From the NCBI GenBank assembly GCA_944325255.1, contig CALUZH010000009.1, forward strand, positions 62,001 through 126,000: a stretch of 64,000 bases of DNA, in the 5' to 3' direction. The notes beneath the pieces are model-generated. The model searched no databases and was not told where the DNA came from. It saw nothing but the letters and a program-made list of their open reading frames with translations. This document shows, one piece after another, positions 1 through 64,000 of this stretch; positions within the stretch are counted from its first letter, which is position 1, and each line of letters begins with the position of its first letter. The stretch is from an uncultured Erysipelotrichaceae bacterium. Lineage in GTDB: Bacteria > Bacillota_I > Bacilli_A > Erysipelotrichales > Erysipelotrichaceae. The position numbers were made by a program, and so were the translations under genes.

Positions 1-377
1 ATAATCGCTCTTTGAATCGGTGCCCCGCCCCGATATGATGGCAAAAGTGAGGCATGAGTATTGATGCACGAAAAACGCGGATAATTCAATAAGGCCGAAG
101 GAATAATCTGTCCATAGGCACAGGTGATAATAAGATCGGGTTCATATTTTAAAACATCCGCATATTCCTTACGGATATGCAGGGGTTGTAAAAGCGCTAA
201 ATGATGTTTTAAAGCTACTTCCTTAACCGGAGAAGGCGTTAAAACATGCTTCCGGCCGACCGGCGCATCAGCCTGAGTTACCACGGCAACAATATTGTAA
301 CCTGCATTAAGCAAACCTTCCAAAACATGAGCGGCAAAAGCCGGTGTTCCCATAAATACAATTCTTTCGTTATTCAT
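1..377 (-). CDS. fmt: Methionyl-tRNA formyltransferase, N-terminal part (runs off the window)
   Basis: Transfers a formyl group from 10-formyl-tetrahydrofolate to Met-tRNA(fMet) for translation initiation. I translated this by hand from the reverse strand. It starts MNNERIVFMGTPAFA (the MGTPxFA Rossmann start of the family), continues with VTQADAPVGRK, TPSPVKEVALK and CAYGQIIP, and has INTHASLLPSYRGGAPIQ near the window edge. The Asn and His of INTH are the expected folate-site and catalytic residues; the third catalytic Asp lies off the window. About 125 of roughly 310 residues are present. The start codon at 375-377 has no Shine-Dalgarno and lies directly below a -10 box, so the mRNA looks leaderless. 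The gene diverges from rpsT. Confidence 0.93.
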   Translation of the reverse strand, partial: MNNERIVFMGTPAFAAHVLEGLLNAGYNIVAVVTQADAPVGRKHVLTPSPVKEVALKHHLALLQPLHIRKEYADVLKYEPDLIITCAYGQIIPSALLNYPRFSCINTHASLLPSYRGGAPIQRAI

Positions 378-384
378 GTTAAAT

Positions 385-393
385 ATTATACCA
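385..393 (-). promoter_or_regulatory. Extended -10 promoter of fmt (leaderless)
   Basis: On the minus strand this reads TGG TATAAT, an extended -10. The predicted +1 is about 378, one base before the fmt ATG. There is no convincing -35 hexamer and no ribosome binding site. Confidence 0.6.
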
Positions 394-414
394 TTACAAG
401 AGCCGCATATGTTA

Positions 415-443
415 TTGATTTTTAATATGGGGTTTGCTATAAT
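415..443 (+). promoter_or_regulatory. Sigma-A promoter of rpsT
   Basis: TTGATT (415-420), a 17-bp spacer and TATAAT (438-443) preceded by TGC. It gives a leader of about 18 nt carrying AAAGGAGG (456-463) ahead of the rpsT start. Confidence 0.75.
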
Positions 444-467
444 TTGATAGCAATTAAAGGAGGAAGT

Positions 468-728
468 ATGGCAAATATCAAATCGCAGAAGAAAAGAGCT
501 CTTACCAATGTAAAGAAAAATCTACAAAATACTTCGGAAAAGAGCCGCTTGAAAACTTCAATCAAGAGTGTTTTAAAAGCTGTTGAAGAAAAGAATAAAG
601 ATGAAGCCGTCAAAGCTTTAAACGAATGCAGTTCCCTTCTTGATAAGGCTGCAACCAAGCACTTGAAGCACAACAATTATGCTTCTCGTCAAAAAGCCCG
701 TTTAGCTAAATTGGTTAACTCTTTATAA
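468..728 (+). CDS. rpsT: 30S ribosomal protein S20
   Basis: Small-subunit protein bound to 16S rRNA. The 86-residue product starts MANIKSQKKRALTNVKK, typical of S20, and is Lys-rich and Ala-rich throughout. I chose the ATG at 468 rather than an in-frame upstream codon at 444 because AAAGGAGG lies 4 bases before it and because S20 proteins begin at MANIKS. It is transcribed alone: its own promoter lies upstream and a terminator directly downstream. It faces away from fmt and converges with trmK. Confidence 0.97.
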   Translation: MANIKSQKKRALTNVKKNLQNTSEKSRLKTSIKSVLKAVEEKNKDEAVKALNECSSLLDKAATKHLKHNNYASRQKARLAKLVNSL

Positions 729-734
729 TAATAT

Positions 735-757
735 AGCCGCTTAATAAGCGGCTTTTA
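735..757 (+). terminator. Terminator of rpsT, overlapping the trmK 3' end
   Basis: A near-perfect palindrome AGCCGCTTA-A-TAAGCGGCT (735-753) followed by TTTT on the plus strand. It includes the trmK stop codon. The plus-strand U-tract is the better one, so it mainly ends rpsT transcription but could work in both directions. Confidence 0.75.
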
Positions 758-1391
758 TTATGCCTTCAATCTCTGCAATTTTAACAGCGATATCGACATC
801 ATGATTTTGCAAATAGATATTTTTTAATGCTGTTAATTGATATTGTAAATAATCAATAAAGACAGGATCTCGACGTTTTAAAAGTAAGGGTCCGTACTTT
901 AATTCCAATCTTGTATATTCTCTATCGCTCATTAAGGGACTAAAAGCGATAATTTCATAATAAAAATTATCTTTGACAACCCTTTCATCGGTAATTGTAT
1001 AATGTTTAAAAGCTAAATATTCCCGTAATTTGTCGGCATTGCGGTTGACTTGTACGACAATCTGCTTAAGTTTAGAAAGCTCGCCGGCTTCAAGAATATC
1101 TTTAACCGTATAAAAGCCCATGCCGGCAATAACTACAACCGTCACATCGTCGCTCATCTTGCTTAAGCCGTCACTCAATACCGGTATAACCCGACCCTTT
1201 AAATGATAATTGTCAATATTGTTTAAGGCTTGTTTAAGGGGGCCTTGGCGTTTATCACCGGCATAGGCCTTAGGACTAATACCGTTCAATACCAAAAAAC
1301 AAGGCAGTAACGCATGATCACTGCCGCAATCAAATACTACCTCATTTTTCATTATCATTTCACTAATCGCTTTTAATCTTTTTGACAACAT
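741..1391 (-). CDS. trmK: tRNA (adenine(22)-N(1))-methyltransferase TrmK
   Basis: Uses S-adenosylmethionine to methylate A22 in the D-loop of tRNA. The 216-residue protein begins MLSKRLKAISEMI, has the SAM-binding motif VVFDCGSDHALLPCFLV (about residues 17-33) and a second core motif VTVVVIAGMGFYT (about 103-115), both characteristic of the TrmK family. The ATG follows the rpoD stop codon with no gap, so it is the last gene of the glyQS-dnaG-rpoD-trmK block. The same adjacency of sigma factor and trmK is common in Firmicutes. I see no separate promoter. Confidence 0.92.
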   Translation of the reverse strand: MLSKRLKAISEMIMKNEVVFDCGSDHALLPCFLVLNGISPKAYAGDKRQGPLKQALNNIDNYHLKGRVIPVLSDGLSKMSDDVTVVVIAGMGFYTVKDILEAGELSKLKQIVVQVNRNADKLREYLAFKHYTITDERVVKDNFYYEIIAFSPLMSDREYTRLELKYGPLLLKRRDPVFIDYLQYQLTALKNIYLQNHDVDIAVKIAEIEGIIKAAY

Positions 1392-2618
1392 CTAATGTTT
1401 ATCATCCAAAAATTCTTTAAGTCGTTTACACTTAGTCGGATTCTTTAGCTTCCGTAAAGCCTTGGCTTCAATCTGTCTGATTCTTTCCCGGGTGACATCA
1501 AATTCCCTGCCAACCTCTTCCAAGGTCCGGGTCCGGCCATCTTCCAAACCGAAGCGCAAACGCAAGACCTTCTCTTCTCTTTCGGTCAGGGTCTTAAGAA
1601 CCAAGTCAATTTCATCTTTCAATAATTGATTGTTGGCATATTGATCAGGTGATAAAGCATCCTTGTCTTCGATAAAATCGCCAAGGTGCGAATCATCTTC
1701 TTCACCAATCGGGGTTTCCAAAGATACCGGATCAAGAGCGATTCTTTGAATGTCCCGAACTTTATCTTCACTTAAATTACCCATCCTGTCGGCAATTTCC
1801 TTAGCTGTTGGATCTCTTCCCAGTTCTTGGACCAATTGTCTTTGGACTCTGGTCATCTTGTTGATGGTTTCCACCATATGCACCGGAATACGGATAGTTC
1901 GAGCCTGGTCGGCAATGGCCCGTGTAATAGCTTGACGAATCCACCAAGTAGCATAAGTAGAAAATTTAAAACCCTTGCGGTAATCAAATTTTTCGACTGC
2001 CTTGATAAGACCCATATTTCCTTCTTGGATTAAATCCAAAAACAACATGCCTCGACCGGTATACTTCTTAGCAATTGAAACAACCAAACGTAAGTTGGCT
2101 GAAATCAAAATCTTTTTGGCTTCCTGGTCGCCGCTTTCCACCCGCTTGGCAATTTCAATCTCATCTTCCGGATTCAATAATTCAACTCGACCGATTTCTT
2201 TTAAGTACATCTTGACCGGATCATTTATCTTGGAGCTGCTGTAAACTTGCATATTTTCGACATTATAGTCGGAAGCATCGTCACTGAAATCACTTTCGGC
2301 ACTGTCTTCATCAATGATGCCGCTTTCGCCATCGATATTATCATTTTCATCAGTCAAAATATCTTTTTCATTCAGCCACTCAAAAAATTCTTCGGTATCA
2401 TCGTCGCTCACATCAAAATGGTCAAGGGCATCCATAATATCTTGCTGTTGCAGCTTGACATCATTTTTATGCAGACGCAAAACTTCTTCCTTAAGTTCTT
2501 CCAATGATTTGAGATCTTTAATTTTAATCGGGTTTTCTTCTTTTTTAGTATTGTCTTTTTTCCTGCGCTTATTTTGAGCGACTTCAGTGCTTTTTGTTCC
2601 CGCTGTTTTTTTTGCCAT
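1392..2618 (-). CDS. rpoD: RNA polymerase primary sigma factor SigA/RpoD
   Basis: Housekeeping sigma factor directing RNA polymerase to -35/-10 promoters. The 408 residues comprise a Lys-rich N-terminus, an acidic region 1.1-like stretch, region 1.2 ([16 protein letters not shown]), region 2 ([34 protein letters not shown]), region 3 and region 4 with the [22 protein letters not shown]. The region 2.4 and 4.2 residues look standard, matching the TATAAT and TTGACA boxes seen in the window. GGGAGG precedes the ATG. The gene begins inside the last 35 bases of dnaG, the classical macromolecular-synthesis arrangement. Confidence 0.97.
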
Positions 2619-4341
2619 ACGTACCTCCCAGTTCCTTGGTAATTTGGGTATATTCCTTTAGATATTCTTGAGCCTTTTGCGGATCAACGGTCGCAATCTT
2701 GGTCATTTCCTGTCGAAGTTTTGCCAATTTACGCAATTGGATTTCTTGCTTAACCTTTAAAATTGCCCCTTTGAGAATATCTTCGGAATATTTTTTCGGT
2801 AATGATTCGATGGTTGCCAAATCCGTAATCAACTTGCGAATAGCCTCATTGTCCGTTTTGTCATAAATGCGATTAAAGTGACAATCACCATATTTACGGT
2901 ATTCTTCAATAATATAAACCGCCAATGTTTCGCTGTCGTCCGACAACATGCATCCCAAATCTTCTTGATAAATCTGAGCTGCCCGTTTGGAAATAGCCAT
3001 TTCGCAAAGGATGGTATATTCAGCCTTGGCCAAACCGTCCATCGAATACTCAGGTTCAAAAACCTTCTTTTCATTATACCATTTTTTTCTTTCTACAGTA
3101 GCTATCTTCTGTATTTTTGTTATATCAAATAAAGTTTTTTCAAAATTGATACGATCATATTCATCAGGAACTAAATCAATAAGTTCTCCGACTTTGATCG
3201 TCATCTCTTTACGATCGGAATAGTTATTAAGATTATAACGCTTGCGATAATAATTGATGGCATAGTCAATAAAATGGATTTCTTTGCCCAGCAAATCCCG
3301 CAAAGCCTTATCCTTATATTTATTGACAATTTCATCCGGATCAAGACCGGTTTGATTATCGATGACCATTACTTGCATATTAGCGGCATAAGCAGCTTTG
3401 CCAAGCTTTAAAATAGCATTTTGACCGGCATCATCACCGTCATAGGCCAAAACTAGTTTCGGTGATAATTTATGCAAGAGTTTTAATTGTTCATTACTGC
3501 AAGCTGTTCCTAAAGTAGCGACCGCATAATCGATACCGGAACGGGCAAAGGCAATAACGTCCATTACTCCCTCGCATACCACTACCCGGCCTGCCGATTT
3601 TATGGCTTCTTTAGCCTTGTCGGCATTATATAAGACATGACCCTTAGTATAAATTTTAGTTTCCGAAGAATTGATATACTTAGCCTGGCTTTGACCCATT
3701 GTCCGGGCAGAAAAGGCAATGCAATGGCCATATTCGTCATGGATCGGAAACATGATACGATCATAAAAAACATCCTGCATCCCATAATCGGTCATCCTGG
3801 CAAGATTGGTCGCAATCATCTCATCGTCACTGTAACCCTTATTTTTTAAATATTGATATAGGACATTTTCTTTGGGATTATAGCCGATGCCAAAGCGATC
3901 AATTATATCCTTATTCAAACCTCTACCCTCAAGATAGGCCAAAGCTTCCTTGCCTCCGAGCGTAAAAAGCAAGTAGTTGCAAAAAGTCTGAGCTTCCTTC
4001 ATCAGATTATAATAACGTTCATATTTGGATTTCGGTTTTTTGGCAGGAATATCCAATTTTAGAGGTTTGCCGATGATATCAGCTACCTCAACAACCGCCT
4101 CTTCAAATGAACAATGCTTATAATCCATGACAAAGCGAAAGACATTTCCGCCTTTGCCGCAAACGAAACATTTATATATTTGTTTTTCTTCCGATATGGA
4201 AAGCGAAGGATCATGGTCATCATGAAAAGGACAAAGGGCTGTATAACCTCTGCCTTTTTTTACCAAGGGGATATAGTGACCGATTATTTCACGAATATTG
4301 GCACTATCCCTGATCTCCTGAACAACATCATCGGGAATCAT
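2584..4341 (-). CDS. dnaG: DNA primase
   Basis: Synthesises RNA primers at the replication fork. The 585 residues show the CHC2 zinc finger at the N-terminus ([13 protein letters not shown] then [11 protein letters not shown], about residues 38-65), the catalytic core, and the TOPRIM acidic motifs [14 protein letters not shown] (about 254-267) and [12 protein letters not shown] (about 298-309). The C-terminal helicase-binding part is poorly conserved in sequence. The start codon overlaps the glyQS stop by one base (TAATG) and the 3' end overlaps rpoD by 35 bases, so translation is probably coupled. Confidence 0.97.
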
Positions 4342-5714
4342 TAAAATTCTAATCTCTTTTTCAAATAATCCTTAAGCTCGGCAATGGCAACCCGTTCCTG
4401 CTTCATGGAATCACGATGGCGAACGGTAACACAATTGTCTTCCAAAGATTCAAAATCATAAGTGATACAAAACGGTGTACCGATAGCATCATTTCGCCGA
4501 TAACGTTTGCCGACCGTTCCGGCCTCATCGAATTCACAATGGAAATCATTAATAAGATCTTCAAATAATGCCCTTGCCGGTTCGGATAACTTTTTAACTA
4601 ACGGACATACACAAGCCTTAACCGGGGCCAATGCCGGATGCAAGTGCATCACTATACGCTCTTCCCCATTGTCTAAGCTTTCTTTATCATATGCATCGCA
4701 CACTAACATCAAAAATAAGCGTTCAACACCGACACTCGGTTCAATACAATAAGGCACAAAAGTCTCACCGCTTGTCGGATCACGATATAAAAGTTTTTCC
4801 TTGGAATATTCCATATGCCGTTTAAGATCATAATCAGTGCGATCGGCAATGCCCCAGACTTCACCCCAGTCCGTAAACGGGAAGGCATATTCAATATCAC
4901 TGGTAGCCGTGGAATAAAATGACAATTCTTCTTTAGAATGCGGACGAATACGTAGATTCTCTTCTTTGACACCCATTCTTAAAATAAAACCGAAACATGT
5001 CGAAACCCAATATTGGTACCAGCTTAAATCTTCACCCGGACGGCAAAAGAATTCCAATTCCATCTGTTCAAATTCGCGAACCCGGAAAATAAAATTGCCC
5101 GGTGTAATTTCATTACGGAAGGATTTACCGATTTGGCCAATACCGAAAGGCAGTTTCTTGCGGGAAGTTCTTAAGACATTATTGAAATTGACAAAAATGC
5201 CTTGAGCTGTCTCCGGTCTTAAATAGACTACGGATTTGGCATCTTCCAAGGTACCGATATAGGTCTTAAACATTAGATTAAAAGGCCTGGCCGAAGTAAA
5301 ATTATGTTTACCGCACTTCGGGCAAACTATCTTATGTTCGGCAATCATCGCATCCATTTCTTCCGGGCTCTTGCCGTCGGCACTTAAACCGGTCGCTTCT
5401 TCTATCAATTGATCGGCACGGAAACGTGACTTGCATTCTTTACAGTCGACCATGGAATCACTGAAACCCTTTAAGTGGCCGGTAGCTTCCCAAGTTTTCG
5501 GATTCATCAAGATAGCCGAATCAATACCGACATTATAGGGAGAGCGTTCAATGAATTCCCGCCACCAAAGATCTTTAATATTTTTCTTTAAAAAGGATCC
5601 TAAGACCCCAAAGTCCCAGGAATTGGATAAACCGCCATATATTTCCGAACCCTGATAAACATATCCGGTATTGCGTAAGTGCGCAACAATTTCATCAAAA
5701 GAATACTTATTCAT
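4341..5714 (-). CDS. glyQS: Glycyl-tRNA synthetase, single-chain (alpha2) type
   Basis: Charges tRNA(Gly). The 457-residue class II enzyme begins MNKYSFDEIVAHLRNTGYV and has YQGSEIYGGLSNSWDFG, FNLMFKT, LRPETAQGIFVNF (motif 2 region), FRNEITPGNFIFRVREFEQME and the motif 3 stretch IEPSVGVERLFLML. Single-chain GlyRS is found in Mollicutes, some Firmicutes, Actinobacteria and eukaryotes, as opposed to the GlyQ/GlyS tetramer. I chose the ATG at 5714 because AAAGGAAAAGGAAAT precedes it; a TTG 10 codons upstream lies inside the yebC terminator. It heads the dnaG-rpoD-trmK block. Confidence 0.95.
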   Translation of the reverse strand: MNKYSFDEIVAHLRNTGYVYQGSEIYGGLSNSWDFGVLGSFLKKNIKDLWWREFIERSPYNVGIDSAILMNPKTWEATGHLKGFSDSMVDCKECKSRFRADQLIEEATGLSADGKSPEEMDAMIAEHKIVCPKCGKHNFTSARPFNLMFKTYIGTLEDAKSVVYLRPETAQGIFVNFNNVLRTSRKKLPFGIGQIGKSFRNEITPGNFIFRVREFEQMELEFFCRPGEDLSWYQYWVSTCFGFILRMGVKEENLRIRPHSKEELSFYSTATSDIEYAFPFTDWGEVWGIADRTDYDLKRHMEYSKEKLLYRDPTSGETFVPYCIEPSVGVERLFLMLVCDAYDKESLDNGEERIVMHLHPALAPVKACVCPLVKKLSEPARALFEDLINDFHCEFDEAGTVGKRYRRNDAIGTPFCITYDFESLEDNCVTVRHRDSMKQERVAIAELKDYLKKRLEF

Positions 5715-5740
5715 ATTATTTCCTTTTCCTTTATCATTTG

Positions 5741-5767
5741 CCAAAAAAAGACTAGTGAACTAGTCTT
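5741..5767 (-). terminator. Terminator of yebC
   Basis: On the minus strand AAGACTAGT/ACTAGTCTT (5748-5767) forms a 9-bp stem followed by a run of seven T. It includes the yebC stop codon and separates yebC from glyQS. Confidence 0.8.
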
Positions 5768-6479
5768 CTACATTGTGGAACACTTCTTGAACATCGTCAC
5801 AATCATCTAACAATGTCAAAAGGCGGTCCCAAAGTTCCCGGTCTTCGGGATTTTCAATCTTCACATATTCATGAGGCAGCATTTTGATGGCACAAACATC
5901 AAATTCAACATTTGGCAACATTTTTTCAATAGCCTCTTGAGCTTTATGTAAATCTGATGATGCGACATATACAACCATTTTTCCGTCTTCGACTTCAATA
6001 TCGTTGACATCGACATCTTCATTAATCAAATTTTCCAACATCGCTTCTTCATCATCATAATTAAAAGACAAAACCCCTAAATTATCATAATTAAAAGAAA
6101 CGCTGCCCTTAACTCCCAATTTGCAATGAGCCTTGTTGAAACAAGAATTCATGGCTGCTACGGTACGGTTGGAATTGTTGGTCAAACAATCAATGATAAT
6201 GGTTGCCTGTCCCGGACCAAAACCTTCATAACGCAAGGAATCATAATTTTCATTGCTGCCACCCTTAGCTTTTTCAATCGCTCTTTTAATGACATCAGCC
6301 GGCACCTGATTAGCTTTGGCTTCTTTGATTTTGCGTCGTAATTCAAGATTTGTATCAGGATCGGGAACCCCGCTTTTTGCAGCTATATAAAGTTCCTTTC
6401 CATAACGCGAATACAATTTTGATTTCATTGCTGCCGTCTTCGCCATGGAAGCGGCTCTTACCTCATGTGCTCTTCCCAT
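5760..6479 (-). CDS. YebC/PmpR/TACO1-family protein
   Basis: Members have been described as DNA-binding regulators and, more recently, as translation factors that relieve ribosome stalling on proline-rich sequences. The 239-residue product has the YebC core: AAMKSKLYSRYGKELYIAAK, a PDPDTNLELRRKIKEAKANQ stretch, VIKRAIEKAKGG and YEGFGPGQATIIIDCLTNN. The N-terminus MGRAHEVRAASMAKT differs from canonical MAGHSKWANIK and fits the second YebC subgroup common in Firmicutes. AAGAGGTGAA lies ahead of the ATG. It is transcribed alone between an extended -10 promoter and a terminator. Confidence 0.9.
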   Translation of the reverse strand: MGRAHEVRAASMAKTAAMKSKLYSRYGKELYIAAKSGVPDPDTNLELRRKIKEAKANQVPADVIKRAIEKAKGGSNENYDSLRYEGFGPGQATIIIDCLTNNSNRTVAAMNSCFNKAHCKLGVKGSVSFNYDNLGVLSFNYDDEEAMLENLINEDVDVNDIEVEDGKMVVYVASSDLHKAQEAIEKMLPNVEFDVCAIKMLPHEYVKIENPEDRELWDRLLTLLDDCDDVQEVFHNVED

Positions 6480-6507
6480 ATTCTAAATTCACCTCTTACA
6501 TTTGTTA

Positions 6508-6516
6508 ATTATAGCA
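6508..6516 (-). promoter_or_regulatory. Extended -10 promoter of yebC
   Basis: Reads TGC TATAAT on the minus strand. It gives a leader of about 20 nt with AAGAGGTGAA. The -35 region is weak. Confidence 0.5.
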
Positions 6517-6543
6517 TATCCAAGATTATTTTGGGAAAGCTCC

Positions 6544-7011
6544 TTATAATGATTCAATATACCGGGCAAAACGTTTTAAAAAATTATCCCGGTTCGATTC
6601 GATTTTTCGCGGTTTAAAATTCTCCGCCTTTTGCATAAGCATAGATATATCATCGCCATCATGCCAAGCCAATAAATAGGACTGACCGGCGAAGTTATCA
6701 ACAATCTGGACCTGGTGATCATTTTGATGTTCCCCATATTTAGCTAAACGCGGGCAGGCAATAACGACTTTGCCGGCATGCAAGGCCTTCATAATAGTAC
6801 CAACCCCACCATGACATATGACTATACGGGCATCATTTAAAGCCTTCGCAAAAGCTTCAGGTGTTAAATATTCATGAATTTCCATCCGTTTAGAAGCATA
6901 TTTGGTAAAACCGGCCTGGACAATGATTTTTTCATCGCCCGGCCACTTTTCAAGATTTTCTAAAATCCGGATAAAAGGCTTATCTTGGGTACCTAAACTT
7001 ACAAAAATCAT
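6544..7011 (-). CDS. Alg13/PssE-like glycosyltransferase subunit
   Basis: A 155-residue protein resembling the C-terminal (donor-binding) half of GT28/MurG-type enzymes, as in PssE, Cps14G or eukaryotic Alg13. It starts MIFVSLGTQDKPFIRILENL; the key block is VICHGGVGTIMKALHAGKVVIACPR (about 66-90), which matches the nucleotide-sugar site, followed by EHQNDHQVQIVDNF. The chosen ATG forms TGATG with the stop of the next gene upstream, which fits translational coupling. The partner at 7011-7481 supplies the N-terminal half. The acceptor is unknown; extracellular polysaccharide or glycolipid is a guess from the family. Confidence 0.85.
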   Translation of the reverse strand: MIFVSLGTQDKPFIRILENLEKWPGDEKIIVQAGFTKYASKRMEIHEYLTPEAFAKALNDARIVICHGGVGTIMKALHAGKVVIACPRLAKYGEHQNDHQVQIVDNFAGQSYLLAWHDGDDISMLMQKAENFKPRKIESNRDNFLKRFARYIESL

Positions 7012-7481
7012 CAGAAAATCCACCCCCAATATTGGGCCCGAGGATAAAATTTAAGCATTTCCTCCCATTGAACAATAAATAAATCTGCGATCTTATAAAC
7101 CATTTTACCGGCCTTGGTCGGGGTTTTGGCATTGGCAAAAGTCTCAATAAATATCACTTTCTTTTTAAAGAAGTGGGCGATATAACACATCGGTACGGCT
7201 GTGTGCGTACCGGTAGTTACGACAACATCGGGACGAAAAGCCAAAAAATAAAATAAAGAAATAAGAATATTCAAGGGAAAAATAATAAGATAGGGCAATA
7301 AATGGTCTTGTGTCCCATAAAGCAAATAACGGGTATGGGCATCTTCCTTTTTTAAAAAGGATGTAGTCGCCGTCTTTTCGGTTATGATTTGATAATCATA
7401 TTGCTTATAAACATCCTGCAATTGTAAAAGTTCGGTCAAATGGCCACCGCCACTGGATATCATCAATAATTTCTTTTTCAT
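7011..7481 (-). CDS. Alg14/PssD-like glycosyltransferase membrane subunit
   Basis: A 156-residue protein of the Alg14 family, which anchors and activates an Alg13-like catalytic subunit at the membrane. It opens with KKLLMISSGGGHLTELLQL (GGGHLTE is the family signature), has a hydrophobic segment around residues 60-85 (YLIIFPLNILISLFYFLAF), then PDVVVTTGTHTAVPMCYIAHF and FIETFANAKTPTKAGKMVY. It ends RAQYWGWIF. The start overlaps the ptsI stop by 4 bases (ATGA), and the stop touches the partner gene. The pair is translationally linked behind ptsI, an unusual location because no other polysaccharide genes are nearby. Confidence 0.85.
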   Translation of the reverse strand: MKKKLLMISSGGGHLTELLQLQDVYKQYDYQIITEKTATTSFLKKEDAHTRYLLYGTQDHLLPYLIIFPLNILISLFYFLAFRPDVVVTTGTHTAVPMCYIAHFFKKKVIFIETFANAKTPTKAGKMVYKIADLFIVQWEEMLKFYPRAQYWGWIF

Positions 7482-9211
7482 AAATGCCTATTTATTATAC
7501 CACTGTCAATATAGGATTTTAAAAGCTCCAAAACTTCTTTTTCATTTTGCATTCTCAAAGCCTTTAAAGCCAAGTCATGACAACTTTCATAATTTAAGGA
7601 ACAAAGGAGTCTTCTTAAAGGCAAAACAGCTTTAGGATTGACGGAAAATTCATCCAAGCCCAGTCCCAGAAGCAATATTGCCGCTTTTTCATCAGCTGCC
7701 ATCTCCCCGCAAATACCGACCCACTTGCCGGCTTTATGGGCGCCGTCGACCGTCATTTTGATAAGCCGAAGAATGGCCGGATTCAAGGGCTGATAAAGAT
7801 ATCCGACTTCATCTAAAGTACGATCGGCAGCCATCGTATATTGAATAAGATCATTGGTGCCAATGGAAAAGAAGTCACTGATTTGTGCTAGTTCTTCAGC
7901 CATTATTGCAGCCGAGGGAACTTCTATCATCATGCCGATTTCGATATCATCACTAACTGGAATTCCGGCTTTTAAAAGCTCACTTTTTTCATTTATGACT
8001 AAACTTTTAGCAGCCATGAATTCTTCTTGAGTGGCAATCATCGGAAACATAATGGCAAGTTTGCCATATATTGAAGCCTTAAGCAAGGCTCTTATTTGTA
8101 CTTTAAAAATGTCTTCATTGGCCAAACATAAACGTATGGCCCGATGACCTAGGAAAGGATTGTCTTCCGGAATCGTGGGCAAGTATTGAAGTTTTTTGTC
8201 GCCGCCGATATCAAGAGTTCTGACCACTACCCTTTTACCCTTCATTTGTTCAAGCGCTAAACGATAAGCCTTGAATTGCGCCTCTTCACTTGGCAAGGCA
8301 TCCCTATTTTCCAAAAATAAAAATTCCGTGCGATAAAGTCCCAAGGCTTCGGCATCATTTTCTTTAGCCAATAAAACATCCCCGGGACTGCCGACATTGC
8401 AAGCCAATTCCAAAACCCGGGAATCAAGGGTAAGCGTTTTTTGACCTTTGAATCTTTTAAGAGCTTCTTTTTCTTTATTACGGGATATTGATAAATGCTC
8501 ATACAAAAGTAATTCTTCTTTTTTAGGTCTAACTAAAATCTCTCCCTTATCGGCATTTAAAATAACCAGTTCATCATCAGATAAAGCTTTTAAAGCGCCG
8601 TTTACGGCCACCATGGCCGGGATACCCAAGGCCTTGGCCATAATGGCCACATGGGAAGTTCGACCCCCATGTTCGGTAATGATTCCTAAAATATGATGAT
8701 TCATCCGGGCTGTATCAGATGGTGTCAAGTTATCAGCCACCAATATAACATCATGATTAAGTTCTCCAAGATCATCGCCCTGGCCGCCCATCAAAGACTT
8801 TATAAGCAGGGATGATACATCCTTAATATCATCAATACGTTCAATAAGAAAAGGCTTTTTTGTGCTTGCAAAAAGGGAAATCCAGGCATCGGCTGTTTTT
8901 TTAACTGCCATTTCTGCGGCATGGCGTTTATCAATTTCCGCATTCATTTCTTTTAAAAACTCCGGGTCCTCCAGCATGGACAAATGAGCATCAAAAATCT
9001 TGAGTTCAGCTTCCGAAAGCCGGTCCTTATTGATATTTTGCAGATTATGCAGTTCTTTTTTGACATCTTCAAGACCCTTAAGAAGCCTTTCCCTTTCAAC
9101 AAAGGGCTCGCAATCGCGAGCCACAATGTGTAAACTTCCACCGCTGAATTTCTGGACCTTACCGACAGCTATACCATCACTGACGGCGATTCCTTTGAGC
9201 ATCATATCCAT
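7478..9211 (-). CDS. ptsI: PTS enzyme I (phosphoenolpyruvate-protein phosphotransferase)
   Basis: Takes phosphate from phosphoenolpyruvate and passes it to HPr for sugar uptake. The 577 residues contain the N-terminal HPr-binding domain, the swivelling domain with active-site histidine in GGRTSHVAIMAKALGIP (about residues 186-202), and the C-terminal PEP-binding barrel with FLFLENRDALP, GICGEMAADE and FFSIGTNDLIQYTMAADR. The start is at 9211 or a nearby ATG at 9205 or 9202; none has a strong ribosome binding site and the gene begins inside the last 35 bases of the upstream gene. No HPr gene is adjacent, unlike the usual ptsH-ptsI order. Confidence 0.95.
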   Translation of the reverse strand: MDMMLKGIAVSDGIAVGKVQKFSGGSLHIVARDCEPFVERERLLKGLEDVKKELHNLQNINKDRLSEAELKIFDAHLSMLEDPEFLKEMNAEIDKRHAAEMAVKKTADAWISLFASTKKPFLIERIDDIKDVSSLLIKSLMGGQGDDLGELNHDVILVADNLTPSDTARMNHHILGIITEHGGRTSHVAIMAKALGIPAMVAVNGALKALSDDELVILNADKGEILVRPKKEELLLYEHLSISRNKEKEALKRFKGQKTLTLDSRVLELACNVGSPGDVLLAKENDAEALGLYRTEFLFLENRDALPSEEAQFKAYRLALEQMKGKRVVVRTLDIGGDKKLQYLPTIPEDNPFLGHRAIRLCLANEDIFKVQIRALLKASIYGKLAIMFPMIATQEEFMAAKSLVINEKSELLKAGIPVSDDIEIGMMIEVPSAAIMAEELAQISDFFSIGTNDLIQYTMAADRTLDEVGYLYQPLNPAILRLIKMTVDGAHKAGKWVGICGEMAADEKAAILLLGLGLDEFSVNPKAVLPLRRLLCSLNYESCHDLALKALRMQNEKEVLELLKSYIDSGIINRHL

Positions 9212-9515
9212 ATTGCGTATCTAAAAATTTAATAAATGTCCGATATGCCTCTTTGCGATGGCGATAATAGCTGGGAACAGACAATTGGTCACGATACCAT
9301 TTACCGGTTTTGCCCAAGATTACCTCATGTTGGATAATGAAACGATCCCGATCATTCAAATATTGTACAATCAAATCAATATGATCAACGATATAACGAT
9401 GCGTATTCAATTCCGAATCACTGCAATTGCGAAAACCCCTGGCATACTCGGCCAAAAATATCTTACTTTTACGATAGCTTCGAGCCATCAAAGCGACAAG
9501 TAATTTATCTTCCAC
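9177..9515 (-). CDS. Small protein of unknown function, possible HTH (sigma region 4/ArpU-like)
   Basis: A 112-residue basic protein with a GTG start preceded by AAGGAGGATAGTT. It has no hydrophobic segments. Its C-terminal half (DRDRFIIQHEVILG, then WYRDQLSVPSYYRHRKEAYR) resembles the layout of sigma-70 region 4-like proteins and the ArpU and mollicute MG284 families: a short helix, an acidic turn, and a YYRxRKxA recognition helix. This is my pattern reading and not a firm assignment. Its last 35 bases overlap ptsI, so it may be co-expressed with the PTS gene. Confidence 0.55.
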   Translation of the reverse strand: MEDKLLVALMARSYRKSKIFLAEYARGFRNCSDSELNTHRYIVDHIDLIVQYLNDRDRFIIQHEVILGKTGKWYRDQLSVPSYYRHRKEAYRTFIKFLDTQYGYDAQRNRRQ

Positions 9516-9602
9516 AACTATCCTCCTTCAATTTCTACGATAAGGGCCTTCGTTCAAAGCTCATTTACCGTATTGTTGCAATAAAAGTTCTAAAATCCTA
9601 AA

Positions 9603-10127
9603 TCAGTTATCAACTTCGATTAAACCATAAGCACCGTCATTACGTTTATAAACAACAGCAATCTTTTCAGAATCGGAGTCGGTATAGATAAAGAATGAAT
9701 GTCCTAACATTTCCATTTGCATAATGGCATCATCAAGAGACATTTCTTCGGCAAAAATATTTTTTGTCCGGACCGGAATATCATCCTTGGAAAATTCATC
9801 GTCTTCAATAAAACTTTCTGCCAATGAATCCTTATGACGGCGAGACAATCTGGTCTTTTGCCGACGAATCTGATCTTCCAACTTGTCAATGGCCAGATCC
9901 ATGGCAGCATAGAAATCCGGATGGCTGACTTCAGCCCTTAAGATACCAACTTTCGTCGGGATGGTAATCTCGACTTTTTGCGTATTCGGATAAACTTTGG
10001 CTACTACCCGGGCAGTCGTGTCATCATCGATTAACAAATACTTTTTCAAAAAAGACAATTTGGTTTCGATTTTTTGTCGCATTCCTTCCGTAATAACTAC
10101 ATTGTCACCATAAATCGTAAATTTCAT
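9603..10127 (-). CDS. hpf: Ribosome hibernation promoting factor, long form
   Basis: Binds the 30S decoding region and dimerises ribosomes into inactive 100S particles during stress. The 174 residues have the N-terminal S30AE domain (MKFTIYGDNVVITEGMRQKI, then DFYAAMDLAIDKLEDQIRRQ), a linker, and the C-terminal dimerisation domain with VRTKNIFAEEMSLDDAIMQM and LGHSFFIYTDSDSEKIAVVY. The C-terminal domain marks the long form typical of Firmicutes. AGAGGTAAG precedes the ATG. It stands between the DUF2779 gene and the small HTH-like gene, with short gaps and no clear terminators. Confidence 0.95.
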   Translation of the reverse strand: MKFTIYGDNVVITEGMRQKIETKLSFLKKYLLIDDDTTARVVAKVYPNTQKVEITIPTKVGILRAEVSHPDFYAAMDLAIDKLEDQIRRQKTRLSRRHKDSLAESFIEDDEFSKDDIPVRTKNIFAEEMSLDDAIMQMEMLGHSFFIYTDSDSEKIAVVYKRNDGAYGLIEVDN

Positions 10128-10157
10128 AATCTTACCTCTTTCTATTTTTACGTTTTA

Positions 10158-11600
10158 TCATGGGCGGTTGATTAAATTAGCCAACCAAGAATAGATTAAA
10201 TATAAGCCATAGGCATCAAGCCGACAATATTTCTTTAAATCTCCGGCTTTTTTGGCATCTTCCATATTGCGATAATTAATAACAGCTTCCATACCATCAT
10301 GAATAGCCAAATCTTTATAGGAATAATCGCTAAAAAGGCTAACTAAACGTTTTAAGCTGAATTCGCCGGCCATCGATGTATGATAAACCATGCCTTGGAC
10401 AAAGGGCCAAGACAAATCGACAAAGCGTTCGGTCAAAGCCATCAGGGAAGAGGCGAAATCCGTATTTTGTTGAGCTAATTCGCCAATCCTTAAAACTTCG
10501 GCACCGCCGGCATTATAAGCCAATATCGGTCCTTCTTTTGGTAGACAAGCCAATAATTTTTGAATAAAAGCTTTGCGGCAATCACCTTTTTGAATAAAGC
10601 TATATTCATGCATTTGACCATCAGCATCTAAGACATAAAGAGCGAATTCAAAGCATAAGGGATCAAAGGGACGCATCTTTTCATAGGGTGGTATAAGATA
10701 GCGATCCCACTCAAAATCAATAAAACTTATCGGCCGTTTTGAAAGTCCGGCCATAAAAGAACTTAGGGCCTTATGATCAAGATAGAGTCCGCCGTTTTTA
10801 TCCGCCATAACTTGAGCATATGACATTTTTTCAAGCTTTGTCATATTTAAGTCGACTTCCTTTAAATAACGCAGGCCCTTGGCATATAAACGATACTTCA
10901 AGTTGCCGTCAGCCAGGGTAAGGATACTGTTATCTACTTTAGCTTCCTTAAAACAGTCATCATAGAAAGGACAACGTTTCGGCCTTAAACATCTTCTTTT
11001 TTTAAGGGGCGGATAATCCTTAATTGATACATTGGTCAATTCCTGAATAAGTGCTTTTAAATCTAATGGATGTTTAAGCAAATCCATCAAGGGATAAACC
11101 GCTTTATTTTTGCGATTATATAAAAACTCATCGACGATGAAAAGCTTATCATAATCATAATTTTTGCCGTCATAGACATAGTCGGGATTGAGGCGGATAA
11201 CATATATTCTCCCTATCCGTAAACCGTTTCTTTGGATTACTGCCAACTGCAAACGATAATAAATTAAATCATCGACGCGGGGATAGATGCCCCAAAAAGT
11301 AAAATAGATATCGACACCGTTTTCCGTTTTATGGATAATCGGCACCTTAATACGTAAACCGTCAGCTTCCAAACGGGGCTTAATGAACCAATCATAAGTC
11401 TTATAAGCTTCTAAAAAACGTTTGGGCACATCATTTTTCTGTCCCTTAAAATATCTATCGACAGCCAGCTTACGAGCATATATAAGCGTTGTATCATCCT
11501 TGACATTAAGATAATCGATGCTTCCCGGATCTTTTTGTTGAGCGTAAATAAAGCGACGCGGACAGGCAAGATAAGCTTTTATATCCCCAATATGATACAT
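10158..11600 (-). CDS. DUF2779 protein: Cas4-like N-terminus plus DEDD-type exonuclease-like C-terminus
   Basis: A 480-residue soluble protein of no known cellular role. The N-terminus has YLACPRRFIYAQQ, and near residues 205-218 a cysteine cluster C-x5-C-x5-C; one early Cys plus three later ones is the iron-sulfur layout of Cas4/AddB-like nucleases. The C-terminal half has FIDFEWDRYLIP (DxE, about residue 289), ILAYNAGGAEVLRI and a late YCRLD, which fits the YxxxD motif of DEDDy exonucleases. This combination is that of the DUF2779 family. Function as a nuclease is inference. The start has a weak TAGGT site. Confidence 0.78.
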   Translation of the reverse strand: MYHIGDIKAYLACPRRFIYAQQKDPGSIDYLNVKDDTTLIYARKLAVDRYFKGQKNDVPKRFLEAYKTYDWFIKPRLEADGLRIKVPIIHKTENGVDIYFTFWGIYPRVDDLIYYRLQLAVIQRNGLRIGRIYVIRLNPDYVYDGKNYDYDKLFIVDEFLYNRKNKAVYPLMDLLKHPLDLKALIQELTNVSIKDYPPLKKRRCLRPKRCPFYDDCFKEAKVDNSILTLADGNLKYRLYAKGLRYLKEVDLNMTKLEKMSYAQVMADKNGGLYLDHKALSSFMAGLSKRPISFIDFEWDRYLIPPYEKMRPFDPLCFEFALYVLDADGQMHEYSFIQKGDCRKAFIQKLLACLPKEGPILAYNAGGAEVLRIGELAQQNTDFASSLMALTERFVDLSWPFVQGMVYHTSMAGEFSLKRLVSLFSDYSYKDLAIHDGMEAVINYRNMEDAKKAGDLKKYCRLDAYGLYLIYSWLANLINRP

Positions 11601-11647
11601 TTATGCTTACCTACTTTCATTCTATCATAGTTAAGAAAGCGCTGTCA

Positions 11648-11899
11648 CTAACCTTTCAATCCTTTTGACTGTCTTTCCATATCTTCAACGACAATATCGT
11701 AAATCTCGCCTAAAGAAGCGCAATATTTTAAAACATCCCATGGTTCATTGGTGTGAAAATGAATTTTAATCAATTCATCATCACCGACAGCCAAAAGACA
11801 ATCACCCTTAAAATGGCTGGAAATGTAATCATTGATGGCATCTTCATCCAAGTCATGCCCTTCGATTAACAGCTGTGTATCATAACGAAATTCTAACAT
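11648..11899 (-). CDS. Small protein matching the C-terminal domain of FakA/YloV (DAK2-related)
   Basis: An 83-residue protein preceded by AAAGGAGGAATTGCATA. Its sequence MLEFRYDTQLLIEGHDLDE, CLLAVGDDELIKIHFHTNEP and GEIYDIVVEDMERQ resembles the region that follows the kinase domain in fatty-acid kinase FakA/YloV, where HTN(D/N/E)P and GEL..I.I.NM..Q are hallmark motifs. No DAK2 kinase domain is present. It could be a free-standing domain, as sometimes annotated 'kinase to dihydroxyacetone kinase', or a remnant. The intact reading frame and strong ribosome binding site argue for a functional small protein. Confidence 0.75.
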   Translation of the reverse strand: MLEFRYDTQLLIEGHDLDEDAINDYISSHFKGDCLLAVGDDELIKIHFHTNEPWDVLKYCASLGEIYDIVVEDMERQSKGLKG

Positions 11900-12023
11900 T
11901 ATGCAATTCCTCCTTTGAAGCATGATATAAAAAACATGCGCAATAAACGGTGATTAATGCAAATCATAACCGTCGATGCCCATGTTTAAAGGAAAATATT
12001 CATATATCATTGCTCCTAAGTTC

Positions 12024-12032
12024 ATTATAGCA
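12024..12032 (-). promoter_or_regulatory. Extended -10 promoter upstream of the FakA-like gene
   Basis: Minus strand TGC TATAAT, just downstream of the glk terminator. Predicted +1 is about 12017, giving a 118-nt leader to the FakA-like start. An 18-codon frame (start 12010, stop 11954) lies in the leader, but its AGGAG is only 2 nt from the ATG, so I do not call it a gene. Confidence 0.5.
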
Positions 12033-12033
12033 C

Positions 12034-12058
12034 GAAAAAAGCGCATAACCAGCGCTTT
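12034..12058 (-). terminator. Terminator of glk
   Basis: AAAGCGC/GCGCTTT stem (12038-12044 with 12052-12058), 7-nt loop, followed on the minus strand by a T-run. It overlaps the glk stop codon. Confidence 0.8.
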
Positions 12059-12956
12059 ATTCCAAATGTGATTTAACAAGCATTGCCGCACCGATAACTC
12101 CCGGTTCATCAAGTTGGGCCTTACTGATGGGAATATCTGCCATTAAATCATGAACCATTGTCTTATAGTAATCGGCAATCAGCGGAAAATAAAGATCCGA
12201 AGCATTGGCACAACCGCCGCCAATGACAAAAATATGCGGATCGCACACATGAGCGATTGCCGCCATCGCCTTGGCGATATAATAGGATGCCCGATCAATG
12301 ATGGCTATGGCTCTTGGATCGTTTTGGCGCATCTTGGCAAAGACATCGGCAGCCGAAGTGATTTCCTTGCCGATAGTCTCCTGGCCCATCCGACAAATAG
12401 CAGTACCGGACGCTTCATTCTCCACTGCTCCGGGATTAAGATAATTATATTTTTGGCCATCATCCCGAACAATGATATTCGCAATCTCGCCGGCATAGCC
12501 CCGTCTTCCGGATACAACCTTGCCATCAATGACCAAACCGCCGCCGATACCGGTAGAATGCGTAATATAATAAACAATCGGTAAACCCTGTCCGGCTCCC
12601 AGCAAAGCTTCGGCCAAAGCTGCCACATTGGCATCATTATCCATAAAAGTCGGTAAATGAAATTTCGCTTCAAGCTTATCGAAAAGTCTATAACCGCGAA
12701 ATCCCGGCAAATTAGTGGCAATGGTAATTACCCGATTATAGGTATCTACGGCTCCCGGTATACCGATACCGATACCTTTGGCTGCACTTAAACCGTCAAT
12801 TTGTTCAATCATCGCCATAATATTCTCGGTCACCCTATCGGCCCCTTCCAAGGCAAAAGAAGGGCTTTTAAGATCTTGCAAAATATTACCGAAATCATCG
12901 ACCTTAGCCACCCGGACATTGGTACCCCCTAAATCGACACTGATGTAGTAACTCAT
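12057..12956 (-). CDS. ROK-family sugar kinase, probable glucokinase
   Basis: Phosphorylates glucose or a related hexose with ATP. The 299 residues show the ATP phosphate-binding loop VDLGGTNVRVAKVD (about 7-20), the central GIGIPGAVDTYN, sugar-binding FMDNDANVAALAEA, and THSTGIGGGLVIDG. The ROK zinc motif (CGCGxxGCxE) is replaced by YLNPGAVENEASGTA: the Glu is kept but the cysteines are gone. That may mean a zinc-free ROK subtype, and it leaves the sugar specificity open. AGAAAGGAAG precedes the ATG. The gene has its own promoter after rimO and a terminator. Confidence 0.85.
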   Translation of the reverse strand: MSYYISVDLGGTNVRVAKVDDFGNILQDLKSPSFALEGADRVTENIMAMIEQIDGLSAAKGIGIGIPGAVDTYNRVITIATNLPGFRGYRLFDKLEAKFHLPTFMDNDANVAALAEALLGAGQGLPIVYYITHSTGIGGGLVIDGKVVSGRRGYAGEIANIIVRDDGQKYNYLNPGAVENEASGTAICRMGQETIGKEITSAADVFAKMRQNDPRAIAIIDRASYYIAKAMAAIAHVCDPHIFVIGGGCANASDLYFPLIADYYKTMVHDLMADIPISKAQLDEPGVIGAAMLVKSHLE

Positions 12957-12976
12957 AATTCTTCCTTTCTAACTTA

Positions 12977-13006
12977 ATTATAGATTATTTATATTTCCGC
13001 CAACAA
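12977..13006 (-). promoter_or_regulatory. Promoter of the ROK kinase gene
   Basis: TTGTTG (13001-13006), 18-bp spacer, TATAAT (12977-12982) on the minus strand. The -35 lies in the end of rimO. Confidence 0.5.
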
Positions 13007-14275
13007 ATCATAGTCGCGGCATTTCGTAATTGTAACTTCCACAAAGTCGCCGATATTTAACGGTTTATCACTTTTGATATAGACAACACCGTCGATACCG
13101 TCAGGGGCCGACATATAGCTGCGGGCCACATAACGGTCAAATAAACTTTCATAGCGCTCAATTAAAACCTTATATCGCTGACCTATCCGACGCTTATTTT
13201 TTTCTTCGACAATCGTTTTTTGTAAGGCCATAAGCTCTTCATAGCGCTGTTTTTTAAGTTCTTCATCAATTTGGGGGAAGTCATAAGCCTTAGTATCTTC
13301 TTCTTGCGAATAGGTGAAGGCTCCAAGTGAATCAAAGGCCAATTCTTTAACCATGGCAAGCGTCTCCTTGAAACTTTCATCATCCTCATAAGGGAAACCG
13401 ACAATAATAGTTGTCCGGATACAGGCATCAGGGAAAAGCTCACGAATCTTCTTTACTTTCTCTTTGATAAGTTTGGTATCCCCACGCCGATTCATGAGCT
13501 TAAGCAAGCGGTCGTTACCATATTGAATAGGAATATCAAAATAAGGTAATACCCGTTGGCAGGCCTTCATTTGACTGAGCAAATTATCATCAATTTCATC
13601 AGGATACATATACAAAACCCGAATCCAGGTAAAAGGAATTTTATCAAGTTCACTCAAAAGTTCCCCTAAGGCAAAATGACCATAAAGATCATGACCATAG
13701 TAAGTTGTATCCTGGGCGACAACATTTAATTCCCGAACCCCGAGATCATATAAATGCTGAGCCTCTTTTACCAATTCTTCAATCGGATAGGAAACGCAAT
13801 TGCCGCGTATTAAAGGAATAGCGCAATAGGCACAACGATTATCACAACCGTCGGATATCTTAAGATAAGCATAAAAATTATTGGTTATCATCTTTCTTCT
13901 TTGTCGATAACAAATATTAAAATCTTTTTTAAATAAGGCTTTTAACTTTTCTGGCAAAAGCGGATAATCATGAATCGGCACAAAAAGATCGACTTCCGGA
14001 AATTCTTTTTGGCAATCGTCAAGATATCTTTCCACAAAGCATCCGCAGACAATCAGCTTCTTTAAACGTTGTTTTTTATACTCAGCCATTTCCAAAATAG
14101 TATCGATAGCTTCTTTTTTGGCATCTAAAATAAAACCGCAGGTATTAATGACGATACAATCACATATTGCCGGATCATCGACAATATTAAAATCTTCATC
14201 CGGAAAAAGGCCGATAATATATTCGCTGTCAACCAAATTTTTGCTGCAACCCAAAGAAATAAAACCGATATTCAT
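12989..14275 (-). CDS. rimO: Ribosomal protein S12 methylthiotransferase
   Basis: Radical-SAM enzyme that methylthiolates an aspartate of ribosomal protein S12. The 428 residues have the N-terminal MTTase domain (MNIGFISLGCSKNLVDSEY; further Cys in VINTCGFILDAKKEA and LIVCGCFVERY), the radical-SAM CxxxCxxC motif in SDGCDNRCAYCAIPLIRG (about 140-157), and a C-terminal TRAM domain. The ISLGCSKNxVDSE start distinguishes RimO from MiaB, and MiaB is present separately at 52.8 kb. The start overlaps the Gx-transporter stop by 4 bases (ATGA). Confidence 0.95.
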   Translation of the reverse strand: MNIGFISLGCSKNLVDSEYIIGLFPDEDFNIVDDPAICDCIVINTCGFILDAKKEAIDTILEMAEYKKQRLKKLIVCGCFVERYLDDCQKEFPEVDLFVPIHDYPLLPEKLKALFKKDFNICYRQRRKMITNNFYAYLKISDGCDNRCAYCAIPLIRGNCVSYPIEELVKEAQHLYDLGVRELNVVAQDTTYYGHDLYGHFALGELLSELDKIPFTWIRVLYMYPDEIDDNLLSQMKACQRVLPYFDIPIQYGNDRLLKLMNRRGDTKLIKEKVKKIRELFPDACIRTTIIVGFPYEDDESFKETLAMVKELAFDSLGAFTYSQEEDTKAYDFPQIDEELKKQRYEELMALQKTIVEEKNKRRIGQRYKVLIERYESLFDRYVARSYMSAPDGIDGVVYIKSDKPLNIGDFVEVTITKCRDYDLLAEI

Positions 14276-14760
14276 AATCTAATTCTCTCCAATACTTTTT
14301 TCGCAATCACATATGTAATAAAACCCGTAAAAAGCGACATGATAATTAAAGGCGGTAAAAGCCACAGAAAATCAAGTGCCCCATACAAGAAGGAAATAAC
14401 CAAAAGTTGACCCAAACTGTGCATAATAGCCGAAATCATCGAGCTGAAACATAAAGATGAGCCCCATTTTTCACAAAAAGTCAAAGCCAGACAAGACATA
14501 AAAACGCCCATCGCCCCAATCCAAAAGGATGTACCGAAAATAATCCCTTTTAAAAGATTGGCGACCAAAACCCGCACCGCACAAACAGCAAACATCGCCT
14601 TGCTGCCATAAAGTTTCAAAGTAATCAAAGAAATAATATTGGCCAAACCCAAACGGATGCCGAATTGTAGAGGCGGTAAAAATAAACTTTCAACAATATT
14701 GATGCATACGGCCAGGGCTGCCAGCATCATTAAAATAGTATAATAGCGGGTCTTAGTCAT
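14272..14760 (-). CDS. Gx transporter family membrane protein (EetB-like)
   Basis: A 162-residue membrane protein of the 'Gx transporter / heptaprenyl diphosphate synthase component I' family. There are about five hydrophobic segments, beginning TILMMLAALAVCINIVESL; the signature PPLQFGIRLGLANIISLITL follows at about residues 30-50. The family often sits next to NusG-domain-II proteins, as it does here, in ApbE/Rnf or flavin-based electron-transfer loci. I identify the pair with EetB/EetA by memory of those loci. I set the start at ATG 14760, overlapping the upstream stop by 8 bases, rather than a TTG just before it. Confidence 0.8.
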   Translation of the reverse strand: MTKTRYYTILMMLAALAVCINIVESLFLPPLQFGIRLGLANIISLITLKLYGSKAMFAVCAVRVLVANLLKGIIFGTSFWIGAMGVFMSCLALTFCEKWGSSLCFSSMISAIMHSLGQLLVISFLYGALDFLWLLPPLIIMSLFTGFITYVIAKKVLERIRL

Positions 14761-15088
14761 CAATTATCACCCACAATTCATTCGGCAGACAAATAATCGG
14801 CACATACATAGCATATGACGACCAGCCCATTTTCTCACAGTTATGATTGGGACAATCAACCTGAGTAGCCCGCCAGCGGCCGTCTTTTACTTCGATATGG
14901 AATTCGCCATAGGCCCCCGAAAGAGTATAATAGGCATCTTCCTTGGGATCAAAGCTAAGAACTACCTCATGTTCCTTATTGACTACTAAAACTTGCTTAT
15001 TGTCTTCATTAAGAAAATGAAAAAAGATAATTGCCATCAAGGCCAAAAAGAAAAGTCCGGCAATAATCAAGATCTCCCTTTTTTTCAT
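14753..15088 (-). CDS. NusG domain II-containing membrane-anchored protein (EetA-like)
   Basis: A 111-residue protein with an N-terminal membrane anchor (ILIIAGLFFLALMAIIFFHF) and an extracytoplasmic NusG_II domain: VVLSFDPKEDAYYTLSG, VDCPNHNCEKMGW and the end PIICLPNELWVIID. The C-x4-C motif and IICLPN are typical of the family. I start it at ATG 15088 (MKKREIL), because a TATAAT box overlaps an earlier ATG at 15097. The predicted transcription start is then one base before 15088, so the gene looks leaderless, although it could also be read through from the MATE gene. Confidence 0.82.
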   Translation of the reverse strand: MKKREILIIAGLFFLALMAIIFFHFLNEDNKQVLVVNKEHEVVLSFDPKEDAYYTLSGAYGEFHIEVKDGRWRATQVDCPNHNCEKMGWSSYAMYVPIICLPNELWVIIDD

Positions 15089-15095
15089 CAATGTC

Positions 15096-15104
15096 ATTAT
15101 AGCA
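15096..15104 (-). promoter_or_regulatory. Extended -10 promoter of the NusG-II/Gx/rimO operon (leaderless)
   Basis: Minus strand TGC TATAAT directly after the MATE stop codon. Predicted +1 at about 15089, one base before the ATG at 15088. No Shine-Dalgarno is seen. Confidence 0.55.
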
Positions 15105-15108
15105 CAGG

Positions 15109-16464
15109 CTAAGCAATGCTTTTGGTGAGATCCTTAGCCCAAATATCGCTTTTATAACGTCGATAAGTCAGGATAAAACGAACAAATTGTTCGATCTGTG
15201 TCAAAAGTAAGACCCAAACAATATTGTTGATATGCAAAACCGAAACGCTGATAAAGGCAATCGGAATGCCGACCAAATACATAATACCGGAATCCAGGAA
15301 ATTTAAAATCTTGGCATCCCCGCCGGCTTTGAGTGTCGAAAACATCAAGAAATTAAACATCCGCATAAAGACTTTTATAGCAAAGACATAAAGCAATTGC
15401 TGACATAAAACATGAAGACCCGGATCGGCTACCGAATAAAGCATTAAAAGCGGATTTTGGAGAAGCAACATAATGCTTACCAGCAAAAATGCCATAATCA
15501 TTCCTAAACCCATCTGATATCTGGCTTCCTGTTTGGCCAGCTCGATTCGTCCCTCGCCCAATCTTGTACCGATAAGAATCGAAACGGCAGACCCATAGCC
15601 ATGAACCAAAAAGAGAAAGAGATTAAAGATTTGATTAGCCACATAATAGGCATCCATGCTGCGGGTACCCAAAACGCCAAAGGCCTTGACAAAAAGCGTC
15701 ATTCCGAAACCAAAGAAAGTTTCATTAATCATCAAAGGTAAGATTCGGGCAAAAATCGGTTTGACAAAATCTAAAGTCAGGGCAAAATTGGCCTTACCCA
15801 TAATAAAGCGCGGCTTATCCTTAATGATATATACAAGATAAGAAACAAAGACTAAAGTTTGGGCAATAAGGGTACCTAAAGCGGCCCCGACAACCCCGAT
15901 TTTTAAGACATAAATAAATAAGGCGTTGAAGAAAACATTATATATCGCCCCCAATAAACTCATGATGAAACTAATCTTGGTATTATGTTGGGAACGGTAC
16001 ATGATATTTAAGGAATTATTCAAGGCCAAAGGAATTTCCGCAAAGACAACCAGCTTTAAATAACTTAAGCTGTATTCAACTACCGTAAGATCATTAAGAT
16101 AGAAAAGTAAGAGTTCCCGGCCCACCGTATAGCTCACAATTATCCAAATAGCGGCATTAAAAAGTGACAAAATAATACTCAAGCCCAGGGTCTTGCCCAT
16201 TTTTTCAAATTGCCGGGCCCCATAAAACTGGGCAGCAAAGATTGCTACCCCGCTGGTAATGCCCCATGATATGCCATTTGATAAAGTTACAACCTGTGAG
16301 GCATTGCCGACCGCCGTCACCATGCCGATGGATGAAACCATAATGGAATCAATAATCGACATACAGCTTGTAAGCAGCATCGTCATCGCCAAGGGAAAGG
16401 TTACTTGAAAGGTCTTTTGATAAAAAGCCTTGTCACCGATATAACATAAAAGAAATTCCCGCAT
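15109..16464 (-). CDS. MATE-family efflux transporter
   Basis: A 451-residue integral membrane protein with about 12 hydrophobic segments arranged as two six-helix halves, typical of sodium- or proton-coupled multidrug and toxin extruders. Recognisable pieces are FQVTFPLAMTMLLTSCMSIID near the start, the TSGVAIFAAQFYGA segment after helix 2, NIMYRSQHNTKISFIMSLLG, and GYGSAVSILIGTRLGEGR in the second half. The substrate cannot be told from sequence. The ATG follows the cshB TAG with no gap and GGGTAGGT just ahead, so it is probably co-transcribed with the helicase gene. Confidence 0.9.
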   Translation of the reverse strand: MREFLLCYIGDKAFYQKTFQVTFPLAMTMLLTSCMSIIDSIMVSSIGMVTAVGNASQVVTLSNGISWGITSGVAIFAAQFYGARQFEKMGKTLGLSIILSLFNAAIWIIVSYTVGRELLLFYLNDLTVVEYSLSYLKLVVFAEIPLALNNSLNIMYRSQHNTKISFIMSLLGAIYNVFFNALFIYVLKIGVVGAALGTLIAQTLVFVSYLVYIIKDKPRFIMGKANFALTLDFVKPIFARILPLMINETFFGFGMTLFVKAFGVLGTRSMDAYYVANQIFNLFLFLVHGYGSAVSILIGTRLGEGRIELAKQEARYQMGLGMIMAFLLVSIMLLLQNPLLMLYSVADPGLHVLCQQLLYVFAIKVFMRMFNFLMFSTLKAGGDAKILNFLDSGIMYLVGIPIAFISVSVLHINNIVWVLLLTQIEQFVRFILTYRRYKSDIWAKDLTKSIA

Positions 16465-17805
16465 CTACCTACCCTGCATTTCCTTGGCTTTGGCTTTATA
16501 GCGAGCCTTTTTTTCTTCTTTAATCTTTTGACGGATATAATTTTGTCTTTCTTTACGCTTGATCTTTTCGATTTCCTGCGTACGTTTTTTCTTATAATTC
16601 GGTTTGACCTTGGTTTTTTTGCCGCTTAAAACTTTAGCGATTTCTTTCTCTCTTTTTTGGGCAGCTGTAACCCGCTTAAAATTCAAAGCTTTGAGATTGC
16701 GCCAAGTTCCGTTTTTATAACTGCGGGGAATAAAATTAATGCCTTGTTTCATCAAAGTCTTAACAGCGGCCTCATCTTCATCTTTATATAAGGCAAAGCA
16801 AGTCCCTTCTCGACCGTTTCGGCCCGTTCTTCCGGAGCGGTGAAAATAAAAACTCAATTCTTTAGGAAAACCCAATGATACTACATGAGAAATACCGTCA
16901 ATATCCAGACCTCTGGAAGCTACATCGCTGGCAATACAATAAGTTATTTCCTTATTATTAAGCATCCGCATAGCTTTTTGTCTTTCCCTTGCCGGCAAGC
17001 CGCCATGCAATAAACAAGCCTTGATGCCATGACTTTTAAATAGCTCAAATACTTCATCGCACTCTTTACGACTGTTGGCAAAAATCAGACAAACATAAGG
17101 ATTAAAGCCCGGCAAGATATCCATAAGCATTTCCCCATACGACTTATGCTTACAATTAATTAAAATATGCTCAATCCGCGGATTATCTTGATGGTCATCA
17201 AGTTCAATCATTTGCGGATGAGCCAAATATTTCTTGATAAAGGGTTTTAGTCCTTCCGGCAAAGTCGCGCTGAAACATAAGACCTGAGGCTTTTCCATAC
17301 GGGAAAAAACAGCATCAATATCATCCAAAAAGCCATATTCCAAAGTCATATCGGCTTCATCAACGACAAACATTTTAACCCGATCAACTCGCAAAGTACT
17401 GTCGGCATAAAGCTCCTTTATTCTTCCCGGGGTTCCGATGACGATTTGCGGAGCTTTTTTTAAGTCTTCCTTCATCCTTTGACTGTCAAGACCACCCGAT
17501 AAAAGCTTAATCCGTAAATGCGGATAAACTTCCTGCATCATGCGGGCATTTTGATATATTTGATAGGCTAATTCCCGAGTCGGTGAAGAAATGATAACCT
17601 GGGTATTAAAATCATCGGGATCGATTTTTTCCATAATTGATATTAAAAAAGCATGGGTCTTACCGCTGCCGGTTTGTGACACCGCCACTACATCTTTTCC
17701 GCGTTTAGCCATGGCCACCGTCGCTTTTTGGACCTTGGTTAATTCTTTAAAGCCGTTAAGCTCAATAAATTTTTCTGTTTCCGCTTTTAAATTAAGATTC
17801 ATCAT
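16465..17805 (-). CDS. cshB: DEAD-box RNA helicase, CshB-like
   Basis: ATP-dependent RNA helicase for ribosome assembly or RNA turnover at low temperature. The 446 residues contain the Q motif region (FKELTKVQKATV), motif I SQTGSGKTHAF, Ia SPTRELAYQIY, Ib VIGTPGRIKEL, DEAD motif II VVDEADMTLEYGFLD, III CFSATLP, and the C-terminal helicase motifs IASDVASRGLDIDGI and HRSGRTGRNGREGTCFALY. A Lys-rich tail ends the protein. CshB of B. subtilis is likewise near ispH. I chose ATG 17805: an extended -10 (TGG TAAAAT) predicts transcription starting one base upstream, and no ribosome binding site exists. Confidence 0.93.
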   Translation of the reverse strand: MMNLNLKAETEKFIELNGFKELTKVQKATVAMAKRGKDVVAVSQTGSGKTHAFLISIMEKIDPDDFNTQVIISSPTRELAYQIYQNARMMQEVYPHLRIKLLSGGLDSQRMKEDLKKAPQIVIGTPGRIKELYADSTLRVDRVKMFVVDEADMTLEYGFLDDIDAVFSRMEKPQVLCFSATLPEGLKPFIKKYLAHPQMIELDDHQDNPRIEHILINCKHKSYGEMLMDILPGFNPYVCLIFANSRKECDEVFELFKSHGIKACLLHGGLPARERQKAMRMLNNKEITYCIASDVASRGLDIDGISHVVSLGFPKELSFYFHRSGRTGRNGREGTCFALYKDEDEAAVKTLMKQGINFIPRSYKNGTWRNLKALNFKRVTAAQKREKEIAKVLSGKKTKVKPNYKKKRTQEIEKIKRKERQNYIRQKIKEEKKARYKAKAKEMQGR

Positions 17806-17812
17806 GACTAAC

Positions 17813-17821
17813 ATTTTACCA
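17813..17821 (-). promoter_or_regulatory. Extended -10 promoter of cshB (leaderless)
   Basis: Minus strand TGG TAAAAT. Predicted +1 at about 17806; the cshB ATG is at 17805. It overlaps an alternative upstream ATG (17814), which would not be transcribed from here. Confidence 0.55.
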
Positions 17822-17854
17822 AAAAATCATTAAAAAGTATATTTCCCTTAAATC

Positions 17855-17863
17855 TGATAAAAT
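17855..17863 (+). promoter_or_regulatory. Extended -10 promoter of ispH (leaderless)
   Basis: TGA TAAAAT. Predicted +1 at 17870, which is the A of the ispH ATG. The -35 region is weak and no ribosome binding site is present. It is divergent from the cshB promoter, 33 bp away. Confidence 0.6.
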
Positions 17864-17869
17864 TAAAAT

Positions 17870-18775
17870 ATGCAAGTAAAAAAAGTTATACCCAGCGGCT
17901 ATTGTAAGGGTGTTATTTCGGCCATTGCCGCTGCCAAGAAAGCCCGCAACGATTATCCCCATGAAAAAATATATGTTTTGGGAATGATTGTGCATAATAC
18001 TTATGTTACCAAGGCTTTAGAAAAATATGGCATTATCACTATCGATGATAAAAATAAGACCAAAGAAGCCGCTCTTGAAGAAATTAATGAAGGTGTCATC
18101 ATCTTTACAGCTCACGGCATCGCCGCTAATCTTAAAAAGCGGGCATTAGAGAAGGGTTTAATAGTTATTGATGCTTCATGCACCGATGTGATAAAAACCC
18201 AAGAGCTCATTTTAAAACGGCTTTTTGAAGGCTATGAAGTATGGTATATCGGCAAGGCCAAGCATCCGGAAGCGGAAGCAGTTTTAGCCATTTCTCCTGA
18301 TATCAAGCTCCTTACCGATATCCATAATCTGCCGCCGAAACCGCTAAAGAAACTCTTTGTCACTAATCAAACAACCATGTCGGTTTATGATATTGCCGAT
18401 TTTCAAAAGGGCATCAAAGAATTAGTTCCCGATGCCCTCATTGAATCGGAAATATGTAATGCCACAGCCATGCGGCAAAAGGCCATAATGGATCTAAAGG
18501 ATTGTGACTTACTTTATATTGTCGGCGATCCGGTTTCCAATAATACCCGACAATTAAGAAATATTGCCTTAAAAAGCGGTATTAAAAAAGCCGTTTTAAT
18601 CGAAACGGCCAAAGATTTAAATAGCGAAGATCTCAAAGATGTCGAAAATGTCTATGTCACCGCCGGTGCCTCAACCCCGACTTATCTTACTGATCAAGTC
18701 ATTGAAGCCTTGAAATATTATGATGAAAAGGGCTTTTTACCGACTTTGGATATTGATATCAACGCCATCATTTAA
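17870..18775 (+). CDS. ispH: 4-hydroxy-3-methylbut-2-enyl diphosphate reductase
   Basis: Last step of the MEP isoprenoid pathway, making IPP and DMAPP with a [4Fe-4S] cluster. The 301 residues carry the three cluster cysteines in GYCKGVISAI (about Cys 12), IDASCTDVIKT (about Cys 102) and EICNATAMRQKA (about Cys 203), plus GKAKHPEAEAV and NQTTMSVYD. The first motif has Tyr where most have Phe (GFCxGV). It implies that this organism makes isoprenoids by the MEP route. One of only two plus-strand genes; it converges with murJ, overlapping by 4 bases. Translation probably starts on a leaderless mRNA. Confidence 0.94.
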   Translation: MQVKKVIPSGYCKGVISAIAAAKKARNDYPHEKIYVLGMIVHNTYVTKALEKYGIITIDDKNKTKEAALEEINEGVIIFTAHGIAANLKKRALEKGLIVIDASCTDVIKTQELILKRLFEGYEVWYIGKAKHPEAEAVLAISPDIKLLTDIHNLPPKPLKKLFVTNQTTMSVYDIADFQKGIKELVPDALIESEICNATAMRQKAIMDLKDCDLLYIVGDPVSNNTRQLRNIALKSGIKKAVLIETAKDLNSEDLKDVENVYVTAGASTPTYLTDQVIEALKYYDEKGFLPTLDIDINAII

Positions 18776-20403
18776 CCCTTAAAACGACTAAACAGTTTTA
18801 ATATATCTTTGCCCTTTAGATGAAAAATACTTTGCGGCAAATAGAAAATATAAGAAATTAAAAGATAAAGACCGGCAGATACAATAGCATGCAAAGCCAA
18901 AAAGAATAAGCAAATAAAACGACTTTCATAATTTAAAGGCCATAGGGAATTAATCAAGGCACTTGGTAAAAGCGCCAAGGCAGAAGCTAAGACAATCATC
19001 AAAAGTCTTTTTGCGGAAGTCTTTAAACTGAAGGCATAATTGCGTCTTAAAAGTATAAAGCTCATAATAATTACCAGCAAGCTGCACAAAACCGAACTGA
19101 AAATCATGCCCTTATAACCGCTGATGGCCACTAACGGAAAGAAACTGACAAATTTTAACACAAAGCTTAAAGCTAAAATAATAATGGCATTTTTGCGTTG
19201 GCGCAAAGTAATCAAAATTGATGATAATATCGGGGCTACCGTATCAGTAATAGTTTGGATATTGGAAAAAGCGAATACCTCGGCTCCCAATTCCAGATTG
19301 GCATTGCCATACATGATAAAGTAAATAGCCTTGGCAAAAAGAATAAAACCGAAAACCACCGGAATAAGAAAGTAAAAGACCGTATCAAAAATCTCTGTCA
19401 ATTGTTTTTTAAGATTTATAAAATCCTGTTTTTCCAAAGATTCGGTAAGATACGGAACAAGGCCGGCGCTAAAGCCCAGGGTTAAAACCTGAGGTATGGC
19501 CGCAATCTTGTTGCAGTTGACTTGCAAAATCCCCAAGACCAGTAAGGCATCATCATAATTTACTCCGACACTCGGAGCATATGACATAAAAAAATTAGAA
19601 TTGACGATGGAACTGGAAGTACCTAAAAAAGAAATAATGACATAAGGAATGCCTAAGGAAATAAGTTCAATAAAAACTTCTTTAGCATTGCGGGGACCGC
19701 TTCCCTGCCCCTTAGCCAGCATAGCAACTTCCTGATTTTCGTTTCTGGTCATGATGAGCATATAAATAATGGTGATAATTGCCGCCAAACCGGCCGAAAG
19801 CATTGCCATATAAATGGCCCATTTGCCGTCAAAATGCATAAAGCCGACAAAGAAATAACCTAATGCGACAATTCCGCCAACCCGAAAAAACTGTTCCAAA
19901 ACCTGGGAACTGGCATAAATGTCCATCCGTTTTAAACCTTGATAATAACCGCGTATTGATGATAGTAAGGGTACAAAGATAATCGCTACCAAAAGAATTC
20001 TAAAAAGATTATAAAGCGTTTCAATATCCTCAATACTAGCCTGACTGCCCATGGTCGAAGTAGCTAAAGGATGGGCCACCAAAAGAAAAAGCAAGGCAAT
20101 AATGAAGCTGCTGGCCATAATAAAGGAAGTACCTAATTTGCGGACCAATAAAACAGTCTTATAATCGCCCCGGGAATAATACTTGGCCACCAAAGCCGCA
20201 ATGGCAAAAGGAATACCGGCTCCGCATATCTTCAATAAAAGATCATAGTAACTATAAGTAATACTATAAAAGGCCATGTTCGTCTCGCCGGCCAATTGGT
20301 TAAGCGGGACCACATAAAAAAGCCCGAGGGCTTTAGATAAGAAAATACCGAAAGATCCGGCTAAGGCACCTACTAAAAGCGATTGCTTACGCTTATTACT
20401 CAT
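18772..20403 (-). CDS. murJ: Lipid II flippase MurJ, YtgP type (MVF/SpoVB family)
   Basis: Flips lipid-linked peptidoglycan precursor across the membrane. The 543-residue protein has about 14 hydrophobic segments and the family features LVGALAGSFGIFLSKALGL, PLNQLAGETNMAFYSITYSYY, SIRGYYQGLKRMDIYASSQVLEQFFR (GYYQG and QVxEQ are hallmark) and IPQVLTLGFSAGLVPYLTES. Its length matches YtgP-type MurJ of Firmicutes. SpoVB-like roles remain possible. I chose the ATG at 20403, with GGAGG 5 bases upstream; it overlaps the end of the lipoprotein gene by 8 bases, so the two are probably coupled. Confidence 0.88.
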   Translation of the reverse strand: MSNKRKQSLLVGALAGSFGIFLSKALGLFYVVPLNQLAGETNMAFYSITYSYYDLLLKICGAGIPFAIAALVAKYYSRGDYKTVLLVRKLGTSFIMASSFIIALLFLLVAHPLATSTMGSQASIEDIETLYNLFRILLVAIIFVPLLSSIRGYYQGLKRMDIYASSQVLEQFFRVGGIVALGYFFVGFMHFDGKWAIYMAMLSAGLAAIITIIYMLIMTRNENQEVAMLAKGQGSGPRNAKEVFIELISLGIPYVIISFLGTSSSIVNSNFFMSYAPSVGVNYDDALLVLGILQVNCNKIAAIPQVLTLGFSAGLVPYLTESLEKQDFINLKKQLTEIFDTVFYFLIPVVFGFILFAKAIYFIMYGNANLELGAEVFAFSNIQTITDTVAPILSSILITLRQRKNAIIILALSFVLKFVSFFPLVAISGYKGMIFSSVLCSLLVIIMSFILLRRNYAFSLKTSAKRLLMIVLASALALLPSALINSLWPLNYESRFICLFFLALHAIVSAGLYLLISYIFYLPQSIFHLKGKDILKLFSRFKG

Positions 20404-20911
20404 CTTGGCCTCCGTCATATACCGCCGGCAATTCAAAATATTGGCGATAAGTTTCTGAACGATTAGCATTTTTCCATTGCACCAGAATATATAAAGTTAT
20501 ATCCGGATGATCACTGGTGGCACTAATTGAAAGACCGGATACATAACCCAGTTCGGCATCACTTTGATTAGGCACCATATGATACTCTTCACTTTCAAAA
20601 ATACCGACATTGGCCGCCATATGTGTTTGATAATCAACATCTTTTTCAATAGCCAAAGCTTCAACGTCATACATGGCAATGCGCGGATTATCAATAAAAA
20701 CATAATAACGGTAGCCCCCGTCAATAGCCGCAACATCAGTGCTGATATCAAAATATTCGCCTTCACTTTCAAAATCACTATAAGTATTTAAAAGTTCAAC
20801 CATATCCAGATAACGAATCAAGGTATCATCTTTCGCTGTCTCGGTGGCGATGGTCGGCACACAGGCACTTAGGCAAAAAAGGCTCAACAATAGGTTCAAC
20901 AACTTCTTCAT
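20396..20911 (-). CDS. Lipoprotein of unknown function
   Basis: A 171-residue protein with a lipoprotein signal MKKLLNLLLSLFCLSACVPT; Cys at about residue 17 in the lipobox LSAC. The mature part is acidic with repeated Asp and Tyr (YLDMVELLNTYSDFESEGEY, GGYRYYVFIDNPRIAMYDVE) and appears to be a beta-rich domain. I recognise no family. It is directly upstream of murJ and overlaps it, so an envelope role is plausible but unproven. The promoter places the transcript start about 3 bases before the ATG at 20911. An in-frame ATG further upstream overlaps the -10 box and is not used. Confidence 0.8.
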   Translation of the reverse strand: MKKLLNLLLSLFCLSACVPTIATETAKDDTLIRYLDMVELLNTYSDFESEGEYFDISTDVAAIDGGYRYYVFIDNPRIAMYDVEALAIEKDVDYQTHMAANVGIFESEEYHMVPNQSDAELGYVSGLSISATSDHPDITLYILVQWKNANRSETYRQYFELPAVYDGGQDE

Positions 20912-20920
20912 AACATTGGA

Positions 20921-20949
20921 ATTATACAAGAAAAATGAATTTTAAACAA
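20921..20949 (-). promoter_or_regulatory. Promoter of the lipoprotein-murJ operon (near-leaderless)
   Basis: TTGTTT (20944-20949), exact 17-bp spacer, TATAAT (20921-20926) on the minus strand. The predicted +1 at about 20914 leaves a 3-nt leader. Confidence 0.7.
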
Positions 20950-20957
20950 TCGCGCCA

Positions 20958-22187
20958 CTATTTCGCAAAATTAATGGCAAAATAGAATTTTTTACCTTTG
21001 CGAATAATAGTAAGCTCATTATTAAAGGCTTTTTGAGCATTCAAACGATATTCGATATCCGTTATTTTCTCACCATTTACGGTAATTGAAGAACCCTTAA
21101 TCAAGTCGCGAGCTTCCCGTTTGGAGTTACAGGCGCCGATTTTAACCAAGGCATCAGTTAAAGGAATGTCGTTTTCAACAACGGTCTTTTCTAGATCAGC
21201 TACCCCCTGTTTAAGCTCGGCATAAGTCAAATCGCGGATATCCCCCTTAAAGAAAGTTTTGGCGATTTTTACGGCACTGTCATAAGCCTCTTGACCATGC
21301 AAAAAGGTAATAACTTCTTTAGCCAAGGCCTTATGAGCCAGACGCAAATGCGGTTCATTGGCATTGGATAGAGCTAATTTTTCAATTTCTTCAGGACTTA
21401 AAAAAGTCAAGAATTTCAAATAATCAATTACTTTATCATCTTCCGAATTAACAAAAAATTGATACATCTCATAAGCCGAAGTCTTATTGATATCCAGCCA
21501 TATCGCCTTGCCGTTGGTTTTGCCGAATTTTGTACCGTCACTTTTAGTCAAAAGCGGCATCGTAAAGGCATAGGCTTCCTTATTCAACTTCTTGCGGATA
21601 AGTTCAATGCCGGCCGTCATATTGCCCCATTGGTCCTGACCAGCAACCTGCATTTGACAATCACGGGTCTTATAAAGGTGATAAAAGTCCATCGCCTGCA
21701 TAATCATATAAGAAAATTCCGTATAGGTAATACCTTCATCAAGACGGCGGCGAACAATATCCTTATTGAGCATATAATTGACATTAAAGAATTTACCATA
21801 TTCTCTTAAAAAATCGATGATCGTCAAATCTTTAGTCCATTCATAGTTATCAACTACTTCAAAACCAAAAATATCCTCGGCTTGTTTTTTTAAGGAAGCG
21901 ATATTGTGAGCTACTTCTTCTTTGGAAATCATCGGCCGTTCACTGTCCGGCTTAGGATCACCAATCAAGCCGGTTGCTCCCCCCACCAACAAAATCGGAT
22001 TATGTCCGGCATCCTTTAAACGCTTAGAAATTAAAAAAGACGAAAAATGCCCGATATGTAAACTGTCGCCTGTCGGATCGGTACCGATATAAAAAGTCAT
22101 GCCGCCTTGATTGAGCTTGTCTTCAAGTTCCGGCGATGAGATATCTTTAATTAAGCCGCGCCATTTTAATTCATCAAATATTTTCAT
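20958..22187 (-). CDS. tyrS: Tyrosyl-tRNA synthetase
   Basis: Class I synthetase charging tRNA(Tyr). The 409 residues have the HIGH-like motif TGDSLHIGHFSSFL (about 40-53), YMIMQAMDFYHLY, AGQDQWGNMTAGIEL and the KMSKS-equivalent KFGKTNGKAIWLD (about 224-236), then a C-terminal S4-like RNA-binding domain (DALVKIGACNSKREARDLI). The start ATG at 22187 is preceded by GGAGGAGATC; longer in-frame starts lie within the T-box. Expression is controlled by the tyrosine T-box upstream. No terminator is clear before the lipoprotein promoter. Confidence 0.96.
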   Translation of the reverse strand: MKIFDELKWRGLIKDISSPELEDKLNQGGMTFYIGTDPTGDSLHIGHFSSFLISKRLKDAGHNPILLVGGATGLIGDPKPDSERPMISKEEVAHNIASLKKQAEDIFGFEVVDNYEWTKDLTIIDFLREYGKFFNVNYMLNKDIVRRRLDEGITYTEFSYMIMQAMDFYHLYKTRDCQMQVAGQDQWGNMTAGIELIRKKLNKEAYAFTMPLLTKSDGTKFGKTNGKAIWLDINKTSAYEMYQFFVNSEDDKVIDYLKFLTFLSPEEIEKLALSNANEPHLRLAHKALAKEVITFLHGQEAYDSAVKIAKTFFKGDIRDLTYAELKQGVADLEKTVVENDIPLTDALVKIGACNSKREARDLIKGSSITVNGEKITDIEYRLNAQKAFNNELTIIRKGKKFYFAINFAK

Positions 22188-22199
22188 GATCTCCTCCAT

Positions 22200-22394
22200 T
22201 AAAAAAGGCGTTACCAAGGTCGCTTATAATAAGCGAGGTACCACCTTTATTTTTTTCTTTAGCTCTTAACGCGAGCGACGTCTTATCTTTAAATAAGAAG
22301 CTCCGAGTCGTATTCACTGCCTTTGTTTTATCTGTTTGCACCGGCCACAGACTCGCTTTAAAAACTTAAAGCAGCTACTGTTTCTCTTCATCGC
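22200..22394 (-). promoter_or_regulatory. T-box riboswitch, tyrosine-specific, for tyrS
   Basis: Senses uncharged tRNA(Tyr) and prevents premature termination. On the minus strand the Stem I region includes AGTA, AAAGCGAGTC and GTGAA-UAC-GACTCGGAG; the Tyr specifier UAC is at 22310-22312. The T-box sequence AAAGGTGGTACCTCG is at 22234-22248. A long terminator stem (22204-22248) ends in a T-run just ahead of the tyrS ribosome binding site. The same T-box bases can form the antiterminator with the tRNA CCA end. The specifier agrees with the downstream gene. Confidence 0.93.
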
Positions 22395-22400
22395 ACATCA

Positions 22401-22429
22401 ATTCAACCATGGCTCAGACTATTTGTCAA
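22401..22429 (-). promoter_or_regulatory. Promoter of the tyrS T-box transcript
   Basis: Perfect -35 TTGACA (22424-22429) inside the last codons of the LacI gene, 17-bp spacer spanning its stop codon, then TTGAAT (22401-22406) as -10. Position fits the start of the T-box. Confidence 0.65.
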
Positions 22430-23417
22430 GAGTCGTCTGACGTGGCGTATAAAGATAATTCAAGCACTTTTCCCGGTCTTCCATCGGCTCGTTGGCCAGC
22501 ATCTTCGTCATCAAACGCATGCTTACGGCACCCAAATCATAAGACGGAATAGTATAAGAACTGATTTCCGGACGAACCATCGAATTGTATTTAGTATCGA
22601 TGACACAGACCAGCTGCATCTTATCCGGAATGCTTATATTGTTTTCTCGGGCAGCATTCAAAACCGCCATAGCTTGCGAATCACGGGTAACAATCATCAA
22701 TTCATGATGGTGGTCAGACAAATAATTACGCAAGAAACGATAGGAGGATCTTTCTTCCTTAGGAATACCGATAAAGCCTTCAAAGTTCAAACCTCTTGCC
22801 TTAAATGCCCTCTCGGCACCGGCCAGCATCTGGCGGGATATATGCCGATTTTTCCGATCTTCCAAAATCGCAATATCTTTTAAACCACGATTTAAATAAA
22901 CATTGCATAATTCATAAATAGCCTTGGCAAAGTCGACATAGACACAACAAATACCGGATGAAGATATTTTGTTGCCGATTACGACAATCGGAATATTGTA
23001 ATCATTCAACATTTCCATTGCTTCTTCAGGAATCTTATCACTATAAATAATGACCCCGTCGACTCTTGATTTGATTACCACATCAACAATCATATCAACA
23101 TCGGTGATACCGTCAGTAATGGTATGTAACATAATATTGTAACCGTATATTTTAGCTACATCCAAAAGACCGTTAATAATCATTCCGGTATAAGTAAAAC
23201 TGGCTTCCGGGATAATTAAACCGATATTGGTCGTTTTCTGCAAGGCCAGTCCCTGGGCAATTGCGTTAGGTTTATAACCCAGTTTCTTAATGGCATTTTC
23301 TACTTTTTCTTTTGTTTGTGAACGCACCACATCAGAGCCGTTTATAACCCTTGAAACCGTCGCCAGCGAGACACCGGCTTCCTTAGCCACATCATATATG
23401 GTGACTCTCTTCATCAT
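22419..23417 (-). CDS. LacI-family transcriptional regulator (CcpA-like)
   Basis: A 332-residue repressor-type protein. The N-terminal HTH reads VTIYDVAKEAGVSLATVSRV followed by INGSDVVRSQTKEKVENAI and the hinge helix; the rest is a periplasmic-binding-like ligand domain (NIGLIIPEAS, DGVIIYSDKIP, VVIGNKI). CcpA-type homologues in this family are corepressed by HPr-Ser-P, but the residues needed cannot be checked by eye. It is coupled to the helical-protein gene (start overlaps its stop by 4 bases, GGAGAAAA ahead), so it belongs to the same operon. Its target is unknown; autoregulation of the operon is a guess. Confidence 0.88.
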   Translation of the reverse strand: MMKRVTIYDVAKEAGVSLATVSRVINGSDVVRSQTKEKVENAIKKLGYKPNAIAQGLALQKTTNIGLIIPEASFTYTGMIINGLLDVAKIYGYNIMLHTITDGITDVDMIVDVVIKSRVDGVIIYSDKIPEEAMEMLNDYNIPIVVIGNKISSSGICCVYVDFAKAIYELCNVYLNRGLKDIAILEDRKNRHISRQMLAGAERAFKARGLNFEGFIGIPKEERSSYRFLRNYLSDHHHELMIVTRDSQAMAVLNAARENNISIPDKMQLVCVIDTKYNSMVRPEISSYTIPSYDLGAVSMRLMTKMLANEPMEDREKCLNYLYTPRQTTLDK

Positions 23418-24049
23418 TTTTCTCCGTCACCGTCGCCGTTATCATCATTTCCTTCAGGACGCAGCCAACGTTTTAAAGCCTCAAGGCCCTTTTCCGCTAC
23501 ATCGATAGTAACATCCTTGGCCTTTTCAATCTTTTCGTTAACTTCCGGTTTAGCCATAAAAGTATCAATGCTTTCTTTAACATTATTGAATGTCTTGCTG
23601 GCAGCATCAGTAACTGTATTAACGACATTCATAATATCTTCGTTTTCTTTGATGGCTTCAACACCTTCATTTAGCTTGTTAGTGATTTTAGCTCCCGAAT
23701 CTTTAATGAATTGACCGGCATCCTGCAATTTCTTCTGCAATTCCGGATCATTTTTCAAAGCATCAATTTTAGCTAAAGTCGCATCACTGATTTCTTTGGA
23801 TTTTTCAGCTACAAAATCAACAGCTTTTTTAACCTGTTCCGAATCTTTGACTTCCTTAGCGGCTGTCATTAATTTATCACCGGCCTTAGATAATACATCT
23901 ACGGCCTTCTGGGCGATTTCTTTAGCTTGTTTTTTAAGATCGTTGTCTTCGATTTCATCGGCTTTGGCGGTAATTTCATCAATCTTCCGCTTCATGTCTT
24001 CTACCGTAGCTTCAACCGATTTTTCGATGTCTTTTTTTTCTTCAGTCAT
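23414..24049 (-). CDS. Highly charged helical protein (LEA/apolipoprotein-like), unknown
   Basis: A 211-residue protein almost wholly made of Lys, Glu, Asp and Ala in amphipathic 11-residue-like helical repeats (DLKKQAKEIAQKAVDVLSKA, EQVKKAVDFVAEKSKEISDA, KIEKAKDVTIDVAEKGLEAL). There is no signal peptide or membrane segment. The C-terminal tail NDDNGDGDGEK is acidic. The composition resembles late-embryogenesis-like or phasin-like stress proteins. It lies between the membrane protein at 24052-24453 and the LacI regulator in one operon. No family is recognised with confidence. Confidence 0.75.
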   Translation of the reverse strand: MTEEKKDIEKSVEATVEDMKRKIDEITAKADEIEDNDLKKQAKEIAQKAVDVLSKAGDKLMTAAKEVKDSEQVKKAVDFVAEKSKEISDATLAKIDALKNDPELQKKLQDAGQFIKDSGAKITNKLNEGVEAIKENEDIMNVVNTVTDAASKTFNNVKESIDTFMAKPEVNEKIEKAKDVTIDVAEKGLEALKRWLRPEGNDDNGDGDGEK

Positions 24050-24051
24050 GA

Positions 24052-24453
24052 TTATTTTCCTCCTATAATATCTTCCGGACTAGGTTCACCGGAATCCTTG
24101 ACAGTATTTTTAGATAAGACGGCTTCCGTAAGATCCTTCACTTTTTCTTTAATATTGTCGGCATTCTTACTGAGATAATCTTTAGTGTCCGTGACCGCCT
24201 TCACGGTAGCGTCATGTGCACGATCGACGGTATTAGACAATTTTACGGCCGTATCTAAAGGCGATTGGACTTTTATGAGACTGTCGTCCAACAATTTGAT
24301 GGTCGTATCAGTCTTTTTAATAGTTGCTTCTAAAGATTTAATAAACTTAATTAAACGCACCAAAAGAACCATTAAAATAATAAGTACAATCAAACCGGCA
24401 GTCGGCAATAATTGATTGGCCAAATTTCCCGCCGCAATCACAAAAGCGTCCAT
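24052..24453 (-). CDS. DUF948-like membrane-anchored helical protein
   Basis: A 133-residue protein with one N-terminal membrane helix (AGLIVLIILMVLLVRLIKFI, about 19-38) followed by a long amphipathic region (LEATIKKTDTTIKLLDDSLI, LDTAVKLSNTVDRAHDATV). This is the layout of DUF948/YtxH-like general-stress proteins. AGAGGTGAG is ahead of the ATG. It is the first gene of a three-gene operon with the soluble helical protein and the LacI regulator, and has a strong sigma-A promoter. Function unknown. Confidence 0.75.
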   Translation of the reverse strand: MDAFVIAAGNLANQLLPTAGLIVLIILMVLLVRLIKFIKSLEATIKKTDTTIKLLDDSLIKVQSPLDTAVKLSNTVDRAHDATVKAVTDTKDYLSKNADNIKEKVKDLTEAVLSKNTVKDSGEPSPEDIIGGK

Positions 24454-24474
24454 AAACTCTCACCTCTGTAGTTC

Positions 24475-24503
24475 ATTATAAAGGAAAATGAAAATATTTT
24501 CAA
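24475..24503 (-). promoter_or_regulatory. Promoter of the DUF948-like/helical/LacI operon
   Basis: TTGAAA (24498-24503), exact 17-bp spacer, TATAAT (24475-24480) on the minus strand, followed by a leader of about 15 nt with AGAGGTGAG. Confidence 0.75.
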
Positions 24504-24533
24504 ACCCTATGTGAACGCTTATTAGCTATAATA

Positions 24534-24560
24534 TCAAAAAAACCACCAAATGGTGGTTTA
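24534..24560 (-). terminator. Terminator after rplA
   Basis: AAACCACC/GGTGGTTT stem with a 4-nt loop (24540-24559), followed on the minus strand by a run of T. It ends the rplK-rplA transcript just past the rplA stop. Confidence 0.85.
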
Positions 24561-24564
24561 AAGC

Positions 24565-25248
24565 TTATTCAGCAGCTACTTTAATGCCTGGGCCCATTGT
24601 CGTTGAAAGGGTAATTCCTTGGATATAAACACCCTTAACAGCAGCCGGACGAGCCTTAGCAATGGCGGTATATAAAGCTGTATAATTTTCTTTAAGTGCT
24701 TCTTCGCTGAAAGACATCTTGCCAATCATACAATTGATATTACCATCTTTATCAACCCGGTATTCAATCTTACCTTTTTTGATTTCTTCAATGGCATTGG
24801 CAACATTCATGGTAACCGTACCGGTCTTAGGATTCGGCATTAAGCCCTTAGGACCTAAGATCTTACCTAACTTACCTAATTCGCCCATCATATCCGGAGT
24901 TGCTACGATAACATCAAAATCAAACCAGCCCTTCTTGATATCTTCAAGCATTTCCTTGCCGCCGACATAGTCAGCACCGGCATTTTTAGCTTCTTCTTCC
25001 TTAGCGCCTTGAGTAACAACCAAAACCTTTTGGGTTTTACCTGTACCGTTTGGTAAAACCATGGCACCACGGATTTGCTGGTCAGCATGACGCGGATCAA
25101 CATTTAATTTAAAAGAAACACTGACGGTAGCGTCGAACTTTTCAAAAGTAATCTTCTTTAAAAGTTCAACAGCTTCACCGGCTGTATAAACCTTGCCCTT
25201 TTCAATTTGGGCCAGGGAGTTTTTATAATTCTTTCCATGCTTTGGCAT
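24565..25248 (-). CDS. rplA: 50S ribosomal protein L1
   Basis: L1-stalk protein binding 23S rRNA, and in many bacteria a translational repressor of its own operon. The 227 residues include [38 protein letters not shown] (about 41-60), [20 protein letters not shown] (about 127-146) and [18 protein letters not shown]. It starts 2 bases after rplK stops, with GGAGGGTGA inside the rplK end as ribosome binding site. The rplK-rplA order is universal. See the candidate L1-binding leader upstream of rplK. Confidence 0.97.
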
Positions 25249-25250
25249 AA

Positions 25251-25667
25251 TTATTCACCCTCCACTTTAATACCCATATTGCGGGCTGTGCCTTCAACAA
25301 TCCGCATTGCGGCTTCAACGTCATTGGCGTTTAAGTCCGGCATCTTGTATTCGGCAATCTCTTTTAATTGCGTCTTAGTAATAGTACCTACTGTAGTAGT
25401 CTTAGGATTGCCGGCACCCTTAGAAACTTTAGCTGCCTTTTTGAGCAAGCTCGGTACCGGTGAAGTCTTTAATACAAAATCGAATGATTTGTCTTCATAA
25501 GCAGTGATGATTACCGGAACGATGTCGCCCTTACGATCTTTGGTTGCATCGTTAAATGCCGTACAGAATTGCGGCATGTTGATACCGGCAGATGCGAGTG
25601 CCGGTCCCGGTCTTGCGCCGCCGGCTTCGAATTGCAGTTTGCAGACTTTTGCAACTTTCTTTGCCAT
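25251..25667 (-). CDS. rplK: 50S ribosomal protein L11
   Basis: GTPase-centre protein. The 138 residues start [20 protein letters not shown] followed by [20 protein letters not shown], and include [20 protein letters not shown], then [21 protein letters not shown] and the C-terminal [32 protein letters not shown] precedes the ATG. It has its own promoter between nusG and rplK and a 65-nt structured leader. Confidence 0.97.
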
Positions 25668-25684
25668 AATATTTCCTCCTTTTA

Positions 25685-25730
25685 TGGTCGTGGTCTTACT
25701 GGAGCAGTTGCCCTCCTTCCACGTGCTTAA
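25685..25730 (-). promoter_or_regulatory. Candidate L1-binding leader of rplK-rplA
   Basis: In the 5' UTR the minus strand reads CGTGG-AAGGAGGG..., with CGTGG (25719-25723) able to pair with CCACG (25689-25693) and an inner GGAG/CTCC pair. An asymmetric internal loop with purine-rich GGAAGG-type bases resembles known L1 operator sites that mimic 23S rRNA. This is inference from pattern. Confidence 0.5.
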
Positions 25731-25732
25731 AC

Positions 25733-25761
25733 ATTATACTATTAAGCTTTTTAAAAAACAA
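25733..25761 (-). promoter_or_regulatory. Promoter of rplK-rplA
   Basis: TTGTTT (25756-25761), 17-bp spacer, TATAAT (25733-25738) on the minus strand. Confidence 0.7.
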
Positions 25762-25773
25762 GGCCAAGCGCTA

Positions 25774-25796
25774 ATAAAACCCGCTTATTGCGGGTC
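25774..25796 (-). terminator. Terminator (or attenuator) after nusG
   Basis: ACCCGC/GCGGGT stem (25779-25784, 25790-25795), 5-nt loop, followed on the minus strand by TTTTATT. It is moderate in strength, so some read-through into rplK is possible. Confidence 0.65.
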
Positions 25797-26342
25797 TTAC
25801 ATAGCTTTCTTTAAATCAATATAATTGATGTCGGTCGGTGTTTCCCGGCCAAATAAAATAATCAGTACCGTAGCTACCTGCGTATCGTCATTCATGGAAT
25901 CGACAACCCCTTCCATACCTGAAAACGGTCCGGATAATACTTTGACAGTATCGCCGACTTTGAATTCTACTTCGATATTCTTATTGGCTTTGCCGATGCG
26001 GCGCAAAACATTTTCAATTTCACTTTTAGCTACCGGGAAAGGTTTAGCTCCGCCACCGGAAGAACCGATAAAGCCGGTTACGCCCGGCGTATTGCGGACA
26101 ACATACCAGGCTTCGTCAGTCATAATCATTTCTACAAATACATAGCCCGGGAAGATATTTTTAACTACTTCTTTACTCTTCTTGTTTTTGACCTCGATTT
26201 GGGTTTCTTCAGCTACAATAATTTGGAAAAGATTGTCGGCAATGCCCATCGTTTCCAAACGTTTTTCCAAATAATCTTTAACGCGGTTTTCATGACCGGC
26301 ATAGGTATTTACCACATACCATTCTTTTTTCTCTTCAGCCAT
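25797..26342 (-). CDS. nusG: Transcription termination/antitermination factor NusG
   Basis: Binds RNA polymerase and affects pausing, termination and coupling. The 181 residues show the NGN domain (EWYVVNTYAGHENRVKDYL; FPGYVFVEMIMTDEAWYVVR; NTPGVTGFIGSSGGGAKPFP) and the KOW domain (VGDTVKVLSGPFSGMEGVVD, about 125-144). The gene follows secE by 1 base. The secE-nusG order with rplK-rplA behind is standard. Confidence 0.97.
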   Translation of the reverse strand: MAEEKKEWYVVNTYAGHENRVKDYLEKRLETMGIADNLFQIIVAEETQIEVKNKKSKEVVKNIFPGYVFVEMIMTDEAWYVVRNTPGVTGFIGSSGGGAKPFPVAKSEIENVLRRIGKANKNIEVEFKVGDTVKVLSGPFSGMEGVVDSMNDDTQVATVLIILFGRETPTDINYIDLKKAM

Positions 26343-26343
26343 T

Positions 26344-26526
26344 TTAACCTATAACTCCCAATAAATTTAAGATCATCGAGATGATAAATTCGCAGCAAAC
26401 AAAAAAGACCCCGAAAAATAAAGTGAAAATAATTACCTGAACAGAATTGGTAGCCAAATCACCTTTTTGCGGCCAGCGAATCTTTTTAATTTCTTTGGCG
26501 ATACCGCTAAAACTAAACCAGCTCAT
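26344..26526 (-). CDS. secE: Preprotein translocase subunit SecE
   Basis: A 60-residue single-span subunit of the SecYEG channel. It has a short cytoplasmic helix with KEIKKIRWPQKGDLATNSVQ, the conserved RWP of SecE, and one membrane helix (VIIFTLFFGVFFVCCEFIIS). The ribosome binding site AGGAGGAAACT overlaps the end of rpmG. It is directly followed by nusG. Confidence 0.95.
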   Translation of the reverse strand: MSWFSFSGIAKEIKKIRWPQKGDLATNSVQVIIFTLFFGVFFVCCEFIISMILNLLGVIG

Positions 26527-26536
26527 AGTTTCCTCC

Positions 26537-26692
26537 TTACTTTGTTTCTTTGTGCAGCGTATGCTTATTGCAACGCTTGCAGAATTTCATTAATTCCAAA
26601 CGTTCACTACTCTGTTTTTTATTTTTGTGGGTCGAGTAGTTACGCGACAGACACTCGGTACAAGTTAAGATAACCCGATCTTTGTTAGCCAC
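26537..26692 (-). CDS. rpmG: 50S ribosomal protein L33 (zinc-binding form)
   Basis: I translated this 51-residue protein by hand. It reads [19 protein letters not shown] at the start and [20 protein letters not shown] at the end. Both CxxC pairs (Cys 11/14 and 38/41) are intact, so it is the zinc-containing form, and is likely to be sensitive to zinc supply in organisms that carry a second, Cys-free copy. The start is GTG with GGAGGACTTTAAC before it. The rpmG-secE-nusG order is classical. Confidence 0.95.
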
Positions 26693-26707
26693 GTTAAAGT
26701 CCTCCTA

Positions 26708-26738
26708 ATAAAAAGTTATTAAACCGTGGCTTAATAAC
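26708..26738 (-). promoter_or_regulatory. Terminator-like hairpin in the rpmG leader
   Basis: GTTATTAA (26731-26738) pairs with TTAATAAC (26715-26722) across an 8-nt loop, followed by TTTTTATT and then directly by the rpmG ribosome binding site. It is AT-rich and weak, but placed like an attenuator. Confidence 0.45.
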
Positions 26739-26744
26739 GTTTTT

Positions 26745-26773
26745 ATGATACTTTAAATTATGCTTTTCGTCAA
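26745..26773 (-). promoter_or_regulatory. Promoter of rpmG-secE-nusG
   Basis: TTGACG (26768-26773), 17-bp spacer, TATCAT (26745-26750) on the minus strand; the -35 overlaps the stop of the pyrophosphatase gene. Confidence 0.7.
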
Positions 26774-28395
26774 GCATTTATCTTTTCCGAAAGCATCGGA
26801 ATAAGCTGCTGCTTACGGGATATAATATTAGGATCAAAACCGGAATGTTCATCAAAGACACTTTCAATAATATCCTTCATGACATAAGATTTAGGTCCAT
26901 AGAAAACAAACATCGTACCTTCGCCCGAAACATGGGTAAACATCATAATCATCAAATCATAACTGTTTTTAACCTGTTCTTCATCCATGGTTTTTTGGAT
27001 TTCTTTTAAGCGCAACTGGATATCTTCAATATTGCGATAATTGGTTTGGCCGACAGCCACCTTCGTTTTGGAAAAATCGTAATGTTTCAAATCTTTCGCA
27101 ATAAGATCTTTGACATCGGCATCTTTAAGATTGACTGATGATTCCAAAAGCTCATCCGCATATTTATCCAAATCGACACCGGCTATCTCAGCCAAAGCCT
27201 GGGCAGCTTCAATATCTTCATGGCGAGTAGTTTCCGACTTAAATTTCAAAGTATCGGAAATTATCGCCGAAAGCATCATCCCGGCAATGCTTTTTTCCGG
27301 CAATAACTGATGTTCCATATACATTTGATAAATAATCGTGCAGGTGCATCCGCAACATTGATTACGATAATAGATCGGTTTACTGGTTTCGATATTGCCG
27401 ATATGATGATGATCAATGACTTCCAAAATATCTGCCGAATCAATATTATCGATACTTTGGCCTTTTGAACTATGATCAACCAGGATCAATTTTCGCCGCG
27501 GATATTTAAAAAGATGAAAGCGCGATACGGCACCTACTACCTTCTTACCATCCAAAACCGGATATGAGCGATAACGGGTATTGACAATATTGCGGGCAAC
27601 ATCATCGACATATTCATTAACCTGATAGGTTTTGACATCTTTAGTCATGATGGTTTTTACCGGTAAAGCTTCATATATAAGGGAAGCAATATCCATAATA
27701 TTAAGCTCGGTAGAAATTACGGCGACTTCAGCAGCCTTGGCAACCTGTAAAAGTTTATCCGGAAGTTCCTTACCATGGGCAAAGATAAGACATGAAGGAT
27801 GGGCGGCAATCGCCTTAAAGGCCAATTCTTCATTAACCGGTAAGATAATGATGGAATCCCGGACATTGGCAATATAATCAAATGTTGAAATACTGGCAAT
27901 ATTTACTATGCCGTTGATCTTGAACTTAGGTGGTTTGACCATTAAACGGCCATTCAAGTCATGAGCCAATAAAGCTAAATTAGTATTCTTAAAAAGCTCA
28001 TTTCGTTCATTTTGCGGTTTAAGTCTCAAGGAAGATAAATCACTTACGGAAATAATACCCAATAACTCCTGATTATCATTTACGACATATAAAGTTTTAT
28101 TATTGGTTGAAACCACCTTTTTTAAGGCGTCGTTACAGGAAGCTTCAGGATTGATAAAAAGCGGCATATCCATTTGGATTTCACCAAGTGTCTTCCGGGC
28201 ATCCTTGATGACATTAGGAGCATCAATATGAAAATAACGGGTAGCGAACTTAGTCTCCTCATTTAAAGTCCCCAATCTTCCCGCAACAACTTTTTCTTCC
28301 CCTAACATCTGTTTTAAAGCGGCATATGCCAAGGCACTGGCAATACTGTCGGTGTCAGGATTTTTATGACCGATAACGGTAATACAGTCTTCCAT
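26770..28395 (-). CDS. ppaC: Manganese-dependent inorganic pyrophosphatase with CBS-DRTGG insert
   Basis: Family II pyrophosphatase (DHH superfamily) that hydrolyses pyrophosphate. The 541 residues start MEDCITVIGHKNPDTDSIAS (metal ligands in GHKNPDTDS), have a CBS domain about 65-120, a DRTGG-type domain, a second CBS around VKTIMTKDVKTYQVNEYVDD, then KLILVDHSSKGQS and VIDHHHIGNIET (DHH motif), and the C-terminal DHHA2 domain. The nucleotide-binding insert is known to make such enzymes AMP-inhibited and Ap4A-activated. The ATG at 28395 has AAAGGAGGAAAT before it. It stands between xerC and rpmG. Confidence 0.93.
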   Translation of the reverse strand: MEDCITVIGHKNPDTDSIASALAYAALKQMLGEEKVVAGRLGTLNEETKFATRYFHIDAPNVIKDARKTLGEIQMDMPLFINPEASCNDALKKVVSTNNKTLYVVNDNQELLGIISVSDLSSLRLKPQNERNELFKNTNLALLAHDLNGRLMVKPPKFKINGIVNIASISTFDYIANVRDSIIILPVNEELAFKAIAAHPSCLIFAHGKELPDKLLQVAKAAEVAVISTELNIMDIASLIYEALPVKTIMTKDVKTYQVNEYVDDVARNIVNTRYRSYPVLDGKKVVGAVSRFHLFKYPRRKLILVDHSSKGQSIDNIDSADILEVIDHHHIGNIETSKPIYYRNQCCGCTCTIIYQMYMEHQLLPEKSIAGMMLSAIISDTLKFKSETTRHEDIEAAQALAEIAGVDLDKYADELLESSVNLKDADVKDLIAKDLKHYDFSKTKVAVGQTNYRNIEDIQLRLKEIQKTMDEEQVKNSYDLMIMMFTHVSGEGTMFVFYGPKSYVMKDIIESVFDEHSGFDPNIISRKQQLIPMLSEKINA

Positions 28396-28428
28396 ATTTC
28401 CTCCTTTTTCTCTAAATGATAACACATT

Positions 28429-29328
28429 TTATTTTTTAAGACTATGCGGATGCGCTTTACTGACGGCATTTTTCAAGCGATCATAGGTTAAATGGGTATA
28501 GATTTGCGTCGTTTCCAAATTTTCATGCCCCAAAAGTTCCTGCACCGAACGTAAATCGGCACCGTTATCCAAAAGATGAGTCGCAAATGAATGCCTTAAG
28601 GCGTGGGGATGAAGTCCAAATGGCAGGTCGGCTTTTTTACCGGCGGTATTCATCATAAGCTGTACGAAGCGGGCACTTAATTTCTTGCCTTTTCGGGAAA
28701 CAAAAAGATAGGGACTATCGCCCATCTTTTTTCGATAGCGTTGTATATAATTTTCAAAAAGTTTGGCCAGTCGTGGATAAAAAGGAACGATCCGCTCCTT
28801 ATCCCCCTTACCGACGACATGTAAAAGGCCATTAGACATATCAATATCGCTAAATTTGATATTCAAACACTCCGATACCCGCAAACCGCAGGCATAGATG
28901 GTTTCGCAAATCGTCCGATCACGAAGTTCTTCATCTTTCTTTAAATCAAAGACATTTAAAACTCTCTCCACCTGATCAAAGGTTAAAACATCAGGCAAGT
29001 GCTTGGCTTTTTTGCTTCCACTAAGCTGTTTGAAGGGATTATCTTCAACTTTCTTTTGCAACATCAAATAGCGGTAAAACGAACGTAAGGCTGATAAGTT
29101 ACGGGCATATGAGGCGTTGCTCAAAGCTTTTTTAGAAAAAGCACCATTTTTAAGTTCCTGGGCATAATCTAGGGCAATATTTTTATCAACCTCAAAAAAC
29201 TTTTTATCGATTTTTTCAAGATAGGCCAAAAAACGTTCAATATCCCGACGATAACTATCGACCGTACAGGCAGAACGGGAATGGGAATGGGCCATATAAT
29301 TTAAAAATTCAGCTAATTCTTGAGACAA
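28429..29328 (-). CDS. xerC: Tyrosine recombinase XerC/CodV-like
   Basis: Site-specific recombinase resolving chromosome dimers at dif. The 299 residues have a SAM-like N-terminal DNA-binding domain and the catalytic set: Arg in YACGLRVSECLNI, Lys in VVGKGDKERIV, HxLR in HPHALRHSFATHLLDNG, a second His in ELLGHENLETTQIYTHL and the Tyr nucleophile in the last of these. It starts with TTG at 29328 (GGAG 8 bases upstream) and overlaps trmFO by 16 bases. The topA-trmFO-xerC order is conserved in Bacilli, which supports a housekeeping recombinase and argues against a mobile-element integrase. Confidence 0.93.
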   Translation of the reverse strand: MSQELAEFLNYMAHSHSRSACTVDSYRRDIERFLAYLEKIDKKFFEVDKNIALDYAQELKNGAFSKKALSNASYARNLSALRSFYRYLMLQKKVEDNPFKQLSGSKKAKHLPDVLTFDQVERVLNVFDLKKDEELRDRTICETIYACGLRVSECLNIKFSDIDMSNGLLHVVGKGDKERIVPFYPRLAKLFENYIQRYRKKMGDSPYLFVSRKGKKLSARFVQLMMNTAGKKADLPFGLHPHALRHSFATHLLDNGADLRSVQELLGHENLETTQIYTHLTYDRLKNAVSKAHPHSLKK

Positions 29329-30620
29329 GATAAATACTCCCGATATTCTTTAATGAGGGCCAAAGAACTTTGGACATATACCTTTTTCTTATTATTTTTA
29401 TCGGTCTTTTCGCCACAGGTAAAAATCCCGAAATTGGCATTCATCGGCACTAATTTTTCAATATGCGGATTGGCGATATAATGAGCCATAGCTCCCATCA
29501 TTGTCCCGCTTGAAAGTTCTCTTATTTCCTTATCTAAAAGATATTGCCACATAGACAAAGCCGCATATAAGCCGCTGGCAGCACTTTCAACATAGCCTTC
29601 GACACCGCTTATTTGACCGGCAATAAAAATATTGGGATAATTGCGCATTTGATAGTGCGGATTTAAAACCTTCGGGGCATTAATATAAGTATTTCGATGC
29701 ATAACCCCGTAACGTACAATATGGCAATTGGCCAAGGCCGGCACCAAGCTCAAAACTCTTTTTTGTTCCTCAAAGGTCAGATGTGTTTGAAAACCCACGA
29801 TATTATAAAGAGTATCAATGGCATTATCTTTCCTAAGCTGAACTACGGCATAAGGCATTTGCCCGTTATAGCGCAGGCCTACCGGTTTCATCGGTCCAAA
29901 CAAAAGCGTATCGATACCGCGTTTAGCCATCGTTTCAAAAGGCATACAGCCCTCAAAATAAATCTCCTTATCCATATCTTTGACCGCAATCGTCTTGGCA
30001 TTGATGACCGCATCATAAAAAGTCATAAACTCGGCCTTAGTTAACGGACAATTGATATAATCTCCGGGTTTATCGTCTTCCCAACGGGACTTATAGTATG
30101 CATGATTAAAATCAATGCTGCTTTTTTCGATTATCGGGGAAACGGCATCATAAAAATAAAGATAATCACTGTCACAAAGCCTCATCAAGGAAGCGGCTAA
30201 ATCCCCCTCACATAAAGGACCGGCAGCAATAATGGTCGGCATTGATGCATCAATGTCTTTAACATCTTCCGTGATTACTTCAATATTGGGATGCTTTTTA
30301 ATTTTAGCCGTAATATATTGGGCAAAGGCCTCCCGGTCGACAGCCAAAGCCGAACCGGCCGGAATCGCCGTATGATCGGCAGCTTCCATAATCAAAGAAG
30401 ACAATTGCCGCATTTCTTCCTTTAAAAGACCGACGGCATTTTCGATATTGTTGCTTCTTAAGGAGTTGGAACAAATCAATTCACCAAAATCATCAGTCTT
30501 AAAAGCCGGGTGTCTTGCAAGCCCCTTGCGTTCATACAATTCAACTTTGATGCCGCGGTTGGCCAATTGCCAAGCCGCTTCCGAACCGGCCAGTCCGGCA
30601 CCGATAACTTTTACTTTCAT
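29313..30620 (-). CDS. trmFO: Methylenetetrahydrofolate-tRNA-(uracil(54)-C(5))-methyltransferase
   Basis: FAD- and folate-dependent enzyme making 5-methyluridine at position 54 of tRNA. The 435 residues show the FAD-binding start KVKVIGAGLAGSEAAWQLAN, a second block CSNSLRSNNIENAVGLLKEEM, DREAFAQYI, and FIAGQISGVEGYVESAASGLY. It matches the usual length. It overlaps topA by 4 bases (ATGA) and xerC by 16 bases. Confidence 0.96.
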   Translation of the reverse strand: MKVKVIGAGLAGSEAAWQLANRGIKVELYERKGLARHPAFKTDDFGELICSNSLRSNNIENAVGLLKEEMRQLSSLIMEAADHTAIPAGSALAVDREAFAQYITAKIKKHPNIEVITEDVKDIDASMPTIIAAGPLCEGDLAASLMRLCDSDYLYFYDAVSPIIEKSSIDFNHAYYKSRWEDDKPGDYINCPLTKAEFMTFYDAVINAKTIAVKDMDKEIYFEGCMPFETMAKRGIDTLLFGPMKPVGLRYNGQMPYAVVQLRKDNAIDTLYNIVGFQTHLTFEEQKRVLSLVPALANCHIVRYGVMHRNTYINAPKVLNPHYQMRNYPNIFIAGQISGVEGYVESAASGLYAALSMWQYLLDKEIRELSSGTMMGAMAHYIANPHIEKLVPMNANFGIFTCGEKTDKNNKKKVYVQSSLALIKEYREYLSCLKN

Positions 30621-32629
30621 TTCTTTTTCTTGCGGCGAAAATGCGGTTTCGCTTCACCTTCGATATTTTCAATATGTTTGCATTTTGGATAGTTGGAACA
30701 GCCCAAGAAGAAATTGCCGTAACGGCTTTTCCTTTTTAACAACTCACCACCGCATTCCGGACAGACAATTCCGGTATGCTCCGGCACAAACTTTGTACCG
30801 TCATCAATACTTTTAGTGTAATGACATTTAGGATAATTGCTGCAAGAGATAAATTTACCGTAACGGGATTGCCGATAAACCAAGTCGCCACCGCATTCCG
30901 GACATTTCTCGCCGGTTTTTTCAGCTTCTTTTTTAATCATATTGGCATAGGCATATTCCACCAAAGGAATAAACTCATCATAGAATGTTCTTAAAGCTTT
31001 GACATAGTCCAATTTATCTTCGGCAATTTCATCCAGTTCTTTTTCCATATTGGCCGTATATTTAATATTGATGACCGAAGAAAAATATTGTTTGAGCATC
31101 TCATCGGTAAGTTCGCCCTGTTCTGTCGGAAAAAAGAACTTGGTCTTACCGGTATCGGAAGCCTTTTTAAGTTCCACATAAGCTCTTTTAATAATGGTAT
31201 CAATGACCGTGGCATAGGTTGAAGGACGGCCAATACCCTCTTCTTCCAAAGCCTTAATGAGCCGGGCCTCGGTATAGCGGCTAGGAGCTTCGGTAAAATG
31301 CTGTTCCTTCAAGACCCTTTGAGCATCCAATTCTTCGCGCATATACAAAGTTGGCAATTCCACATCTTTAGAACTATCATAATCACGATAAACTTTCAAA
31401 AAACCGTCAAAAGTCAAAACACTGCCGTTGGCATTAAAAATAAGATCATCGCATTGTAAGGTGTAGCATACCGTATTAGTCTCTAAGGGAGCCATTAAAG
31501 AAGCGATGGCTCGAGAATAAATCAATTTATATAATTTATATTGATCATTGCTTAAATACGGCTTAACTTTTTGCGGGGTATTTTCGACATTGGTCGGACG
31601 AATGCCTTCATGGGCATCTTGGGAGCCGGAATCATTTTTAACCCGATAGGTACCGACATATTTTTCACCATATTCACTGGCGATCATCGCCTTGGCTGCA
31701 CTTACAAATTCATTTGATAAACGGGTTGAATCAGTACGCATATAAGTGATAAGACCCTGAGTTTCGTTGCCTAGATCAATACCTTCATATAACATTTGGG
31801 CAATCATCATCGTCTTTTTGGCACCGAAACCAAGTTTGGAAGAAGCTTCCTGCTGCATGGTCGAAGTGATAAAAGGCAAGCGCGGAGCTCTTTTTTTGAT
31901 TTCTTTGTCTACATCTTCTACCGTAAAAGGACCTTTGGCTCGCGCTAAAATCTTTTCAGCTTCGGCTTCATTTTTAATTTCAGCCTTTTGATCGCCGATT
32001 TTATGCAAGGTAGCATTGAATTTTTCCCCATCTTTTTCAAATTCGGCAGTAATTGTCCAATACTCTTCCGGGACAAAGGCCTTAATCTCTTTTTCTTTAT
32101 CGCAAATCAAGCGAACGGCAATAGATTGGACCCGTCCAGCACTTTTAGATTTGATCTTATTTTGTAAGAGCTTAGAAAGCTTAAAACCGATTATCCTATC
32201 TAAGATGCGACGGGTTTCTTGTGAATGCACTAAAGCCATATCCAAAGGCCGCGGATGTTCAAGAGCTTCAAGAATGGCTTTTTTGGTTATTTCATGAAAT
32301 TCAATACGATTATTGCTGGCAACATCTAATTCTAAAACCTGGGCCAAATGCCAGGAAATAGCTTCCCCTTCGCGGTCCGGGTCGGTTGCCAAATAAACTT
32401 TATCAGCCTTGTCAGCCATCTTTTTAAGATCTTTGACTAAGGCTTTTTTATCTTTTAAAATGGCATAATCCGGTTTAAAGTCATTTTCCACATCCACACC
32501 CAGGCCGCCTTTGGCGGTAGTCAAGTCCCGAATGTGGCCAAGGGAAGGAACAACTTTATAATTTTTACCCAAGTATTTTTCAATCGTCTTGGATTTGGAA
32601 GGTGATTCTACGATTACTAAATTCTTCAT
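30617..32629 (-). CDS. topA: DNA topoisomerase I
   Basis: Relaxes negative supercoils. The 670 residues include the TOPRIM start KNLVIVESPSKSKTIEKYLG, the DxDxE block TDPDREGEAISWHLAQ (about 83-98), the active-site Tyr in LITYMRTDSTRLS (about 295), and two C-terminal four-Cys zinc ribbons (CPECGGDLVYRQSRYGKF with SCSNYPKCH; CPECGGELLKRKSRYGN with GCSNYPKCK). A basic tail FRRKKKK ends the protein. AAAGGATTTAAAAAT precedes the ATG. It heads the topA-trmFO-xerC run. Confidence 0.97.
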   Translation of the reverse strand: MKNLVIVESPSKSKTIEKYLGKNYKVVPSLGHIRDLTTAKGGLGVDVENDFKPDYAILKDKKALVKDLKKMADKADKVYLATDPDREGEAISWHLAQVLELDVASNNRIEFHEITKKAILEALEHPRPLDMALVHSQETRRILDRIIGFKLSKLLQNKIKSKSAGRVQSIAVRLICDKEKEIKAFVPEEYWTITAEFEKDGEKFNATLHKIGDQKAEIKNEAEAEKILARAKGPFTVEDVDKEIKKRAPRLPFITSTMQQEASSKLGFGAKKTMMIAQMLYEGIDLGNETQGLITYMRTDSTRLSNEFVSAAKAMIASEYGEKYVGTYRVKNDSGSQDAHEGIRPTNVENTPQKVKPYLSNDQYKLYKLIYSRAIASLMAPLETNTVCYTLQCDDLIFNANGSVLTFDGFLKVYRDYDSSKDVELPTLYMREELDAQRVLKEQHFTEAPSRYTEARLIKALEEEGIGRPSTYATVIDTIIKRAYVELKKASDTGKTKFFFPTEQGELTDEMLKQYFSSVINIKYTANMEKELDEIAEDKLDYVKALRTFYDEFIPLVEYAYANMIKKEAEKTGEKCPECGGDLVYRQSRYGKFISCSNYPKCHYTKSIDDGTKFVPEHTGIVCPECGGELLKRKSRYGNFFLGCSNYPKCKHIENIEGEAKPHFRRKKKK

Positions 32630-32684
32630 ATTTTTAAATCCTTTAAATACTACATAAGCACTATAGCTTATTTATAATCTTAAT

Positions 32685-33401
32685 TCAATCAAAAATAATC
32701 ATCCCGGCTCCTTCGGAAATCAATTCGTTACAAGCCAAACCGGCCTTATCAAAGACCGGATAAGGCAAGGCATATATATCCCGATTTAGGTCCATGGCTT
32801 GGCTAACCGTGGTCATCGTGCCACTTTTTCTTGTGGCCTGCATCACATAAATTTCCTTAGCCAAAGCAGCAATTAAACGGTTACGGATGGGAAAATGGTG
32901 CTTAAGCGGCAAGGCCTTCCCCGGATATTCCGATAATACCAGTTGTTTTTGAAAACATTCTTCAATAAAAGAAGCATTGGCCAAAGGATAGGGATTATCA
33001 ATGCCCGAACCCAAAATACCGATAGTATCTTTGGCCGCCTTTTGGGCAATAATATCAATGCCTAAGGCCAGCCCCGAAACAATAACACGACCTTGACAAT
33101 TTAATCGCTTTATCAGTTTCCGGGTAGCATCAGCGGCATATTCTTCATAATTTCTTGAGCCGATGACTGCCGATGCCACATTCGATAAAAGCTCAAGACG
33201 GCCCTTATAATACAAAACAAAAGGCGGATATGCCAATTGCCAAAAAACCGCAGGATATTCCTTATCAAGCATGGTGATACAATCAATATTAGGTATCATT
33301 CCATATGTTTCATCTTCCTTGAGAGCTTGTAAAATGGCAGCATATTCACCTTGATATTTAAGACTGTAATAAATTAATTGTTCCCGACATTTAATCTTCA
33401 T
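32685..33401 (-). CDS. dprA: DNA processing protein DprA/Smf, compact form
   Basis: Loads RecA on incoming single-stranded DNA in transformation. The 238-residue protein has the Rossmann core: SAVIGSRNYEEYAADATR, VIVSGLALGIDIIAQKAA, IGILGSGIDNPYPLAN, SEYPGKALPLKHHFPIRNRL and SGTMTTVSQAMDLNRDIYALP. It lacks the C-terminal winged-helix domain of typical 280-370-residue DprA. A TTG at 33419 would add six residues but neither start has a ribosome binding site. It lies between rnhB and topA, the conserved order. No competence genes are seen here. Confidence 0.88.
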   Translation of the reverse strand: MKIKCREQLIYYSLKYQGEYAAILQALKEDETYGMIPNIDCITMLDKEYPAVFWQLAYPPFVLYYKGRLELLSNVASAVIGSRNYEEYAADATRKLIKRLNCQGRVIVSGLALGIDIIAQKAAKDTIGILGSGIDNPYPLANASFIEECFQKQLVLSEYPGKALPLKHHFPIRNRLIAALAKEIYVMQATRKSGTMTTVSQAMDLNRDIYALPYPVFDKAGLACNELISEGAGMIIFD

Positions 33402-33426
33402 TATCTTATTGTTGACCAATCCAAAA

Positions 33427-34020
33427 CTAATTCCTAAATTTTATTTTTTGGCAGGGTGCATAAGATAAACGATAAAAATCTTGAAGACCATATTCTTCCA
33501 TAAGCATTAAATGTTTCTTGGTCGGATAACCCTTATGTTTAGATAATTCATATTGGGGATAGAGGATATCATAGCCCATCATGATATGATCGCGCAAGAC
33601 CTTTGCCAAGATGCTCGCTGCGGCAATAGAAATACTCTTGGCATCACCCTTAATTATAGAATAAACTTCCTTGTCGCAATTTAAGGGCATGGCATCGCTT
33701 AAGACATAGGGTGCCGGGGCTTTTTCAGCTATTTCCTTCATCGCTTTTTTGGTAGCGGCATAAATATTAAGCCGATCGATTTCTTGCGCAGATACAATCT
33801 TAAAATCATAATATAAGGCATCTTTAATAATAAGCTGAAATAGTTCTTCCCGTTTTTTGGCTGACAATTTTTTGGAATCATTAATCTCTTGATTTTGATA
33901 GAATGCCGGCAAGATGCATCCGGCAACAACCAAGGGTCCGCATAAGGGCCCCCGACCCGCCTCATCAATGCCGATTATCTTTTCCGGCCAAAAGCTTTTT
34001 TCATATGTATTTTCCAGCAT
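33427..34020 (-). CDS. rnhB: Ribonuclease HII
   Basis: Cleaves RNA in RNA/DNA hybrids, including single ribonucleotides in DNA. The family core is present: IIGIDEAGRGPLCGPLVVAG (with the DEAGRG catalytic Asp and Glu), DSKKLSAKKREELF, and the third acidic position DAMPLNCD with KGDAKSISIAAASILAKVLRD. The start is uncertain. I use ATG 34020 (GGGA 8 bases upstream); ATG 34029 and TTG 34056 are alternatives. It overlaps the rbgA 3' end by 20 bases. Confidence 0.93.
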   Translation of the reverse strand: MLENTYEKSFWPEKIIGIDEAGRGPLCGPLVVAGCILPAFYQNQEINDSKKLSAKKREELFQLIIKDALYYDFKIVSAQEIDRLNIYAATKKAMKEIAEKAPAPYVLSDAMPLNCDKEVYSIIKGDAKSISIAAASILAKVLRDHIMMGYDILYPQYELSKHKGYPTKKHLMLMEEYGLQDFYRLSYAPCQKIKFRN

Positions 34021-34855
34021 CTTCATCATCCCAGGTAATTCGGCCCAAGGCTTCACTACGAATATCGGTCAAAAACATATCATAGGTCTTATCCAAATCA
34101 GGTTTGCCACCGGCTATCAACCAATTCTTTTGGATTGCCAAGGCTTCAAGATTTGACATTGCCGCATCTTGCAAAGTGATGCCATAACGCTTTTCTAAGG
34201 CCATAGGATAATGTTTCTTTAGATAGTCCATAGCAAATAAAGCCAATTCTCTTTTATCGGCAATATGGTCGGAAATGGCGGCCAAAAGAGCTAATTTTAA
34301 AGCCACTGTCTGATCGTCAAACTTCGGCCACAAAACTCCCGGGGTATCCAAAAGTTCCAAATCTTCATTAAGTCTGACCCATTGTAAATTGCGGGTAACC
34401 CCCGGCCGGTTTTCCACCTTGGTCGCTTTAGAAAAAGTCAGGGCATTGATAAAGGTTGATTTGCCGACATTAGGTATACCGACCACCATAGCTCTTAAGA
34501 CCTTTTTGCGGATACCTCTTCTTTTAGCTCTTTCCAATTTATCTTTTAAAAGTTCTTTGACCCGCCCGACAACCAGCTTGCATACATTATCATTAAGTGC
34601 CGAAAGGGCAATACAGGGCTCTTTTTTATTCAACTCATTCAACCAATATTCGGTTTTTACGGGATCGGCCATATCCTTTTTGGTCAATACCAAAAGCCGG
34701 GGTTTAGTGCCGATTAACTTATCAAGCATCGGATTAGCTGAAGAAAGCGGCATTCGGGCATCACGCAATTCAATAACGATATCGACAAGCTTTAATTGTT
34801 CACTCATTTGCCGTTTGGCTTTTTCCATATGTCCGGGATACCAATTAATATTCAT
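34001..34855 (-). CDS. rbgA: Ribosome biogenesis GTPase RbgA/YlqF
   Basis: GTPase required for late 50S assembly. The 284 residues begin NINWYPGHMEKAKRQM, and the G motifs are circularly permuted: G4 VLTKKDMAD, then G5, G1 VVGIPNVGKSTFINAL and G3 LDTPGVLWPKF. This order (G4-G5-G1-G2-G3) is diagnostic for the YlqF/YRG family. Start ATG 34855 follows AAGGAGACGATG. It lies between lepB and rnhB, as in B. subtilis. Confidence 0.95.
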   Translation of the reverse strand: MNINWYPGHMEKAKRQMSEQLKLVDIVIELRDARMPLSSANPMLDKLIGTKPRLLVLTKKDMADPVKTEYWLNELNKKEPCIALSALNDNVCKLVVGRVKELLKDKLERAKRRGIRKKVLRAMVVGIPNVGKSTFINALTFSKATKVENRPGVTRNLQWVRLNEDLELLDTPGVLWPKFDDQTVALKLALLAAISDHIADKRELALFAMDYLKKHYPMALEKRYGITLQDAAMSNLEALAIQKNWLIAGGKPDLDKTYDMFLTDIRSEALGRITWDDEDAGKYI

Positions 34856-34868
34856 CATCGTCTCCTTA

Positions 34869-35375
34869 TTACTTAAGGCCAAAATCGCTAAGCGGCCACA
34901 AAACCAATACTCCCGAAGCCACAAAATCTTCATGATTAAAAGGCCCGTAGTAACGTGAATCCCGGGACACTTCCCGATTATCGCCCATCACAAAATATTC
35001 ATCATCATTAAGAGTAATTTTAAAATCATCGGTCATAACCCCTTCGCCCAAAAAAGGCTCAGCGGTTTCTACCCCATTAATATATAAAACATTATGAACA
35101 TATTCGACCGTTTCTCCCGGCAAGCCGATAACCCGCTTAACCAAACGATTGGCATTATCTTCATTATTCACCACTACCACATCAAAACGGTCAATTCCTA
35201 AATTTTTCTTCAATACAAAACTGAAACCAAAATCCCCGTCATGCAAAGTCGGATACATGGAGCTGCCGTCAACCCTAACAGATATAAGAACAAAATTAAT
35301 TAAGATAAAAACTAAGACCAGGGATATGGCAATAGTTTTCAAAAGTTCTACAATGGTTTTTTTCCAATTATTCAT
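34869..35375 (-). CDS. lepB: Type I signal peptidase
   Basis: Cleaves secretory signal peptides on the outer side of the membrane. The 168-residue protein has one N-terminal membrane helix (LLKTIAISLVLVFILINFVL), the catalytic Ser in VDGSSMYPTLHDGD (about 37), the catalytic Lys in RLVKRVIGLPGETVEYV and the structural box YFVMGDNREVSRDSRYYGP. The size fits Gram-positive SipS-like enzymes. GAGGGAGACT precedes the ATG, just past the rplS terminator, and rbgA follows within 13 bases. Confidence 0.95.
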   Translation of the reverse strand: MNNWKKTIVELLKTIAISLVLVFILINFVLISVRVDGSSMYPTLHDGDFGFSFVLKKNLGIDRFDVVVVNNEDNANRLVKRVIGLPGETVEYVHNVLYINGVETAEPFLGEGVMTDDFKITLNDDEYFVMGDNREVSRDSRYYGPFNHEDFVASGVLVLWPLSDFGLK

Positions 35376-35389
35376 TAGTCTCCCTCAAA

Positions 35390-35413
35390 AAGAAAAAGCC
35401 GGCTTCCCGGCTT
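35390..35413 (-). terminator. Terminator between rplS and lepB
   Basis: AAGCCGG/CCGGCTT stem (35396-35402, 35407-35413), 4-nt loop, followed on the minus strand by TTTTTC. Just upstream of the lepB ribosome binding site. Confidence 0.8.
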
Positions 35414-35420
35414 AATCATC

Positions 35421-35771
35421 TTATTTACGAACTTCTTTGATACGGGCAGCTTTACCTGATAAACCACGCAAATAGTAAAGTCTGGCACGACGTACCTTAC
35501 CATGACGAAGGATGGTAACACTGTCGATAATCGGCGAATGCATCGGGAATGTTCTTTCAACACCGATACCGTTGGAAATCTTGCGAACCGTAAAGGTTTG
35601 ACCGATACCTTGGCCTTGAACGCGAATAACTAAGCCTTCAAAAGCTTGGATACGGGACTTGTCACCTTCTTTAATCCGAACATCAACCCGTACCGTGCAT
35701 CCCGGACGAATATCCGGCATATCCGTACGCATTTGGGATTTGGTAATTTCTTTAACTAAATTCAAATTCAT
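35421..35771 (-). CDS. rplS: 50S ribosomal protein L19
   Basis: Located at the 30S-50S interface. The 116 residues start [20 protein letters not shown] and include [54 protein letters not shown] and [21 protein letters not shown] use ATG 35771, with TTAAGGAGAAG ahead; a longer start would be inside the leader. It is monocistronic between its own promoter and a terminator. Confidence 0.97.
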
Positions 35772-35853
35772 AATACTTCTCCTTAACAAAATGAATAATT
35801 AATCTTCATAGGTCATCATGCCCAGCGGAACATTAATGCATAAATGCTATAAA
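35772..35853 (-). promoter_or_regulatory. 5' leader of rplS
   Basis: A leader of about 75 nt between the promoter and the rplS start, longer than the 15-30 nt leaders of other genes here. An L19 leader motif is known in Firmicutes, but I cannot confirm its consensus by eye. Confidence 0.35.
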
Positions 35854-35882
35854 ACTTTAGCACATCTGTCATGATAAATCAA
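35854..35882 (-). promoter_or_regulatory. Promoter of rplS
   Basis: TTGATT (35877-35882), 17-bp spacer ending TGC, TAAAGT (35854-35859) on the minus strand. The -35 overlaps the stop codon of the HAD phosphatase gene. Confidence 0.6.
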
Positions 35883-36697
35883 GATGTAATAAAGCCATAT
35901 CTTTGCAAAAAAGCACAAATACCGGTCTTATCGATACTATCGGTAGTAAAATCCGCAAACATTTGGACATGCTTTTCGGCATTGCCCATCGCTACAGCCA
36001 CCGTCTCTTCAAACATCGGCAAATCATTATCTTCATCGCCGAAAGAAAGAATATTTTCTTTATTTAAAGAAGCAAGCTTTTTTAAATAACGGCAGGCCGC
36101 TTTTTTACTGTAGCCTTTAGGAACAATCTCTAAAAGATAACGATTAGAAAAGAAAAGATCAAAACGCGGATCATTAATGGTCTCAAGCTTCGCCAGGATT
36201 TCTTTAAGTGCGGGATGTTCAATAAAACCTAAAAGCTTAGGGGTCGACATATGCAGGTTTTTAAAATCCCTGACTTCAATATCCAAACCCCTGGTCCGCC
36301 GATAAAAATCAATAATCTTGGGGTCAATCATCTTATCGATATAAACCATTTCTTCCGTCAATAAGGCTATCGCTATCGCCACATCCTTAAATAAATAAGC
36401 GACATCATATACACATTTTTCATCCAAATAGGCCAACGTTGTTTTCTGAGCTTTTGCCACATCATAAATCTCGGTGCCGTTACAACCGAAAAGATAACTA
36501 AAAAGTTCTAAAATGCCGAAGCTTTGCAAAACTTTCAAAGTCAAAAAAATCGGCCGACCGCTATTTATCGCTAATATATAACCCCGGCTTTTTAATTCTT
36601 TTAAGGCTTCAAGCACATCTAAAGCGATATCTTTGCCATTTTGAATCAACGTGCCGTCTAAATCAAACATTATAACTTTAACGTCTTTTAAGTTCAT
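35879..36697 (-). CDS. Cof-type HAD-IIB family phosphatase
   Basis: Haloacid-dehalogenase hydrolase, probably acting on sugar phosphates or nucleotides. The 272 residues include motif I VIMFDLDGTLIQNGK (about 9-22, catalytic DxD), motif II INSGRPIFLTLKVLQ, a cap domain of the IIB type, Lys in PKGYSKKAACRYL and motif IV ILSFGDEDNDLPMFEETVA. The substrate is not deducible. It has AAAGGAGATAGAAG ahead of the ATG, which lies inside the trmD 3' end (20-base overlap), so the two are translated together. Confidence 0.9.
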   Translation of the reverse strand: MNLKDVKVIMFDLDGTLIQNGKDIALDVLEALKELKSRGYILAINSGRPIFLTLKVLQSFGILELFSYLFGCNGTEIYDVAKAQKTTLAYLDEKCVYDVAYLFKDVAIAIALLTEEMVYIDKMIDPKIIDFYRRTRGLDIEVRDFKNLHMSTPKLLGFIEHPALKEILAKLETINDPRFDLFFSNRYLLEIVPKGYSKKAACRYLKKLASLNKENILSFGDEDNDLPMFEETVAVAMGNAEKHVQMFADFTTDSIDKTGICAFLQRYGFITS

Positions 36698-37406
36698 CTT
36701 CTATCTCCTTTAAAAGGGCCTTTTCTTCGGCGCTGAAACGGCGTTTCAAAAGTAAGTCCTTACGGTATTTTAAGGTTTCCAAAAGGGCTGATTTCAAGCG
36801 AAAACGGCGAATTAATTCATGATTGCCCGAAAGTAAGACATCCGGTACCTTATGACCCATAAAAGCATATGGACGGGTATATTGGGGATATTCCAAAAGA
36901 CCGTCGGTATAGCTTTCATCTAGAAGACTGCTAGGAGAAATGGCATCATCCAAAAGCCGAATAATCGAATCCATAACTACCATGCTCGGAAGTTCGCCAC
37001 CGGTCAAAACATAGTCCCCGATAGAAATCATCTCATCGGCCAAAAGTTCAACCCGGGCATCAATCCCCTCATAGTGACCGCAAATGATAATAATATGTTT
37101 TTCCTGAGCCAAAGTTTTGGCCTTAACTTGCGTATAAGGCTTGGCTTTAGGTGAAGTTAAAAGAATCTTAGCCTTGGCATCATAATTATCTTTAAGAGCC
37201 CGATAAATCGGTTCAACACTCATAAGCATGCCGGCTCCTCCGCCATAGGGAGTATCATCGACATGGCGGTGCTTATCCAAACTATAGTCGCGGATATCAA
37301 CCAATTCAACTTCGACAAGCTTTCGTTCAATGGCTTTCTTAATGATGGAAGTCGCTAAAAAACCGCTATAAGCCTCTTTAAAAAGCGTCAGTATCGTAAA
37401 TTTCAC
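36678..37406 (-). CDS. trmD: tRNA (guanine(37)-N(1))-methyltransferase
   Basis: Methylates G37 of tRNAs to prevent frameshifting. The 242-residue SPOUT enzyme has DDTPYGGGAGMLMSVEPIYR, IIICGHYEGIDARVELLADE, SIGDYVLTGGELPSMVVMDS (trefoil-knot SAM site) and PQYTRPYAFMGHKVPDVLLS with GNHELIRRFRLKS. The start is GTG at 37406, with GAGGG 7 bases upstream, and overlaps the rimM stop by 4 bases (GTGA). The rpsP-khpA-rimM-trmD order is conserved. Confidence 0.97.
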   Translation of the reverse strand: MKFTILTLFKEAYSGFLATSIIKKAIERKLVEVELVDIRDYSLDKHRHVDDTPYGGGAGMLMSVEPIYRALKDNYDAKAKILLTSPKAKPYTQVKAKTLAQEKHIIIICGHYEGIDARVELLADEMISIGDYVLTGGELPSMVVMDSIIRLLDDAISPSSLLDESYTDGLLEYPQYTRPYAFMGHKVPDVLLSGNHELIRRFRLKSALLETLKYRKDLLLKRRFSAEEKALLKEIEDELKRR

Positions 37407-37909
37407 AATAAACCCTCAACGGCATTAATTTCCAAAAAATGCTTATCTAAATCAACATTAATAATAAAGAAAGGAATAAAAGGGACCAAAAAAGTGCCGC
37501 CCGTTTTCTTTTCAATCCGCAAATAATTATATTTAGGCCCTACTTCAACCCTTTTAACTTTACCGATTAATAAAGATTGAGCATAAACATCAAGACCTTC
37601 CAAATCATTAAAGTAATATTCCCCTTCAGGTAAAGCCTCAATATCTTCTTTAGCCTTATATACCTCATCACCCCGATATTTTTCAATCAGATTGATATCT
37701 TCATAATCTTTAAAAGTCAAAAGTAAAAAACCCTTATGCATACGATAAGATTTAACAATAAAAGGAAGATACTCCCCTTCATGATTTAAATAAACCCTAC
37801 TTCCGCTTTTAAAACGTTCTTTTATAAAATCCGTATAAGCTTCGGCTTTCATTTCCCCTTTTAAACCAAAGGCCTTAATTAATTTGGCAATTAAAATATA
37901 TTCCGACAT
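37403..37909 (-). CDS. rimM: 16S rRNA processing protein RimM
   Basis: 30S maturation factor. The 168-residue protein begins MSEYILIAKLIKAFGLKGEM (I.KxxGLKGE is the family start), has the reductase-like and PRC-barrel halves, with EGEYYFNDLEGLDVYAQS, IGKVKRVEVGPKYNYLRIEK and FLVPFIPFFIINVDLDKHFL. There is no ribosome binding site; a consensus-like promoter lies immediately above and predicts a transcript starting 2 nt before the ATG. It is therefore separated from khpA by a terminator plus promoter although the order is conserved. Confidence 0.95.
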   Translation of the reverse strand: MSEYILIAKLIKAFGLKGEMKAEAYTDFIKERFKSGSRVYLNHEGEYLPFIVKSYRMHKGFLLLTFKDYEDINLIEKYRGDEVYKAKEDIEALPEGEYYFNDLEGLDVYAQSLLIGKVKRVEVGPKYNYLRIEKKTGGTFLVPFIPFFIINVDLDKHFLEINAVEGLL

Positions 37910-37917
37910 ATGGCTCT

Positions 37918-37946
37918 ATTATAAAAAAATAGGATGATTATGTCAT
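37918..37946 (-). promoter_or_regulatory. Promoter of rimM-trmD-HAD (leaderless), embedded in the khpA terminator
   Basis: ATGACA (37941-37946), exact 17-bp spacer, TATAAT (37918-37923) on the minus strand. Predicted +1 at about 37911, ATG at 37909. The -35 and spacer are the khpA terminator hairpin and T-run. Confidence 0.65.
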
Positions 37947-37951
37947 CCTAT
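37921..37951 (-). terminator. Terminator of rpsP-khpA
   Basis: ATAGGATGA/TCATCCTAT 9-bp stem (37929-37937, 37943-37951), 5-nt loop, followed on the minus strand by TTTTTT. It covers the khpA stop codon. Confidence 0.85.
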
Positions 37952-38196
37952 AATGCTTCAAACTTAACGCTTACCTTCTTATTTTCGATCTTGGCGGCTA
38001 CTTGCAGCATTTGCCGCAAAGCATTGGCCATAGTACCTTGACGACCGATTAAACGGGCAATATCACTGCTGTTGGCATAAACATAAAGTAAAACTTCATT
38101 TTCTTCCAAACTCGGCATCTGTTTGACCATGACGCCATCTTGGTCATTGCAGAGTGGTTTGACAAGATCCAACAAGGCCTTTTCCAGGTCCAGCAT
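37948..38196 (-). CDS. khpA: KH-domain RNA-binding protein KhpA
   Basis: An 82-residue single KH-domain protein of the KhpA/YlqC family, implicated in cell division and mRNA binding together with KhpB. The core has LLYVYANSSDIARLIGRQGT (GxxG-type loop IGRQG) and MANALRQMLQVAA. It starts with ATG overlapping the rpsP stop by one base (TAATG). The rpsP-khpA-rimM-trmD run is typical. Confidence 0.93.
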   Translation of the reverse strand: MLDLEKALLDLVKPLCNDQDGVMVKQMPSLEENEVLLYVYANSSDIARLIGRQGTMANALRQMLQVAAKIENKKVSVKFEAL

Positions 38197-38465
38197 TATT
38201 TTTGTTTTTTAGCGTCGTTAAATTTTTTAATAATTCCCTGTTTAGAAAGAATGGAACGAACCGTATCACTGCAAACAGCCCCATTGTTAAGCCACTTCAT
38301 GACTTTTTCTTCATCAATGGTAATGATTGCCGGTTCCTTAGTCGGGTTGTATGTACCTAATACTTCAATATCCCGTCCGTCACGCGGTGAACGTGAATCA
38401 GCCGCAACGATACGATAGAAAGGAGCTTTCTTAGCACCCATCCGTTTTAATCTTAATTTAACCAT
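38196..38465 (-). CDS. rpsP: 30S ribosomal protein S16
   Basis: The 89 residues begin [20 protein letters not shown] followed by [20 protein letters not shown] and [36 protein letters not shown] precedes the ATG. It is the first gene of the rpsP-khpA transcript and has a consensus-like promoter. Confidence 0.97.
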
Positions 38466-38492
38466 CGTAAAAATCCTCCTTATGGCTACTTG

Positions 38493-38521
38493 ATTCTAAG
38501 ACAAAAAGAAATTTGTGTCAA
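38493..38521 (-). promoter_or_regulatory. Promoter of rpsP-khpA
   Basis: Perfect TTGACA (38516-38521), 17-bp spacer, TAGAAT (38493-38498) on the minus strand. Confidence 0.8.
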
Positions 38522-38532
38522 GTATTTTTACT

Positions 38533-39558
38533 TTACGCCTTTAGATACATCTCCAACAGCTTATAAGTATTGTTTAAGGCATCAACATGGGAACGTTCCA
38601 TACCATGGCTGGCCGCGACGCCCGGACCGACCAAAGCACCTTTTATATCGCTTCCCCCGCTTAGAGCCGCCGAGACATCTGAGCCATAAAAAGGATAAAT
38701 ATCAACGGCATAATTCAGCTTGCCTTTTTCAGCCAAGGCAATCAGTTCATTGGTAAGGGCATAGTCATAAGGGCCGCTGGAATCTTTGGCACAAATAGAA
38801 ACATCATATTCACTGCAGTTAAGATCCAAACCGATACAGCCCATATCCACAGCAATAAGCTTTTGAATATCCTCAGGAATCCATGCACAGCCATGTCCCA
38901 CTTCTTCATAAGTGGAAATCAAAAAGTATACTTTCTTCTTTAATCTAATTTCACCCTCACTGATGGCATGCATCAACTCTAAAAGGATAGCTACCGATAA
39001 TTTATCATCTAAAAAGCGACTCTTGATAAATCCGCTTGGCGTGACAACGGTTTTCGGATCATAGGCAATAAAATCACCGGCCCCGATGCCTAATTTTAAA
39101 ACGTCATCACGTTCCTTAACGACTTCATCCAAACGCACAGCCATATTTTCATCATTTCTCTCCAACTTCGATGCATCCTTATAAACATGGCTTGATGGCG
39201 AATTGGAAAGAATGGTGCCGGTATAAACCTTGCCCTTGCGGGTATAAATCTTGCAATATTCGCCATCCAAGGTCGGCAATAAAGGACCGCCAACCTTAGT
39301 TATGGCCAATGTACCGTCACTTTTAATCGATCTTACCATCAAACCCAAGGTATCGACATGAGCACAAAAACCGACGGTTTCTTCCCCTTCGCCACTGCTT
39401 ATAAGCAAATTGCCTTTATTGGAAAGCCGGGTCTCAAAACCCCAAGATTCTACCATCTCCTTAAGCATGGCAATGATCTTAAATGTATAGCCGCTTGGTG
39501 AATCGATAGCCATCAACTTATTTAAATAATTGATAATATTTTTCGCTCTTTTTTTCAT
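38533..39558 (-). CDS. M42-family metallo-aminopeptidase
   Basis: Cobalt- or zinc-dependent aminopeptidase (glutamyl aminopeptidase/FrvX/tetrahedral-aminopeptidase class), cytosolic, trimming peptides. The 341 residues show metal ligands in VGFCAHVDTLGLMVRS (His and Asp, about 60-76), the bridging Asp in KSRFLDDKLSVAILLEL, catalytic Glu-Glu in ISTYEEVGHGCAW, AVDMGCIGLD and the last His in AASHGMERSHVDAL. GGAGGTTTTTAA, which is also the end of ffh, precedes the ATG; ffh ends one base upstream. Confidence 0.9.
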   Translation of the reverse strand: MKKRAKNIINYLNKLMAIDSPSGYTFKIIAMLKEMVESWGFETRLSNKGNLLISSGEGEETVGFCAHVDTLGLMVRSIKSDGTLAITKVGGPLLPTLDGEYCKIYTRKGKVYTGTILSNSPSSHVYKDASKLERNDENMAVRLDEVVKERDDVLKLGIGAGDFIAYDPKTVVTPSGFIKSRFLDDKLSVAILLELMHAISEGEIRLKKKVYFLISTYEEVGHGCAWIPEDIQKLIAVDMGCIGLDLNCSEYDVSICAKDSSGPYDYALTNELIALAEKGKLNYAVDIYPFYGSDVSAALSGGSDIKGALVGPGVAASHGMERSHVDALNNTYKLLEMYLKA

Positions 39559-40878
39559 TTAAAAACCTCCGAAAAGACCTTTCATACCGGATAATTGTTT
39601 CATTACTTTACGCATCCGTTCATATTGATTCAATAGTTTATTAACATCATTGACGCTGGTACCGCTGCCCATGGCAATTCTTCTTTTATGGGATGAACGG
39701 ATAACAGAAGGATCATTACGTTCGGATTTGGTCATTGATTGAATAATAGCCTTAGTTTTACGCAATTGGGCGTCGGCATCAACACCTTCCAATTGTTTTG
39801 ACATTTCCCCCATTCCCGGCAACATCTTGACAATGGCGGCAAAAGGACCCATTTTTTGCGATTGTTCAATTTGCACCAATAAATCATCCATTGTAAATTT
39901 ACCGGCCATCATCCGCTTAGCACTTTTTTCGGCCAGTTCAGTATCCATTTTTTCTTGCGCCTTTTCCACCAAGGAAACGACATCACCCATACCTAAAATT
40001 CGCTGAGCCAGCCGATCAGGATGAAAAACTTCAAGATCTTCAATCTTTTCGCCTACCCCGGTAAACTTTATCGGAACACCGGTCAAAGCTTTAACTGATA
40101 AAACGGCACCACCTTTGGAATCACCGTCAAATTTCGTTACAATCAAACCACTGATGCCGATTTCCTTTTGGAATGTTGCAGCAACATTGGCAATATCCTG
40201 ACCCGTCAGGGCATCAACCGTTAATAATATTTCATCCGGCTTGGTCAATTGCTTAAGATCTTTAAGTTCCTGCATCAGCTTATCATCTATTTGCAAACGA
40301 CCGGCCGTATCGATAATTACGACATCATTTCCTTGACTTGAAGCTTTATCAAGAGCGTCTTTAACTGTTTCCAGCACCGGTACATCAACGCCATGAGAAA
40401 AGACTTCAACCCCGATACTTTGGCCCAATGTCATAAGCTGATCAATGGCTGCCGGACGAATAATATCACCTGCTACAAGCAATGGCTTATGACCTTCCTT
40501 TTTAAATAAATTAGCCATCTTGGCCACATGGGTAGTTTTACCGGTACCTTGCAAACCGACAACCATAATAACGGTTATACCATCTTCTTTAAAACGAATG
40601 CCCTCTTCGTTACCGCCCAATAATTCCACCAGCTCATCATTGACAATTTTAATCAGGACTTGTCCGGGTTCCAAGGCGTTTAAAACATCCTGACCCAAGG
40701 CCTTAGTTTTAACAGCTTCCAAAAAATTCTTTGTAACGCCATAATTGACATCCGCCTCCAATAAGGCTATGCGAATCTCTTTAAGCGTATCTTCCATATT
40801 CTTTTCGCTTAATTGGCCCTTACCTTGTAAGTTGCGAAAAGATTTACTTATTTTTTCCTGCAATGAATCAAATGCCAT
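39559..40878 (-). CDS. ffh: Signal recognition particle protein Ffh
   Basis: GTPase that binds the 4.5S RNA and nascent signal sequences. The 439 residues have the N domain (IRIALLEADVNYGVTKNFL), the G domain with MVVGLQGTGKTTHVAKMANL (about 101-120), VVIIDTAGRLQ and IVTKFDGDSKGGA, GVPIKFTGVGEKIEDLEVF, and the Met-rich M domain (KRMMAGKFTMDDLLVQIEQ; MTKSERNDPSVIRSSHKRRI; end MKQLSGMKGLFGGF). GTAGGAGAAAATAT precedes the ATG. The gene is downstream of ssb and upstream of the M42 peptidase. Confidence 0.97.
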   Translation of the reverse strand: MAFDSLQEKISKSFRNLQGKGQLSEKNMEDTLKEIRIALLEADVNYGVTKNFLEAVKTKALGQDVLNALEPGQVLIKIVNDELVELLGGNEEGIRFKEDGITVIMVVGLQGTGKTTHVAKMANLFKKEGHKPLLVAGDIIRPAAIDQLMTLGQSIGVEVFSHGVDVPVLETVKDALDKASSQGNDVVIIDTAGRLQIDDKLMQELKDLKQLTKPDEILLTVDALTGQDIANVAATFQKEIGISGLIVTKFDGDSKGGAVLSVKALTGVPIKFTGVGEKIEDLEVFHPDRLAQRILGMGDVVSLVEKAQEKMDTELAEKSAKRMMAGKFTMDDLLVQIEQSQKMGPFAAIVKMLPGMGEMSKQLEGVDADAQLRKTKAIIQSMTKSERNDPSVIRSSHKRRIAMGSGTSVNDVNKLLNQYERMRKVMKQLSGMKGLFGGF

Positions 40879-40902
40879 ATATTTTCTCCTACAATCTATT
40901 AA

Positions 40903-40931
40903 ATTATATGCAAAACTTATATCTTTGACTA
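40903..40931 (-). promoter_or_regulatory. Promoter of ffh
   Basis: TAGTCA (40926-40931), 17-bp spacer, TATAAT (40903-40908) on the minus strand, just after the ssb terminator. Confidence 0.55.
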
Positions 40932-40959
40932 TAAAAAAAGAATGACATCAGTCATTCTT
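40931..40959 (-). terminator. Terminator of the short SSB gene
   Basis: AAGAATGAC/GTCATTCTT 9-bp stem (40938-40946, 40951-40959), 4-nt loop, T-run on the minus strand. It overlaps the SSB stop codon. Confidence 0.85.
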
Positions 40960-41265
40960 CGTCAAGACAGCGATTTTTTCGCCGACCAATTCAACCCGAT
41001 AATAAGTTTCTCCGTCCCGCTCATAATTATTGGCCTGTAGGCGACAACGCAATGCCAATAATTGATCACCGACAACATTTTTGAGACATTCATCGGCCAA
41101 GCCGTTCCAAAGATTAATCAAAAAAATATCCTCGTCATACTCCCCTTGAGCATTTTTGTAAGGCCGTGCTACCGCCAAAAGCATCTGGGCCAAACGATTA
41201 CCGTTAGATGTTTCTTTCAGGGTTGGATTTTCCAGTACCCTGCCTACCAAAATACAATGATTCAT
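40948..41265 (-). CDS. Short single-stranded-DNA-binding protein (OB fold only)
   Basis: A 105-residue SSB-family protein. It reads NHCILVGRVLENPTLKETSN, NRLAQMLLAVARPYKNAQGE, INLWNGLADECLKNVVGDQL and YYRVELVGEKIAVL, a complete OB fold. The acidic C-terminal tail that recruits partners in canonical SSB is missing, so it is more like SsbB/YwpH-type competence proteins or a PriB-like relative. AAAGGAGGATA precedes the ATG. It is monocistronic with its own terminator. The main SSB would be elsewhere in the genome. Confidence 0.85.
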   Translation of the reverse strand: MNHCILVGRVLENPTLKETSNGNRLAQMLLAVARPYKNAQGEYDEDIFLINLWNGLADECLKNVVGDQLLALRCRLQANNYERDGETYYRVELVGEKIAVLTKND

Positions 41266-41283
41266 TATCCTCCTTTTGTTACT

Positions 41284-41358
41284 TGCAGCTTAATCATATC
41301 TTTTCAATACGCTTTATACAAATTAGTAAATGTGTTTAAAATGTCCTTAAAGCTGCAA
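41284..41358. repeat. Imperfect inverted repeat upstream of ssb
   Basis: TTGCAGCTTAA (41284-41294) and TTAAAGCTGCAA (41347-41358) are inverted copies about 52 bp apart in the gap between the M16 gene and ssb. They could be paired operator half-sites or a long-range hairpin. A weak promoter for ssb (TTTTAA, 17 bp, TATAAA on the minus strand) lies between. Confidence 0.4.
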
Positions 41359-41386
41359 ATATGGAGACTTAGTATTTGTCAAAAAA

Positions 41387-42658
41387 CTAGGAATTAGGCA
41401 AAAGCGACACCAAAGTATAATTATGATAATCAAAGTTCTTAAAAACCGCATATATTTCTTCGATTGTCAACTCATCAATGATTCTTAAAGTATCAAAGAT
41501 ATCTACACCGCTTAAGACATCGCGAATATAAGCAATATTAAAGTTTTCCGTTTCATTGAATGAGGCCAAAGCGGCACCGCTGTAGCGCCTTTTAAGCTGC
41601 ATCATAAGTTCCTCATTCAAGATCGGTTTTTTAAGACTTTCATCAATTAACTTTTGCAGATCATATTTGCTTCGACCTTCACCATAAAACAGAAGATATG
41701 CCGCATGTTTGTCAAAATCTGTCTCATAACCGAAAAAGTCATTGATCAAACCGTCATCAAGCCATTTTTGATAATCCGGATTCATCGACGAAAATTGGCA
41801 TTCCAAGATAAAGCGCATTGCCCACTCCGCTTTGGAAGCTTCTAAATTGTCGGCAAAATGCGGTTTTAGTTTAATTCCGTAAATATGCTTAGCTGCATGG
41901 ACGGCAAAATGAATATCAACATCCTTTTCTTTTACTGCCAGGGGTTCATCATCAAAAAGAACTTCCAAATCCGGATAGCCAGCAAAGCTTTTATTCTTTT
42001 GATTATTTTCGGTCATCGCCAATATTTTCTCCGGTTCTAATGGCGTAGTAACAACCAAATACATATTTGCCGGATGATAGTTATAAGCATAACATCTTTC
42101 CAGCTCTTCCTTAGTAATGGCTTTAACGCTGGCACTGTCACCGCCGATATCATATTTCAAAGGATAATTATGATACATGGCCTTGAAAGTCGTATTCAAA
42201 AGACAGGTATCCGGCATACTTAAATACATATTAAGTTCCTGAATGATAATGTCTTTTTCTTTTTCGACCGAAGCTTCACTGATGGCTAAGTTCTGTACAA
42301 AGTCCAATAATAAGTTTAAGGGTTTTTGAATATCCTTACCGGGAATATTGAAGTAATATACGGTTTCCCGATAAGAGGTAAAGGCATTGACACTTGCACC
42401 GATATTAAAAAATTCATTCATGACATCCCCATGATCGGATTCAAAAAGCTTATGTTCCAAAAAATGGGCAATACCCGGATTAAAATTGACAATTTGACCA
42501 TTTATCCGCTCTTTCAAATCAAAGGCCCCATAGGGTGTACCAAAGGCGACTGAAGTCGAATGAAAGTCCGGTTTATGAAAAATGATTAGCTTAAGCCCAT
42601 TTTCCAGCTTGGCAGTATAATATGTTTCATCAAATAAAGCATTATAATGTTTATCCAT
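41387..42658 (-). CDS. M16-family metallopeptidase, catalytic subunit (YmfH-like)
   Basis: A 423-residue zinc peptidase. The inverted zinc motif HFLEHKLFES (HxxEH) is at about residues 69-78; the distal Glu is likely in the helix EASVEKEKDIIIQELNMYLS. It also has NGLKLIIFHKPDFHSTSVAF and NAFTSYRETVYYFN. I used ATG 42658 (GGGGGTCAAGA ahead) instead of a longer frame. The start overlaps the partner gene end by 8 bases. Firmicute YmfF/YmfH pairs process peptides and can participate in peptide antibiotic or signalling export; the role here is not known. Confidence 0.9.
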   Translation of the reverse strand: MDKHYNALFDETYYTAKLENGLKLIIFHKPDFHSTSVAFGTPYGAFDLKERINGQIVNFNPGIAHFLEHKLFESDHGDVMNEFFNIGASVNAFTSYRETVYYFNIPGKDIQKPLNLLLDFVQNLAISEASVEKEKDIIIQELNMYLSMPDTCLLNTTFKAMYHNYPLKYDIGGDSASVKAITKEELERCYAYNYHPANMYLVVTTPLEPEKILAMTENNQKNKSFAGYPDLEVLFDDEPLAVKEKDVDIHFAVHAAKHIYGIKLKPHFADNLEASKAEWAMRFILECQFSSMNPDYQKWLDDGLINDFFGYETDFDKHAAYLLFYGEGRSKYDLQKLIDESLKKPILNEELMMQLKRRYSGAALASFNETENFNIAYIRDVLSGVDIFDTLRIIDELTIEEIYAVFKNFDYHNYTLVSLLPNS

Positions 42659-43862
42659 TCTTGACCCCCTGATAAAAATGGCAAAGATAAGCTTGAAGGT
42701 GGCTGGCAACCCTTATGACATCTTGACGGCTTACTGCTTCGACAGCTTTTTTATAAGTCTCGGTATCCAAAGGATAAAGACTTAAAAGATTAGCGAAAAT
42801 AAAATTTAAATAATCTTCACTATCATCCTGGAGAGTATCGATACTATTAAGAAGCAAACGCTTAGAGGCAATTAAAAGCTCATCATCAAATGTACCTGAC
42901 TTAAGACGGCCAATCTCCTCATCGACGGCCTTTTTGACAATCGCCAGCTTATCACCGTCAATGCCGGTAGCAATACGGAGCAAGCCCTCATTGCGATAGG
43001 ATCCCGAATCAATGCTGTAACAAAGCCCCTGTCTTTCTCTTACTTCCGCAAATAATAAGGATAAAGGCGATCCGCCAAGCATCACTTCCATAATGACAAA
43101 GGCCATATAATCTTCATGTGCCCGAGTATAGGGACTTGTATAGATTAATGAAAGATATGATTGATCACTGTCAATTTGTTTAATCACATCATCCCGTTTA
43201 TTTAAAGCCAAAGCCTTGTCTTCCTGATGGAAACAAGGAATATTAGTGGTATATCCTTTTAAATAAGCATAAAACTCTTCATCATAATCCCCTAATAAAA
43301 GAATATATAAATTAAAATTTATAAATAATTCTTTGGCTAAAATAACGATATCATCATAAGTTATTTTAGCCAAATAAGGACGTAAATCCTTACTATAGGA
43401 CATAAAAGCCGGAACATCTTTGGCAATTTCGGCAATTAAATCAACATTTTCGGCATTTTTCGGTTTATCCAAATACCGCTCAATATCGCTTTTTAAATTA
43501 CTTACCGCTTCCTTAAAAAGTTTTTCGTCCAAATAGGGCCGATGCATACAATCATCGATAAAGGAGATATAATCGCTAGACTTAATATCTTTGAAAAAAC
43601 GCGGATTGGCAAATTGGAAGTCCACACTAAAAGTCATCAATCCGCCCTGGACATTGACTCTTGAAGAAGCTTTGATGCCATATAACATATCCTTAGCCTT
43701 CCTCATGGATTGCTTGTCAGGATATCCTTGGCTATACTTGCCGATAAAAGCTCCAAGAATTTGTAATTCAGTCCGTTTTAGGGCCTCATAAGGACAAGTA
43801 AAACGAAAACTGACATTCAAATGTTTAAATTTCTTTGTCTTGATACATATTAAATTTTCCAT
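42651..43862 (-). CDS. M16-family peptidase-like, non-catalytic partner (YmfF-like)
   Basis: A 403-residue M16 fold protein without an HxxEH motif: the matching N-terminal segment reads FRFTCPYEALKRTELQILGA. Later blocks typical of the family are NVQGGLMTFSVDFQFANPRF, MLGGSPLSLLFAEVRERQGL and CYSIDSGSYRNEGLLRIATG. It should pair with the catalytic subunit downstream. I started it at ATG 43862. A larger reading frame to 44108 runs back through a terminator and the permease gene, and is spurious. A TATAAT box puts the transcript start one base ahead of this ATG, and no ribosome binding site is visible. Confidence 0.88.
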   Translation of the reverse strand: MENLICIKTKKFKHLNVSFRFTCPYEALKRTELQILGAFIGKYSQGYPDKQSMRKAKDMLYGIKASSRVNVQGGLMTFSVDFQFANPRFFKDIKSSDYISFIDDCMHRPYLDEKLFKEAVSNLKSDIERYLDKPKNAENVDLIAEIAKDVPAFMSYSKDLRPYLAKITYDDIVILAKELFINFNLYILLLGDYDEEFYAYLKGYTTNIPCFHQEDKALALNKRDDVIKQIDSDQSYLSLIYTSPYTRAHEDYMAFVIMEVMLGGSPLSLLFAEVRERQGLCYSIDSGSYRNEGLLRIATGIDGDKLAIVKKAVDEEIGRLKSGTFDDELLIASKRLLLNSIDTLQDDSEDYLNFIFANLLSLYPLDTETYKKAVEAVSRQDVIRVASHLQAYLCHFYQGVKNG

Positions 43863-43869
43863 ATAAGTC

Positions 43870-43878
43870 ATTATAACA
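43870..43878 (-). promoter_or_regulatory. Extended -10 promoter of the M16 pair (leaderless)
   Basis: Minus strand TGT TATAAT, starting in the T-run of the nup-operon terminator. Predicted +1 is about 43863; the ATG is at 43862. No usable -35. Confidence 0.6.
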
Positions 43879-43901
43879 AAAAGCTCCGCCCATGGCGGAG
43901 C
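43878..43901 (-). terminator. Terminator of the nucleoside ABC operon
   Basis: GCTCCGCC/GGCGGAGC 8-bp GC-rich stem (43883-43890, 43894-43901), 3-nt loop, followed on the minus strand by TTTTTG. Confidence 0.85.
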
Positions 43902-43908
43902 AAACAAA

Positions 43909-44847
43909 TTAACGTTTCGATTTGTCGTATGGTATACCTTCGGCTTTCGGGGCTCGGGAATGACGCGAGGTAAGCGCCAATACCAATAAGGAAATAATAT
44001 ATGGAAGCATATTATATACCGTACCCGGAATATTGAGATTGACCAAAAAGTCAAAGCCGAAGTAAACATTGGACAAGGCCCTAAAAAAGCCAAAGAGTAA
44101 AGCAGCAAGAGCGATTTTAATCGGTTTCCATTGACCGAATATCATAACGGCCAAAGCCAAGAAGCCAAAACCGGCAACACCGTTTTCAAACTTCCATTCC
44201 GATACACCGGCCAGGATATAACATATACCGCCCAATCCGCCGTAAATACCGGAAATAAGGACACCCGACCAGCGCATTTTAATGACGTTGATACCGACTG
44301 AATCGGCAGCCGAAGGATGTTCCCCACAGGCCATCAAGCGTAAACCGAAACGCGTCTTATATAAAACAACATAGGCCACAATCAAAGCGATAACGGCTAT
44401 TAACATAAACCAGTTAAATTCAAAGTCCCCAAAATAAAGTAAGAAGTTCTTTTTTTGATCGACATATTGAATGGTCGAAGAAACATCATCAGGATTAATT
44501 GAGGCATTCATGGCCTTGACAAAGACGGTCGCAGCTGCAGTAGCCAACATATTCAAGGCTGTACCGACGATGGTCTGATCGGCCTTAAAATTAATACAGG
44601 CCACACCCAAAAGAGCCGAATACAAAAGACCGAATATCACTGCCCCCAAAACAACACCCAGAATCATCATAGGTGTAGATAAATCCAGGAAAAGACGCAT
44701 GACCAATGCTCCGCCTAAGGCTCCGATAACCATAATGCCTTCCAGTCCTAAGTTAATAACACCGGAATGTTCGGCAAAACAGCCGCCCAAGGCCACCAGC
44801 ATTAAAACCGATGCAAATATTAAAGTGTATTGAATAAGCAATGACAT
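43909..44847 (-). CDS. Nucleoside ABC transporter permease (NupQ/NupC-like)
   Basis: A 312-residue BPD_transp_2-type permease with about eight hydrophobic segments. It includes LVALGGCFAEHSGVINLGLEGIM at the start (the VxNxGLEG pattern of this permease family), FKADQTIVGTALNMLATAAA and RLMACGEHPSAADSVGINVI. It is the last gene of the nup operon, overlapping the previous permease by one base, and is followed by a strong terminator. Uptake of purine or pyrimidine nucleosides is the expected role. Confidence 0.9.
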   Translation of the reverse strand: MSLLIQYTLIFASVLMLVALGGCFAEHSGVINLGLEGIMVIGALGGALVMRLFLDLSTPMMILGVVLGAVIFGLLYSALLGVACINFKADQTIVGTALNMLATAAATVFVKAMNASINPDDVSSTIQYVDQKKNFLLYFGDFEFNWFMLIAVIALIVAYVVLYKTRFGLRLMACGEHPSAADSVGINVIKMRWSGVLISGIYGGLGGICYILAGVSEWKFENGVAGFGFLALAVMIFGQWKPIKIALAALLFGFFRALSNVYFGFDFLVNLNIPGTVYNMLPYIISLLVLALTSRHSRAPKAEGIPYDKSKR

Positions 44848-45968
44848 TAGTTTTCGCCTCCTTCCTTGCCCGTTTTAGCCTTATTTGCCTCCCGTTTGGC
44901 AATCATATTATTCATTACAACCTTCATAAAGAAGACAAAGCCACACAAGTAAATAATGACTGCCGCAATAAGATCGGAGATTTGTGAAGCATAAATCGAC
45001 TTATCAACATAAGCACCACCCGAACTGATATGCTGGATGAAAAAGGATGAAAAGATGGCCCCGATAGGATTTAAACCGCCCAAAAAGGCTGCAGCAATAC
45101 CGTTAAAACCCATTGAAGGCACTTGTGATGATGTAACGATATATTGTTCAAATCCGGTCAAATAAAGGAAGGCGGCACCCATGCCGGCCAAAGAACCGGC
45201 TATAACCAAGGTCATAATAATATTTTTCTTTTCCGCCATACCGGCATATTTGGCAGCATCCTTATTGAAACCCGTAGCCTTAATCTCATAACCCATTCTG
45301 GTCTTATCAAGAATGATATAGACAATAAAGGCAATGATGATCGCCAAAGGAATGGCGATAGTAATATATTGATTATTATTGAAAAGCTGTTCCAGACCTA
45401 AGCTTGGAATAAGGGCATCAGGATTAGCGGTACGAATATTAATGGTGTAAGGACTGGCTTCTTCTTTTACGGCACTTAATATCATATTGGTAAGATATAA
45501 GCCAATCCAGTTGAGCATAATACCGGATATAACTTCATTGACATTAAAATAAGCTTTTAAAAGTCCTACCAATGAGCCATATATGCCACCGACAATGACA
45601 GCCAATAATAGGCAAGGCAACCATGACCAGCCCCAAGCCAAAGCAGCATAAAGGCTGGCGCAGATACCGACACAGTATTGACCGGCGGCGCCGATATTGA
45701 AAAGACCGGCCTTATAGGCAAAAAGAATTGATAAAGAACATAAGATAAGCGGTATGGTCTTAACCAAGGTATTACCGAAATATCGCAATTGCGAATCTGG
45801 TCTTGAATAAGTCATGAAGTTTTTAAGCACGGCAACTATCGCTTCAAAGGCACCGTCAGGATTAATAATAAGTAAGATAACATAGCCGACAAAGACCCCT
45901 AAAACCACACAGATTAATGAGGCAATAACAGCTTGTACACCATCAGATTTTAAAATATTCTTCTTCAT
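44847..45968 (-). CDS. Nucleoside ABC transporter permease (NupP/NupB-like)
   Basis: A 373-residue permease partner, with about nine membrane segments. Family pieces are LSILFAYKAGLFNIGAAGQY, YFNVNEVISGIMLNWIGLYL and EIKATGFNKDAAKYAGMAEK. The C-terminus is Lys-rich (REANKAKTGKEGGEN). It overlaps the ATPase gene by 4 bases and the second permease by one. Confidence 0.9.
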   Translation of the reverse strand: MKKNILKSDGVQAVIASLICVVLGVFVGYVILLIINPDGAFEAIVAVLKNFMTYSRPDSQLRYFGNTLVKTIPLILCSLSILFAYKAGLFNIGAAGQYCVGICASLYAALAWGWSWLPCLLLAVIVGGIYGSLVGLLKAYFNVNEVISGIMLNWIGLYLTNMILSAVKEEASPYTINIRTANPDALIPSLGLEQLFNNNQYITIAIPLAIIIAFIVYIILDKTRMGYEIKATGFNKDAAKYAGMAEKKNIIMTLVIAGSLAGMGAAFLYLTGFEQYIVTSSQVPSMGFNGIAAAFLGGLNPIGAIFSSFFIQHISSGGAYVDKSIYASQISDLIAAVIIYLCGFVFFMKVVMNNMIAKREANKAKTGKEGGEN

Positions 45969-47506
45969 GCCTTCACCTCATTTCGTTTAGCACCAGCCAT
46001 ATAAAGGCCAAGTTCTTCTTCACTTACGGTATGCGGATCAAGTTCACCGACGATTTCACCCTCATACATTACCAATATGCGATCGGAAACATCCAAAACT
46101 TCTTCCAATTCCAAAGATATAAGCAAGACAGCCTTACCTTCATCGCGCTGTTTAACTAATTGGGAATGGATATACTCAATAGCCCCGATATCCAAACCTC
46201 TGGTCGGTTGAACAGCAATTAAAAGTTCGGGTTCACGGTCAATTTCTCGACCGATAATCGCCTTTTGCTGGTTACCGCCGGACATCGAACGAACAATAGT
46301 ATTCGGTCCCTGACTTGATCGAACATCATATTTTTCAATAATCTTTTCGGCATTTTTAATAATGGCATCACGCTTCATAAAACCACCGAATTTAGTTGAA
46401 TAAGTATTTTGATAATAGGTTTGTAAAATAAAATTATCAGCTAATGTATAATCGAGAACCAAACCGTATTTATGCCGATCTTCCGGAATATGAGCCATAC
46501 CCTTTTCGGTTTTATGGCGAATAGAACGTTTTGTAACATCTTCATTCAAAAATTCTATCTTCCCGCTTTTGATCGGCTCAAGTCCGGTTAAACCATATAC
46601 AAGTTCCGATTGACCATTGCCGTCAATACCGGCAATACAAACAATTTCACCGGCATGAACTTCAAAACTGACATTTTTAACGGCATCATTTTTATGTCTT
46701 TTGGATGCTACAGTCAAATTGCTGACTTTTAAGACTGCATCGCCAATATGCGCCGGCTTTTTTTCAACATGGAAATTGACATCCCGTCCAACCATCATAG
46801 CCGATAATTCTTCCATCGAAGTATCTTTAGTTTCTACTGTACCGACATACTTGCCCCTTCTTAAGACCGTACAGCGGTCAGCAACTTCCATAATTTCATT
46901 AAGCTTATGGGAAATAAAGAGAATCGATTTACCTTCAGCTTTTAAATTCCGCATAATCATCATTAATTCTTTGATTTCTTGCGGCGTTAAAACGGCTGTC
47001 GGCTCATCAAAAATCAATATTTCGTTATCCCGATATAACATCTTTAAGATTTCGGCCCGTTGTTGCATACCGACCGTAATATCTTCGACAATGGCGTCCG
47101 GTTCAACCTCTAAGCCATAGCGTTTAGATAAATCAAGTATTTTATCTTTTGCTGTCGCCTTATCAAGAAAACCCTTTTTTAAAGGTTCAGCCCCCAAAAT
47201 AATATTGTCAAGCACGCTAAAACATTCCACTAATTTAAAGTGTTGATGAACCATACCGATTCCTAAGGCATTGGCATCATTAGGGTCCTTGATCTTGACT
47301 TCCACCCCATCTTTTTTGATGATTCCTTCTTCCGGTTGATATAAACCGAAAAGCACAGACATCAATGTTGATTTTCCGGCGCCGTTTTCACCCAATAAGG
47401 CATGAATCTCCCCTTTTTTCAAGCGAAGTGTGACGTCGTCATTGGCAATAATACCCGGAAATTTTTTGGTAATATGCAACATTTCAACAGCATATGCGTC
47501 TTCCAA
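45965..47506 (-). CDS. Nucleoside ABC transporter ATP-binding protein with two ATPase domains (NupA/NupO-like)
   Basis: A 513-residue sugar/nucleoside-type duplex ATPase. The first domain has Walker A ALLGENGAGKSTLMSVL, LFGLYQPEEG, Walker B EILIFDEPTAVLTPQEI, and the second has the degenerate Walker A CIAGIDGNGQSELVYGL, signature VRSMSGGNQQKAIIGREI and Walker B ELLIAVQPTRGLDIGAIEYI. The start codon is TTG with GGGGAGGAGATATT. The gene follows a terminator and a weak promoter after the binding-protein gene, so its expression may be lower than that of the lipoprotein. Confidence 0.93.
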   Translation of the reverse strand: MEDAYAVEMLHITKKFPGIIANDDVTLRLKKGEIHALLGENGAGKSTLMSVLFGLYQPEEGIIKKDGVEVKIKDPNDANALGIGMVHQHFKLVECFSVLDNIILGAEPLKKGFLDKATAKDKILDLSKRYGLEVEPDAIVEDITVGMQQRAEILKMLYRDNEILIFDEPTAVLTPQEIKELMMIMRNLKAEGKSILFISHKLNEIMEVADRCTVLRRGKYVGTVETKDTSMEELSAMMVGRDVNFHVEKKPAHIGDAVLKVSNLTVASKRHKNDAVKNVSFEVHAGEIVCIAGIDGNGQSELVYGLTGLEPIKSGKIEFLNEDVTKRSIRHKTEKGMAHIPEDRHKYGLVLDYTLADNFILQTYYQNTYSTKFGGFMKRDAIIKNAEKIIEKYDVRSSQGPNTIVRSMSGGNQQKAIIGREIDREPELLIAVQPTRGLDIGAIEYIHSQLVKQRDEGKAVLLISLELEEVLDVSDRILVMYEGEIVGELDPHTVSEEELGLYMAGAKRNEVKA

Positions 47507-47554
47507 AATATCTCCTCCCCTCTATATTGAATACGCTTTCGCACATCTACAGTA

Positions 47555-47563
47555 ATTTTAGCA
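47555..47563 (-). promoter_or_regulatory. Extended -10 promoter of the ABC ATPase gene
   Basis: Minus strand TGC TAAAAT between the binding-protein terminator and the ATPase gene. No clear -35. Confidence 0.4.
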
Positions 47564-47600
47564 TACTTGATAGGCTTTTTTTAATTCAGTTTTCCAAAAT

Positions 47601-47627
47601 AAAAAGGCCACGCTTTAAGCGTGACCT
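47601..47627 (-). terminator. Terminator after the nucleoside-binding lipoprotein
   Basis: AGGCCACGCTT with AAGCGTGACCT (47605-47615, 47617-47627) pairs with one G-U on the RNA; TTTTTATTT follows on the minus strand. It may allow partial read-through so that the binding protein is made in excess. Confidence 0.8.
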
Positions 47628-47645
47628 AAGTTAGCATTAATAAGC

Positions 47646-48809
47646 TTATTTTAAGTTACCGAGATCGTTAACCGTGACAGCTGAAAGTTCAGGCATAACA
47701 TCGGTAGCATTGCTGACCGTCAATTCACCAGAGTGCATAGCAGCAACCAATGCTAAATAGTCATCTTGAGTAAAGCCGTCAGACCATTGAGTAGTTTCCA
47801 TCGGGATACCGACATAGTTCAAAGTCGGATCATCAGAAACGATACCTAAGGTATCAATCTTGCCAACGAGTGAATCCCAACCGCCTTCAAGACAAATAGT
47901 TGTCAAAGCAGTGATAGTTGAAGCATAAAGACCCTTTTGAGCTGATGTAACGGTCATGCCTTCACCATAAGCACCATCAATAATCGGAGCTTGGTCAACG
48001 TCAACACCGATAACCTTACCGCCAACTTTGGCAGCAGCTTCAGCAGCAGAAGTATAGATACCGCCACCGCAGGCAAATACTACTTCTGTACCATTGGCAT
48101 ACCAAGTATCCATAACTGCCGTAATATCGGCATCACCGAAGAATTGGTTACCGTAAGCATAGTTGCAATTAACTTCGATGCCAAGTTCTTCAGCAGCATC
48201 ATCAGCACCTTGCAAGAAACCATAGCCGTAACGCATAACTGCCGGAACAGCCATACCGCCCAAGAAACCAAGTTCAGTATAACCTAATTTAACAGCAGCA
48301 TAACCGGCCATATAACCACATAATTCTTCTTGGTAAACCATTGAATAAACATTAGTAGCCATGAAGTCAAGGTTATCGACAAGATTAGTACCAAGGAAGT
48401 CGCTTTCAGCTACGTCCAAAGCAACGAATTTAACATCCGGATACAAAGGAGCAACTTCAATCAAAGCTTCGGCAAAAGCATAACCCGGAGTAACAATTAC
48501 ATTGTAACCTTCATCGATAGCTGATTCCATCATAGCTACCCGTTCAGGAGTAGTGTTACCGGCCGGTTTGAAATAGTTGAATTCCAAGCCGTTATCTTCA
48601 GCGAAGTCACGGCAAGCTTCATAAGTAGATTGGTTGAAAGATTGGTCAGTGATGTCACCGTAGTCGGTAACCATGGCAATCTTGTATTCACTTTCCGTCG
48701 GAGTTTCCGTTTCCGGCGCATCAGTTGAAGGTGTTTCGCTATTATTTGAGCAAGCAACCAAACCAACCATCATGAAACAAGCCAAGAGTAGAGTAAGTAA
48801 TTTTTTCAT
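47646..48809 (-). CDS. BMP/PnrA-family nucleoside-binding lipoprotein
   Basis: Extracellular substrate-binding lipoprotein (387 residues). The signal is MKKLLTLLLACFMMVGLVAC, lipobox LVAC at about residue 20, then a Ser/Thr/Glu-rich linker. The mature part starts YKIAMVTDYGDITDQSFNQS, typical of Bmp/TmpC/Med proteins, followed by VIVTPGYAFAEALIEVAPLY, LGFLGGMAVPAVMRYGYGFL and EVVFACGGGIYTSAAEAA. These bind purine nucleosides and serve the ABC genes below. The gene is followed by its own terminator. Confidence 0.93.
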   Translation of the reverse strand: MKKLLTLLLACFMMVGLVACSNNSETPSTDAPETETPTESEYKIAMVTDYGDITDQSFNQSTYEACRDFAEDNGLEFNYFKPAGNTTPERVAMMESAIDEGYNVIVTPGYAFAEALIEVAPLYPDVKFVALDVAESDFLGTNLVDNLDFMATNVYSMVYQEELCGYMAGYAAVKLGYTELGFLGGMAVPAVMRYGYGFLQGADDAAEELGIEVNCNYAYGNQFFGDADITAVMDTWYANGTEVVFACGGGIYTSAAEAAAKVGGKVIGVDVDQAPIIDGAYGEGMTVTSAQKGLYASTITALTTICLEGGWDSLVGKIDTLGIVSDDPTLNYVGIPMETTQWSDGFTQDDYLALVAAMHSGELTVSNATDVMPELSAVTVNDLGNLK

Positions 48810-48849
48810 GATAAAATTTATCCTTTCCTGTGGTCAAAGCCACACTCTC

Positions 48850-48858
48850 ATTTTAGCA
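48850..48858 (-). promoter_or_regulatory. Extended -10 promoter of the binding-protein gene
   Basis: Minus strand TGC TAAAAT, weak -35. The leader of about 35 nt includes a small TGTGG/CCACA hairpin and AGGAAAGGA. Confidence 0.45.
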
Positions 48859-48895
48859 CATATGACGAAATTTATAACATGCTTTTAAAGAATAT

Positions 48896-51124
48896 TTAAC
48901 TTTCCTCTTCTTTTTTAAGATATACTTCCCGCGGTTTAGAACCTTGGGCCGGACCGACAATGCCCCGCTCTTCCAAAGTTTCAATAATCCGAGCAGCCCG
49001 ATTGTAGCCGATACCAAAACGCCTTTGAAGCAAGGAAGTCGAAGCCTTTTGAACCTCGCATACATAGGCAATGACCTCTTCCATTAAAGCATCTTCTTCT
49101 TTGGCAAAAGCATTGCCATTTCCACCGTTTTGGGCATTTAAAAAGGCAAAATAAGAATCTTCATAAACCGGTTTTTGTTCCTTCTTGATATAATCGGTAA
49201 TTTTTTTGATCTCTTCGTCAGTCACATAAACACCCTGAATACGTATCGGTGAATTTTCACCCTGTGGCGCATAAAGCATATCGCCATTGCCAAGCAATCT
49301 TTCCGCACCGGTTTGATCAAGGATGGTCCGCGAATCGATTGAACTGGCAACTGCAAAAGAAATTCGGGAAGGTATATTGGATTTGATAATGCCGGTAATT
49401 ACATCGGTACTTGGACGTTGCGTTGCTACAATCAAATGAATGCCGCTGGCTCTGGCCAATTGGGTAATCCGTTGAATTGAAAGTTCCACTTCCTTGCCGG
49501 CAATAGCCATCAAATCAGCCAATTCATCGATAATGACAACAATATATGGCATCTTTGTCATTGGCTTTTCATCATCTTTAAGATTACTGTTATGCTCATT
49601 TACCAAAGCATTAAAGCCCCCGATATTACGGACACCGACATCGGCAAAAGCTTCATAACGTTCTTCCATAATGACAACTATTTTTTTAAGCATATTGGCC
49701 GCCATGGTCGCATCGGTAATGACCGGCCATAAAAGATGCGGTACATCATGATAAGGAGTAAATTCTACTTTTTTGGGATCAATTAAAACCAAGCGCACAT
49801 CATCAGGATAAGTACGCATCAAAAGTGAAGTAATAACCGTATTGATGCATACCGACTTACCCGAACCGGTTGCCCCGGCAATCAAGAGGTGGGGCATCTT
49901 ATCTAATTCGCAATAAACATTTTGTCCTAAAAGATCTTTACCTAAGGCAAAAAGCAAGGGATTAGTATTTTTACTTACGAGCATTTGTCTTATAAGCTCA
50001 TAAAGTCTCACGGTTGTCGGCTCAACATTCGGTATTTCAATGCCGACGGCACTGCGGCCGGGAATCGGTGCTTCAATCCGAATATCTTTAGCCGCTAATT
50101 CCATTTTAATATTATCGGAAATAGCTTGAATCTTTGATACCTTGACACTGCTGTCCGGCTTGATTTCAAATTTGGTTACGCTGGGACCGATATGGGTCTT
50201 GATCAAGGCGGCATCAATACCGAAATTATGCAATATCTCAATGACTTTTTCACCTTTAATATCAGCTGAAGTTTTGTTTACGCCTGAGCTTTTAACCGTC
50301 ACATTATCCAAAAGATTGATAGGCGGAAGATGATATCCGCTTTTTTCCGCTATTTTTTCTTCAAGCGGCATTACCGCTTCGCTTTTTTCTTTGCTTGCCT
50401 TATTCAAGATTTCTTCATCATGAATCTTGTTAGGAGCAACATCGGCATCGATAAAATATGGTGAACGGGTATAAGAAACCTCGTCATCATCTTTTAACTC
50501 CGAAGGCTTTAATTCGATATTAGTGAAGCTTTTGCCGGGCTTTTCTTTTTGATTAATCTTGACCTTTTTTTCCTCACTTTGGAGTTCTTGCATATCAAAA
50601 AAGAAATGGCGATAAACATCCAAAGGTATTAAAAGAATTAAGGAAATAATGATGCATACTGCCAAAAAGACATAGGTTCCCACTTCGGCAAAAAGGACAT
50701 ATAACAAGCTATAAAAAAAGCCTGCCAAAAGTCCGGCACCATAGGATTGAGCCAAGTTATTAAATAAAGTCTTAAAACAAGTGACGGCATATTGTCCCAA
50801 ATAAGCAAAATCATTAATGCCGTTATAAAGCAAGGCCTCTACAAGCAAGGAAGCCACCATGAGCAAAATAAAACCAATGGCTTGTTTAATGACTTTTTCT
50901 TGATGGTGATGAGCATATAAGGCATAGATGGCAAAAGCCATAATAGCCAACATAAAAAGCCAATAAAAATCACCAAAGATAAAAGCTGATAAATTTGCCA
51001 AAAATACGCCCACCAGGCCCAGCTTAAAAATCGCGAAGACCAAAAGGGCAAAGACTAAAACGGCAAGGATAATCCAAAAAAGCGGACTATCCTTTTTTGT
51101 GACCGGTTTTTTCTTCTTTGCCAT
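48896..51124 (-). CDS. ftsK: DNA translocase FtsK/SpoIIIE
   Basis: Membrane-anchored motor that moves DNA through the division septum. The 742 residues begin with MAKKKKPVTKKDSPLFW and four hydrophobic segments up to about residue 175, a linker, then the motor domain with Walker A IAGATGSGKSVCINTVITSL, RLVLIDPKKVEFTPYHDVPH and Walker B YIVVIIDELADLMAIAGKEV. At the C-terminus is the gamma winged helix (QKASTSLLQRRFGIGYNRAA) that reads DNA polarity sequences. The start overlaps the RNase J gene by 38 bases and CGAGGCAGATA precedes it. Confidence 0.96.
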   Translation of the reverse strand: MAKKKKPVTKKDSPLFWIILAVLVFALLVFAIFKLGLVGVFLANLSAFIFGDFYWLFMLAIMAFAIYALYAHHHQEKVIKQAIGFILLMVASLLVEALLYNGINDFAYLGQYAVTCFKTLFNNLAQSYGAGLLAGFFYSLLYVLFAEVGTYVFLAVCIIISLILLIPLDVYRHFFFDMQELQSEEKKVKINQKEKPGKSFTNIELKPSELKDDDEVSYTRSPYFIDADVAPNKIHDEEILNKASKEKSEAVMPLEEKIAEKSGYHLPPINLLDNVTVKSSGVNKTSADIKGEKVIEILHNFGIDAALIKTHIGPSVTKFEIKPDSSVKVSKIQAISDNIKMELAAKDIRIEAPIPGRSAVGIEIPNVEPTTVRLYELIRQMLVSKNTNPLLFALGKDLLGQNVYCELDKMPHLLIAGATGSGKSVCINTVITSLLMRTYPDDVRLVLIDPKKVEFTPYHDVPHLLWPVITDATMAANMLKKIVVIMEERYEAFADVGVRNIGGFNALVNEHNSNLKDDEKPMTKMPYIVVIIDELADLMAIAGKEVELSIQRITQLARASGIHLIVATQRPSTDVITGIIKSNIPSRISFAVASSIDSRTILDQTGAERLLGNGDMLYAPQGENSPIRIQGVYVTDEEIKKITDYIKKEQKPVYEDSYFAFLNAQNGGNGNAFAKEEDALMEEVIAYVCEVQKASTSLLQRRFGIGYNRAARIIETLEERGIVGPAQGSKPREVYLKKEEES

Positions 51125-52793
51125 TATCTGCCTCGATATTTATTTCCACAATTGCCGGCAAGACCATCGGTCTTTTACCGGTTTCTTTAAGGATATAACG
51201 GGATATTTTTTCTTTAGCTTCCATACGGGTTTGCATATTGTCATAACGTTTGTCTTTGACAGCTTCGGCAATCGTTTTAATTAAAATATTACCGATTTCT
51301 TGAATAATATTATCGGCATCTTTTAAATAAATTACGCCCCGGGACTGAACATCCGGCCCACCGATCAACTCTTTGGTCTTGAAGTTTAAAACCACGCCAA
51401 CCACAATAGCTCCGTCGGTAGACAAAGTTTCACGGTCTCTTAAAACCATTCCGGAGACATCAAGCTTATCCTTGCCGTCAATCATCGTATCATTTAAAGG
51501 AATCGTCTCTCTTGTCGATTTCAAATGACCATCGACAAAATAAGCAAATTGGCCATTATCCAAAATAATAATACGATCCGGCGTATAGCCCATAGAAAGT
51601 GCGATATCGGCATTGGCTACCAAGGCCGCATATTCGCCATGAATCGGAATATAATAATGCGGTTTTAAAAGATAGAGCATCATCTTAAGGTCTTCAATGG
51701 AAGCATGCATTGACAAAACTTCCTTGGAATTAACTCTTTTTACCGAAACTCCGGCCTTATATAAATCATTTTCCATATTGGAAGCCTCTTTTTCGGTACC
51801 CGGAATAATCGGAGAAGCAATAATAACCTTATCATCCGGTCTTAGCTCCAACAGGCGATCTTCACCAATACAGATTTTGTTCATCAAGCGGAAAACTTCA
51901 TTACCGCTTCCCGATATGATACAACAGATATTCTTCATATCATTATTAAAATTAGAATGCGAAACAATCAGTTCTTTCGGTACTTTATAATAACCGAGCT
52001 GCTCGCTAAATTCCAAAAAACGCAATTGTTCATCATCATAAAACATGATCTGGCGATGATATTTCTTACAAAGGTCAATCACTTCCATGACCCGATAAAG
52101 ATTTTGCTTATACATCGTAATCAAAATCCGCTCATCACCGGCCGCCTCAAAATAAGGCTCGACACACGGAGCGATATGATGATGCGGGGAAGTATAACCG
52201 CTGCGGGTCGAACCGGCCGACTCCGCCAGCAAGGCAAAGACCTTTTTTTCGCCCAGCTCAGCAAAATAACTGATGTCCATGCTGAAAGCATCGGCATTGA
52301 AATTGTTGTCGATAATAAATTCACTGGTATAGACAATTGGTCCATATTCGGTCGCAAAAGTCAAACCTACCGAATCAGGTATCGATTGCATAACCGGGAA
52401 GACTTGAATCTCATGACCGGCAATATGCAACTTCGAATGTCTTTTAATAATATTGATCTTCTTTTTAAGACCAAGTTTGTGGAAATTGCGCTCCAAAAGT
52501 TTTGCCGTCAAGGCCGTGGCATAAACATCGACATCGATTTCTTTTAAAAGATGACCGACAGCAGCCATGACATCATCATGACCATGGGTAATAAAAACCG
52601 CCTTGACCCGTTCGGCATGCGCTTTTAAGTAAGAAAAGTCAGGAATAATATATTCAATACCTAACTGTTCGGATCCTTTAGGATATTTTAAACCGGCATC
52701 AACCACAAAAATATCATTGTCGATTTCAATGACATACATATTTTTGCCGTCTTCATCCAGGCCTCCTAAAGCCATTAAACGAATTTCTTGCAC
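51087..52793 (-). CDS. RNase J-like beta-lactamase/beta-CASP protein with altered metal site (RNase J2-like)
   Basis: 568 residues with the RNase J layout: metallo-beta-lactamase part, beta-CASP insert and C-terminal domain (start MQEIRLMALGGLDEDGKNMY). The metal motif reads FITHGHDDVMAAV: His70, His72 and Asp74 are kept, but the final His of HxHxDH is Val75. A second normally conserved His (in HSIPDS) is Gln136 in MQSIPDSVG, and the GDFK Asp position is Glu158. HGEY and a His in MHAS remain. It therefore probably has weak or no nuclease activity and may be a structural RNase J2-type partner. GTG start, AGGAGGCATTTT ahead. Confidence 0.9.
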   Translation of the reverse strand: MQEIRLMALGGLDEDGKNMYVIEIDNDIFVVDAGLKYPKGSEQLGIEYIIPDFSYLKAHAERVKAVFITHGHDDVMAAVGHLLKEIDVDVYATALTAKLLERNFHKLGLKKKINIIKRHSKLHIAGHEIQVFPVMQSIPDSVGLTFATEYGPIVYTSEFIIDNNFNADAFSMDISYFAELGEKKVFALLAESAGSTRSGYTSPHHHIAPCVEPYFEAAGDERILITMYKQNLYRVMEVIDLCKKYHRQIMFYDDEQLRFLEFSEQLGYYKVPKELIVSHSNFNNDMKNICCIISGSGNEVFRLMNKICIGEDRLLELRPDDKVIIASPIIPGTEKEASNMENDLYKAGVSVKRVNSKEVLSMHASIEDLKMMLYLLKPHYYIPIHGEYAALVANADIALSMGYTPDRIIILDNGQFAYFVDGHLKSTRETIPLNDTMIDGKDKLDVSGMVLRDRETLSTDGAIVVGVVLNFKTKELIGGPDVQSRGVIYLKDADNIIQEIGNILIKTIAEAVKDKRYDNMQTRMEAKEKISRYILKETGKRPMVLPAIVEINIEADNGKEEKTGHKKG

Positions 52794-52803
52794 AAAATGC
52801 CTC

Positions 52804-54246
52804 CTATTCTTCTACTAATTCGCCATTGAGGGAAAAACTCATTGCCGAATTGATTTTTACTTTTACCAATGACCCTATTTCTACTTGCCGGCCAGTAAAA
52901 TTAACTAATTTATTTTCCGGGGTATAACCCGAATATACTTCTTTATTGCGTTTAGATATACCATCTACCAAAACTTCCACCGTTTGTCCTTCAAAACGTT
53001 TATTATGCATCAGAGCATAATCGGCAACTTTATGATTTAAAATCTGTAAACGTTCTTCCTTTTCTTCCATAGAAATAGTATCTTCCATATTATAAGCCGG
53101 GGTTCCTTCCCGCGGCGAGAAAATAAAAGTAAAGGCGTTATCAAATTTACAATAATCAACTACTTTCAGGGTATCATTAAATGCTTCTTTTGATTCATTA
53201 GGGAAACCGACAATTATATCCGTCGTAAAAGCGCAACCCGGTATAGCTTTTTTCAATTTATCAAAAAGTTCAAGATATTCTTTTTGGCTATAACGGCGAT
53301 TCATCTTCTTTAAGATTTCATCGTTGCCCGATTGCAAGGGCAAATGGATATAAGGCATAATATTGGGATATTTAGCTATAACAGCTATGGTCTCATCATC
53401 AAAATTCCAAGGGTGGGAAGTCATAAAACGTAAACGTTTAATGCCGCTTTCTGCCACCGCTGCAAGCAAAGTTGCAAAACCATGTTCCATATTTAGATCA
53501 CGGCCATAGGCATTGACATTTTGCCCCAAAAGACAGACTTCCTTATAGCCTTCTTTTACTAAGGTCTTAACTTCATCCACAATATCATCTAAAAGTCTTG
53601 AACGTTCCTTGCCTCGGGTATAAGGGACAATGCAATAAGTGCAAAACTTGTCGCAACCGTAAGCAATATTGACCCAGGCCTTATGTTTCAAAAAACGACG
53701 GGTTGGCAGATTCTCATATACTTCCCCCTGCCTTGAAAAAACTTCAACTACTTTCTCGTGTTTTTTCACCGCATCAAATAATAGCTTAGGTAAATTATAT
53801 ATATTATGGGTTCCAAATAGCAAATCAACCTGCGGATATTTATGCAATATCTCCTGTACTGCCCCCTCTTCCTGGGCCATGCATCCGCCCATGGCAATAA
53901 TAAGTTCAGGACTTTCCCTTTTTAATTTTTTAAGGGCACCCAATTCACCATAAACCTTATCTTCGGCATTTTTACGGATAGCACAGGTATTTAAAAGAAT
54001 TAAATCAGCCTTATTTAAGTCATCGACTGCCTCATAACCCAAATGTTCCAAGATGCCGGCAATGGTTTCCGAATCCCGTTGATTGGCCTGACAACCATAG
54101 GTACGCAAAAAATACTTTTTGCCCTTACCGATGTTTTTACACTCATCAGGTATAACAAAAAGTTCCCTTTCAATCGGCGAACGTTCTAAACTTCTTTTAC
54201 GAGCCAAGTTGATGGAAGGCAGATCATAATTATGTTTTTTGTTCAT
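52804..54246 (-). CDS. miaB: tRNA-2-methylthio-N6-dimethylallyladenosine synthase
   Basis: Radical-SAM methylthiotransferase for i6A37 of tRNAs. The 480 residues contain the MTTase domain (YFLRTYGCQANQRDSETIAG; ILLNTCAIRKNAEDKVYGEL; IAMGGCMAQEEGA), the radical-SAM CxxxCxxC in IAYGCDKFCTYCIVPYTRGK, HLPLQSGNDEILKKMNRRYS, and a C-terminal TRAM domain. The N-terminal extension DLPSINLARKRSLERS is usual in Firmicutes. I took ATG 54246; a longer frame extends back through the ferredoxin terminator. There is no clear ribosome binding site. It begins the miaB-RNase J-ftsK run. Confidence 0.93.
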   Translation of the reverse strand: MNKKHNYDLPSINLARKRSLERSPIERELFVIPDECKNIGKGKKYFLRTYGCQANQRDSETIAGILEHLGYEAVDDLNKADLILLNTCAIRKNAEDKVYGELGALKKLKRESPELIIAMGGCMAQEEGAVQEILHKYPQVDLLFGTHNIYNLPKLLFDAVKKHEKVVEVFSRQGEVYENLPTRRFLKHKAWVNIAYGCDKFCTYCIVPYTRGKERSRLLDDIVDEVKTLVKEGYKEVCLLGQNVNAYGRDLNMEHGFATLLAAVAESGIKRLRFMTSHPWNFDDETIAVIAKYPNIMPYIHLPLQSGNDEILKKMNRRYSQKEYLELFDKLKKAIPGCAFTTDIIVGFPNESKEAFNDTLKVVDYCKFDNAFTFIFSPREGTPAYNMEDTISMEEKEERLQILNHKVADYALMHNKRFEGQTVEVLVDGISKRNKEVYSGYTPENKLVNFTGRQVEIGSLVKVKINSAMSFSLNGELVEE

Positions 54247-54261
54247 ATCATATTTACAGCC

Positions 54262-54289
54262 ATAAAAAAACCAAGTGTACCTTGGTTTT
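54262..54289 (-). terminator. Terminator of the ferredoxin gene
   Basis: AAACCAAG/CTTGGTTT 8-bp stem (54268-54275, 54281-54288), 5-nt loop, T-run on the minus strand. Confidence 0.85.
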
Positions 54290-54461
54290 ATTGAGTAATA
54301 GCTCCTACCGGGCAAGTAGCTACGCAAGCACCGCAATCGATGCAGGTATCAGTATTGCATTCCGACTTGCCTTCTTCGTTCAATGATAATGAACCGGTAG
54401 GGCAGACACCTACACAAGCACCACAGCCGATGCAAGTATCGTGATCAACTTTTACTGGCAT
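54288..54461 (-). CDS. Ferredoxin, 2[4Fe-4S] clostridial type
   Basis: A 57-residue electron carrier that I translated by hand. It has two CxxCxxCxxxCP motifs: DTCIGCGACVGVCPTGSLSL and DTCIDCGACVATCPVGAITQ. It is Asp- and Glu-rich. GGAGGTTTGAA precedes the ATG. It is monocistronic, with a consensus promoter and a terminator, and could supply electrons to the radical-SAM enzymes MiaB and RimO or to IspH. That link is inference. Confidence 0.96.
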   Translation of the reverse strand: MPVKVDHDTCIGCGACVGVCPTGSLSLNEEGKSECNTDTCIDCGACVATCPVGAITQ

Positions 54462-54485
54462 TTCAAACCTCCTTGATACATGACC

Positions 54486-54514
54486 ATTATATCATCTAAA
54501 GGCAGCATTCTCAA
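54486..54514 (-). promoter_or_regulatory. Promoter of the ferredoxin gene
   Basis: TTGAGA (54509-54514), 17-bp spacer ending TGA, TATAAT (54486-54491) on the minus strand. The -35 overlaps the stop of the ABC ATPase gene. Confidence 0.75.
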
Positions 54515-55239
54515 TATTGAATTTTATCCAAAAATTGTTGAGTCCGCGGCATCTTAGGATGCAGGAAGAAATTTTCCGGATCATTTTCTTCGATAATATG
54601 GCCACCTTCCAAAAAGACAATACGGTTGGCCACTTTACGGGCGAAATTCATTTCATGGGTCACGATCAGCATCGTCATGCCCCGATCACACAAATCTTTC
54701 ATGACCGTCAATACTTCTTTGACCATCTCCGGGTCCAAGGCTGAGGTCGGTTCATCAAATAACATAATCTGTGGTTCCATCATCAATGACCGGGCAATAG
54801 CCGCTCTTTGTTTCTGACCGCCGGATAATTCTGATGGATAACTTTCAAGTTTATCGCTTAAACCGACTTTGGCTAAAAGTTCTTTCGCCTTTTTTAGGGC
54901 ATCATCGGGATTTTCTTTTAAGACCTTAAGCGGCGCTAACAACATATTTTGTTTAACGGTCAAATGCGGAAATAAGTGAAAGTGCTGAAAGACAAATCCG
55001 ATCTTTGAATAAACATAGGCACTGTCGGCATCATTGGTAAAATCAATTTTGCGCTCATCATAATATATTTCTCCCATGTCGGCTATCTCTAAGCCGCAAA
55101 GGGTCCGACAAAGGGTTGACTTGCCACTCCCCGAAGGTCCGATAAGGCAAACTACTTCACCATCATGCAAGGTAAAATCGATATTTTCCAGAGCGATAGT
55201 CGAACCGAACTTCTTGGTCAGATTTAAAGCTTTAATCAT
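54511..55239 (-). CDS. Polar amino-acid ABC transporter ATP-binding protein (GlnQ/HisP-like)
   Basis: 242-residue ATPase with Walker A LIGPSGSGKSTLCRTLCGLE (about 32-51), Q-loop FVFQHFHLFPHLT, signature YPSELSGGQKQRAAIARSLM and Walker B IMLFDEPTSALDPEMVKEVL, and H-loop IVTHEMNFARKVA. It overlaps the permease gene by 4 bases and is the last gene of the three-gene operon behind the T-box. Confidence 0.95.
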   Translation of the reverse strand: MIKALNLTKKFGSTIALENIDFTLHDGEVVCLIGPSGSGKSTLCRTLCGLEIADMGEIYYDERKIDFTNDADSAYVYSKIGFVFQHFHLFPHLTVKQNMLLAPLKVLKENPDDALKKAKELLAKVGLSDKLESYPSELSGGQKQRAAIARSLMMEPQIMLFDEPTSALDPEMVKEVLTVMKDLCDRGMTMLIVTHEMNFARKVANRIVFLEGGHIIEENDPENFFLHPKMPRTQQFLDKIQY

Positions 55240-55919
55240 ATTGTCAACTTCCTTTCAAGCTTATTGGCTATATATGATATGCAAATAGTCATCAAAAGAT
55301 AATAAGCACTGGCCATCAATAAGGGAATCAAGTAATTGTAATAAGTTGTTCCCAAAAGCCGGGCCTGCTGCAAAAGCTCGACGACCCCGATAGTCCCAAG
55401 CAATGAAGAATCTTTGATAAGCATGATAAATTCCGATACAAAGGGGGCAATTAAGCGACGCATAGCTTGAGGTAAAATGATATAGCGCATAATTTGTTTG
55501 CGGCTTAAACCCAAGGTTTTGCCGGCTTCAAATTGGCCCTTATCGATATTAATAATCTGTGAACGGATAAGTTCGGCACAATAGGCACCGGAATTGACAC
55601 TCATGGCCACAATCCCGCAAATATAGATATTGACCCGCAAATAACTGCCGGTAATCATTTGATAAAGTACCGGGAACCCAAGAAAGAAAAACAAGATCTG
55701 TAAAAGCATCGGTGTCCCACGGATAAGTTCAACATAGATATTGCCGATTATTTTCAAAAAACGGTTTTGTGAAAGCTTAAAAAAAGCTATCACAATGCCA
55801 ATCAGCGCTCCCAAAAGAGCGCTGACTAAGGCAATAGACAGACTTATTAAAGCCGCCTTAAACAAAATGGCAAAGTTTTCGGCAGTTAAAATAACTTGGA
55901 TGTTCATTAAATTCCCCAC
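55236..55919 (-). CDS. Polar amino-acid ABC transporter permease
   Basis: 227-residue permease of the HisM/GlnP family with about five membrane segments. The conserved parts are YVELIRGTPMLLQILFFFLG and the EAA motif QFEAGKTLGLSRKQIMRYII followed by LPQAMRRLIAPFVSEFIMLI. A single permease gene implies a homodimer. Overlaps the binding protein gene by 13 bases. Confidence 0.95.
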   Translation of the reverse strand: MGNLMNIQVILTAENFAILFKAALISLSIALVSALLGALIGIVIAFFKLSQNRFLKIIGNIYVELIRGTPMLLQILFFFLGFPVLYQMITGSYLRVNIYICGIVAMSVNSGAYCAELIRSQIINIDKGQFEAGKTLGLSRKQIMRYIILPQAMRRLIAPFVSEFIMLIKDSSLLGTIGVVELLQQARLLGTTYYNYLIPLLMASAYYLLMTICISYIANKLERKLTI

Positions 55920-56710
55920 TTCGTCAATAATTCTTGATATTCTTCACCGGCCATATATTCGCCAAGAAGTTCATTCAATTTGGCAATTAAAGCCGTATTA
56001 TCGGGATTGGTGATGAAACAGTATGAATCACTGGCCAATTCTTCATCCAAGACGGCAAGAGAATCATCGCTGTTGACATAATTCATCGCTACCGAAGTAT
56101 CCAAAACAACACCGTCATAGGCCCCGGTCTTGAGAGCTTCAACCAAGACCTTGGCATCAGTAGCCGTTACAACTTCTGCCCCTTCAATGGTATATGCCAA
56201 ATCAAGACAGGTTGTTCCCAATTGGGCTGCAATCAATTTACCGTTTAAATCTTCGGCATTATGAATATCACTGTCGGCATTTACTAAAACGGTTTGACCG
56301 GCATGATGATAAGGATCACTGAATAATACCTGTTTTTCCGGATCATAGCTGAATCCCGATACTCCTAAGTCTACCTGTTTAGTTTGAACAGCGGTGACGA
56401 TGGTATCAAATTCCATTTGCCGCCACTCAATCGTATATTCTTCACCTAACATTGATACCAAGGCATTCATCAAATCGACATCAAAACCAACAATTTCCCC
56501 GGTACTGCTGTCAAGACTTTCATAAGGTGGATAATCCGGTGAAGTACCGATAATCAAAGTATTTTCCATAATTAAATCAGTATTGAAGTCAGTATTTTCC
56601 GTAACTTCATTAATTTCATCATCACTACTTGGACTTACCTGACTTGGTGAATTGGTGGAGCAGGCTGTTAAAAGTAATAAGGCCGCCAAAACTGCAATTA
56701 ATTTTTTCAT
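55907..56710 (-). CDS. Amino-acid-binding lipoprotein of the ABC importer
   Basis: 267-residue lipoprotein. Signal MKKLIAVLAALLLLTACSTN (lipobox LTAC, Cys about 17), a Ser/Asp/Glu-rich linker, then the SBP_bac_3 fold: LIIGTSPDYPPYESLDSSTG, GFDVDLMNALVSMLGEEYTI and DTIVTAVQTKQVDLGVSGFS. In this family the residue set around DYPPYE, and an Asp-Xaa Asp late on, binds the alpha-amino and carboxyl groups; side-chain specificity cannot be read by eye. The ligand is probably the amino acid sensed by the T-box upstream. AGAAGGAGAAAGAAT precedes the ATG. Confidence 0.92.
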   Translation of the reverse strand: MKKLIAVLAALLLLTACSTNSPSQVSPSSDDEINEVTENTDFNTDLIMENTLIIGTSPDYPPYESLDSSTGEIVGFDVDLMNALVSMLGEEYTIEWRQMEFDTIVTAVQTKQVDLGVSGFSYDPEKQVLFSDPYHHAGQTVLVNADSDIHNAEDLNGKLIAAQLGTTCLDLAYTIEGAEVVTATDAKVLVEALKTGAYDGVVLDTSVAMNYVNSDDSLAVLDEELASDSYCFITNPDNTALIAKLNELLGEYMAGEEYQELLTKWGI

Positions 56711-56740
56711 AAATTCTTTCTCCTTCTAAATAATCTTTTT

Positions 56741-56782
56741 TTAAATATTTTCCTCTTTAATTAATCGTCGGCCATCATTCAT
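56741..56782 (-). CDS. Possible 13-residue leader peptide (MNDGRRLIKEENI)
   Basis: Between the T-box terminator and the binding-protein gene is a 14-codon frame with a strong GGAGG site 9 bases before its ATG. It encodes two consecutive Arg codons (CGA CGA). It lies downstream of the terminator, so it would be made only when the T-box reads through. It could be an accidental start or a short translated leader. Confidence 0.35.
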   Translation of the reverse strand: MNDGRRLIKEENI

Positions 56783-56799
56783 AAGCCATCACCTCCAAA

Positions 56800-57022
56800 T
56801 AAAAAATGCCGCCTTTATATAAAGACGACATCATCGCGGTACCACTTTACTTGTCTTGTTTCCAAGACCTCTCTTCCATAACGCCGGATCGCGTCACTCC
56901 CCTACTTTTATGTTCAGGGCGATATCTCCCAAATGCGTTTCAACGGTGATTTCCTGTCTGCTTCCACCATCCAGACTCGCTTTAAGGCATCATTTCCGCC
57001 TACTACCTTTGTTCATCGATAA
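56800..57022 (-). promoter_or_regulatory. T-box riboswitch upstream of the amino-acid ABC operon
   Basis: The 380-base gap between the importer operon and the coiled-coil gene holds this element. On the minus strand there is Stem I (AGTA, GGCGG...AAAGCGAGTC...CCGTT), then GAAACGCA, the T-box sequence AAAGTGGTACCGCGATGA (56831-56848) and a terminator stem ATGTCGTC.../GGCGGCAT (56806-56831) plus six T. By alignment with the tyrS T-box the specifier is ACG (Thr) at 56936-56938; shifted by one base it would be CGC (Arg, 56935-56937), which restores a purine 3' of the codon. The amino acid is therefore not settled. Confidence 0.9.
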
Positions 57023-57028
57023 TTCAAT

Positions 57029-57054
57029 ATTATACAATTTTCAATAATTGTCAA
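57029..57054 (-). promoter_or_regulatory. Promoter of the ABC-operon T-box
   Basis: Perfect TTGACA (57049-57054) on the minus strand. TATAAT (57029-57034) is only 14 bases away; an overlapping TAATAT gives a 16-base spacer. A transcript starting near 57022 fits the Stem I start. Confidence 0.6.
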
Positions 57055-57090
57055 TAGAATATGGAAATCATTTCTGAAAAATAGTGAAAA

Positions 57091-60000
57091 TTATTCCTTA
57101 GAAATGAAAAGCGGATTAATTTTTTGGTCCAGCATATCAATTTCGGCCAATTGTCTTTGTTGGGAAACAAGCTTTTCTTCAAGCTGGTTTTTGGCATCCT
57201 CGAAAAAGACTTCAAAAGTATTCTTAAAGGCCGATAAGGCATCATCAAATTCATTATGGGCCTTGGTAAGCTCCTCCCGTCTTTTGGAAAGCTCGTCAAG
57301 CTTATGCTTATTTTCTTCTTTAAGAGCTTCAATATCACTTGTCAAAAGATTGGTCTTTTCTTGCATTTTCTCCTGCCATTCAAGCTTAGCCTTGGTGAAT
57401 TCAGTATTTAAATCTTCTAAGATATTTGCATATGCTGCTTCACCGTCGGAAGAAGCCTTTTCAAGCTCTTGCAAGGCGCTATTAAAGTTGGTATTTTCTG
57501 CCTCAATATCCTTTTTAAGCAGTTCTTGTCTTTGACTCTCTTCGCTCTTTTTTTGCATATAGTCATCACTTATCTGCAAAATTCGTGTCTCTTCTTCGGT
57601 CATTTCCGCTTCCCGCAATTTAAAGAGCTCTTCCATCTTATTCTTTAAAGCGCCGGTAAAGTTTTCTTCAATGCGGCTCATCGCCGTCAAAACATCGGCA
57701 TTGACATCACGATATGTCTTTTGGGAAAGTAAATAGTCATTTTTGATTTCCCCAAGTTTCAAAACGTAATCATCATAATATTTCTTGTAAGCCAACGGCT
57801 TATCGGCAAAAAGCTGTTTCAGCTCCAGATCGCAATCCTTAAAAAGCTCCTGGCGCTTAGTTATTTGTCCCCGATAAGCTTCAATAATTTCGGCTTTTTG
57901 TTTCTCAATAGCGGCCAGAGCGTCTTTTTTGGCGCTAAATAAAGAATTAAATTCTTCATTGAAAGTTTCTTTGACCATTTCTTGTTTATTAAGATAGGCA
58001 TCAATAACACCCTTTTCCAAAACAATGGCCTTTTGAACTTCATCATTTTTAGCTTCCCAAGTCTCTCTTTCTTCTTTTAAAAGATCGGCCTGTTTAAGAC
58101 AATCATTTTTATAAGCTGCCAGACTTTCATCATAACCTTGACGAATTTTCGCTAATTCCTCATCCTGTAGAGCTTTGGCTTGCGCCAATTCCATCCGTCG
58201 GGCATCAAGTTTAAGGGCGTTAGCCTTTTTAAGTTCTGCCAATTCATCCTTCAAATTTTGAGTGACCATTGCCACTTTGGCATATTCTTCTTTGCCCTTG
58301 GCAATAATGGCTTCTTCATTTTTAAGCAATTCATTTTGCCGCTCATCCAAGGTTTTTAATTGGGCTTCATAGTCAGATTTTACTTTAAGACTTTCGGCAT
58401 TTAAATTTTCTTGATGATTTTTTTGTTCAAAGGCATAGGAAGATCGCAAGGCTGCTAAGGCTGCCTGTAATGATAGGGCATATTGTTCAATCTCAGCTTC
58501 ATGTTGCGCAAGATAAGCCGAAAGATCTGAAGATTGTTTTTGCTTAGCCTTTTCGAGTTCTTGTTTTTTGGCATTAATTGCTTTTTCAAAAGCGCTTAAA
58601 AGCTGATCTTGTTTAGCGAGCTCAAGTTCATATTCTTCATTAGCTTTTTGAAGATTTTTATCCAAATCATCTATTTCGGCCTGCTTGGCATTTTTATAAA
58701 GCTTAAATTGTTCATCCATGGCCTTGATCTTTTTCTCGTTGGCCAGACGGATAGTACTTAGTTCACCCTGGGTTTGCTTATAGGTCGTCATGGCATCGGC
58801 ATAAAGATCTTCTTCATTTTTAAGATCGGCTTTAAGTTTGGCTAAAGTTGCCTCATGTTCTGCCTTTAATAGGGATTTTTCTTCATTTTTAGCCATTTCG
58901 GCATCGATCTTTTCCTGCTCCAAACGGTTTTTAGCGGCCTCATAATCTTTTTTAGCCTGGGCAATGGCGTTTAAGATATCACTGCGCAATACCTGTTCAC
59001 GCGATATCTTAACGGCATTTTCTTCCTTGACATCTTCAATCAAGACCTTAAGCTTGGAATTTTGCTTATTAAGTTCAGCGAAAACCCTTTGAAGATTTTC
59101 TTCATAGGCCGTTTTTTGACTGCTGAACTTGTCATCCATTTCCTTGATTTTGGCCGCATGTTCACTTTTTAAAGTCGCCAAAGCAGCTTGATGACTATCG
59201 GCAAGCTCAGCCATTTTAATATTGTGACTTTGCGTCATTTCTTCTAAAGCAGTTTTATGGACATTTTGGGCCTCAGTTTCTTCCTTTTGAAGCTTGTCCA
59301 TGGCGTCGTCATAATCAAGTTTGGCCTTTTTGGCATCTTCTTTTAGCCGGTCGCTTCTTAAGGCTGTATCTTCAATTTCGCTATTAAGATTGGCAATCCT
59401 TGTCAATAAATCCGACTCATCATTTTTAAAAGCGAAATCCATTTGCATCACTTTTTCCTGATGGGCACTGTTTTCATCACTTAAAAGCTTTTTAAGCTCG
59501 GCAATAGCTTTATTGGCATCCTGAGTCATAGTGATGATGTTTTCTTTCCGTTTCAGCCAATCGCTATTGAGGATATTTAAATCATCGGCAATCTTTTGTT
59601 TAAAAGTACTGAGCTCATTTGTCAAGCGCTCTTTTAAGGATTTGACTTCTTCATTGCGCTTTTGTAATTGCTCATGATAATAATCTTGATCATGCTTATT
59701 TTGTTTACGGAGAGTCGCCTGTTGCAAACGCAAATCATTAATGGCTATTTCATTTTCTTCTTCAAGCTGTTTTTTCTTGGCGGCCAGACTTTGATTTAGA
59801 TTTTCCAAATCTTCTTTTTTTCGCTCTAATTCTTTTTGCAGGCGAGCCATATGGCTTTCATGTTCCGCCTTTTGCCGTTCTAACAATCTTTGATAATTTA
59901 AAGCTTCCGCATTATAGGCATCTTCATAATCTTTTTGGGTTTTAGAAAGCTCAAGATTATAATCCTTTTCCTTATTTGTCTTTGCTTCCTTTAAAGTCAA

Positions 60001-60993
60001 ATACAGGGCATTTAATTGCTTACGATAAGCTTCCGTTTCTTTTTCCCAAGCGGCTTTTTCCTCATCATACATCGAAACTTTATAAGCATAATCAGCCAAA
60101 GCCCGGTCTTTTTTAAGTTCAGCTTGTTTTTTATCTTTTTGGAAGTTTTCCAGACGTCTTGAATAATCATCCTGAAGCCGCTTTTCATGAAGTTCAAATT
60201 GCTTATTTTGTTCGCTCAATTGTCTTTTCAAGCTTTCTTTTTCTTGATTGAGAGCTAAAAGTTCTGAGCGCATTAAAGCCAAGCTGTCTTCATTTTCTTG
60301 TTTAGTCTTGGCAAGATCTTCTTCACTTTGCAGTTTTAAAGTTTCTTTTTCTTGTTCAAAAGTTTCTTCAATCTCTTTCGCATCAAGATCCAAGCTTGAC
60401 ATTTGCTCCATATATTCTTTTTGCAAGCGATTATTTTCATCCCGCAATGAGGCTAATGCGGCATCTTGCTCATTTTGCAATTTACCATAGGCTTCTTCCA
60501 TATCGGCTATAGCTGTTTGATAATCATTTTCCAAAGAATCAAGAGCTTCTTCCTTTTCCTTTATGGCATCTTCCAAAGTCTTTTGCTGCTTATTAAAATC
60601 AGCCTCTAAAATAGATGAGTGCTTTTCAAAAAGTTCTTGCTGTTCATGATTTAAAGAAACAATGTCACTTTTTAGTTTTTCAACATCATTCTTATATTTA
60701 TTTTTGAGTAGAGCCTGTTTATTATCTAATTCAATGCCCTGTTTATAAATAAGCTTGAGATCTTCATCAAGCCTGGCAAAAAAGGCTTCTTCCCTGGCTT
60801 GGCTGTCAGCCGCTTTTTGGGCATAATCTTTCTCAAGCTCAGAATTACGGGCATTAATTTCCTTGATTTTGGTTTTTAATTCGGCATTTTGTTTCTTTAA
60901 ATCATCGAGTTCATTCTTTAATTGACCGGCATCAAATTTATTAATTGTTTTTTTATACCGGTAATTATTAATTTGATCGCTTAATTTGTTCAT
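57091..60993 (-). CDS. Giant coiled-coil protein of unknown function (1,300 residues)
   Basis: Nearly the whole protein is predicted by eye to be long alpha-helical coiled coil: heptad-like runs rich in Glu, Lys, Ala, Leu and Gln with very few Gly or Pro (for example QLKNELDDLKKQNAELKTKI near the start and KNQLEEKLVSQQRQLAEIDM near the end). No signal peptide, membrane helix, ATPase motif or known domain is visible. It is not SMC or MukB (no Walker motifs). The start has GGGGGTATTT and comes 9 bases after the gdhA stop, so it is co-transcribed with gdhA. A scaffold, filament-forming or polar-structure role is a guess. No clear terminator follows. Confidence 0.85.
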   Translation of the reverse strand: MNKLSDQINNYRYKKTINKFDAGQLKNELDDLKKQNAELKTKIKEINARNSELEKDYAQKAADSQAREEAFFARLDEDLKLIYKQGIELDNKQALLKNKYKNDVEKLKSDIVSLNHEQQELFEKHSSILEADFNKQQKTLEDAIKEKEEALDSLENDYQTAIADMEEAYGKLQNEQDAALASLRDENNRLQKEYMEQMSSLDLDAKEIEETFEQEKETLKLQSEEDLAKTKQENEDSLALMRSELLALNQEKESLKRQLSEQNKQFELHEKRLQDDYSRRLENFQKDKKQAELKKDRALADYAYKVSMYDEEKAAWEKETEAYRKQLNALYLTLKEAKTNKEKDYNLELSKTQKDYEDAYNAEALNYQRLLERQKAEHESHMARLQKELERKKEDLENLNQSLAAKKKQLEEENEIAINDLRLQQATLRKQNKHDQDYYHEQLQKRNEEVKSLKERLTNELSTFKQKIADDLNILNSDWLKRKENIITMTQDANKAIAELKKLLSDENSAHQEKVMQMDFAFKNDESDLLTRIANLNSEIEDTALRSDRLKEDAKKAKLDYDDAMDKLQKEETEAQNVHKTALEEMTQSHNIKMAELADSHQAALATLKSEHAAKIKEMDDKFSSQKTAYEENLQRVFAELNKQNSKLKVLIEDVKEENAVKISREQVLRSDILNAIAQAKKDYEAAKNRLEQEKIDAEMAKNEEKSLLKAEHEATLAKLKADLKNEEDLYADAMTTYKQTQGELSTIRLANEKKIKAMDEQFKLYKNAKQAEIDDLDKNLQKANEEYELELAKQDQLLSAFEKAINAKKQELEKAKQKQSSDLSAYLAQHEAEIEQYALSLQAALAALRSSYAFEQKNHQENLNAESLKVKSDYEAQLKTLDERQNELLKNEEAIIAKGKEEYAKVAMVTQNLKDELAELKKANALKLDARRMELAQAKALQDEELAKIRQGYDESLAAYKNDCLKQADLLKEERETWEAKNDEVQKAIVLEKGVIDAYLNKQEMVKETFNEEFNSLFSAKKDALAAIEKQKAEIIEAYRGQITKRQELFKDCDLELKQLFADKPLAYKKYYDDYVLKLGEIKNDYLLSQKTYRDVNADVLTAMSRIEENFTGALKNKMEELFKLREAEMTEEETRILQISDDYMQKKSEESQRQELLKKDIEAENTNFNSALQELEKASSDGEAAYANILEDLNTEFTKAKLEWQEKMQEKTNLLTSDIEALKEENKHKLDELSKRREELTKAHNEFDDALSAFKNTFEVFFEDAKNQLEEKLVSQQRQLAEIDMLDQKINPLFISKE

Positions 60994-61002
60994 AAATACC
61001 CC

Positions 61003-62334
61003 CTACACAATGCCTTGAGCCAACATCGCATCGGCGACTCGCCGGAAAGCATAAATATTAGCACCAGCCAAAAGATTGCCACCTAAGTTATAATATGCAG
61101 CACAATCCTTGGCTTTTTGATAGATATCAACCATTATTTGTTGCAGCTTAGCATCGACGGTTTCCGCACTCCATGGCACAAAAGTGGCATTTTGGCTCAT
61201 TTCCAAACCGGAAACCGCCACCCCGCCGGCATTGGCGGCCTTGGCCGGAGCAAAGAGAACGCCATGTTCACGAAGCAGTTTGACCGCTTCTAAACGGCAT
61301 GGCATATTTGCTCCCTCGCCGACGGCGAGCGTACCATTGGCAATTATTTTCCGGGCGATATTTTCATCAACTTCATTTTGCGTAGCGCATAAAAGAATAA
61401 TATCGGCCTTAATATCAAAGATATTTTCAAAGCCTGCAACGTACGCACATCCCGGATGTTCAAGGGCATAAGTTTTAATACGGCCTTTTAAGTCTTCCTT
61501 TAAATGGCGCATATCTTCAAAATTCAGGCCCTCTTTGGCATAAACATAACCGTCGGAATCAGACATCGCCACCACCTTAGCACCAAAGCTCAAGGCCTTG
61601 GCCATGGCATATAAGGCGACATTGCCCGAACCGGTAATAATGACCTTTTTATCTTTAAAACCTTCATTATGGTCAGCCAAATAGGCCTTCATGAAGTAAC
61701 ATAGTCCATAACCGGTAGCTTCCTTACGAATTAAGGAACCGCCAAAGTCAACGCCCTTACCGGTAATGGCCCCCGAATAGCTGGCGCTAAGCTTTTTATA
61801 TTGACCAAAAAGATAGGCGATTGCCCGGGCATCAACACCGATATCACCGGCCGGAATATCTGTATGCGGACCGATATGGCGATAAAGTTCATTCATGAAG
61901 CTTTGGCAAAAACGCATAATCTCATCAGCACTCTTATTTTTGGGATCAAAGTCACTTCCACCCTTAGCTCCGCCCATAAGCAAGCCGGTCAGGGCATTTT
62001 TAAATATTTGCTCAAAACCCAAAAATTTAATAATGCTCAAATTGACATTGGGATGGAAGCGCAAACCACCCTTATAAGGACCAAGAGCAGAATTAAATTG
62101 AACCCGATATCCCCGATTGACATGAACTTCACCTTGATCATCAACCCAAGGGACACGAAAAATAATCATTCTTTCCGGTTCGACAATCCTTTCATAGATA
62201 CCCTTTTTGGCATATTCGGGATGATGGTCGGCAAGAATCTTAATACTGTCAAAAACCTCTTCGACAGCCTGAAGAAATTCCTTTTCCTGATAGTCTTGTT
62301 TATGCACCTTATTTAATACTTGATCGATTTCCAT
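61003..62334 (-). CDS. gdhA: Glutamate dehydrogenase, hexameric bacterial type
   Basis: Interconverts glutamate and 2-oxoglutarate plus ammonia. The 443 residues match the family length. Substrate residues lie in NRGYRVQFNSALGPYKGGLR (catalytic region), LTGLLMGGAKGGSDFDPKNK (catalytic Lys in GGAKGG) and RHIGPHTDIPAGDIGVDARA; NAD(P)-binding follows in KKVIITGSGNVALYAMAKA. By the family, the MGGAKGGSDFDPK form is usually NADP-dependent. I chose ATG 62334. It is followed 9 bases on by the coiled-coil gene. Confidence 0.95.
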   Translation of the reverse strand: MEIDQVLNKVHKQDYQEKEFLQAVEEVFDSIKILADHHPEYAKKGIYERIVEPERMIIFRVPWVDDQGEVHVNRGYRVQFNSALGPYKGGLRFHPNVNLSIIKFLGFEQIFKNALTGLLMGGAKGGSDFDPKNKSADEIMRFCQSFMNELYRHIGPHTDIPAGDIGVDARAIAYLFGQYKKLSASYSGAITGKGVDFGGSLIRKEATGYGLCYFMKAYLADHNEGFKDKKVIITGSGNVALYAMAKALSFGAKVVAMSDSDGYVYAKEGLNFEDMRHLKEDLKGRIKTYALEHPGCAYVAGFENIFDIKADIILLCATQNEVDENIARKIIANGTLAVGEGANMPCRLEAVKLLREHGVLFAPAKAANAGGVAVSGLEMSQNATFVPWSAETVDAKLQQIMVDIYQKAKDCAAYYNLGGNLLAGANIYAFRRVADAMLAQGIV

Positions 62335-62357
62335 ATTATTAACCACTGCTAACTGTA

Positions 62358-62366
62358 ATTTTACCA
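62358..62366 (-). promoter_or_regulatory. Extended -10 promoter of gdhA
   Basis: Minus strand TGG TAAAAT, giving a leader of about 17 nt with GTGG 8 bases from the ATG. The -35 region is weak. Confidence 0.45.
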
Positions 62367-62374
62367 TTTTTTCA

Positions 62375-62406
62375 CAAAAAAAATTCTATAGAAAAACTAT
62401 AGAATT
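62375..62406 (-). terminator. Terminator of argS
   Basis: AATTCTATAG/CTATAGAATT 10-bp stem (62382-62391, 62397-62406), 5-nt loop, run of T on the minus strand. Confidence 0.85.
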
Positions 62407-62410
62407 AAAT

Positions 62411-64000
62411 CTACATCTTTTCCGGAGCACTGACTCCCAAAAAAGCCAAGGCATTTTTAAGGGTAATCTTGCTCGCAGTCAAAAGAGCCAAACGTTCATT
62501 ACTGAGCTCAGGATTATCAGGATCATTGACCCGACAACTGCTGTAGAATGAATGAAAGTATTGCGCTAGTTTTTGAATGTAGTTGCATATTTTATTCGGA
62601 CTGCGATTTATAGCGCTATCGGCAACCAAAGAAGGAAATTCGCCCAAATGTTTTAAAAGAGCTGTCTCTTTTTCATCAATTAAAAGATAATAATGTTCCT
62701 GTTTTTGTACCGCTTTTGCCTGACGCAAGATTGAACACATCCGGGCATGGGCATATTGGGCATAATATACCGGATTTTCATTGGTTTTTTGCCGAGCCAA
62801 AGACAAGTCAAAATCCATATGGGTATCCAAAGCCTTAGAAAGGAAAAAATAACGGGTAGCATCAACACCGATATCATCGCACAATTCGCGAATGGTAACG
62901 GCATTGCCGGTCCGCTTGGACATCTTAACTTCCTCACCGTTTTCCACCAAACGTACCATTTGAATAATATCGACTTCCAAGGTATCGCGATTATAACCCA
63001 AAGCCTCAATAGCTGCTTTCATACGGGCAATGTAGCCATGATGATCGGCACCCAAAAAATCTACCAATAAATCATAGCCTCTTTCGAGCTTATAAAGATG
63101 GTAGGCAATATCCGGAGTCAAATAAGTATAATTGCCGTCACTTTTTAAAAGTACCCGATCTTTATCATCGCCATATTCAGAAGAAGCAAACCAAATAGCT
63201 CCATCCTTTTCATAAGTCAGGCCCTTGGCCTTCATTAATTCCATGACTTTCTCGACCCGCTTTTCATCAACGATTTTTTGTTCACTTACCCAGGAATCGA
63301 AATGACAGCGATAATAATCCAAATCGTTTTTGATTCTGGCAATTTCGAGTTCTCTTCCGGCCTGGCGCATAAAATCAAGAGTTTCTTTTTCATCTTTATG
63401 AAGCCACTTATCTTGGTCACGCTCTTTAATTTTTAAAGCGATATCTATGACATCCTGGCCATGATAACCATCTTCCGGCAAAGCAAAGTCCAGACCGAAA
63501 GCTTCCCGATAGCGGGCATAAAGGGAAAGGGCCAGCATTTGCATTTGATTGCCGGCATCATTGACATAATATTCTCGGGTCACATCAAAACCGGAAGCCT
63601 GCATAAGTTTGGCAACACTGTCGCCCCAGGCTGCACCCCGGGCATGGCCCAAATGCAAAATACCGGTCGGATTGGCCGAAACATATTCCAATAAAACTTT
63701 TTTATGCTGGCCACTTGTATTTTCACCATAACAGTCGCCACTTTCAATGATGGTATTAATTACATCAGCCAAGGCATCTTTACGCATCCAAAAATTGATA
63801 AAGCCCGGGCCGGCAACTTCGATGCGGTCAATCTTGGTATCTTTGGCAAGCAGTTTCTCCTTGATGATTGAAGCGATATCTTGAGGTTTTCTTTTCAAGG
63901 TTTTGGCAAGACGCATCGCAATATTGGTGGCATAATCACCGTTTTCGGGATCTTTGGGAATCTCGACCATAACCAAATCATCGGCATCAACAGCGAATGC
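62411..64000 (-). CDS. argS: Arginyl-tRNA synthetase (5' end off the window)
   Basis: Charges tRNA(Arg). 529 residues are present; the start lies beyond base 64000. The visible N-terminal part has EIPKDPENGDYATNIAMRLAK of the Add-1 domain, then the HIGH-equivalent ANPTGILHLGHARGAAWGDS, KSDGNYTYLTPDIAYHLYKL, HHGYIARMKAAIEALGY and the KMSKS-equivalent KMSKRTGNAVTIREL, and the anticodon-binding DALR domain at the C-terminus, ending AFLGVSAPEKM. It is followed by a terminator. The proximity to an amino-acid importer with an ambiguous Arg/Thr T-box is of interest. Confidence 0.96.
   Translation of the reverse strand, partial: AFAVDADDLVMVEIPKDPENGDYATNIAMRLAKTLKRKPQDIASIIKEKLLAKDTKIDRIEVAGPGFINFWMRKDALADVINTIIESGDCYGENTSGQHKKVLLEYVSANPTGILHLGHARGAAWGDSVAKLMQASGFDVTREYYVNDAGNQMQMLALSLYARYREAFGLDFALPEDGYHGQDVIDIALKIKERDQDKWLHKDEKETLDFMRQAGRELEIARIKNDLDYYRCHFDSWVSEQKIVDEKRVEKVMELMKAKGLTYEKDGAIWFASSEYGDDKDRVLLKSDGNYTYLTPDIAYHLYKLERGYDLLVDFLGADHHGYIARMKAAIEALGYNRDTLEVDIIQMVRLVENGEEVKMSKRTGNAVTIRELCDDIGVDATRYFFLSKALDTHMDFDLSLARQKTNENPVYYAQYAHARMCSILRQAKAVQKQEHYYLLIDEKETALLKHLGEFPSLVADSAINRSPNKICNYIQKLAQYFHSFYSSCRVNDPDNPELSNERLALLTASKITLKNALAFLGVSAPEKM

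Follow-up and report, generated by a model that had tools for sequence, protein, structure and literature searches.

A three-gene polar-amino-acid ABC importer of an uncultured Erysipelotrichaceae bacterium is probably governed by two arginine sensors arranged in series on one mRNA, a T-box and then a leader peptide on which the ribosome would stall. On the minus strand of the stretch of DNA analysed here (64,000 nucleotides, below called the window) the T-box is followed by a terminator hairpin, a short open reading frame and the importer genes (Table 1). Comparison with related loci makes the identity of the T-box and of its specifier codon well supported, and from 88 comparable leaders we strongly infer that the short ORF is a translated sensor of arginine codons.

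Table 1. Features of the importer locus (window positions)
Feature	Position	Strand	Basis
T-box riboswitch, stem I to antiterminator	56818..57025	-	Rfam RF00230
Specifier codon CGC (Arg), predicted	56935..56937	-	Rfam columns and comparative register
Specifier loop	GAA 56941-56939, extra A 56938, 3' purine A 56934	-	sequence
T-box bulge UGGU	56841..56844	-	sequence; variable base U at 56841 opposes tRNA base 73
Intrinsic terminator hairpin and U-run, competing with the antiterminator	56801..56832	-	fold
Shine-Dalgarno box GGAGGTG of the leader ORF	56796-56790	-	sequence
Candidate leader ORF MNDGRRLIKEENI	56741..56782	-	sequence and 88 comparable leaders
Tandem CGA-CGA, leader ORF codons 5 and 6	56765..56770	-	sequence
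Importer substrate-binding protein (SBP_bac_3)	55907..56710	-	Pfam; nearest solved sequence relative 6svf
ABC importer permease (BPD_transp_1)	55236..55919	-	PF00528
ABC importer ATPase (ABC_tran)	54511..55239	-	PF00005; GlnQ/ArtP-like scores below curated cut-offs

The T-box upstream of the importer

The element upstream of the importer is a genuine and complete T-box. It matches the Rfam covariance model RF00230 over its full length (model positions 1-219 of 219) with 123.1 bits at a cut-off of 93 (E = 8.6e-27), and SBP_bac_3, BPD_transp_1 and ABC_tran genes lie downstream, in agreement with the original prediction of a T-box ahead of an amino-acid ABC importer. In the centroid fold the terminator hairpin occupies approximately 56832-56805 and has 12 pairs, and the U-run ends at 56801. 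The architecture, specifier, UGGN bulge and terminator are shared with Arg-class T-boxes of RF00230, whereas the U opposite G73 and the leader ORF behind the terminator set this T-box apart from them.

Counting the importer T-box, there are 18 T-boxes in this genome. One of them, with a UAC specifier, precedes a degradative enzyme (L007, G000:C24; by eye a tyrosine phenol-lyase or tryptophanase), an odd target for a T-box. Directly upstream of the importer T-box, on the minus strand, there is a 1300-residue coiled-coil-like ORF (window 57091-60993) that has no Pfam or NCBIfam family match at the threshold used.

The specifier codon

The specifier loop letters GAA-A-CGC-A contain two overlapping codons, ACG (Thr) at 56938-56936 and CGC (Arg) at 56937-56935. 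The original prediction left the choice open and held that strict geometry favoured threonine, as both this T-box and that of tyrS in the window have an eight-nucleotide loop. The count itself (GAAACGCA and GAAUACGA in tyrS) is correct provided that tyrS is drawn with its A.A mismatch unpaired. However, the alignment to tyrS that placed the specifier at ACG missed a one-base insertion. In the Rfam alignment the target has one additional base ahead of its codon, directly after GAA, where tyrS shows a gap, and CGC occupies the columns where tyrS has its cognate UAC. Since the extra base stands before the target codon, the register derived from the eight-nucleotide count is off by one. The same columns contain the expected codon in 10 of the 10 other T-boxes listed, of 11 matched in the genome (UAC, UUC, AUG, AUG, GUA, AAA, AUC, UGG, UUC and GAC, with gene names assigned by eye). 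Covariance-model alignment with homologues, proposed at the outset as a check of the codon, thus gave CGC and not ACG. The earlier remark that a purine follows CGC and is absent 3' of ACG is true of the sequence (A at 56934).

The relatives have the same register. All 47 importer-linked T-boxes have a CGU, CGC or CGA specifier, 45 of them assigned by script (CGU 26, CGC 14, CGA 5) and two, L141 and L142, by eye (GAAG-CGC in both). Among the T-boxes followed by an Arg-Arg leader (see below) the specifier is CGN in 85 of the 85 scored by script (CGC 51, CGU 29, CGA 5); of the 88 leaders the script missed L212, where the upstream region is cut off, L243 and L260, the latter two reading CGC and CGU by eye. 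Because the base before CG may be A, G or C in the relatives, the alternative register would give codons for Thr, Ala or Pro. Similar CGN T-boxes are found upstream of argG in relatives. According to the accessible text on the TBDB database, CGC is the commonest Arg specifier, with a share of 0.52, and ACG has a share of 0.01 among Thr specifiers (PMC7778990).

The pairing of the T-box with tRNA base 73 points the other way. This base is G in all four tRNA-Arg genes and A in all three tRNA-Thr genes of the genome, and the variable base U of the importer T-box would form a U.G73 wobble with tRNA-Arg and a Watson-Crick pair with A73. In the other T-boxes of the genome the discriminator pairs by Watson-Crick rules in 17 cases out of 17, 13 having U with A73 and four C with G73 (Trp twice, Asp and Ser, gene names by eye), and the Arg T-box with its U is the only exception. 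In relatives, all 26 tRNA-Arg(ACG) gene calls end in GCCA (20 of 24 genomes matched; the calls include overlapping loci, so that one gene may be counted more than once), and 82 of 88 T-boxes with Arg-Arg leaders, as well as 14 of 17 at argG, have U as the variable base. As the relatives combine a G73 tRNA-Arg with a T-box U, the U.G73 pair appears to be normal for Arg T-boxes of this group. The same pair is given for 46% of Trp T-boxes in the accessible TBDB text (PMC7778990). Base 73 alone can thus mislead in codon assignment.

A threonine-specific T-box (ACG, tRNA-Thr(CGU)) on a threonine importer would have in its favour a tRNA-Thr(CGT) gene with A73, the pairing of the T-box U with A73 that is found in all 13 T-boxes of the genome for tRNAs with A73, an argument that the original prediction did not mention, and the loop count that matches tyrS. 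However, the Rfam columns give CGC, homologues would read GCG or CCG in the ACG register, CGN T-boxes precede argG, ACG is rare among the Thr specifiers of TBDB, and the thrS T-box of this genome has an ACU specifier in a different loop sequence. Despite base 73, we reject the threonine reading because of the Rfam register and the relatives, and give it a very small probability. Hardly more credible is a two-codon T-box in which the overlapping ACG and CGC are used by tRNA-Thr(CGU) and tRNA-Arg(ICG), respectively. Both codons do overlap within the loop, and the U can form a regular pair with A73 and a wobble pair with G73. One T-box of Clostridium is reportedly of the two-codon kind. Possible multi-specificity is mentioned in the accessible part of the TBDB text (PMC7778990). 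But the base that creates ACG is A in 42, G in 33 and C in 10 of 85 relatives, with no sign of conservation. The arginine reading (CGC) is supported by the comparison of the T-boxes, and we consider the codon assignment settled; of the two readings in the original prediction, that of threonine is not supported, and the covariance-model geometry favours CGC.

The argS gene, which had been cited in favour of arginine together with the Arg-Arg leader ORF, is real (TIGR00456, 507 bits), as is the ORF. Near argS, a cluster of tRNA genes for Cys, Leu, Arg(ACG), Pro and Met (G000:C9:126221-126653) starts approximately 220 nt past the end of the window. The tRNA-Arg expected to serve both sensors is thus encoded beside argS.

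The leader ORF and its relatives

In the window the stop codon of the leader ORF ends 13 nt ahead of the Shine-Dalgarno box of the downstream gene. Forty-one long ORFs of the window contain 698 Arg codons, of which 46 are CGA, and 33 Arg-Arg pairs, none of them CGA-CGA. The remaining 17 T-boxes of the genome all lack CGACGA within 140 nt.

Homologues of the binding protein were sought in 145 genomes of the family, 130 of which had a match, and 52 loci besides that of the window were scanned for RNA families. T-boxes were found at 16 of 16, 13 of 16 and 17 of 20 scanned loci, giving 47 with the one in the window. In this set, chosen regardless of the leader, CGACGA or CGACGT occurs within 140 nt of 14 importer-linked T-boxes, and the leader is absent from the other 33. 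The Arg runs of these 14 homology-found leaders contain CGA in 34 of 36 codons. A loose pattern (ACCRCG..TTTTT..CGACGA) matched 117 of 272 genomes of the family, but the reversed control also gave chance matches. When the pattern was tightened with GTGGYACCGCG, it was present in 83 of 315 genomes from the order, representing 20 of 79 genera, and its reversed control in 0 of 315. Outside the order there were three pattern matches among 343 genomes (from a class sample of 395), and none was genuine on inspection (L333-L335). The pattern match in G266 looks like a chance match.

The fetched pattern matches and the homology loci together gave 89 distinct leaders, and 88 after L259, which has a TTG start and was judged a chance match, had been dropped. 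Identical leader sequences were counted once, hence L225 and L270 have no separate row; of the pattern matches the set covers those that were fetched, and those in G019 and G067 are not among them. Spacing and folding were analysed in 85 leaders, as L230, L252 and L256 lack a downstream start within the sequence retrieved.

As expected for leader-peptide attenuation, the ORFs contain tandem cognate codons: in 88 leaders out of 88 the CGA pair lies in the reading frame of an ATG or GTG further upstream. A Shine-Dalgarno-like motif precedes the ORF in 87 of them, the exception being L178, and in 86 of these 87 the first Arg codon is one of codons 2-7. This bears out the hunch in the original prediction that the Arg-Arg leader ORF matters. 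By eye, the downstream genes mostly encode binding proteins; argG, recognised by the YSGG motif, is downstream of 17 of 85 leaders. Three genomes from another family within the order also have the element, always at argG, with the leaders MKERRSS (one genome) and MKVRRRELSFDS (two genomes).

What is kept across the leaders is the start, the Shine-Dalgarno box and CGA-CGA, while the rest of the peptide and the stop vary freely. In the 85 leaders the distance from the stop to the next start ranges from -963 to +149 nt, and 34 ORFs run open through the next start. The distance from the first Arg codon to the next start is at least 50 nt, with a median of 68 and quartiles of 62-73.

The leader ORF continues in frame into the binding protein at L057, L206, L216, L222, L228, L232, L237, L249, L262 and L268, so that some binding protein may bear an Arg-containing N-terminal extension. 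Arg T-boxes (CGU or CGC) without the leader were observed at L149, L151, L152, L154-L157, L163 and L166-L168, where the first gene is a different one and the binding protein is further downstream.

A candidate mechanism with two arginine sensors

In the T-box family, binding of an uncharged tRNA lets RNA polymerase pass the terminator. At the importer the CGC T-box would bind uncharged tRNA-Arg(ICG), and the polymerase would read through. Behind the terminator a ribosome would then start the leader ORF, meet CGA-CGA within a few codons and, if charged tRNA-Arg were short, pause there. One tRNA, with anticodon ACG and inosine at position 34, presumably reads CGA, CGC and CGU and serves the T-box specifier, and a pause on arginine shortage is to be expected because CGA is the codon that this same tRNA-Arg(ICG) reads worst. 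Arg pairs containing CGA are described as slowly read and as causing ribosome stalling in Salmonella, in the accessible text of PMC4046918.

The known ways in which a stalled ribosome acts were considered one after another. A terminator or antiterminator past the leader codons is unsupported on average in the 85 leaders: the mean fold z-score from the Arg codons to the next start is -0.24, and a run of five T is present in only eight of them. For 14 of the 85, one of two tests gave a z-score of about -2 or below; these include leaders with inverted repeats around the leader start (L173, L175, L180-L183), and thus some leaders may differ from the set as a whole. Such inverted repeats, rare elsewhere among the leaders, occur in L147, L173, L175 and L180-L183, and pair the leader start with the stretch behind the CGA codons or place CGACGA in a loop.

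Sequestration of the importer Shine-Dalgarno box was rejected as a general mechanism, as opening it costs 0.57 kcal/mol in the free leader, 0.63 kcal/mol with the stalled ribosome masked in and 0.90 kcal/mol in shuffled leaders (n = 85); it is thus cheap, nearly unchanged by the stall and easier than in the shuffled sequences. In the anti-TRAP (rtpA) leader of Bacillus subtilis the leader stop codon reportedly adjoins the downstream Shine-Dalgarno box. Here, over the 85 leaders, no constraint placing the stop near that box was found. The ATGA overlap of a leader stop with the next start was dropped as evidence of coupling, since the frame alone yields it whenever the next gene begins with ATGA. 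Given the folding, opening-cost and spacing results, neither hairpin attenuation nor sequestration or occlusion of the Shine-Dalgarno box fits the whole set, and because the stop is unconstrained and there is no attenuator structure on average, the known mechanisms of leader peptides would need modification to apply here.

A ribosome paused at the CGA pair, no less than 50 nt ahead of the importer start, should not cover the importer ribosome-binding site. Parked just behind the terminator, it would leave room for a second ribosome at the start of the importer or argG. As a guess, and the reading we prefer, the stall would keep expression on during shortage, either by protecting the 5' region of the mRNA or by halting ribosome traffic towards the importer start. 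We give somewhat less than an even chance to the leader stall keeping the importer on. More tentative still is a two-step arginine control across the lineage, with the T-box and the tandem-CGA leader reading the same tRNA-Arg(ICG); the leader would act through a parked ribosome, and neither through RNA structure nor through the stop codon. If this is true, the parked ribosome would license or protect the mRNA only while arginine is short. The fixed start, CGA-CGA and spacing, set against the free stop and peptide, yield a testable prediction, namely a stalled ribosome that acts without RNA switching.

The stall might instead switch the importer off, as a brake at very low arginine. A leader with Arg codons in Staphylococcus aureus, rbfL, does so by covering the downstream ribosome-binding site, according to the accessible text of PMC13009471. 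We consider this unlikely for the importer, as rbfL overlaps the downstream Shine-Dalgarno box, whereas in the 85 leaders the first Arg codon is separated from the next start by the distances given above. The leader might also have no sensing role, being a ribosome-loading site that stabilises the processed mRNA, with incidental Arg codons. The Shine-Dalgarno-like motif that almost every leader has directly after the terminator and the free variation of the stop and of the peptide after the Arg pair agree with such a role. However, the preference for CGA in the Arg runs of the motif-independent set, compared with its rarity in the ORFs of the window, and the finding that every scored T-box with the leader has a CGN specifier, make it quite improbable.

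Relation to known systems

To our knowledge, the only established case in which a T-box is followed by a regulatory leader peptide is anti-TRAP of B. subtilis, with tryptophan. There a T-box and tRNA-dependent ribosome stalling act on one mRNA, according to the accessible text of PMC11255114. The importer locus resembles it in having a T-box and a candidate leader peptide for one amino acid on the same mRNA. In anti-TRAP these are a Trp T-box and a leader with Trp codons (Chen and Yanofsky 2003, 2004), so that the amino acid and the genes differ, as does the position of the stop, unconstrained in the Arg leaders. Here this series logic would apply to arginine, in many diverged sequences and ahead of genes of two kinds. 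A search of the open-licence literature found no report of an arginine leader peptide behind an arginine T-box.

Tandem Arg codons are also found in orf34 of speF in Salmonella, where two consecutive Arg codons sense arginine and stalling stabilises the mRNA (PMC6386406, accessible text), a precedent for a stall that maintains mRNA activity. Unlike the Arg leaders, orf34 depends on alternative structures, Rho and RNase G, and its stop position matters; the accessible part of that paper does not mention a T-box (PMC6386406). The short ORF rbfL senses arginine by rare Arg codons, but these are AGA and AGG, and it represses by covering the downstream Shine-Dalgarno box; its main text nowhere uses the term T-box (PMC13009471). 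Histidine leader attenuators of Erysipelotrichales and other bacteria demonstrate runs of cognate codons in leader peptides of Firmicutes. They have terminator and antiterminator hairpins and, in the accessible text, are reported without a T-box (PMC9413887), whereas the Arg leaders on average have no such structure.

The importer and its substrate

By sequence, the binding protein is closest to 6svf and 4prs, which we take to be structures of the Thermotoga arginine-binding protein, and it also matches ArtJ. Its best NCBIfam match is the Lys/Arg/Orn model, with a score of 119 at a cut-off of 256, and no NCBIfam equivalog for the amino-acid specificity of the importer reached its cut-off. Since this best match falls below the cut-off, arginine as the probable substrate is deduced from the regulator.

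In such binding proteins a conserved arginine binds the substrate carboxylate. In L057, L141, L142 and the protein encoded in the window, the conserved arginine after SG[FM]-x-Y is replaced by lysine, whereas most other aligned relatives have arginine.

Two of the scanned loci without a T-box, L058 and L059, encode paralogous binding proteins of a sister genome and of this genome. Both have a lysine riboswitch (RF00168, 91.7 and 86 bits), and thus lysine probably regulates another importer of this class.

Follow-up and report, generated by a model that had tools for sequence, protein, structure and literature searches.

The gene occupying positions 57091–60993 of the 64,000-nucleotide stretch of DNA analysed here (the window) encodes a 1,300-residue protein that we file as a new, lineage-restricted family of long bacterial coiled-coil structural proteins with an 18/5 rod. 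Its sequence is compatible with helix throughout and carries a hydrophobic stripe that returns every 18 residues, or five turns, and stays in phase; length and register are under selection, and the chain ends in a conserved tail. We infer an oligomeric coiled coil located in the cytoplasm with a role as spacer or scaffold, and on balance favour a non-enzymatic rod of fixed length, with a short N-terminal helix, a probable hinge and a docking tail. In this proposed mechanism the very long, nearly straight α-helical coiled coil would be purely structural, its length and phase being the selected property; it would serve as a spacer or scaffold of defined length, in the form of one oligomeric rod or of rods assembled side by side, and the short C-terminal tail would dock a partner. 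The features to which the text refers, including the ortholog in the sister species G001 (same genus) and homologs in g3, a second genus of the same family, are as follows.

57091..60993, minus strand: whole rod gene, encoding the 1,300-residue coiled-coil protein (open frame, G001 ortholog, g3 homologs)
60994..61002, minus strand: junction of gdhA and the rod gene, 9 bp; its GGGGG ribosome-binding site overlaps the gdhA stop (sequence; same arrangement in G001)
61003..62367, minus strand: gdhA, NADP-specific glutamate dehydrogenase (NF006929; gene order kept in G001)
60931..60993, minus strand: N-terminal part, residues 1–21, predicted helix 2–17 followed by a turn (KFDA) (AlphaFold2)
57793..60930, minus strand: main rod, about residues 22–1067, 18/5 (3.60) periodicity in one phase (Fourier peak, phase tracking)
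57640..57864, minus strand: possible hinge, about residues 1043–1117, centred on Pro1066 (proline conservation, drop in AlphaFold2 confidence)
57136..57639, minus strand: C-terminal rod segment, about residues 1119–1285 (AlphaFold2 helix 221–387 of a 402-residue C-terminal fragment)
57091..57135, minus strand: C-terminal tail from D1286 to the stop, DMLDQKINPLFISKE (conserved short linear motif, disordered in the model)

The reading frame is intact, with an ATG start and 1,300 codons, and is the largest in the window (the second largest encodes 742 residues), as a sequence-only reading of this DNA had stated. That reading also placed a strong translation site nine bases after gdhA, and both elements are borne out: the upstream gene is identified as gdhA by NCBIfam NF006929 (692 bits), and the rod gene starts 9 bp after its stop, where TAGGGGGTATTTATG provides a strong Shine-Dalgarno sequence (GGGGG) that overlaps this stop codon. 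At the same junction the sister species G001 has TAGGGGGTTTTATG and a gap of 8 bp. The two genes are probably co-transcribed, with gdhA upstream, an order present in G001 and absent in other genera. Since orthologs exist, dN/dS is 0.05–0.15 and indels are almost lacking, the rod gene is a real protein-coding gene under selection, more than a mechanical open reading frame; the intact frame, the G001 ortholog, the g3 homologs and this dN/dS range show that it is no pseudogene.

The composition is that of a helical rod, with E, K, Q, R, D, N, L and A making up 75% of residues, proline 0.2% and glycine 0.8%, and acidic residues (280 E/D) outnumber basic ones (219 K/R). Together with the full-length hydrophobic stripe and long AlphaFold2 helices, this agrees with the initial description as a nearly pure coiled coil. 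No recognisable enzymatic or membrane domain had been noted, and none emerged: the window protein has no transmembrane segment (best Kyte-Doolittle mean over 19 residues, 0.65) and no LPxTG or sorting signal, and the Walker A pattern is absent from it and from seven homologs checked. Searches of the window protein against Pfam, NCBIfam, PHROGs, PADLOC and PDB matched no family, so that it still belongs to no named one; PHROGs returned sub-significant matches only. The best PDB profile match was apolipoprotein A-IV (E 5e-5), and filament proteins of solved structure proved unrelated in sequence. A collection of 50,697 phage records and the plasmid collections contained no relative, and the surrounding genes in the window are core bacterial genes. 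A phage tape-measure protein, one of the identities against which the protein was to be checked, was rejected, as neither phage homologs nor a tail-gene neighbourhood were found.

The rod is not a heptad coil, as the spacing of its hydrophobic residues shows. A Fourier spectrum of L, I, V, M, F, Y and W along the whole chain has a single dominant peak at 3.601 residues (18 per five turns) with a power of 97.7, where the highest value in 2,000 shuffles was 14.3. Power at the heptad period of 3.5 is 2.9, and at the hendecad period of 11/3 it is 1.1 in the window protein and 0.1–2.7 in homologs. The local phase drifts by some tens of degrees across 1,300 residues, and when 90-residue blocks are shifted out of phase the power falls to a mean of 17 (maximum of 500, 46). 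The peak lies at 3.596–3.622 in each of the 27 homologous sequences examined, some of which show a phase step or contain a masked stretch. Treated in the same way, E. coli MukB and the SMC protein encoded in the window genome peak near 3.5 with a power of 10–14 and short coherence. Other long coils of the same class are also near-straight (3.62–3.65, power 22–36). The average period by itself is not unique to the rod family; what stands out is its coherence over at least 1,300 residues and its conservation. From an 18/5 stripe held along the whole chain one expects a rod that is nearly straight, has very little left-handed twist and measures about 190 nm if fully extended. Long coiled coils tend to be written off as featureless; this family holds a non-heptad stripe over about 360 turns, which raises the testable question of whether straight, non-supercoiled rods are a distinct bacterial building material, and warns that such proteins escape both heptad-based predictors and profile libraries.

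Homologs are confined to a narrow lineage. A scan of the genome contigs of the whole collection gave one match, the sister-species contig CASEQH010000031.1. The G001 ortholog has 1,304 residues and is 25% identical over the full length with 10 gap positions, and its gene order is that of the window, with gdhA upstream of the rod gene and an amino-acid ABC transporter downstream. A two-sequence profile (window and G001) led to a 1,757-residue protein in g3, which as a query brought in further g3 members, followed by a six-row and later a sixteen-row profile. In this way homologs were found in both genomes of the window's genus and in 28 of the 36 g3 genomes (nine of the 11 of high quality). Among 273 genomes of the family, 295 of the order and 395 of the class nothing convincing appeared beyond these two genera; those weak matches in other genera or families that were examined proved to be unrelated coils of permease-like, lipoprotein-like or other proteins. 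Both this two-genus restriction and the absence of the gene from eight of the 36 g3 genomes, two of the 11 high-quality ones included, argue against an essential, universal role. Within the two genera the relationship is one of true collinearity and not just of similar composition, because g3 proteins score 8–16 SD higher with the profile of the window's genus than do versions of themselves in which 18-residue blocks are permuted, a control that leaves composition and helical phase unchanged.

The gene neighbourhood differs between the genera. In g3 the rod gene adjoins a nine-tRNA cluster, beyond which murG-murB-divIB are found in three genomes, and in most other g3 genomes htpG, ybeY, era and recO lie on the other side of the rod gene. 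Adjacency to gdhA is thus peculiar to the window's genus, and since the g3 rod gene adjoins the tRNA cluster instead, gdhA is no trustworthy functional clue. A functional link to gdhA, for which the GdhZ-FtsZ case of Caulobacter was the comparison considered, was therefore rejected. In the window genome ftsA-ftsZ is located elsewhere.

Length is kept far better than sequence. The window protein and its G001 ortholog, at 25% identity, have 1,300 and 1,304 residues, and homologs fall into classes of about 1,240–1,310 or about 1,757 residues. In the nine long g3 proteins a segment is duplicated in tandem at an offset of exactly 461 residues, or 128.06 turns at 3.6 residues per turn. Internal indels in 19 g3 proteins, outside the N-terminal linker, measure 1–5, 7 and 18 residues, with one of 47+7=54, and additional g3 indels of 7 and 11 residues occur near the N-terminus. 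Sizes of 18 (5.0 turns), 54 (15.0) and 461 (128.06) preserve the register and those of 7 and 11 nearly do so, which is not clearly the case for the smallest. Close g3 pairs have a dN/dS of 0.05–0.15 over 1,290–1,757 codons, with 0–6 gap columns. Retention of length while sequence diverges is a hallmark of molecular spacers (PMC5082667), and because the relatives keep both length and helix register as their sequences diverge, length and straightness are probably what this protein is for. A family whose large indels are mainly near-whole turns, and which reaches two discrete lengths by an exact 128-turn duplication, poses a second testable question, namely whether the cell reads out the length of the rod.

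AlphaFold2 models of monomer fragments contain helices at residues 2–17, 22–159, 239–401, about 900–1042 and 1119–1285; the long ones exceed a pLDDT of 90, and the tail is disordered. Their pTM is 0.42–0.47, and confidence is low at about 160–238 and 1043–1118. No conserved breaker falls in the first of these stretches, whose low confidence may be an artefact that arises when a helix is modelled on its own. Since the models are of the monomer, with these pTM values and low-confidence stretches, the rod might alternatively be folded back as a hairpin. The second stretch surrounds Pro1066, a residue conserved in 16 of 16 rows of one alignment (A6) and in at least 90% of another (A4), and a hinge near this position is probable. 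In g3, prolines are conserved near 345, 721 and 1062; most sequences that have them space them 374 and 339 residues apart, and Pro1066 of the window protein is the proline common to both genera. At the start of the rod homologs display a capping-box-like [D/N/S/T]xx[E/Q][V/L] pattern and no RGYD.

The hydrophobic arc of the rod is about 110 degrees wide, with aliphatic residues at ±30 degrees and aromatic residues at its centre, the core centre is low in alanine, and acidic residues lie at about ±100 degrees. To lie straight on a flat surface, one helix would need a stripe at 3.60, and the top PDB profile match is apolipoprotein A-IV, so that a single helix lying on the inner membrane surface, or wrapping lipid as an apolipoprotein does, might be envisaged in place of a coiled coil. 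The narrowness of the arc, the acidic residues close by and the large net negative charge favour a coiled-coil core instead, and make the membrane-lying helix very improbable. A more substantial competitor, though still rather unlikely, is an intermediate-filament-like cytoskeletal protein whose rods associate laterally in register, forming cables or sheets that give the cell shape or stiffness; on this view the strict register would be a consequence of self-assembly and not of a single-rod spacer. The phase-locked stripe, the scarcity of indels and the charged flanks all suit lateral packing, and crescentin filaments, in which parallel coiled-coil dimers join side by side as well as end to end (PMC10873595), offer a precedent. 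However, the protein has no heptad rod and is unrelated in sequence to filament proteins of solved structure, and its low-alanine core centre is unlike that of FilP/Scy as described in PMC9858780.

The favoured spacer or scaffold would have its docking site in the tail, where D1286 is invariant in 24 of 24 homologs and F1296 is present in most. Examples of these tails (NIPDLFKK, DIADIFKKK, DVEDLFRS, INPLFISKE) loosely resemble the C-terminal peptide of FtsZ from the same genomes (D[IV]P.FFK.R, one of seven lacking the proline), a likeness in sequence that we treat as a lead only. Scored against an FtsZ-PSSM, rod tails average 0.9, other C-termini from the same loci −4.2 and shuffled tails −4.3, although the likeness was noticed post hoc and its p-value of 8e-8 overstates independence, since the tails are related. 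Speculatively, the tail could find its partner at the division site, in an FtsA- or SepF-type receptor for the FtsZ C-terminal peptide. A ruler or tether linked to the divisome might then be imagined, its FtsZ-mimicking tail docking the rod on FtsA or SepF and so setting the distance from the division site to another structure. This seems improbable: besides the FtsZ-PSSM scores, the position of the gene near murG-murB-divIB in three g3 genomes would fit, but the tRNA cluster sits between divIB and the rod gene, most rod tails lack the proline, that of the window protein itself scores poorly against the FtsZ matrix, and the tails resemble the β-clamp motif (xL[SD]LF) as well, minus its Gln. 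The fully specified version, a cell-division molecular ruler consisting of an 18/5 rod of about 190 nm (260 nm after one tandem duplication) docked through its FtsZ-tail-like peptide on divisome membrane anchors, would have only an outside chance of being correct.

Comparison with known systems helps to delimit the family. The sequence-only reading had likened the protein to filament and polar-scaffold proteins, and this holds as a possible similarity in how it works, whereas neither a crescentin-type heptad rod nor the RGYD..EVD domain of DivIVA/FilP/Scy is present. Crescentin and intermediate filaments share with it a cytoplasmic rod with a short head and tail, in which length and register matter. 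The crescentin rod spans some hundred residues of heptads with one stutter (PMC10873595), unlike the 1,300-residue protein described here with its 18/5 stripe throughout; a crescentin-type heptad rod with a stutter was rejected on the power at 3.5 (2.9, vs 97.7 at 3.60). Arms of SMC, MukB and Rad50 are similarly long, charged helices. The rod differs from them in having no ATPase heads and no Walker A, and in periodicity, the peak of SMC and MukB lying near 3.5 and being coherent over short stretches, so that membership of the SMC/Rad50/MukB ATPases, also raised at the outset as a possible identity, was rejected on the absence of Walker A and of heptad-type arms; Pfam and NCBIfam gave no SMC match for the window protein. 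Some g3 homologs have weak NCBIfam SMC matches. Golgin- and giantin-type spacers are unlike the rod in being eukaryotic, membrane-associated tethers, with no homology to it. Mycoplasma, a small-genome relative of Gram-positive bacteria, has a giant coiled coil of HMW2 type among its cytadherence and terminal-organelle proteins; the rod had no sequence match of this type in the searched libraries, and a gliding or terminal-organelle role, suggested earlier, finds no support here.

There is also a resemblance in outline to Scy and FilP of Streptomyces, long bacterial coiled coils of the DivIVA-like group without an ATPase. Scy, at about 1,326 residues, is similar in size and also departs from pure heptads. 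Scy and FilP are characterised by an N-terminal RGYD..EVD motif and by hendecads with an alanine-rich core (PMC9858780), whereas the rod lacks the motif, has a power of 1.1 at 11/3, comes from a different phylum and has no detectable sequence relation to them. No homolog has a GYD-type motif at its N-terminus, the single one of the window protein lying at residue 953, inside the rod, and Pfam DivIVA does not match the protein. Membership of the DivIVA/GpsB/FilP/Scy group was rejected, both the RGYDxxEVD motif and the hendecad periodicity being absent. A separate, short DivIVA/GpsB is encoded in the window genome and in most of the homolog-bearing genomes.

The amino-acid ABC transporter genes are separated from the gene of the 1,300-residue coiled-coil rod by a T-box leader, so that the transporter is probably under its own control, regulated separately through tRNA charging.

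Window 56818-57025, (-) strand: T-box leader (Rfam RF00230, 123 bits)

In the second genus of the family carrying rod homologs, the class of about 1,757 residues has its N-terminal part tandemly duplicated with an exact offset of 461 residues, and is found at nine loci (L037, L113, L115, L117, L118, L119, L124, L125 and L126). At the first of these, a reading frame past the nine-tRNA cluster appears to encode a large protein of the mobile-element or phage type.

L037:13432-19998, (-) strand: large ORF of at least 2,188 residues, running open off the locus end

Two giant, domain-poor coiled-coil proteins, encoded by a 1,202-residue ORF in genome G414 (locus L158, hydrophobic period 3.633), flanked by genes that look like obg, queA and ruvB, and by a 915-residue ORF in G540 (L159, period 3.646), come from further families within the taxonomic class of the rod and do not appear to be its homologs. 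The 639-residue ORFs at loci L152 and L153 encode proteins that resemble lipoproteins and contain a long coil (period 3.623–3.624, power 34–35); coils running near-straight may be common across this class.
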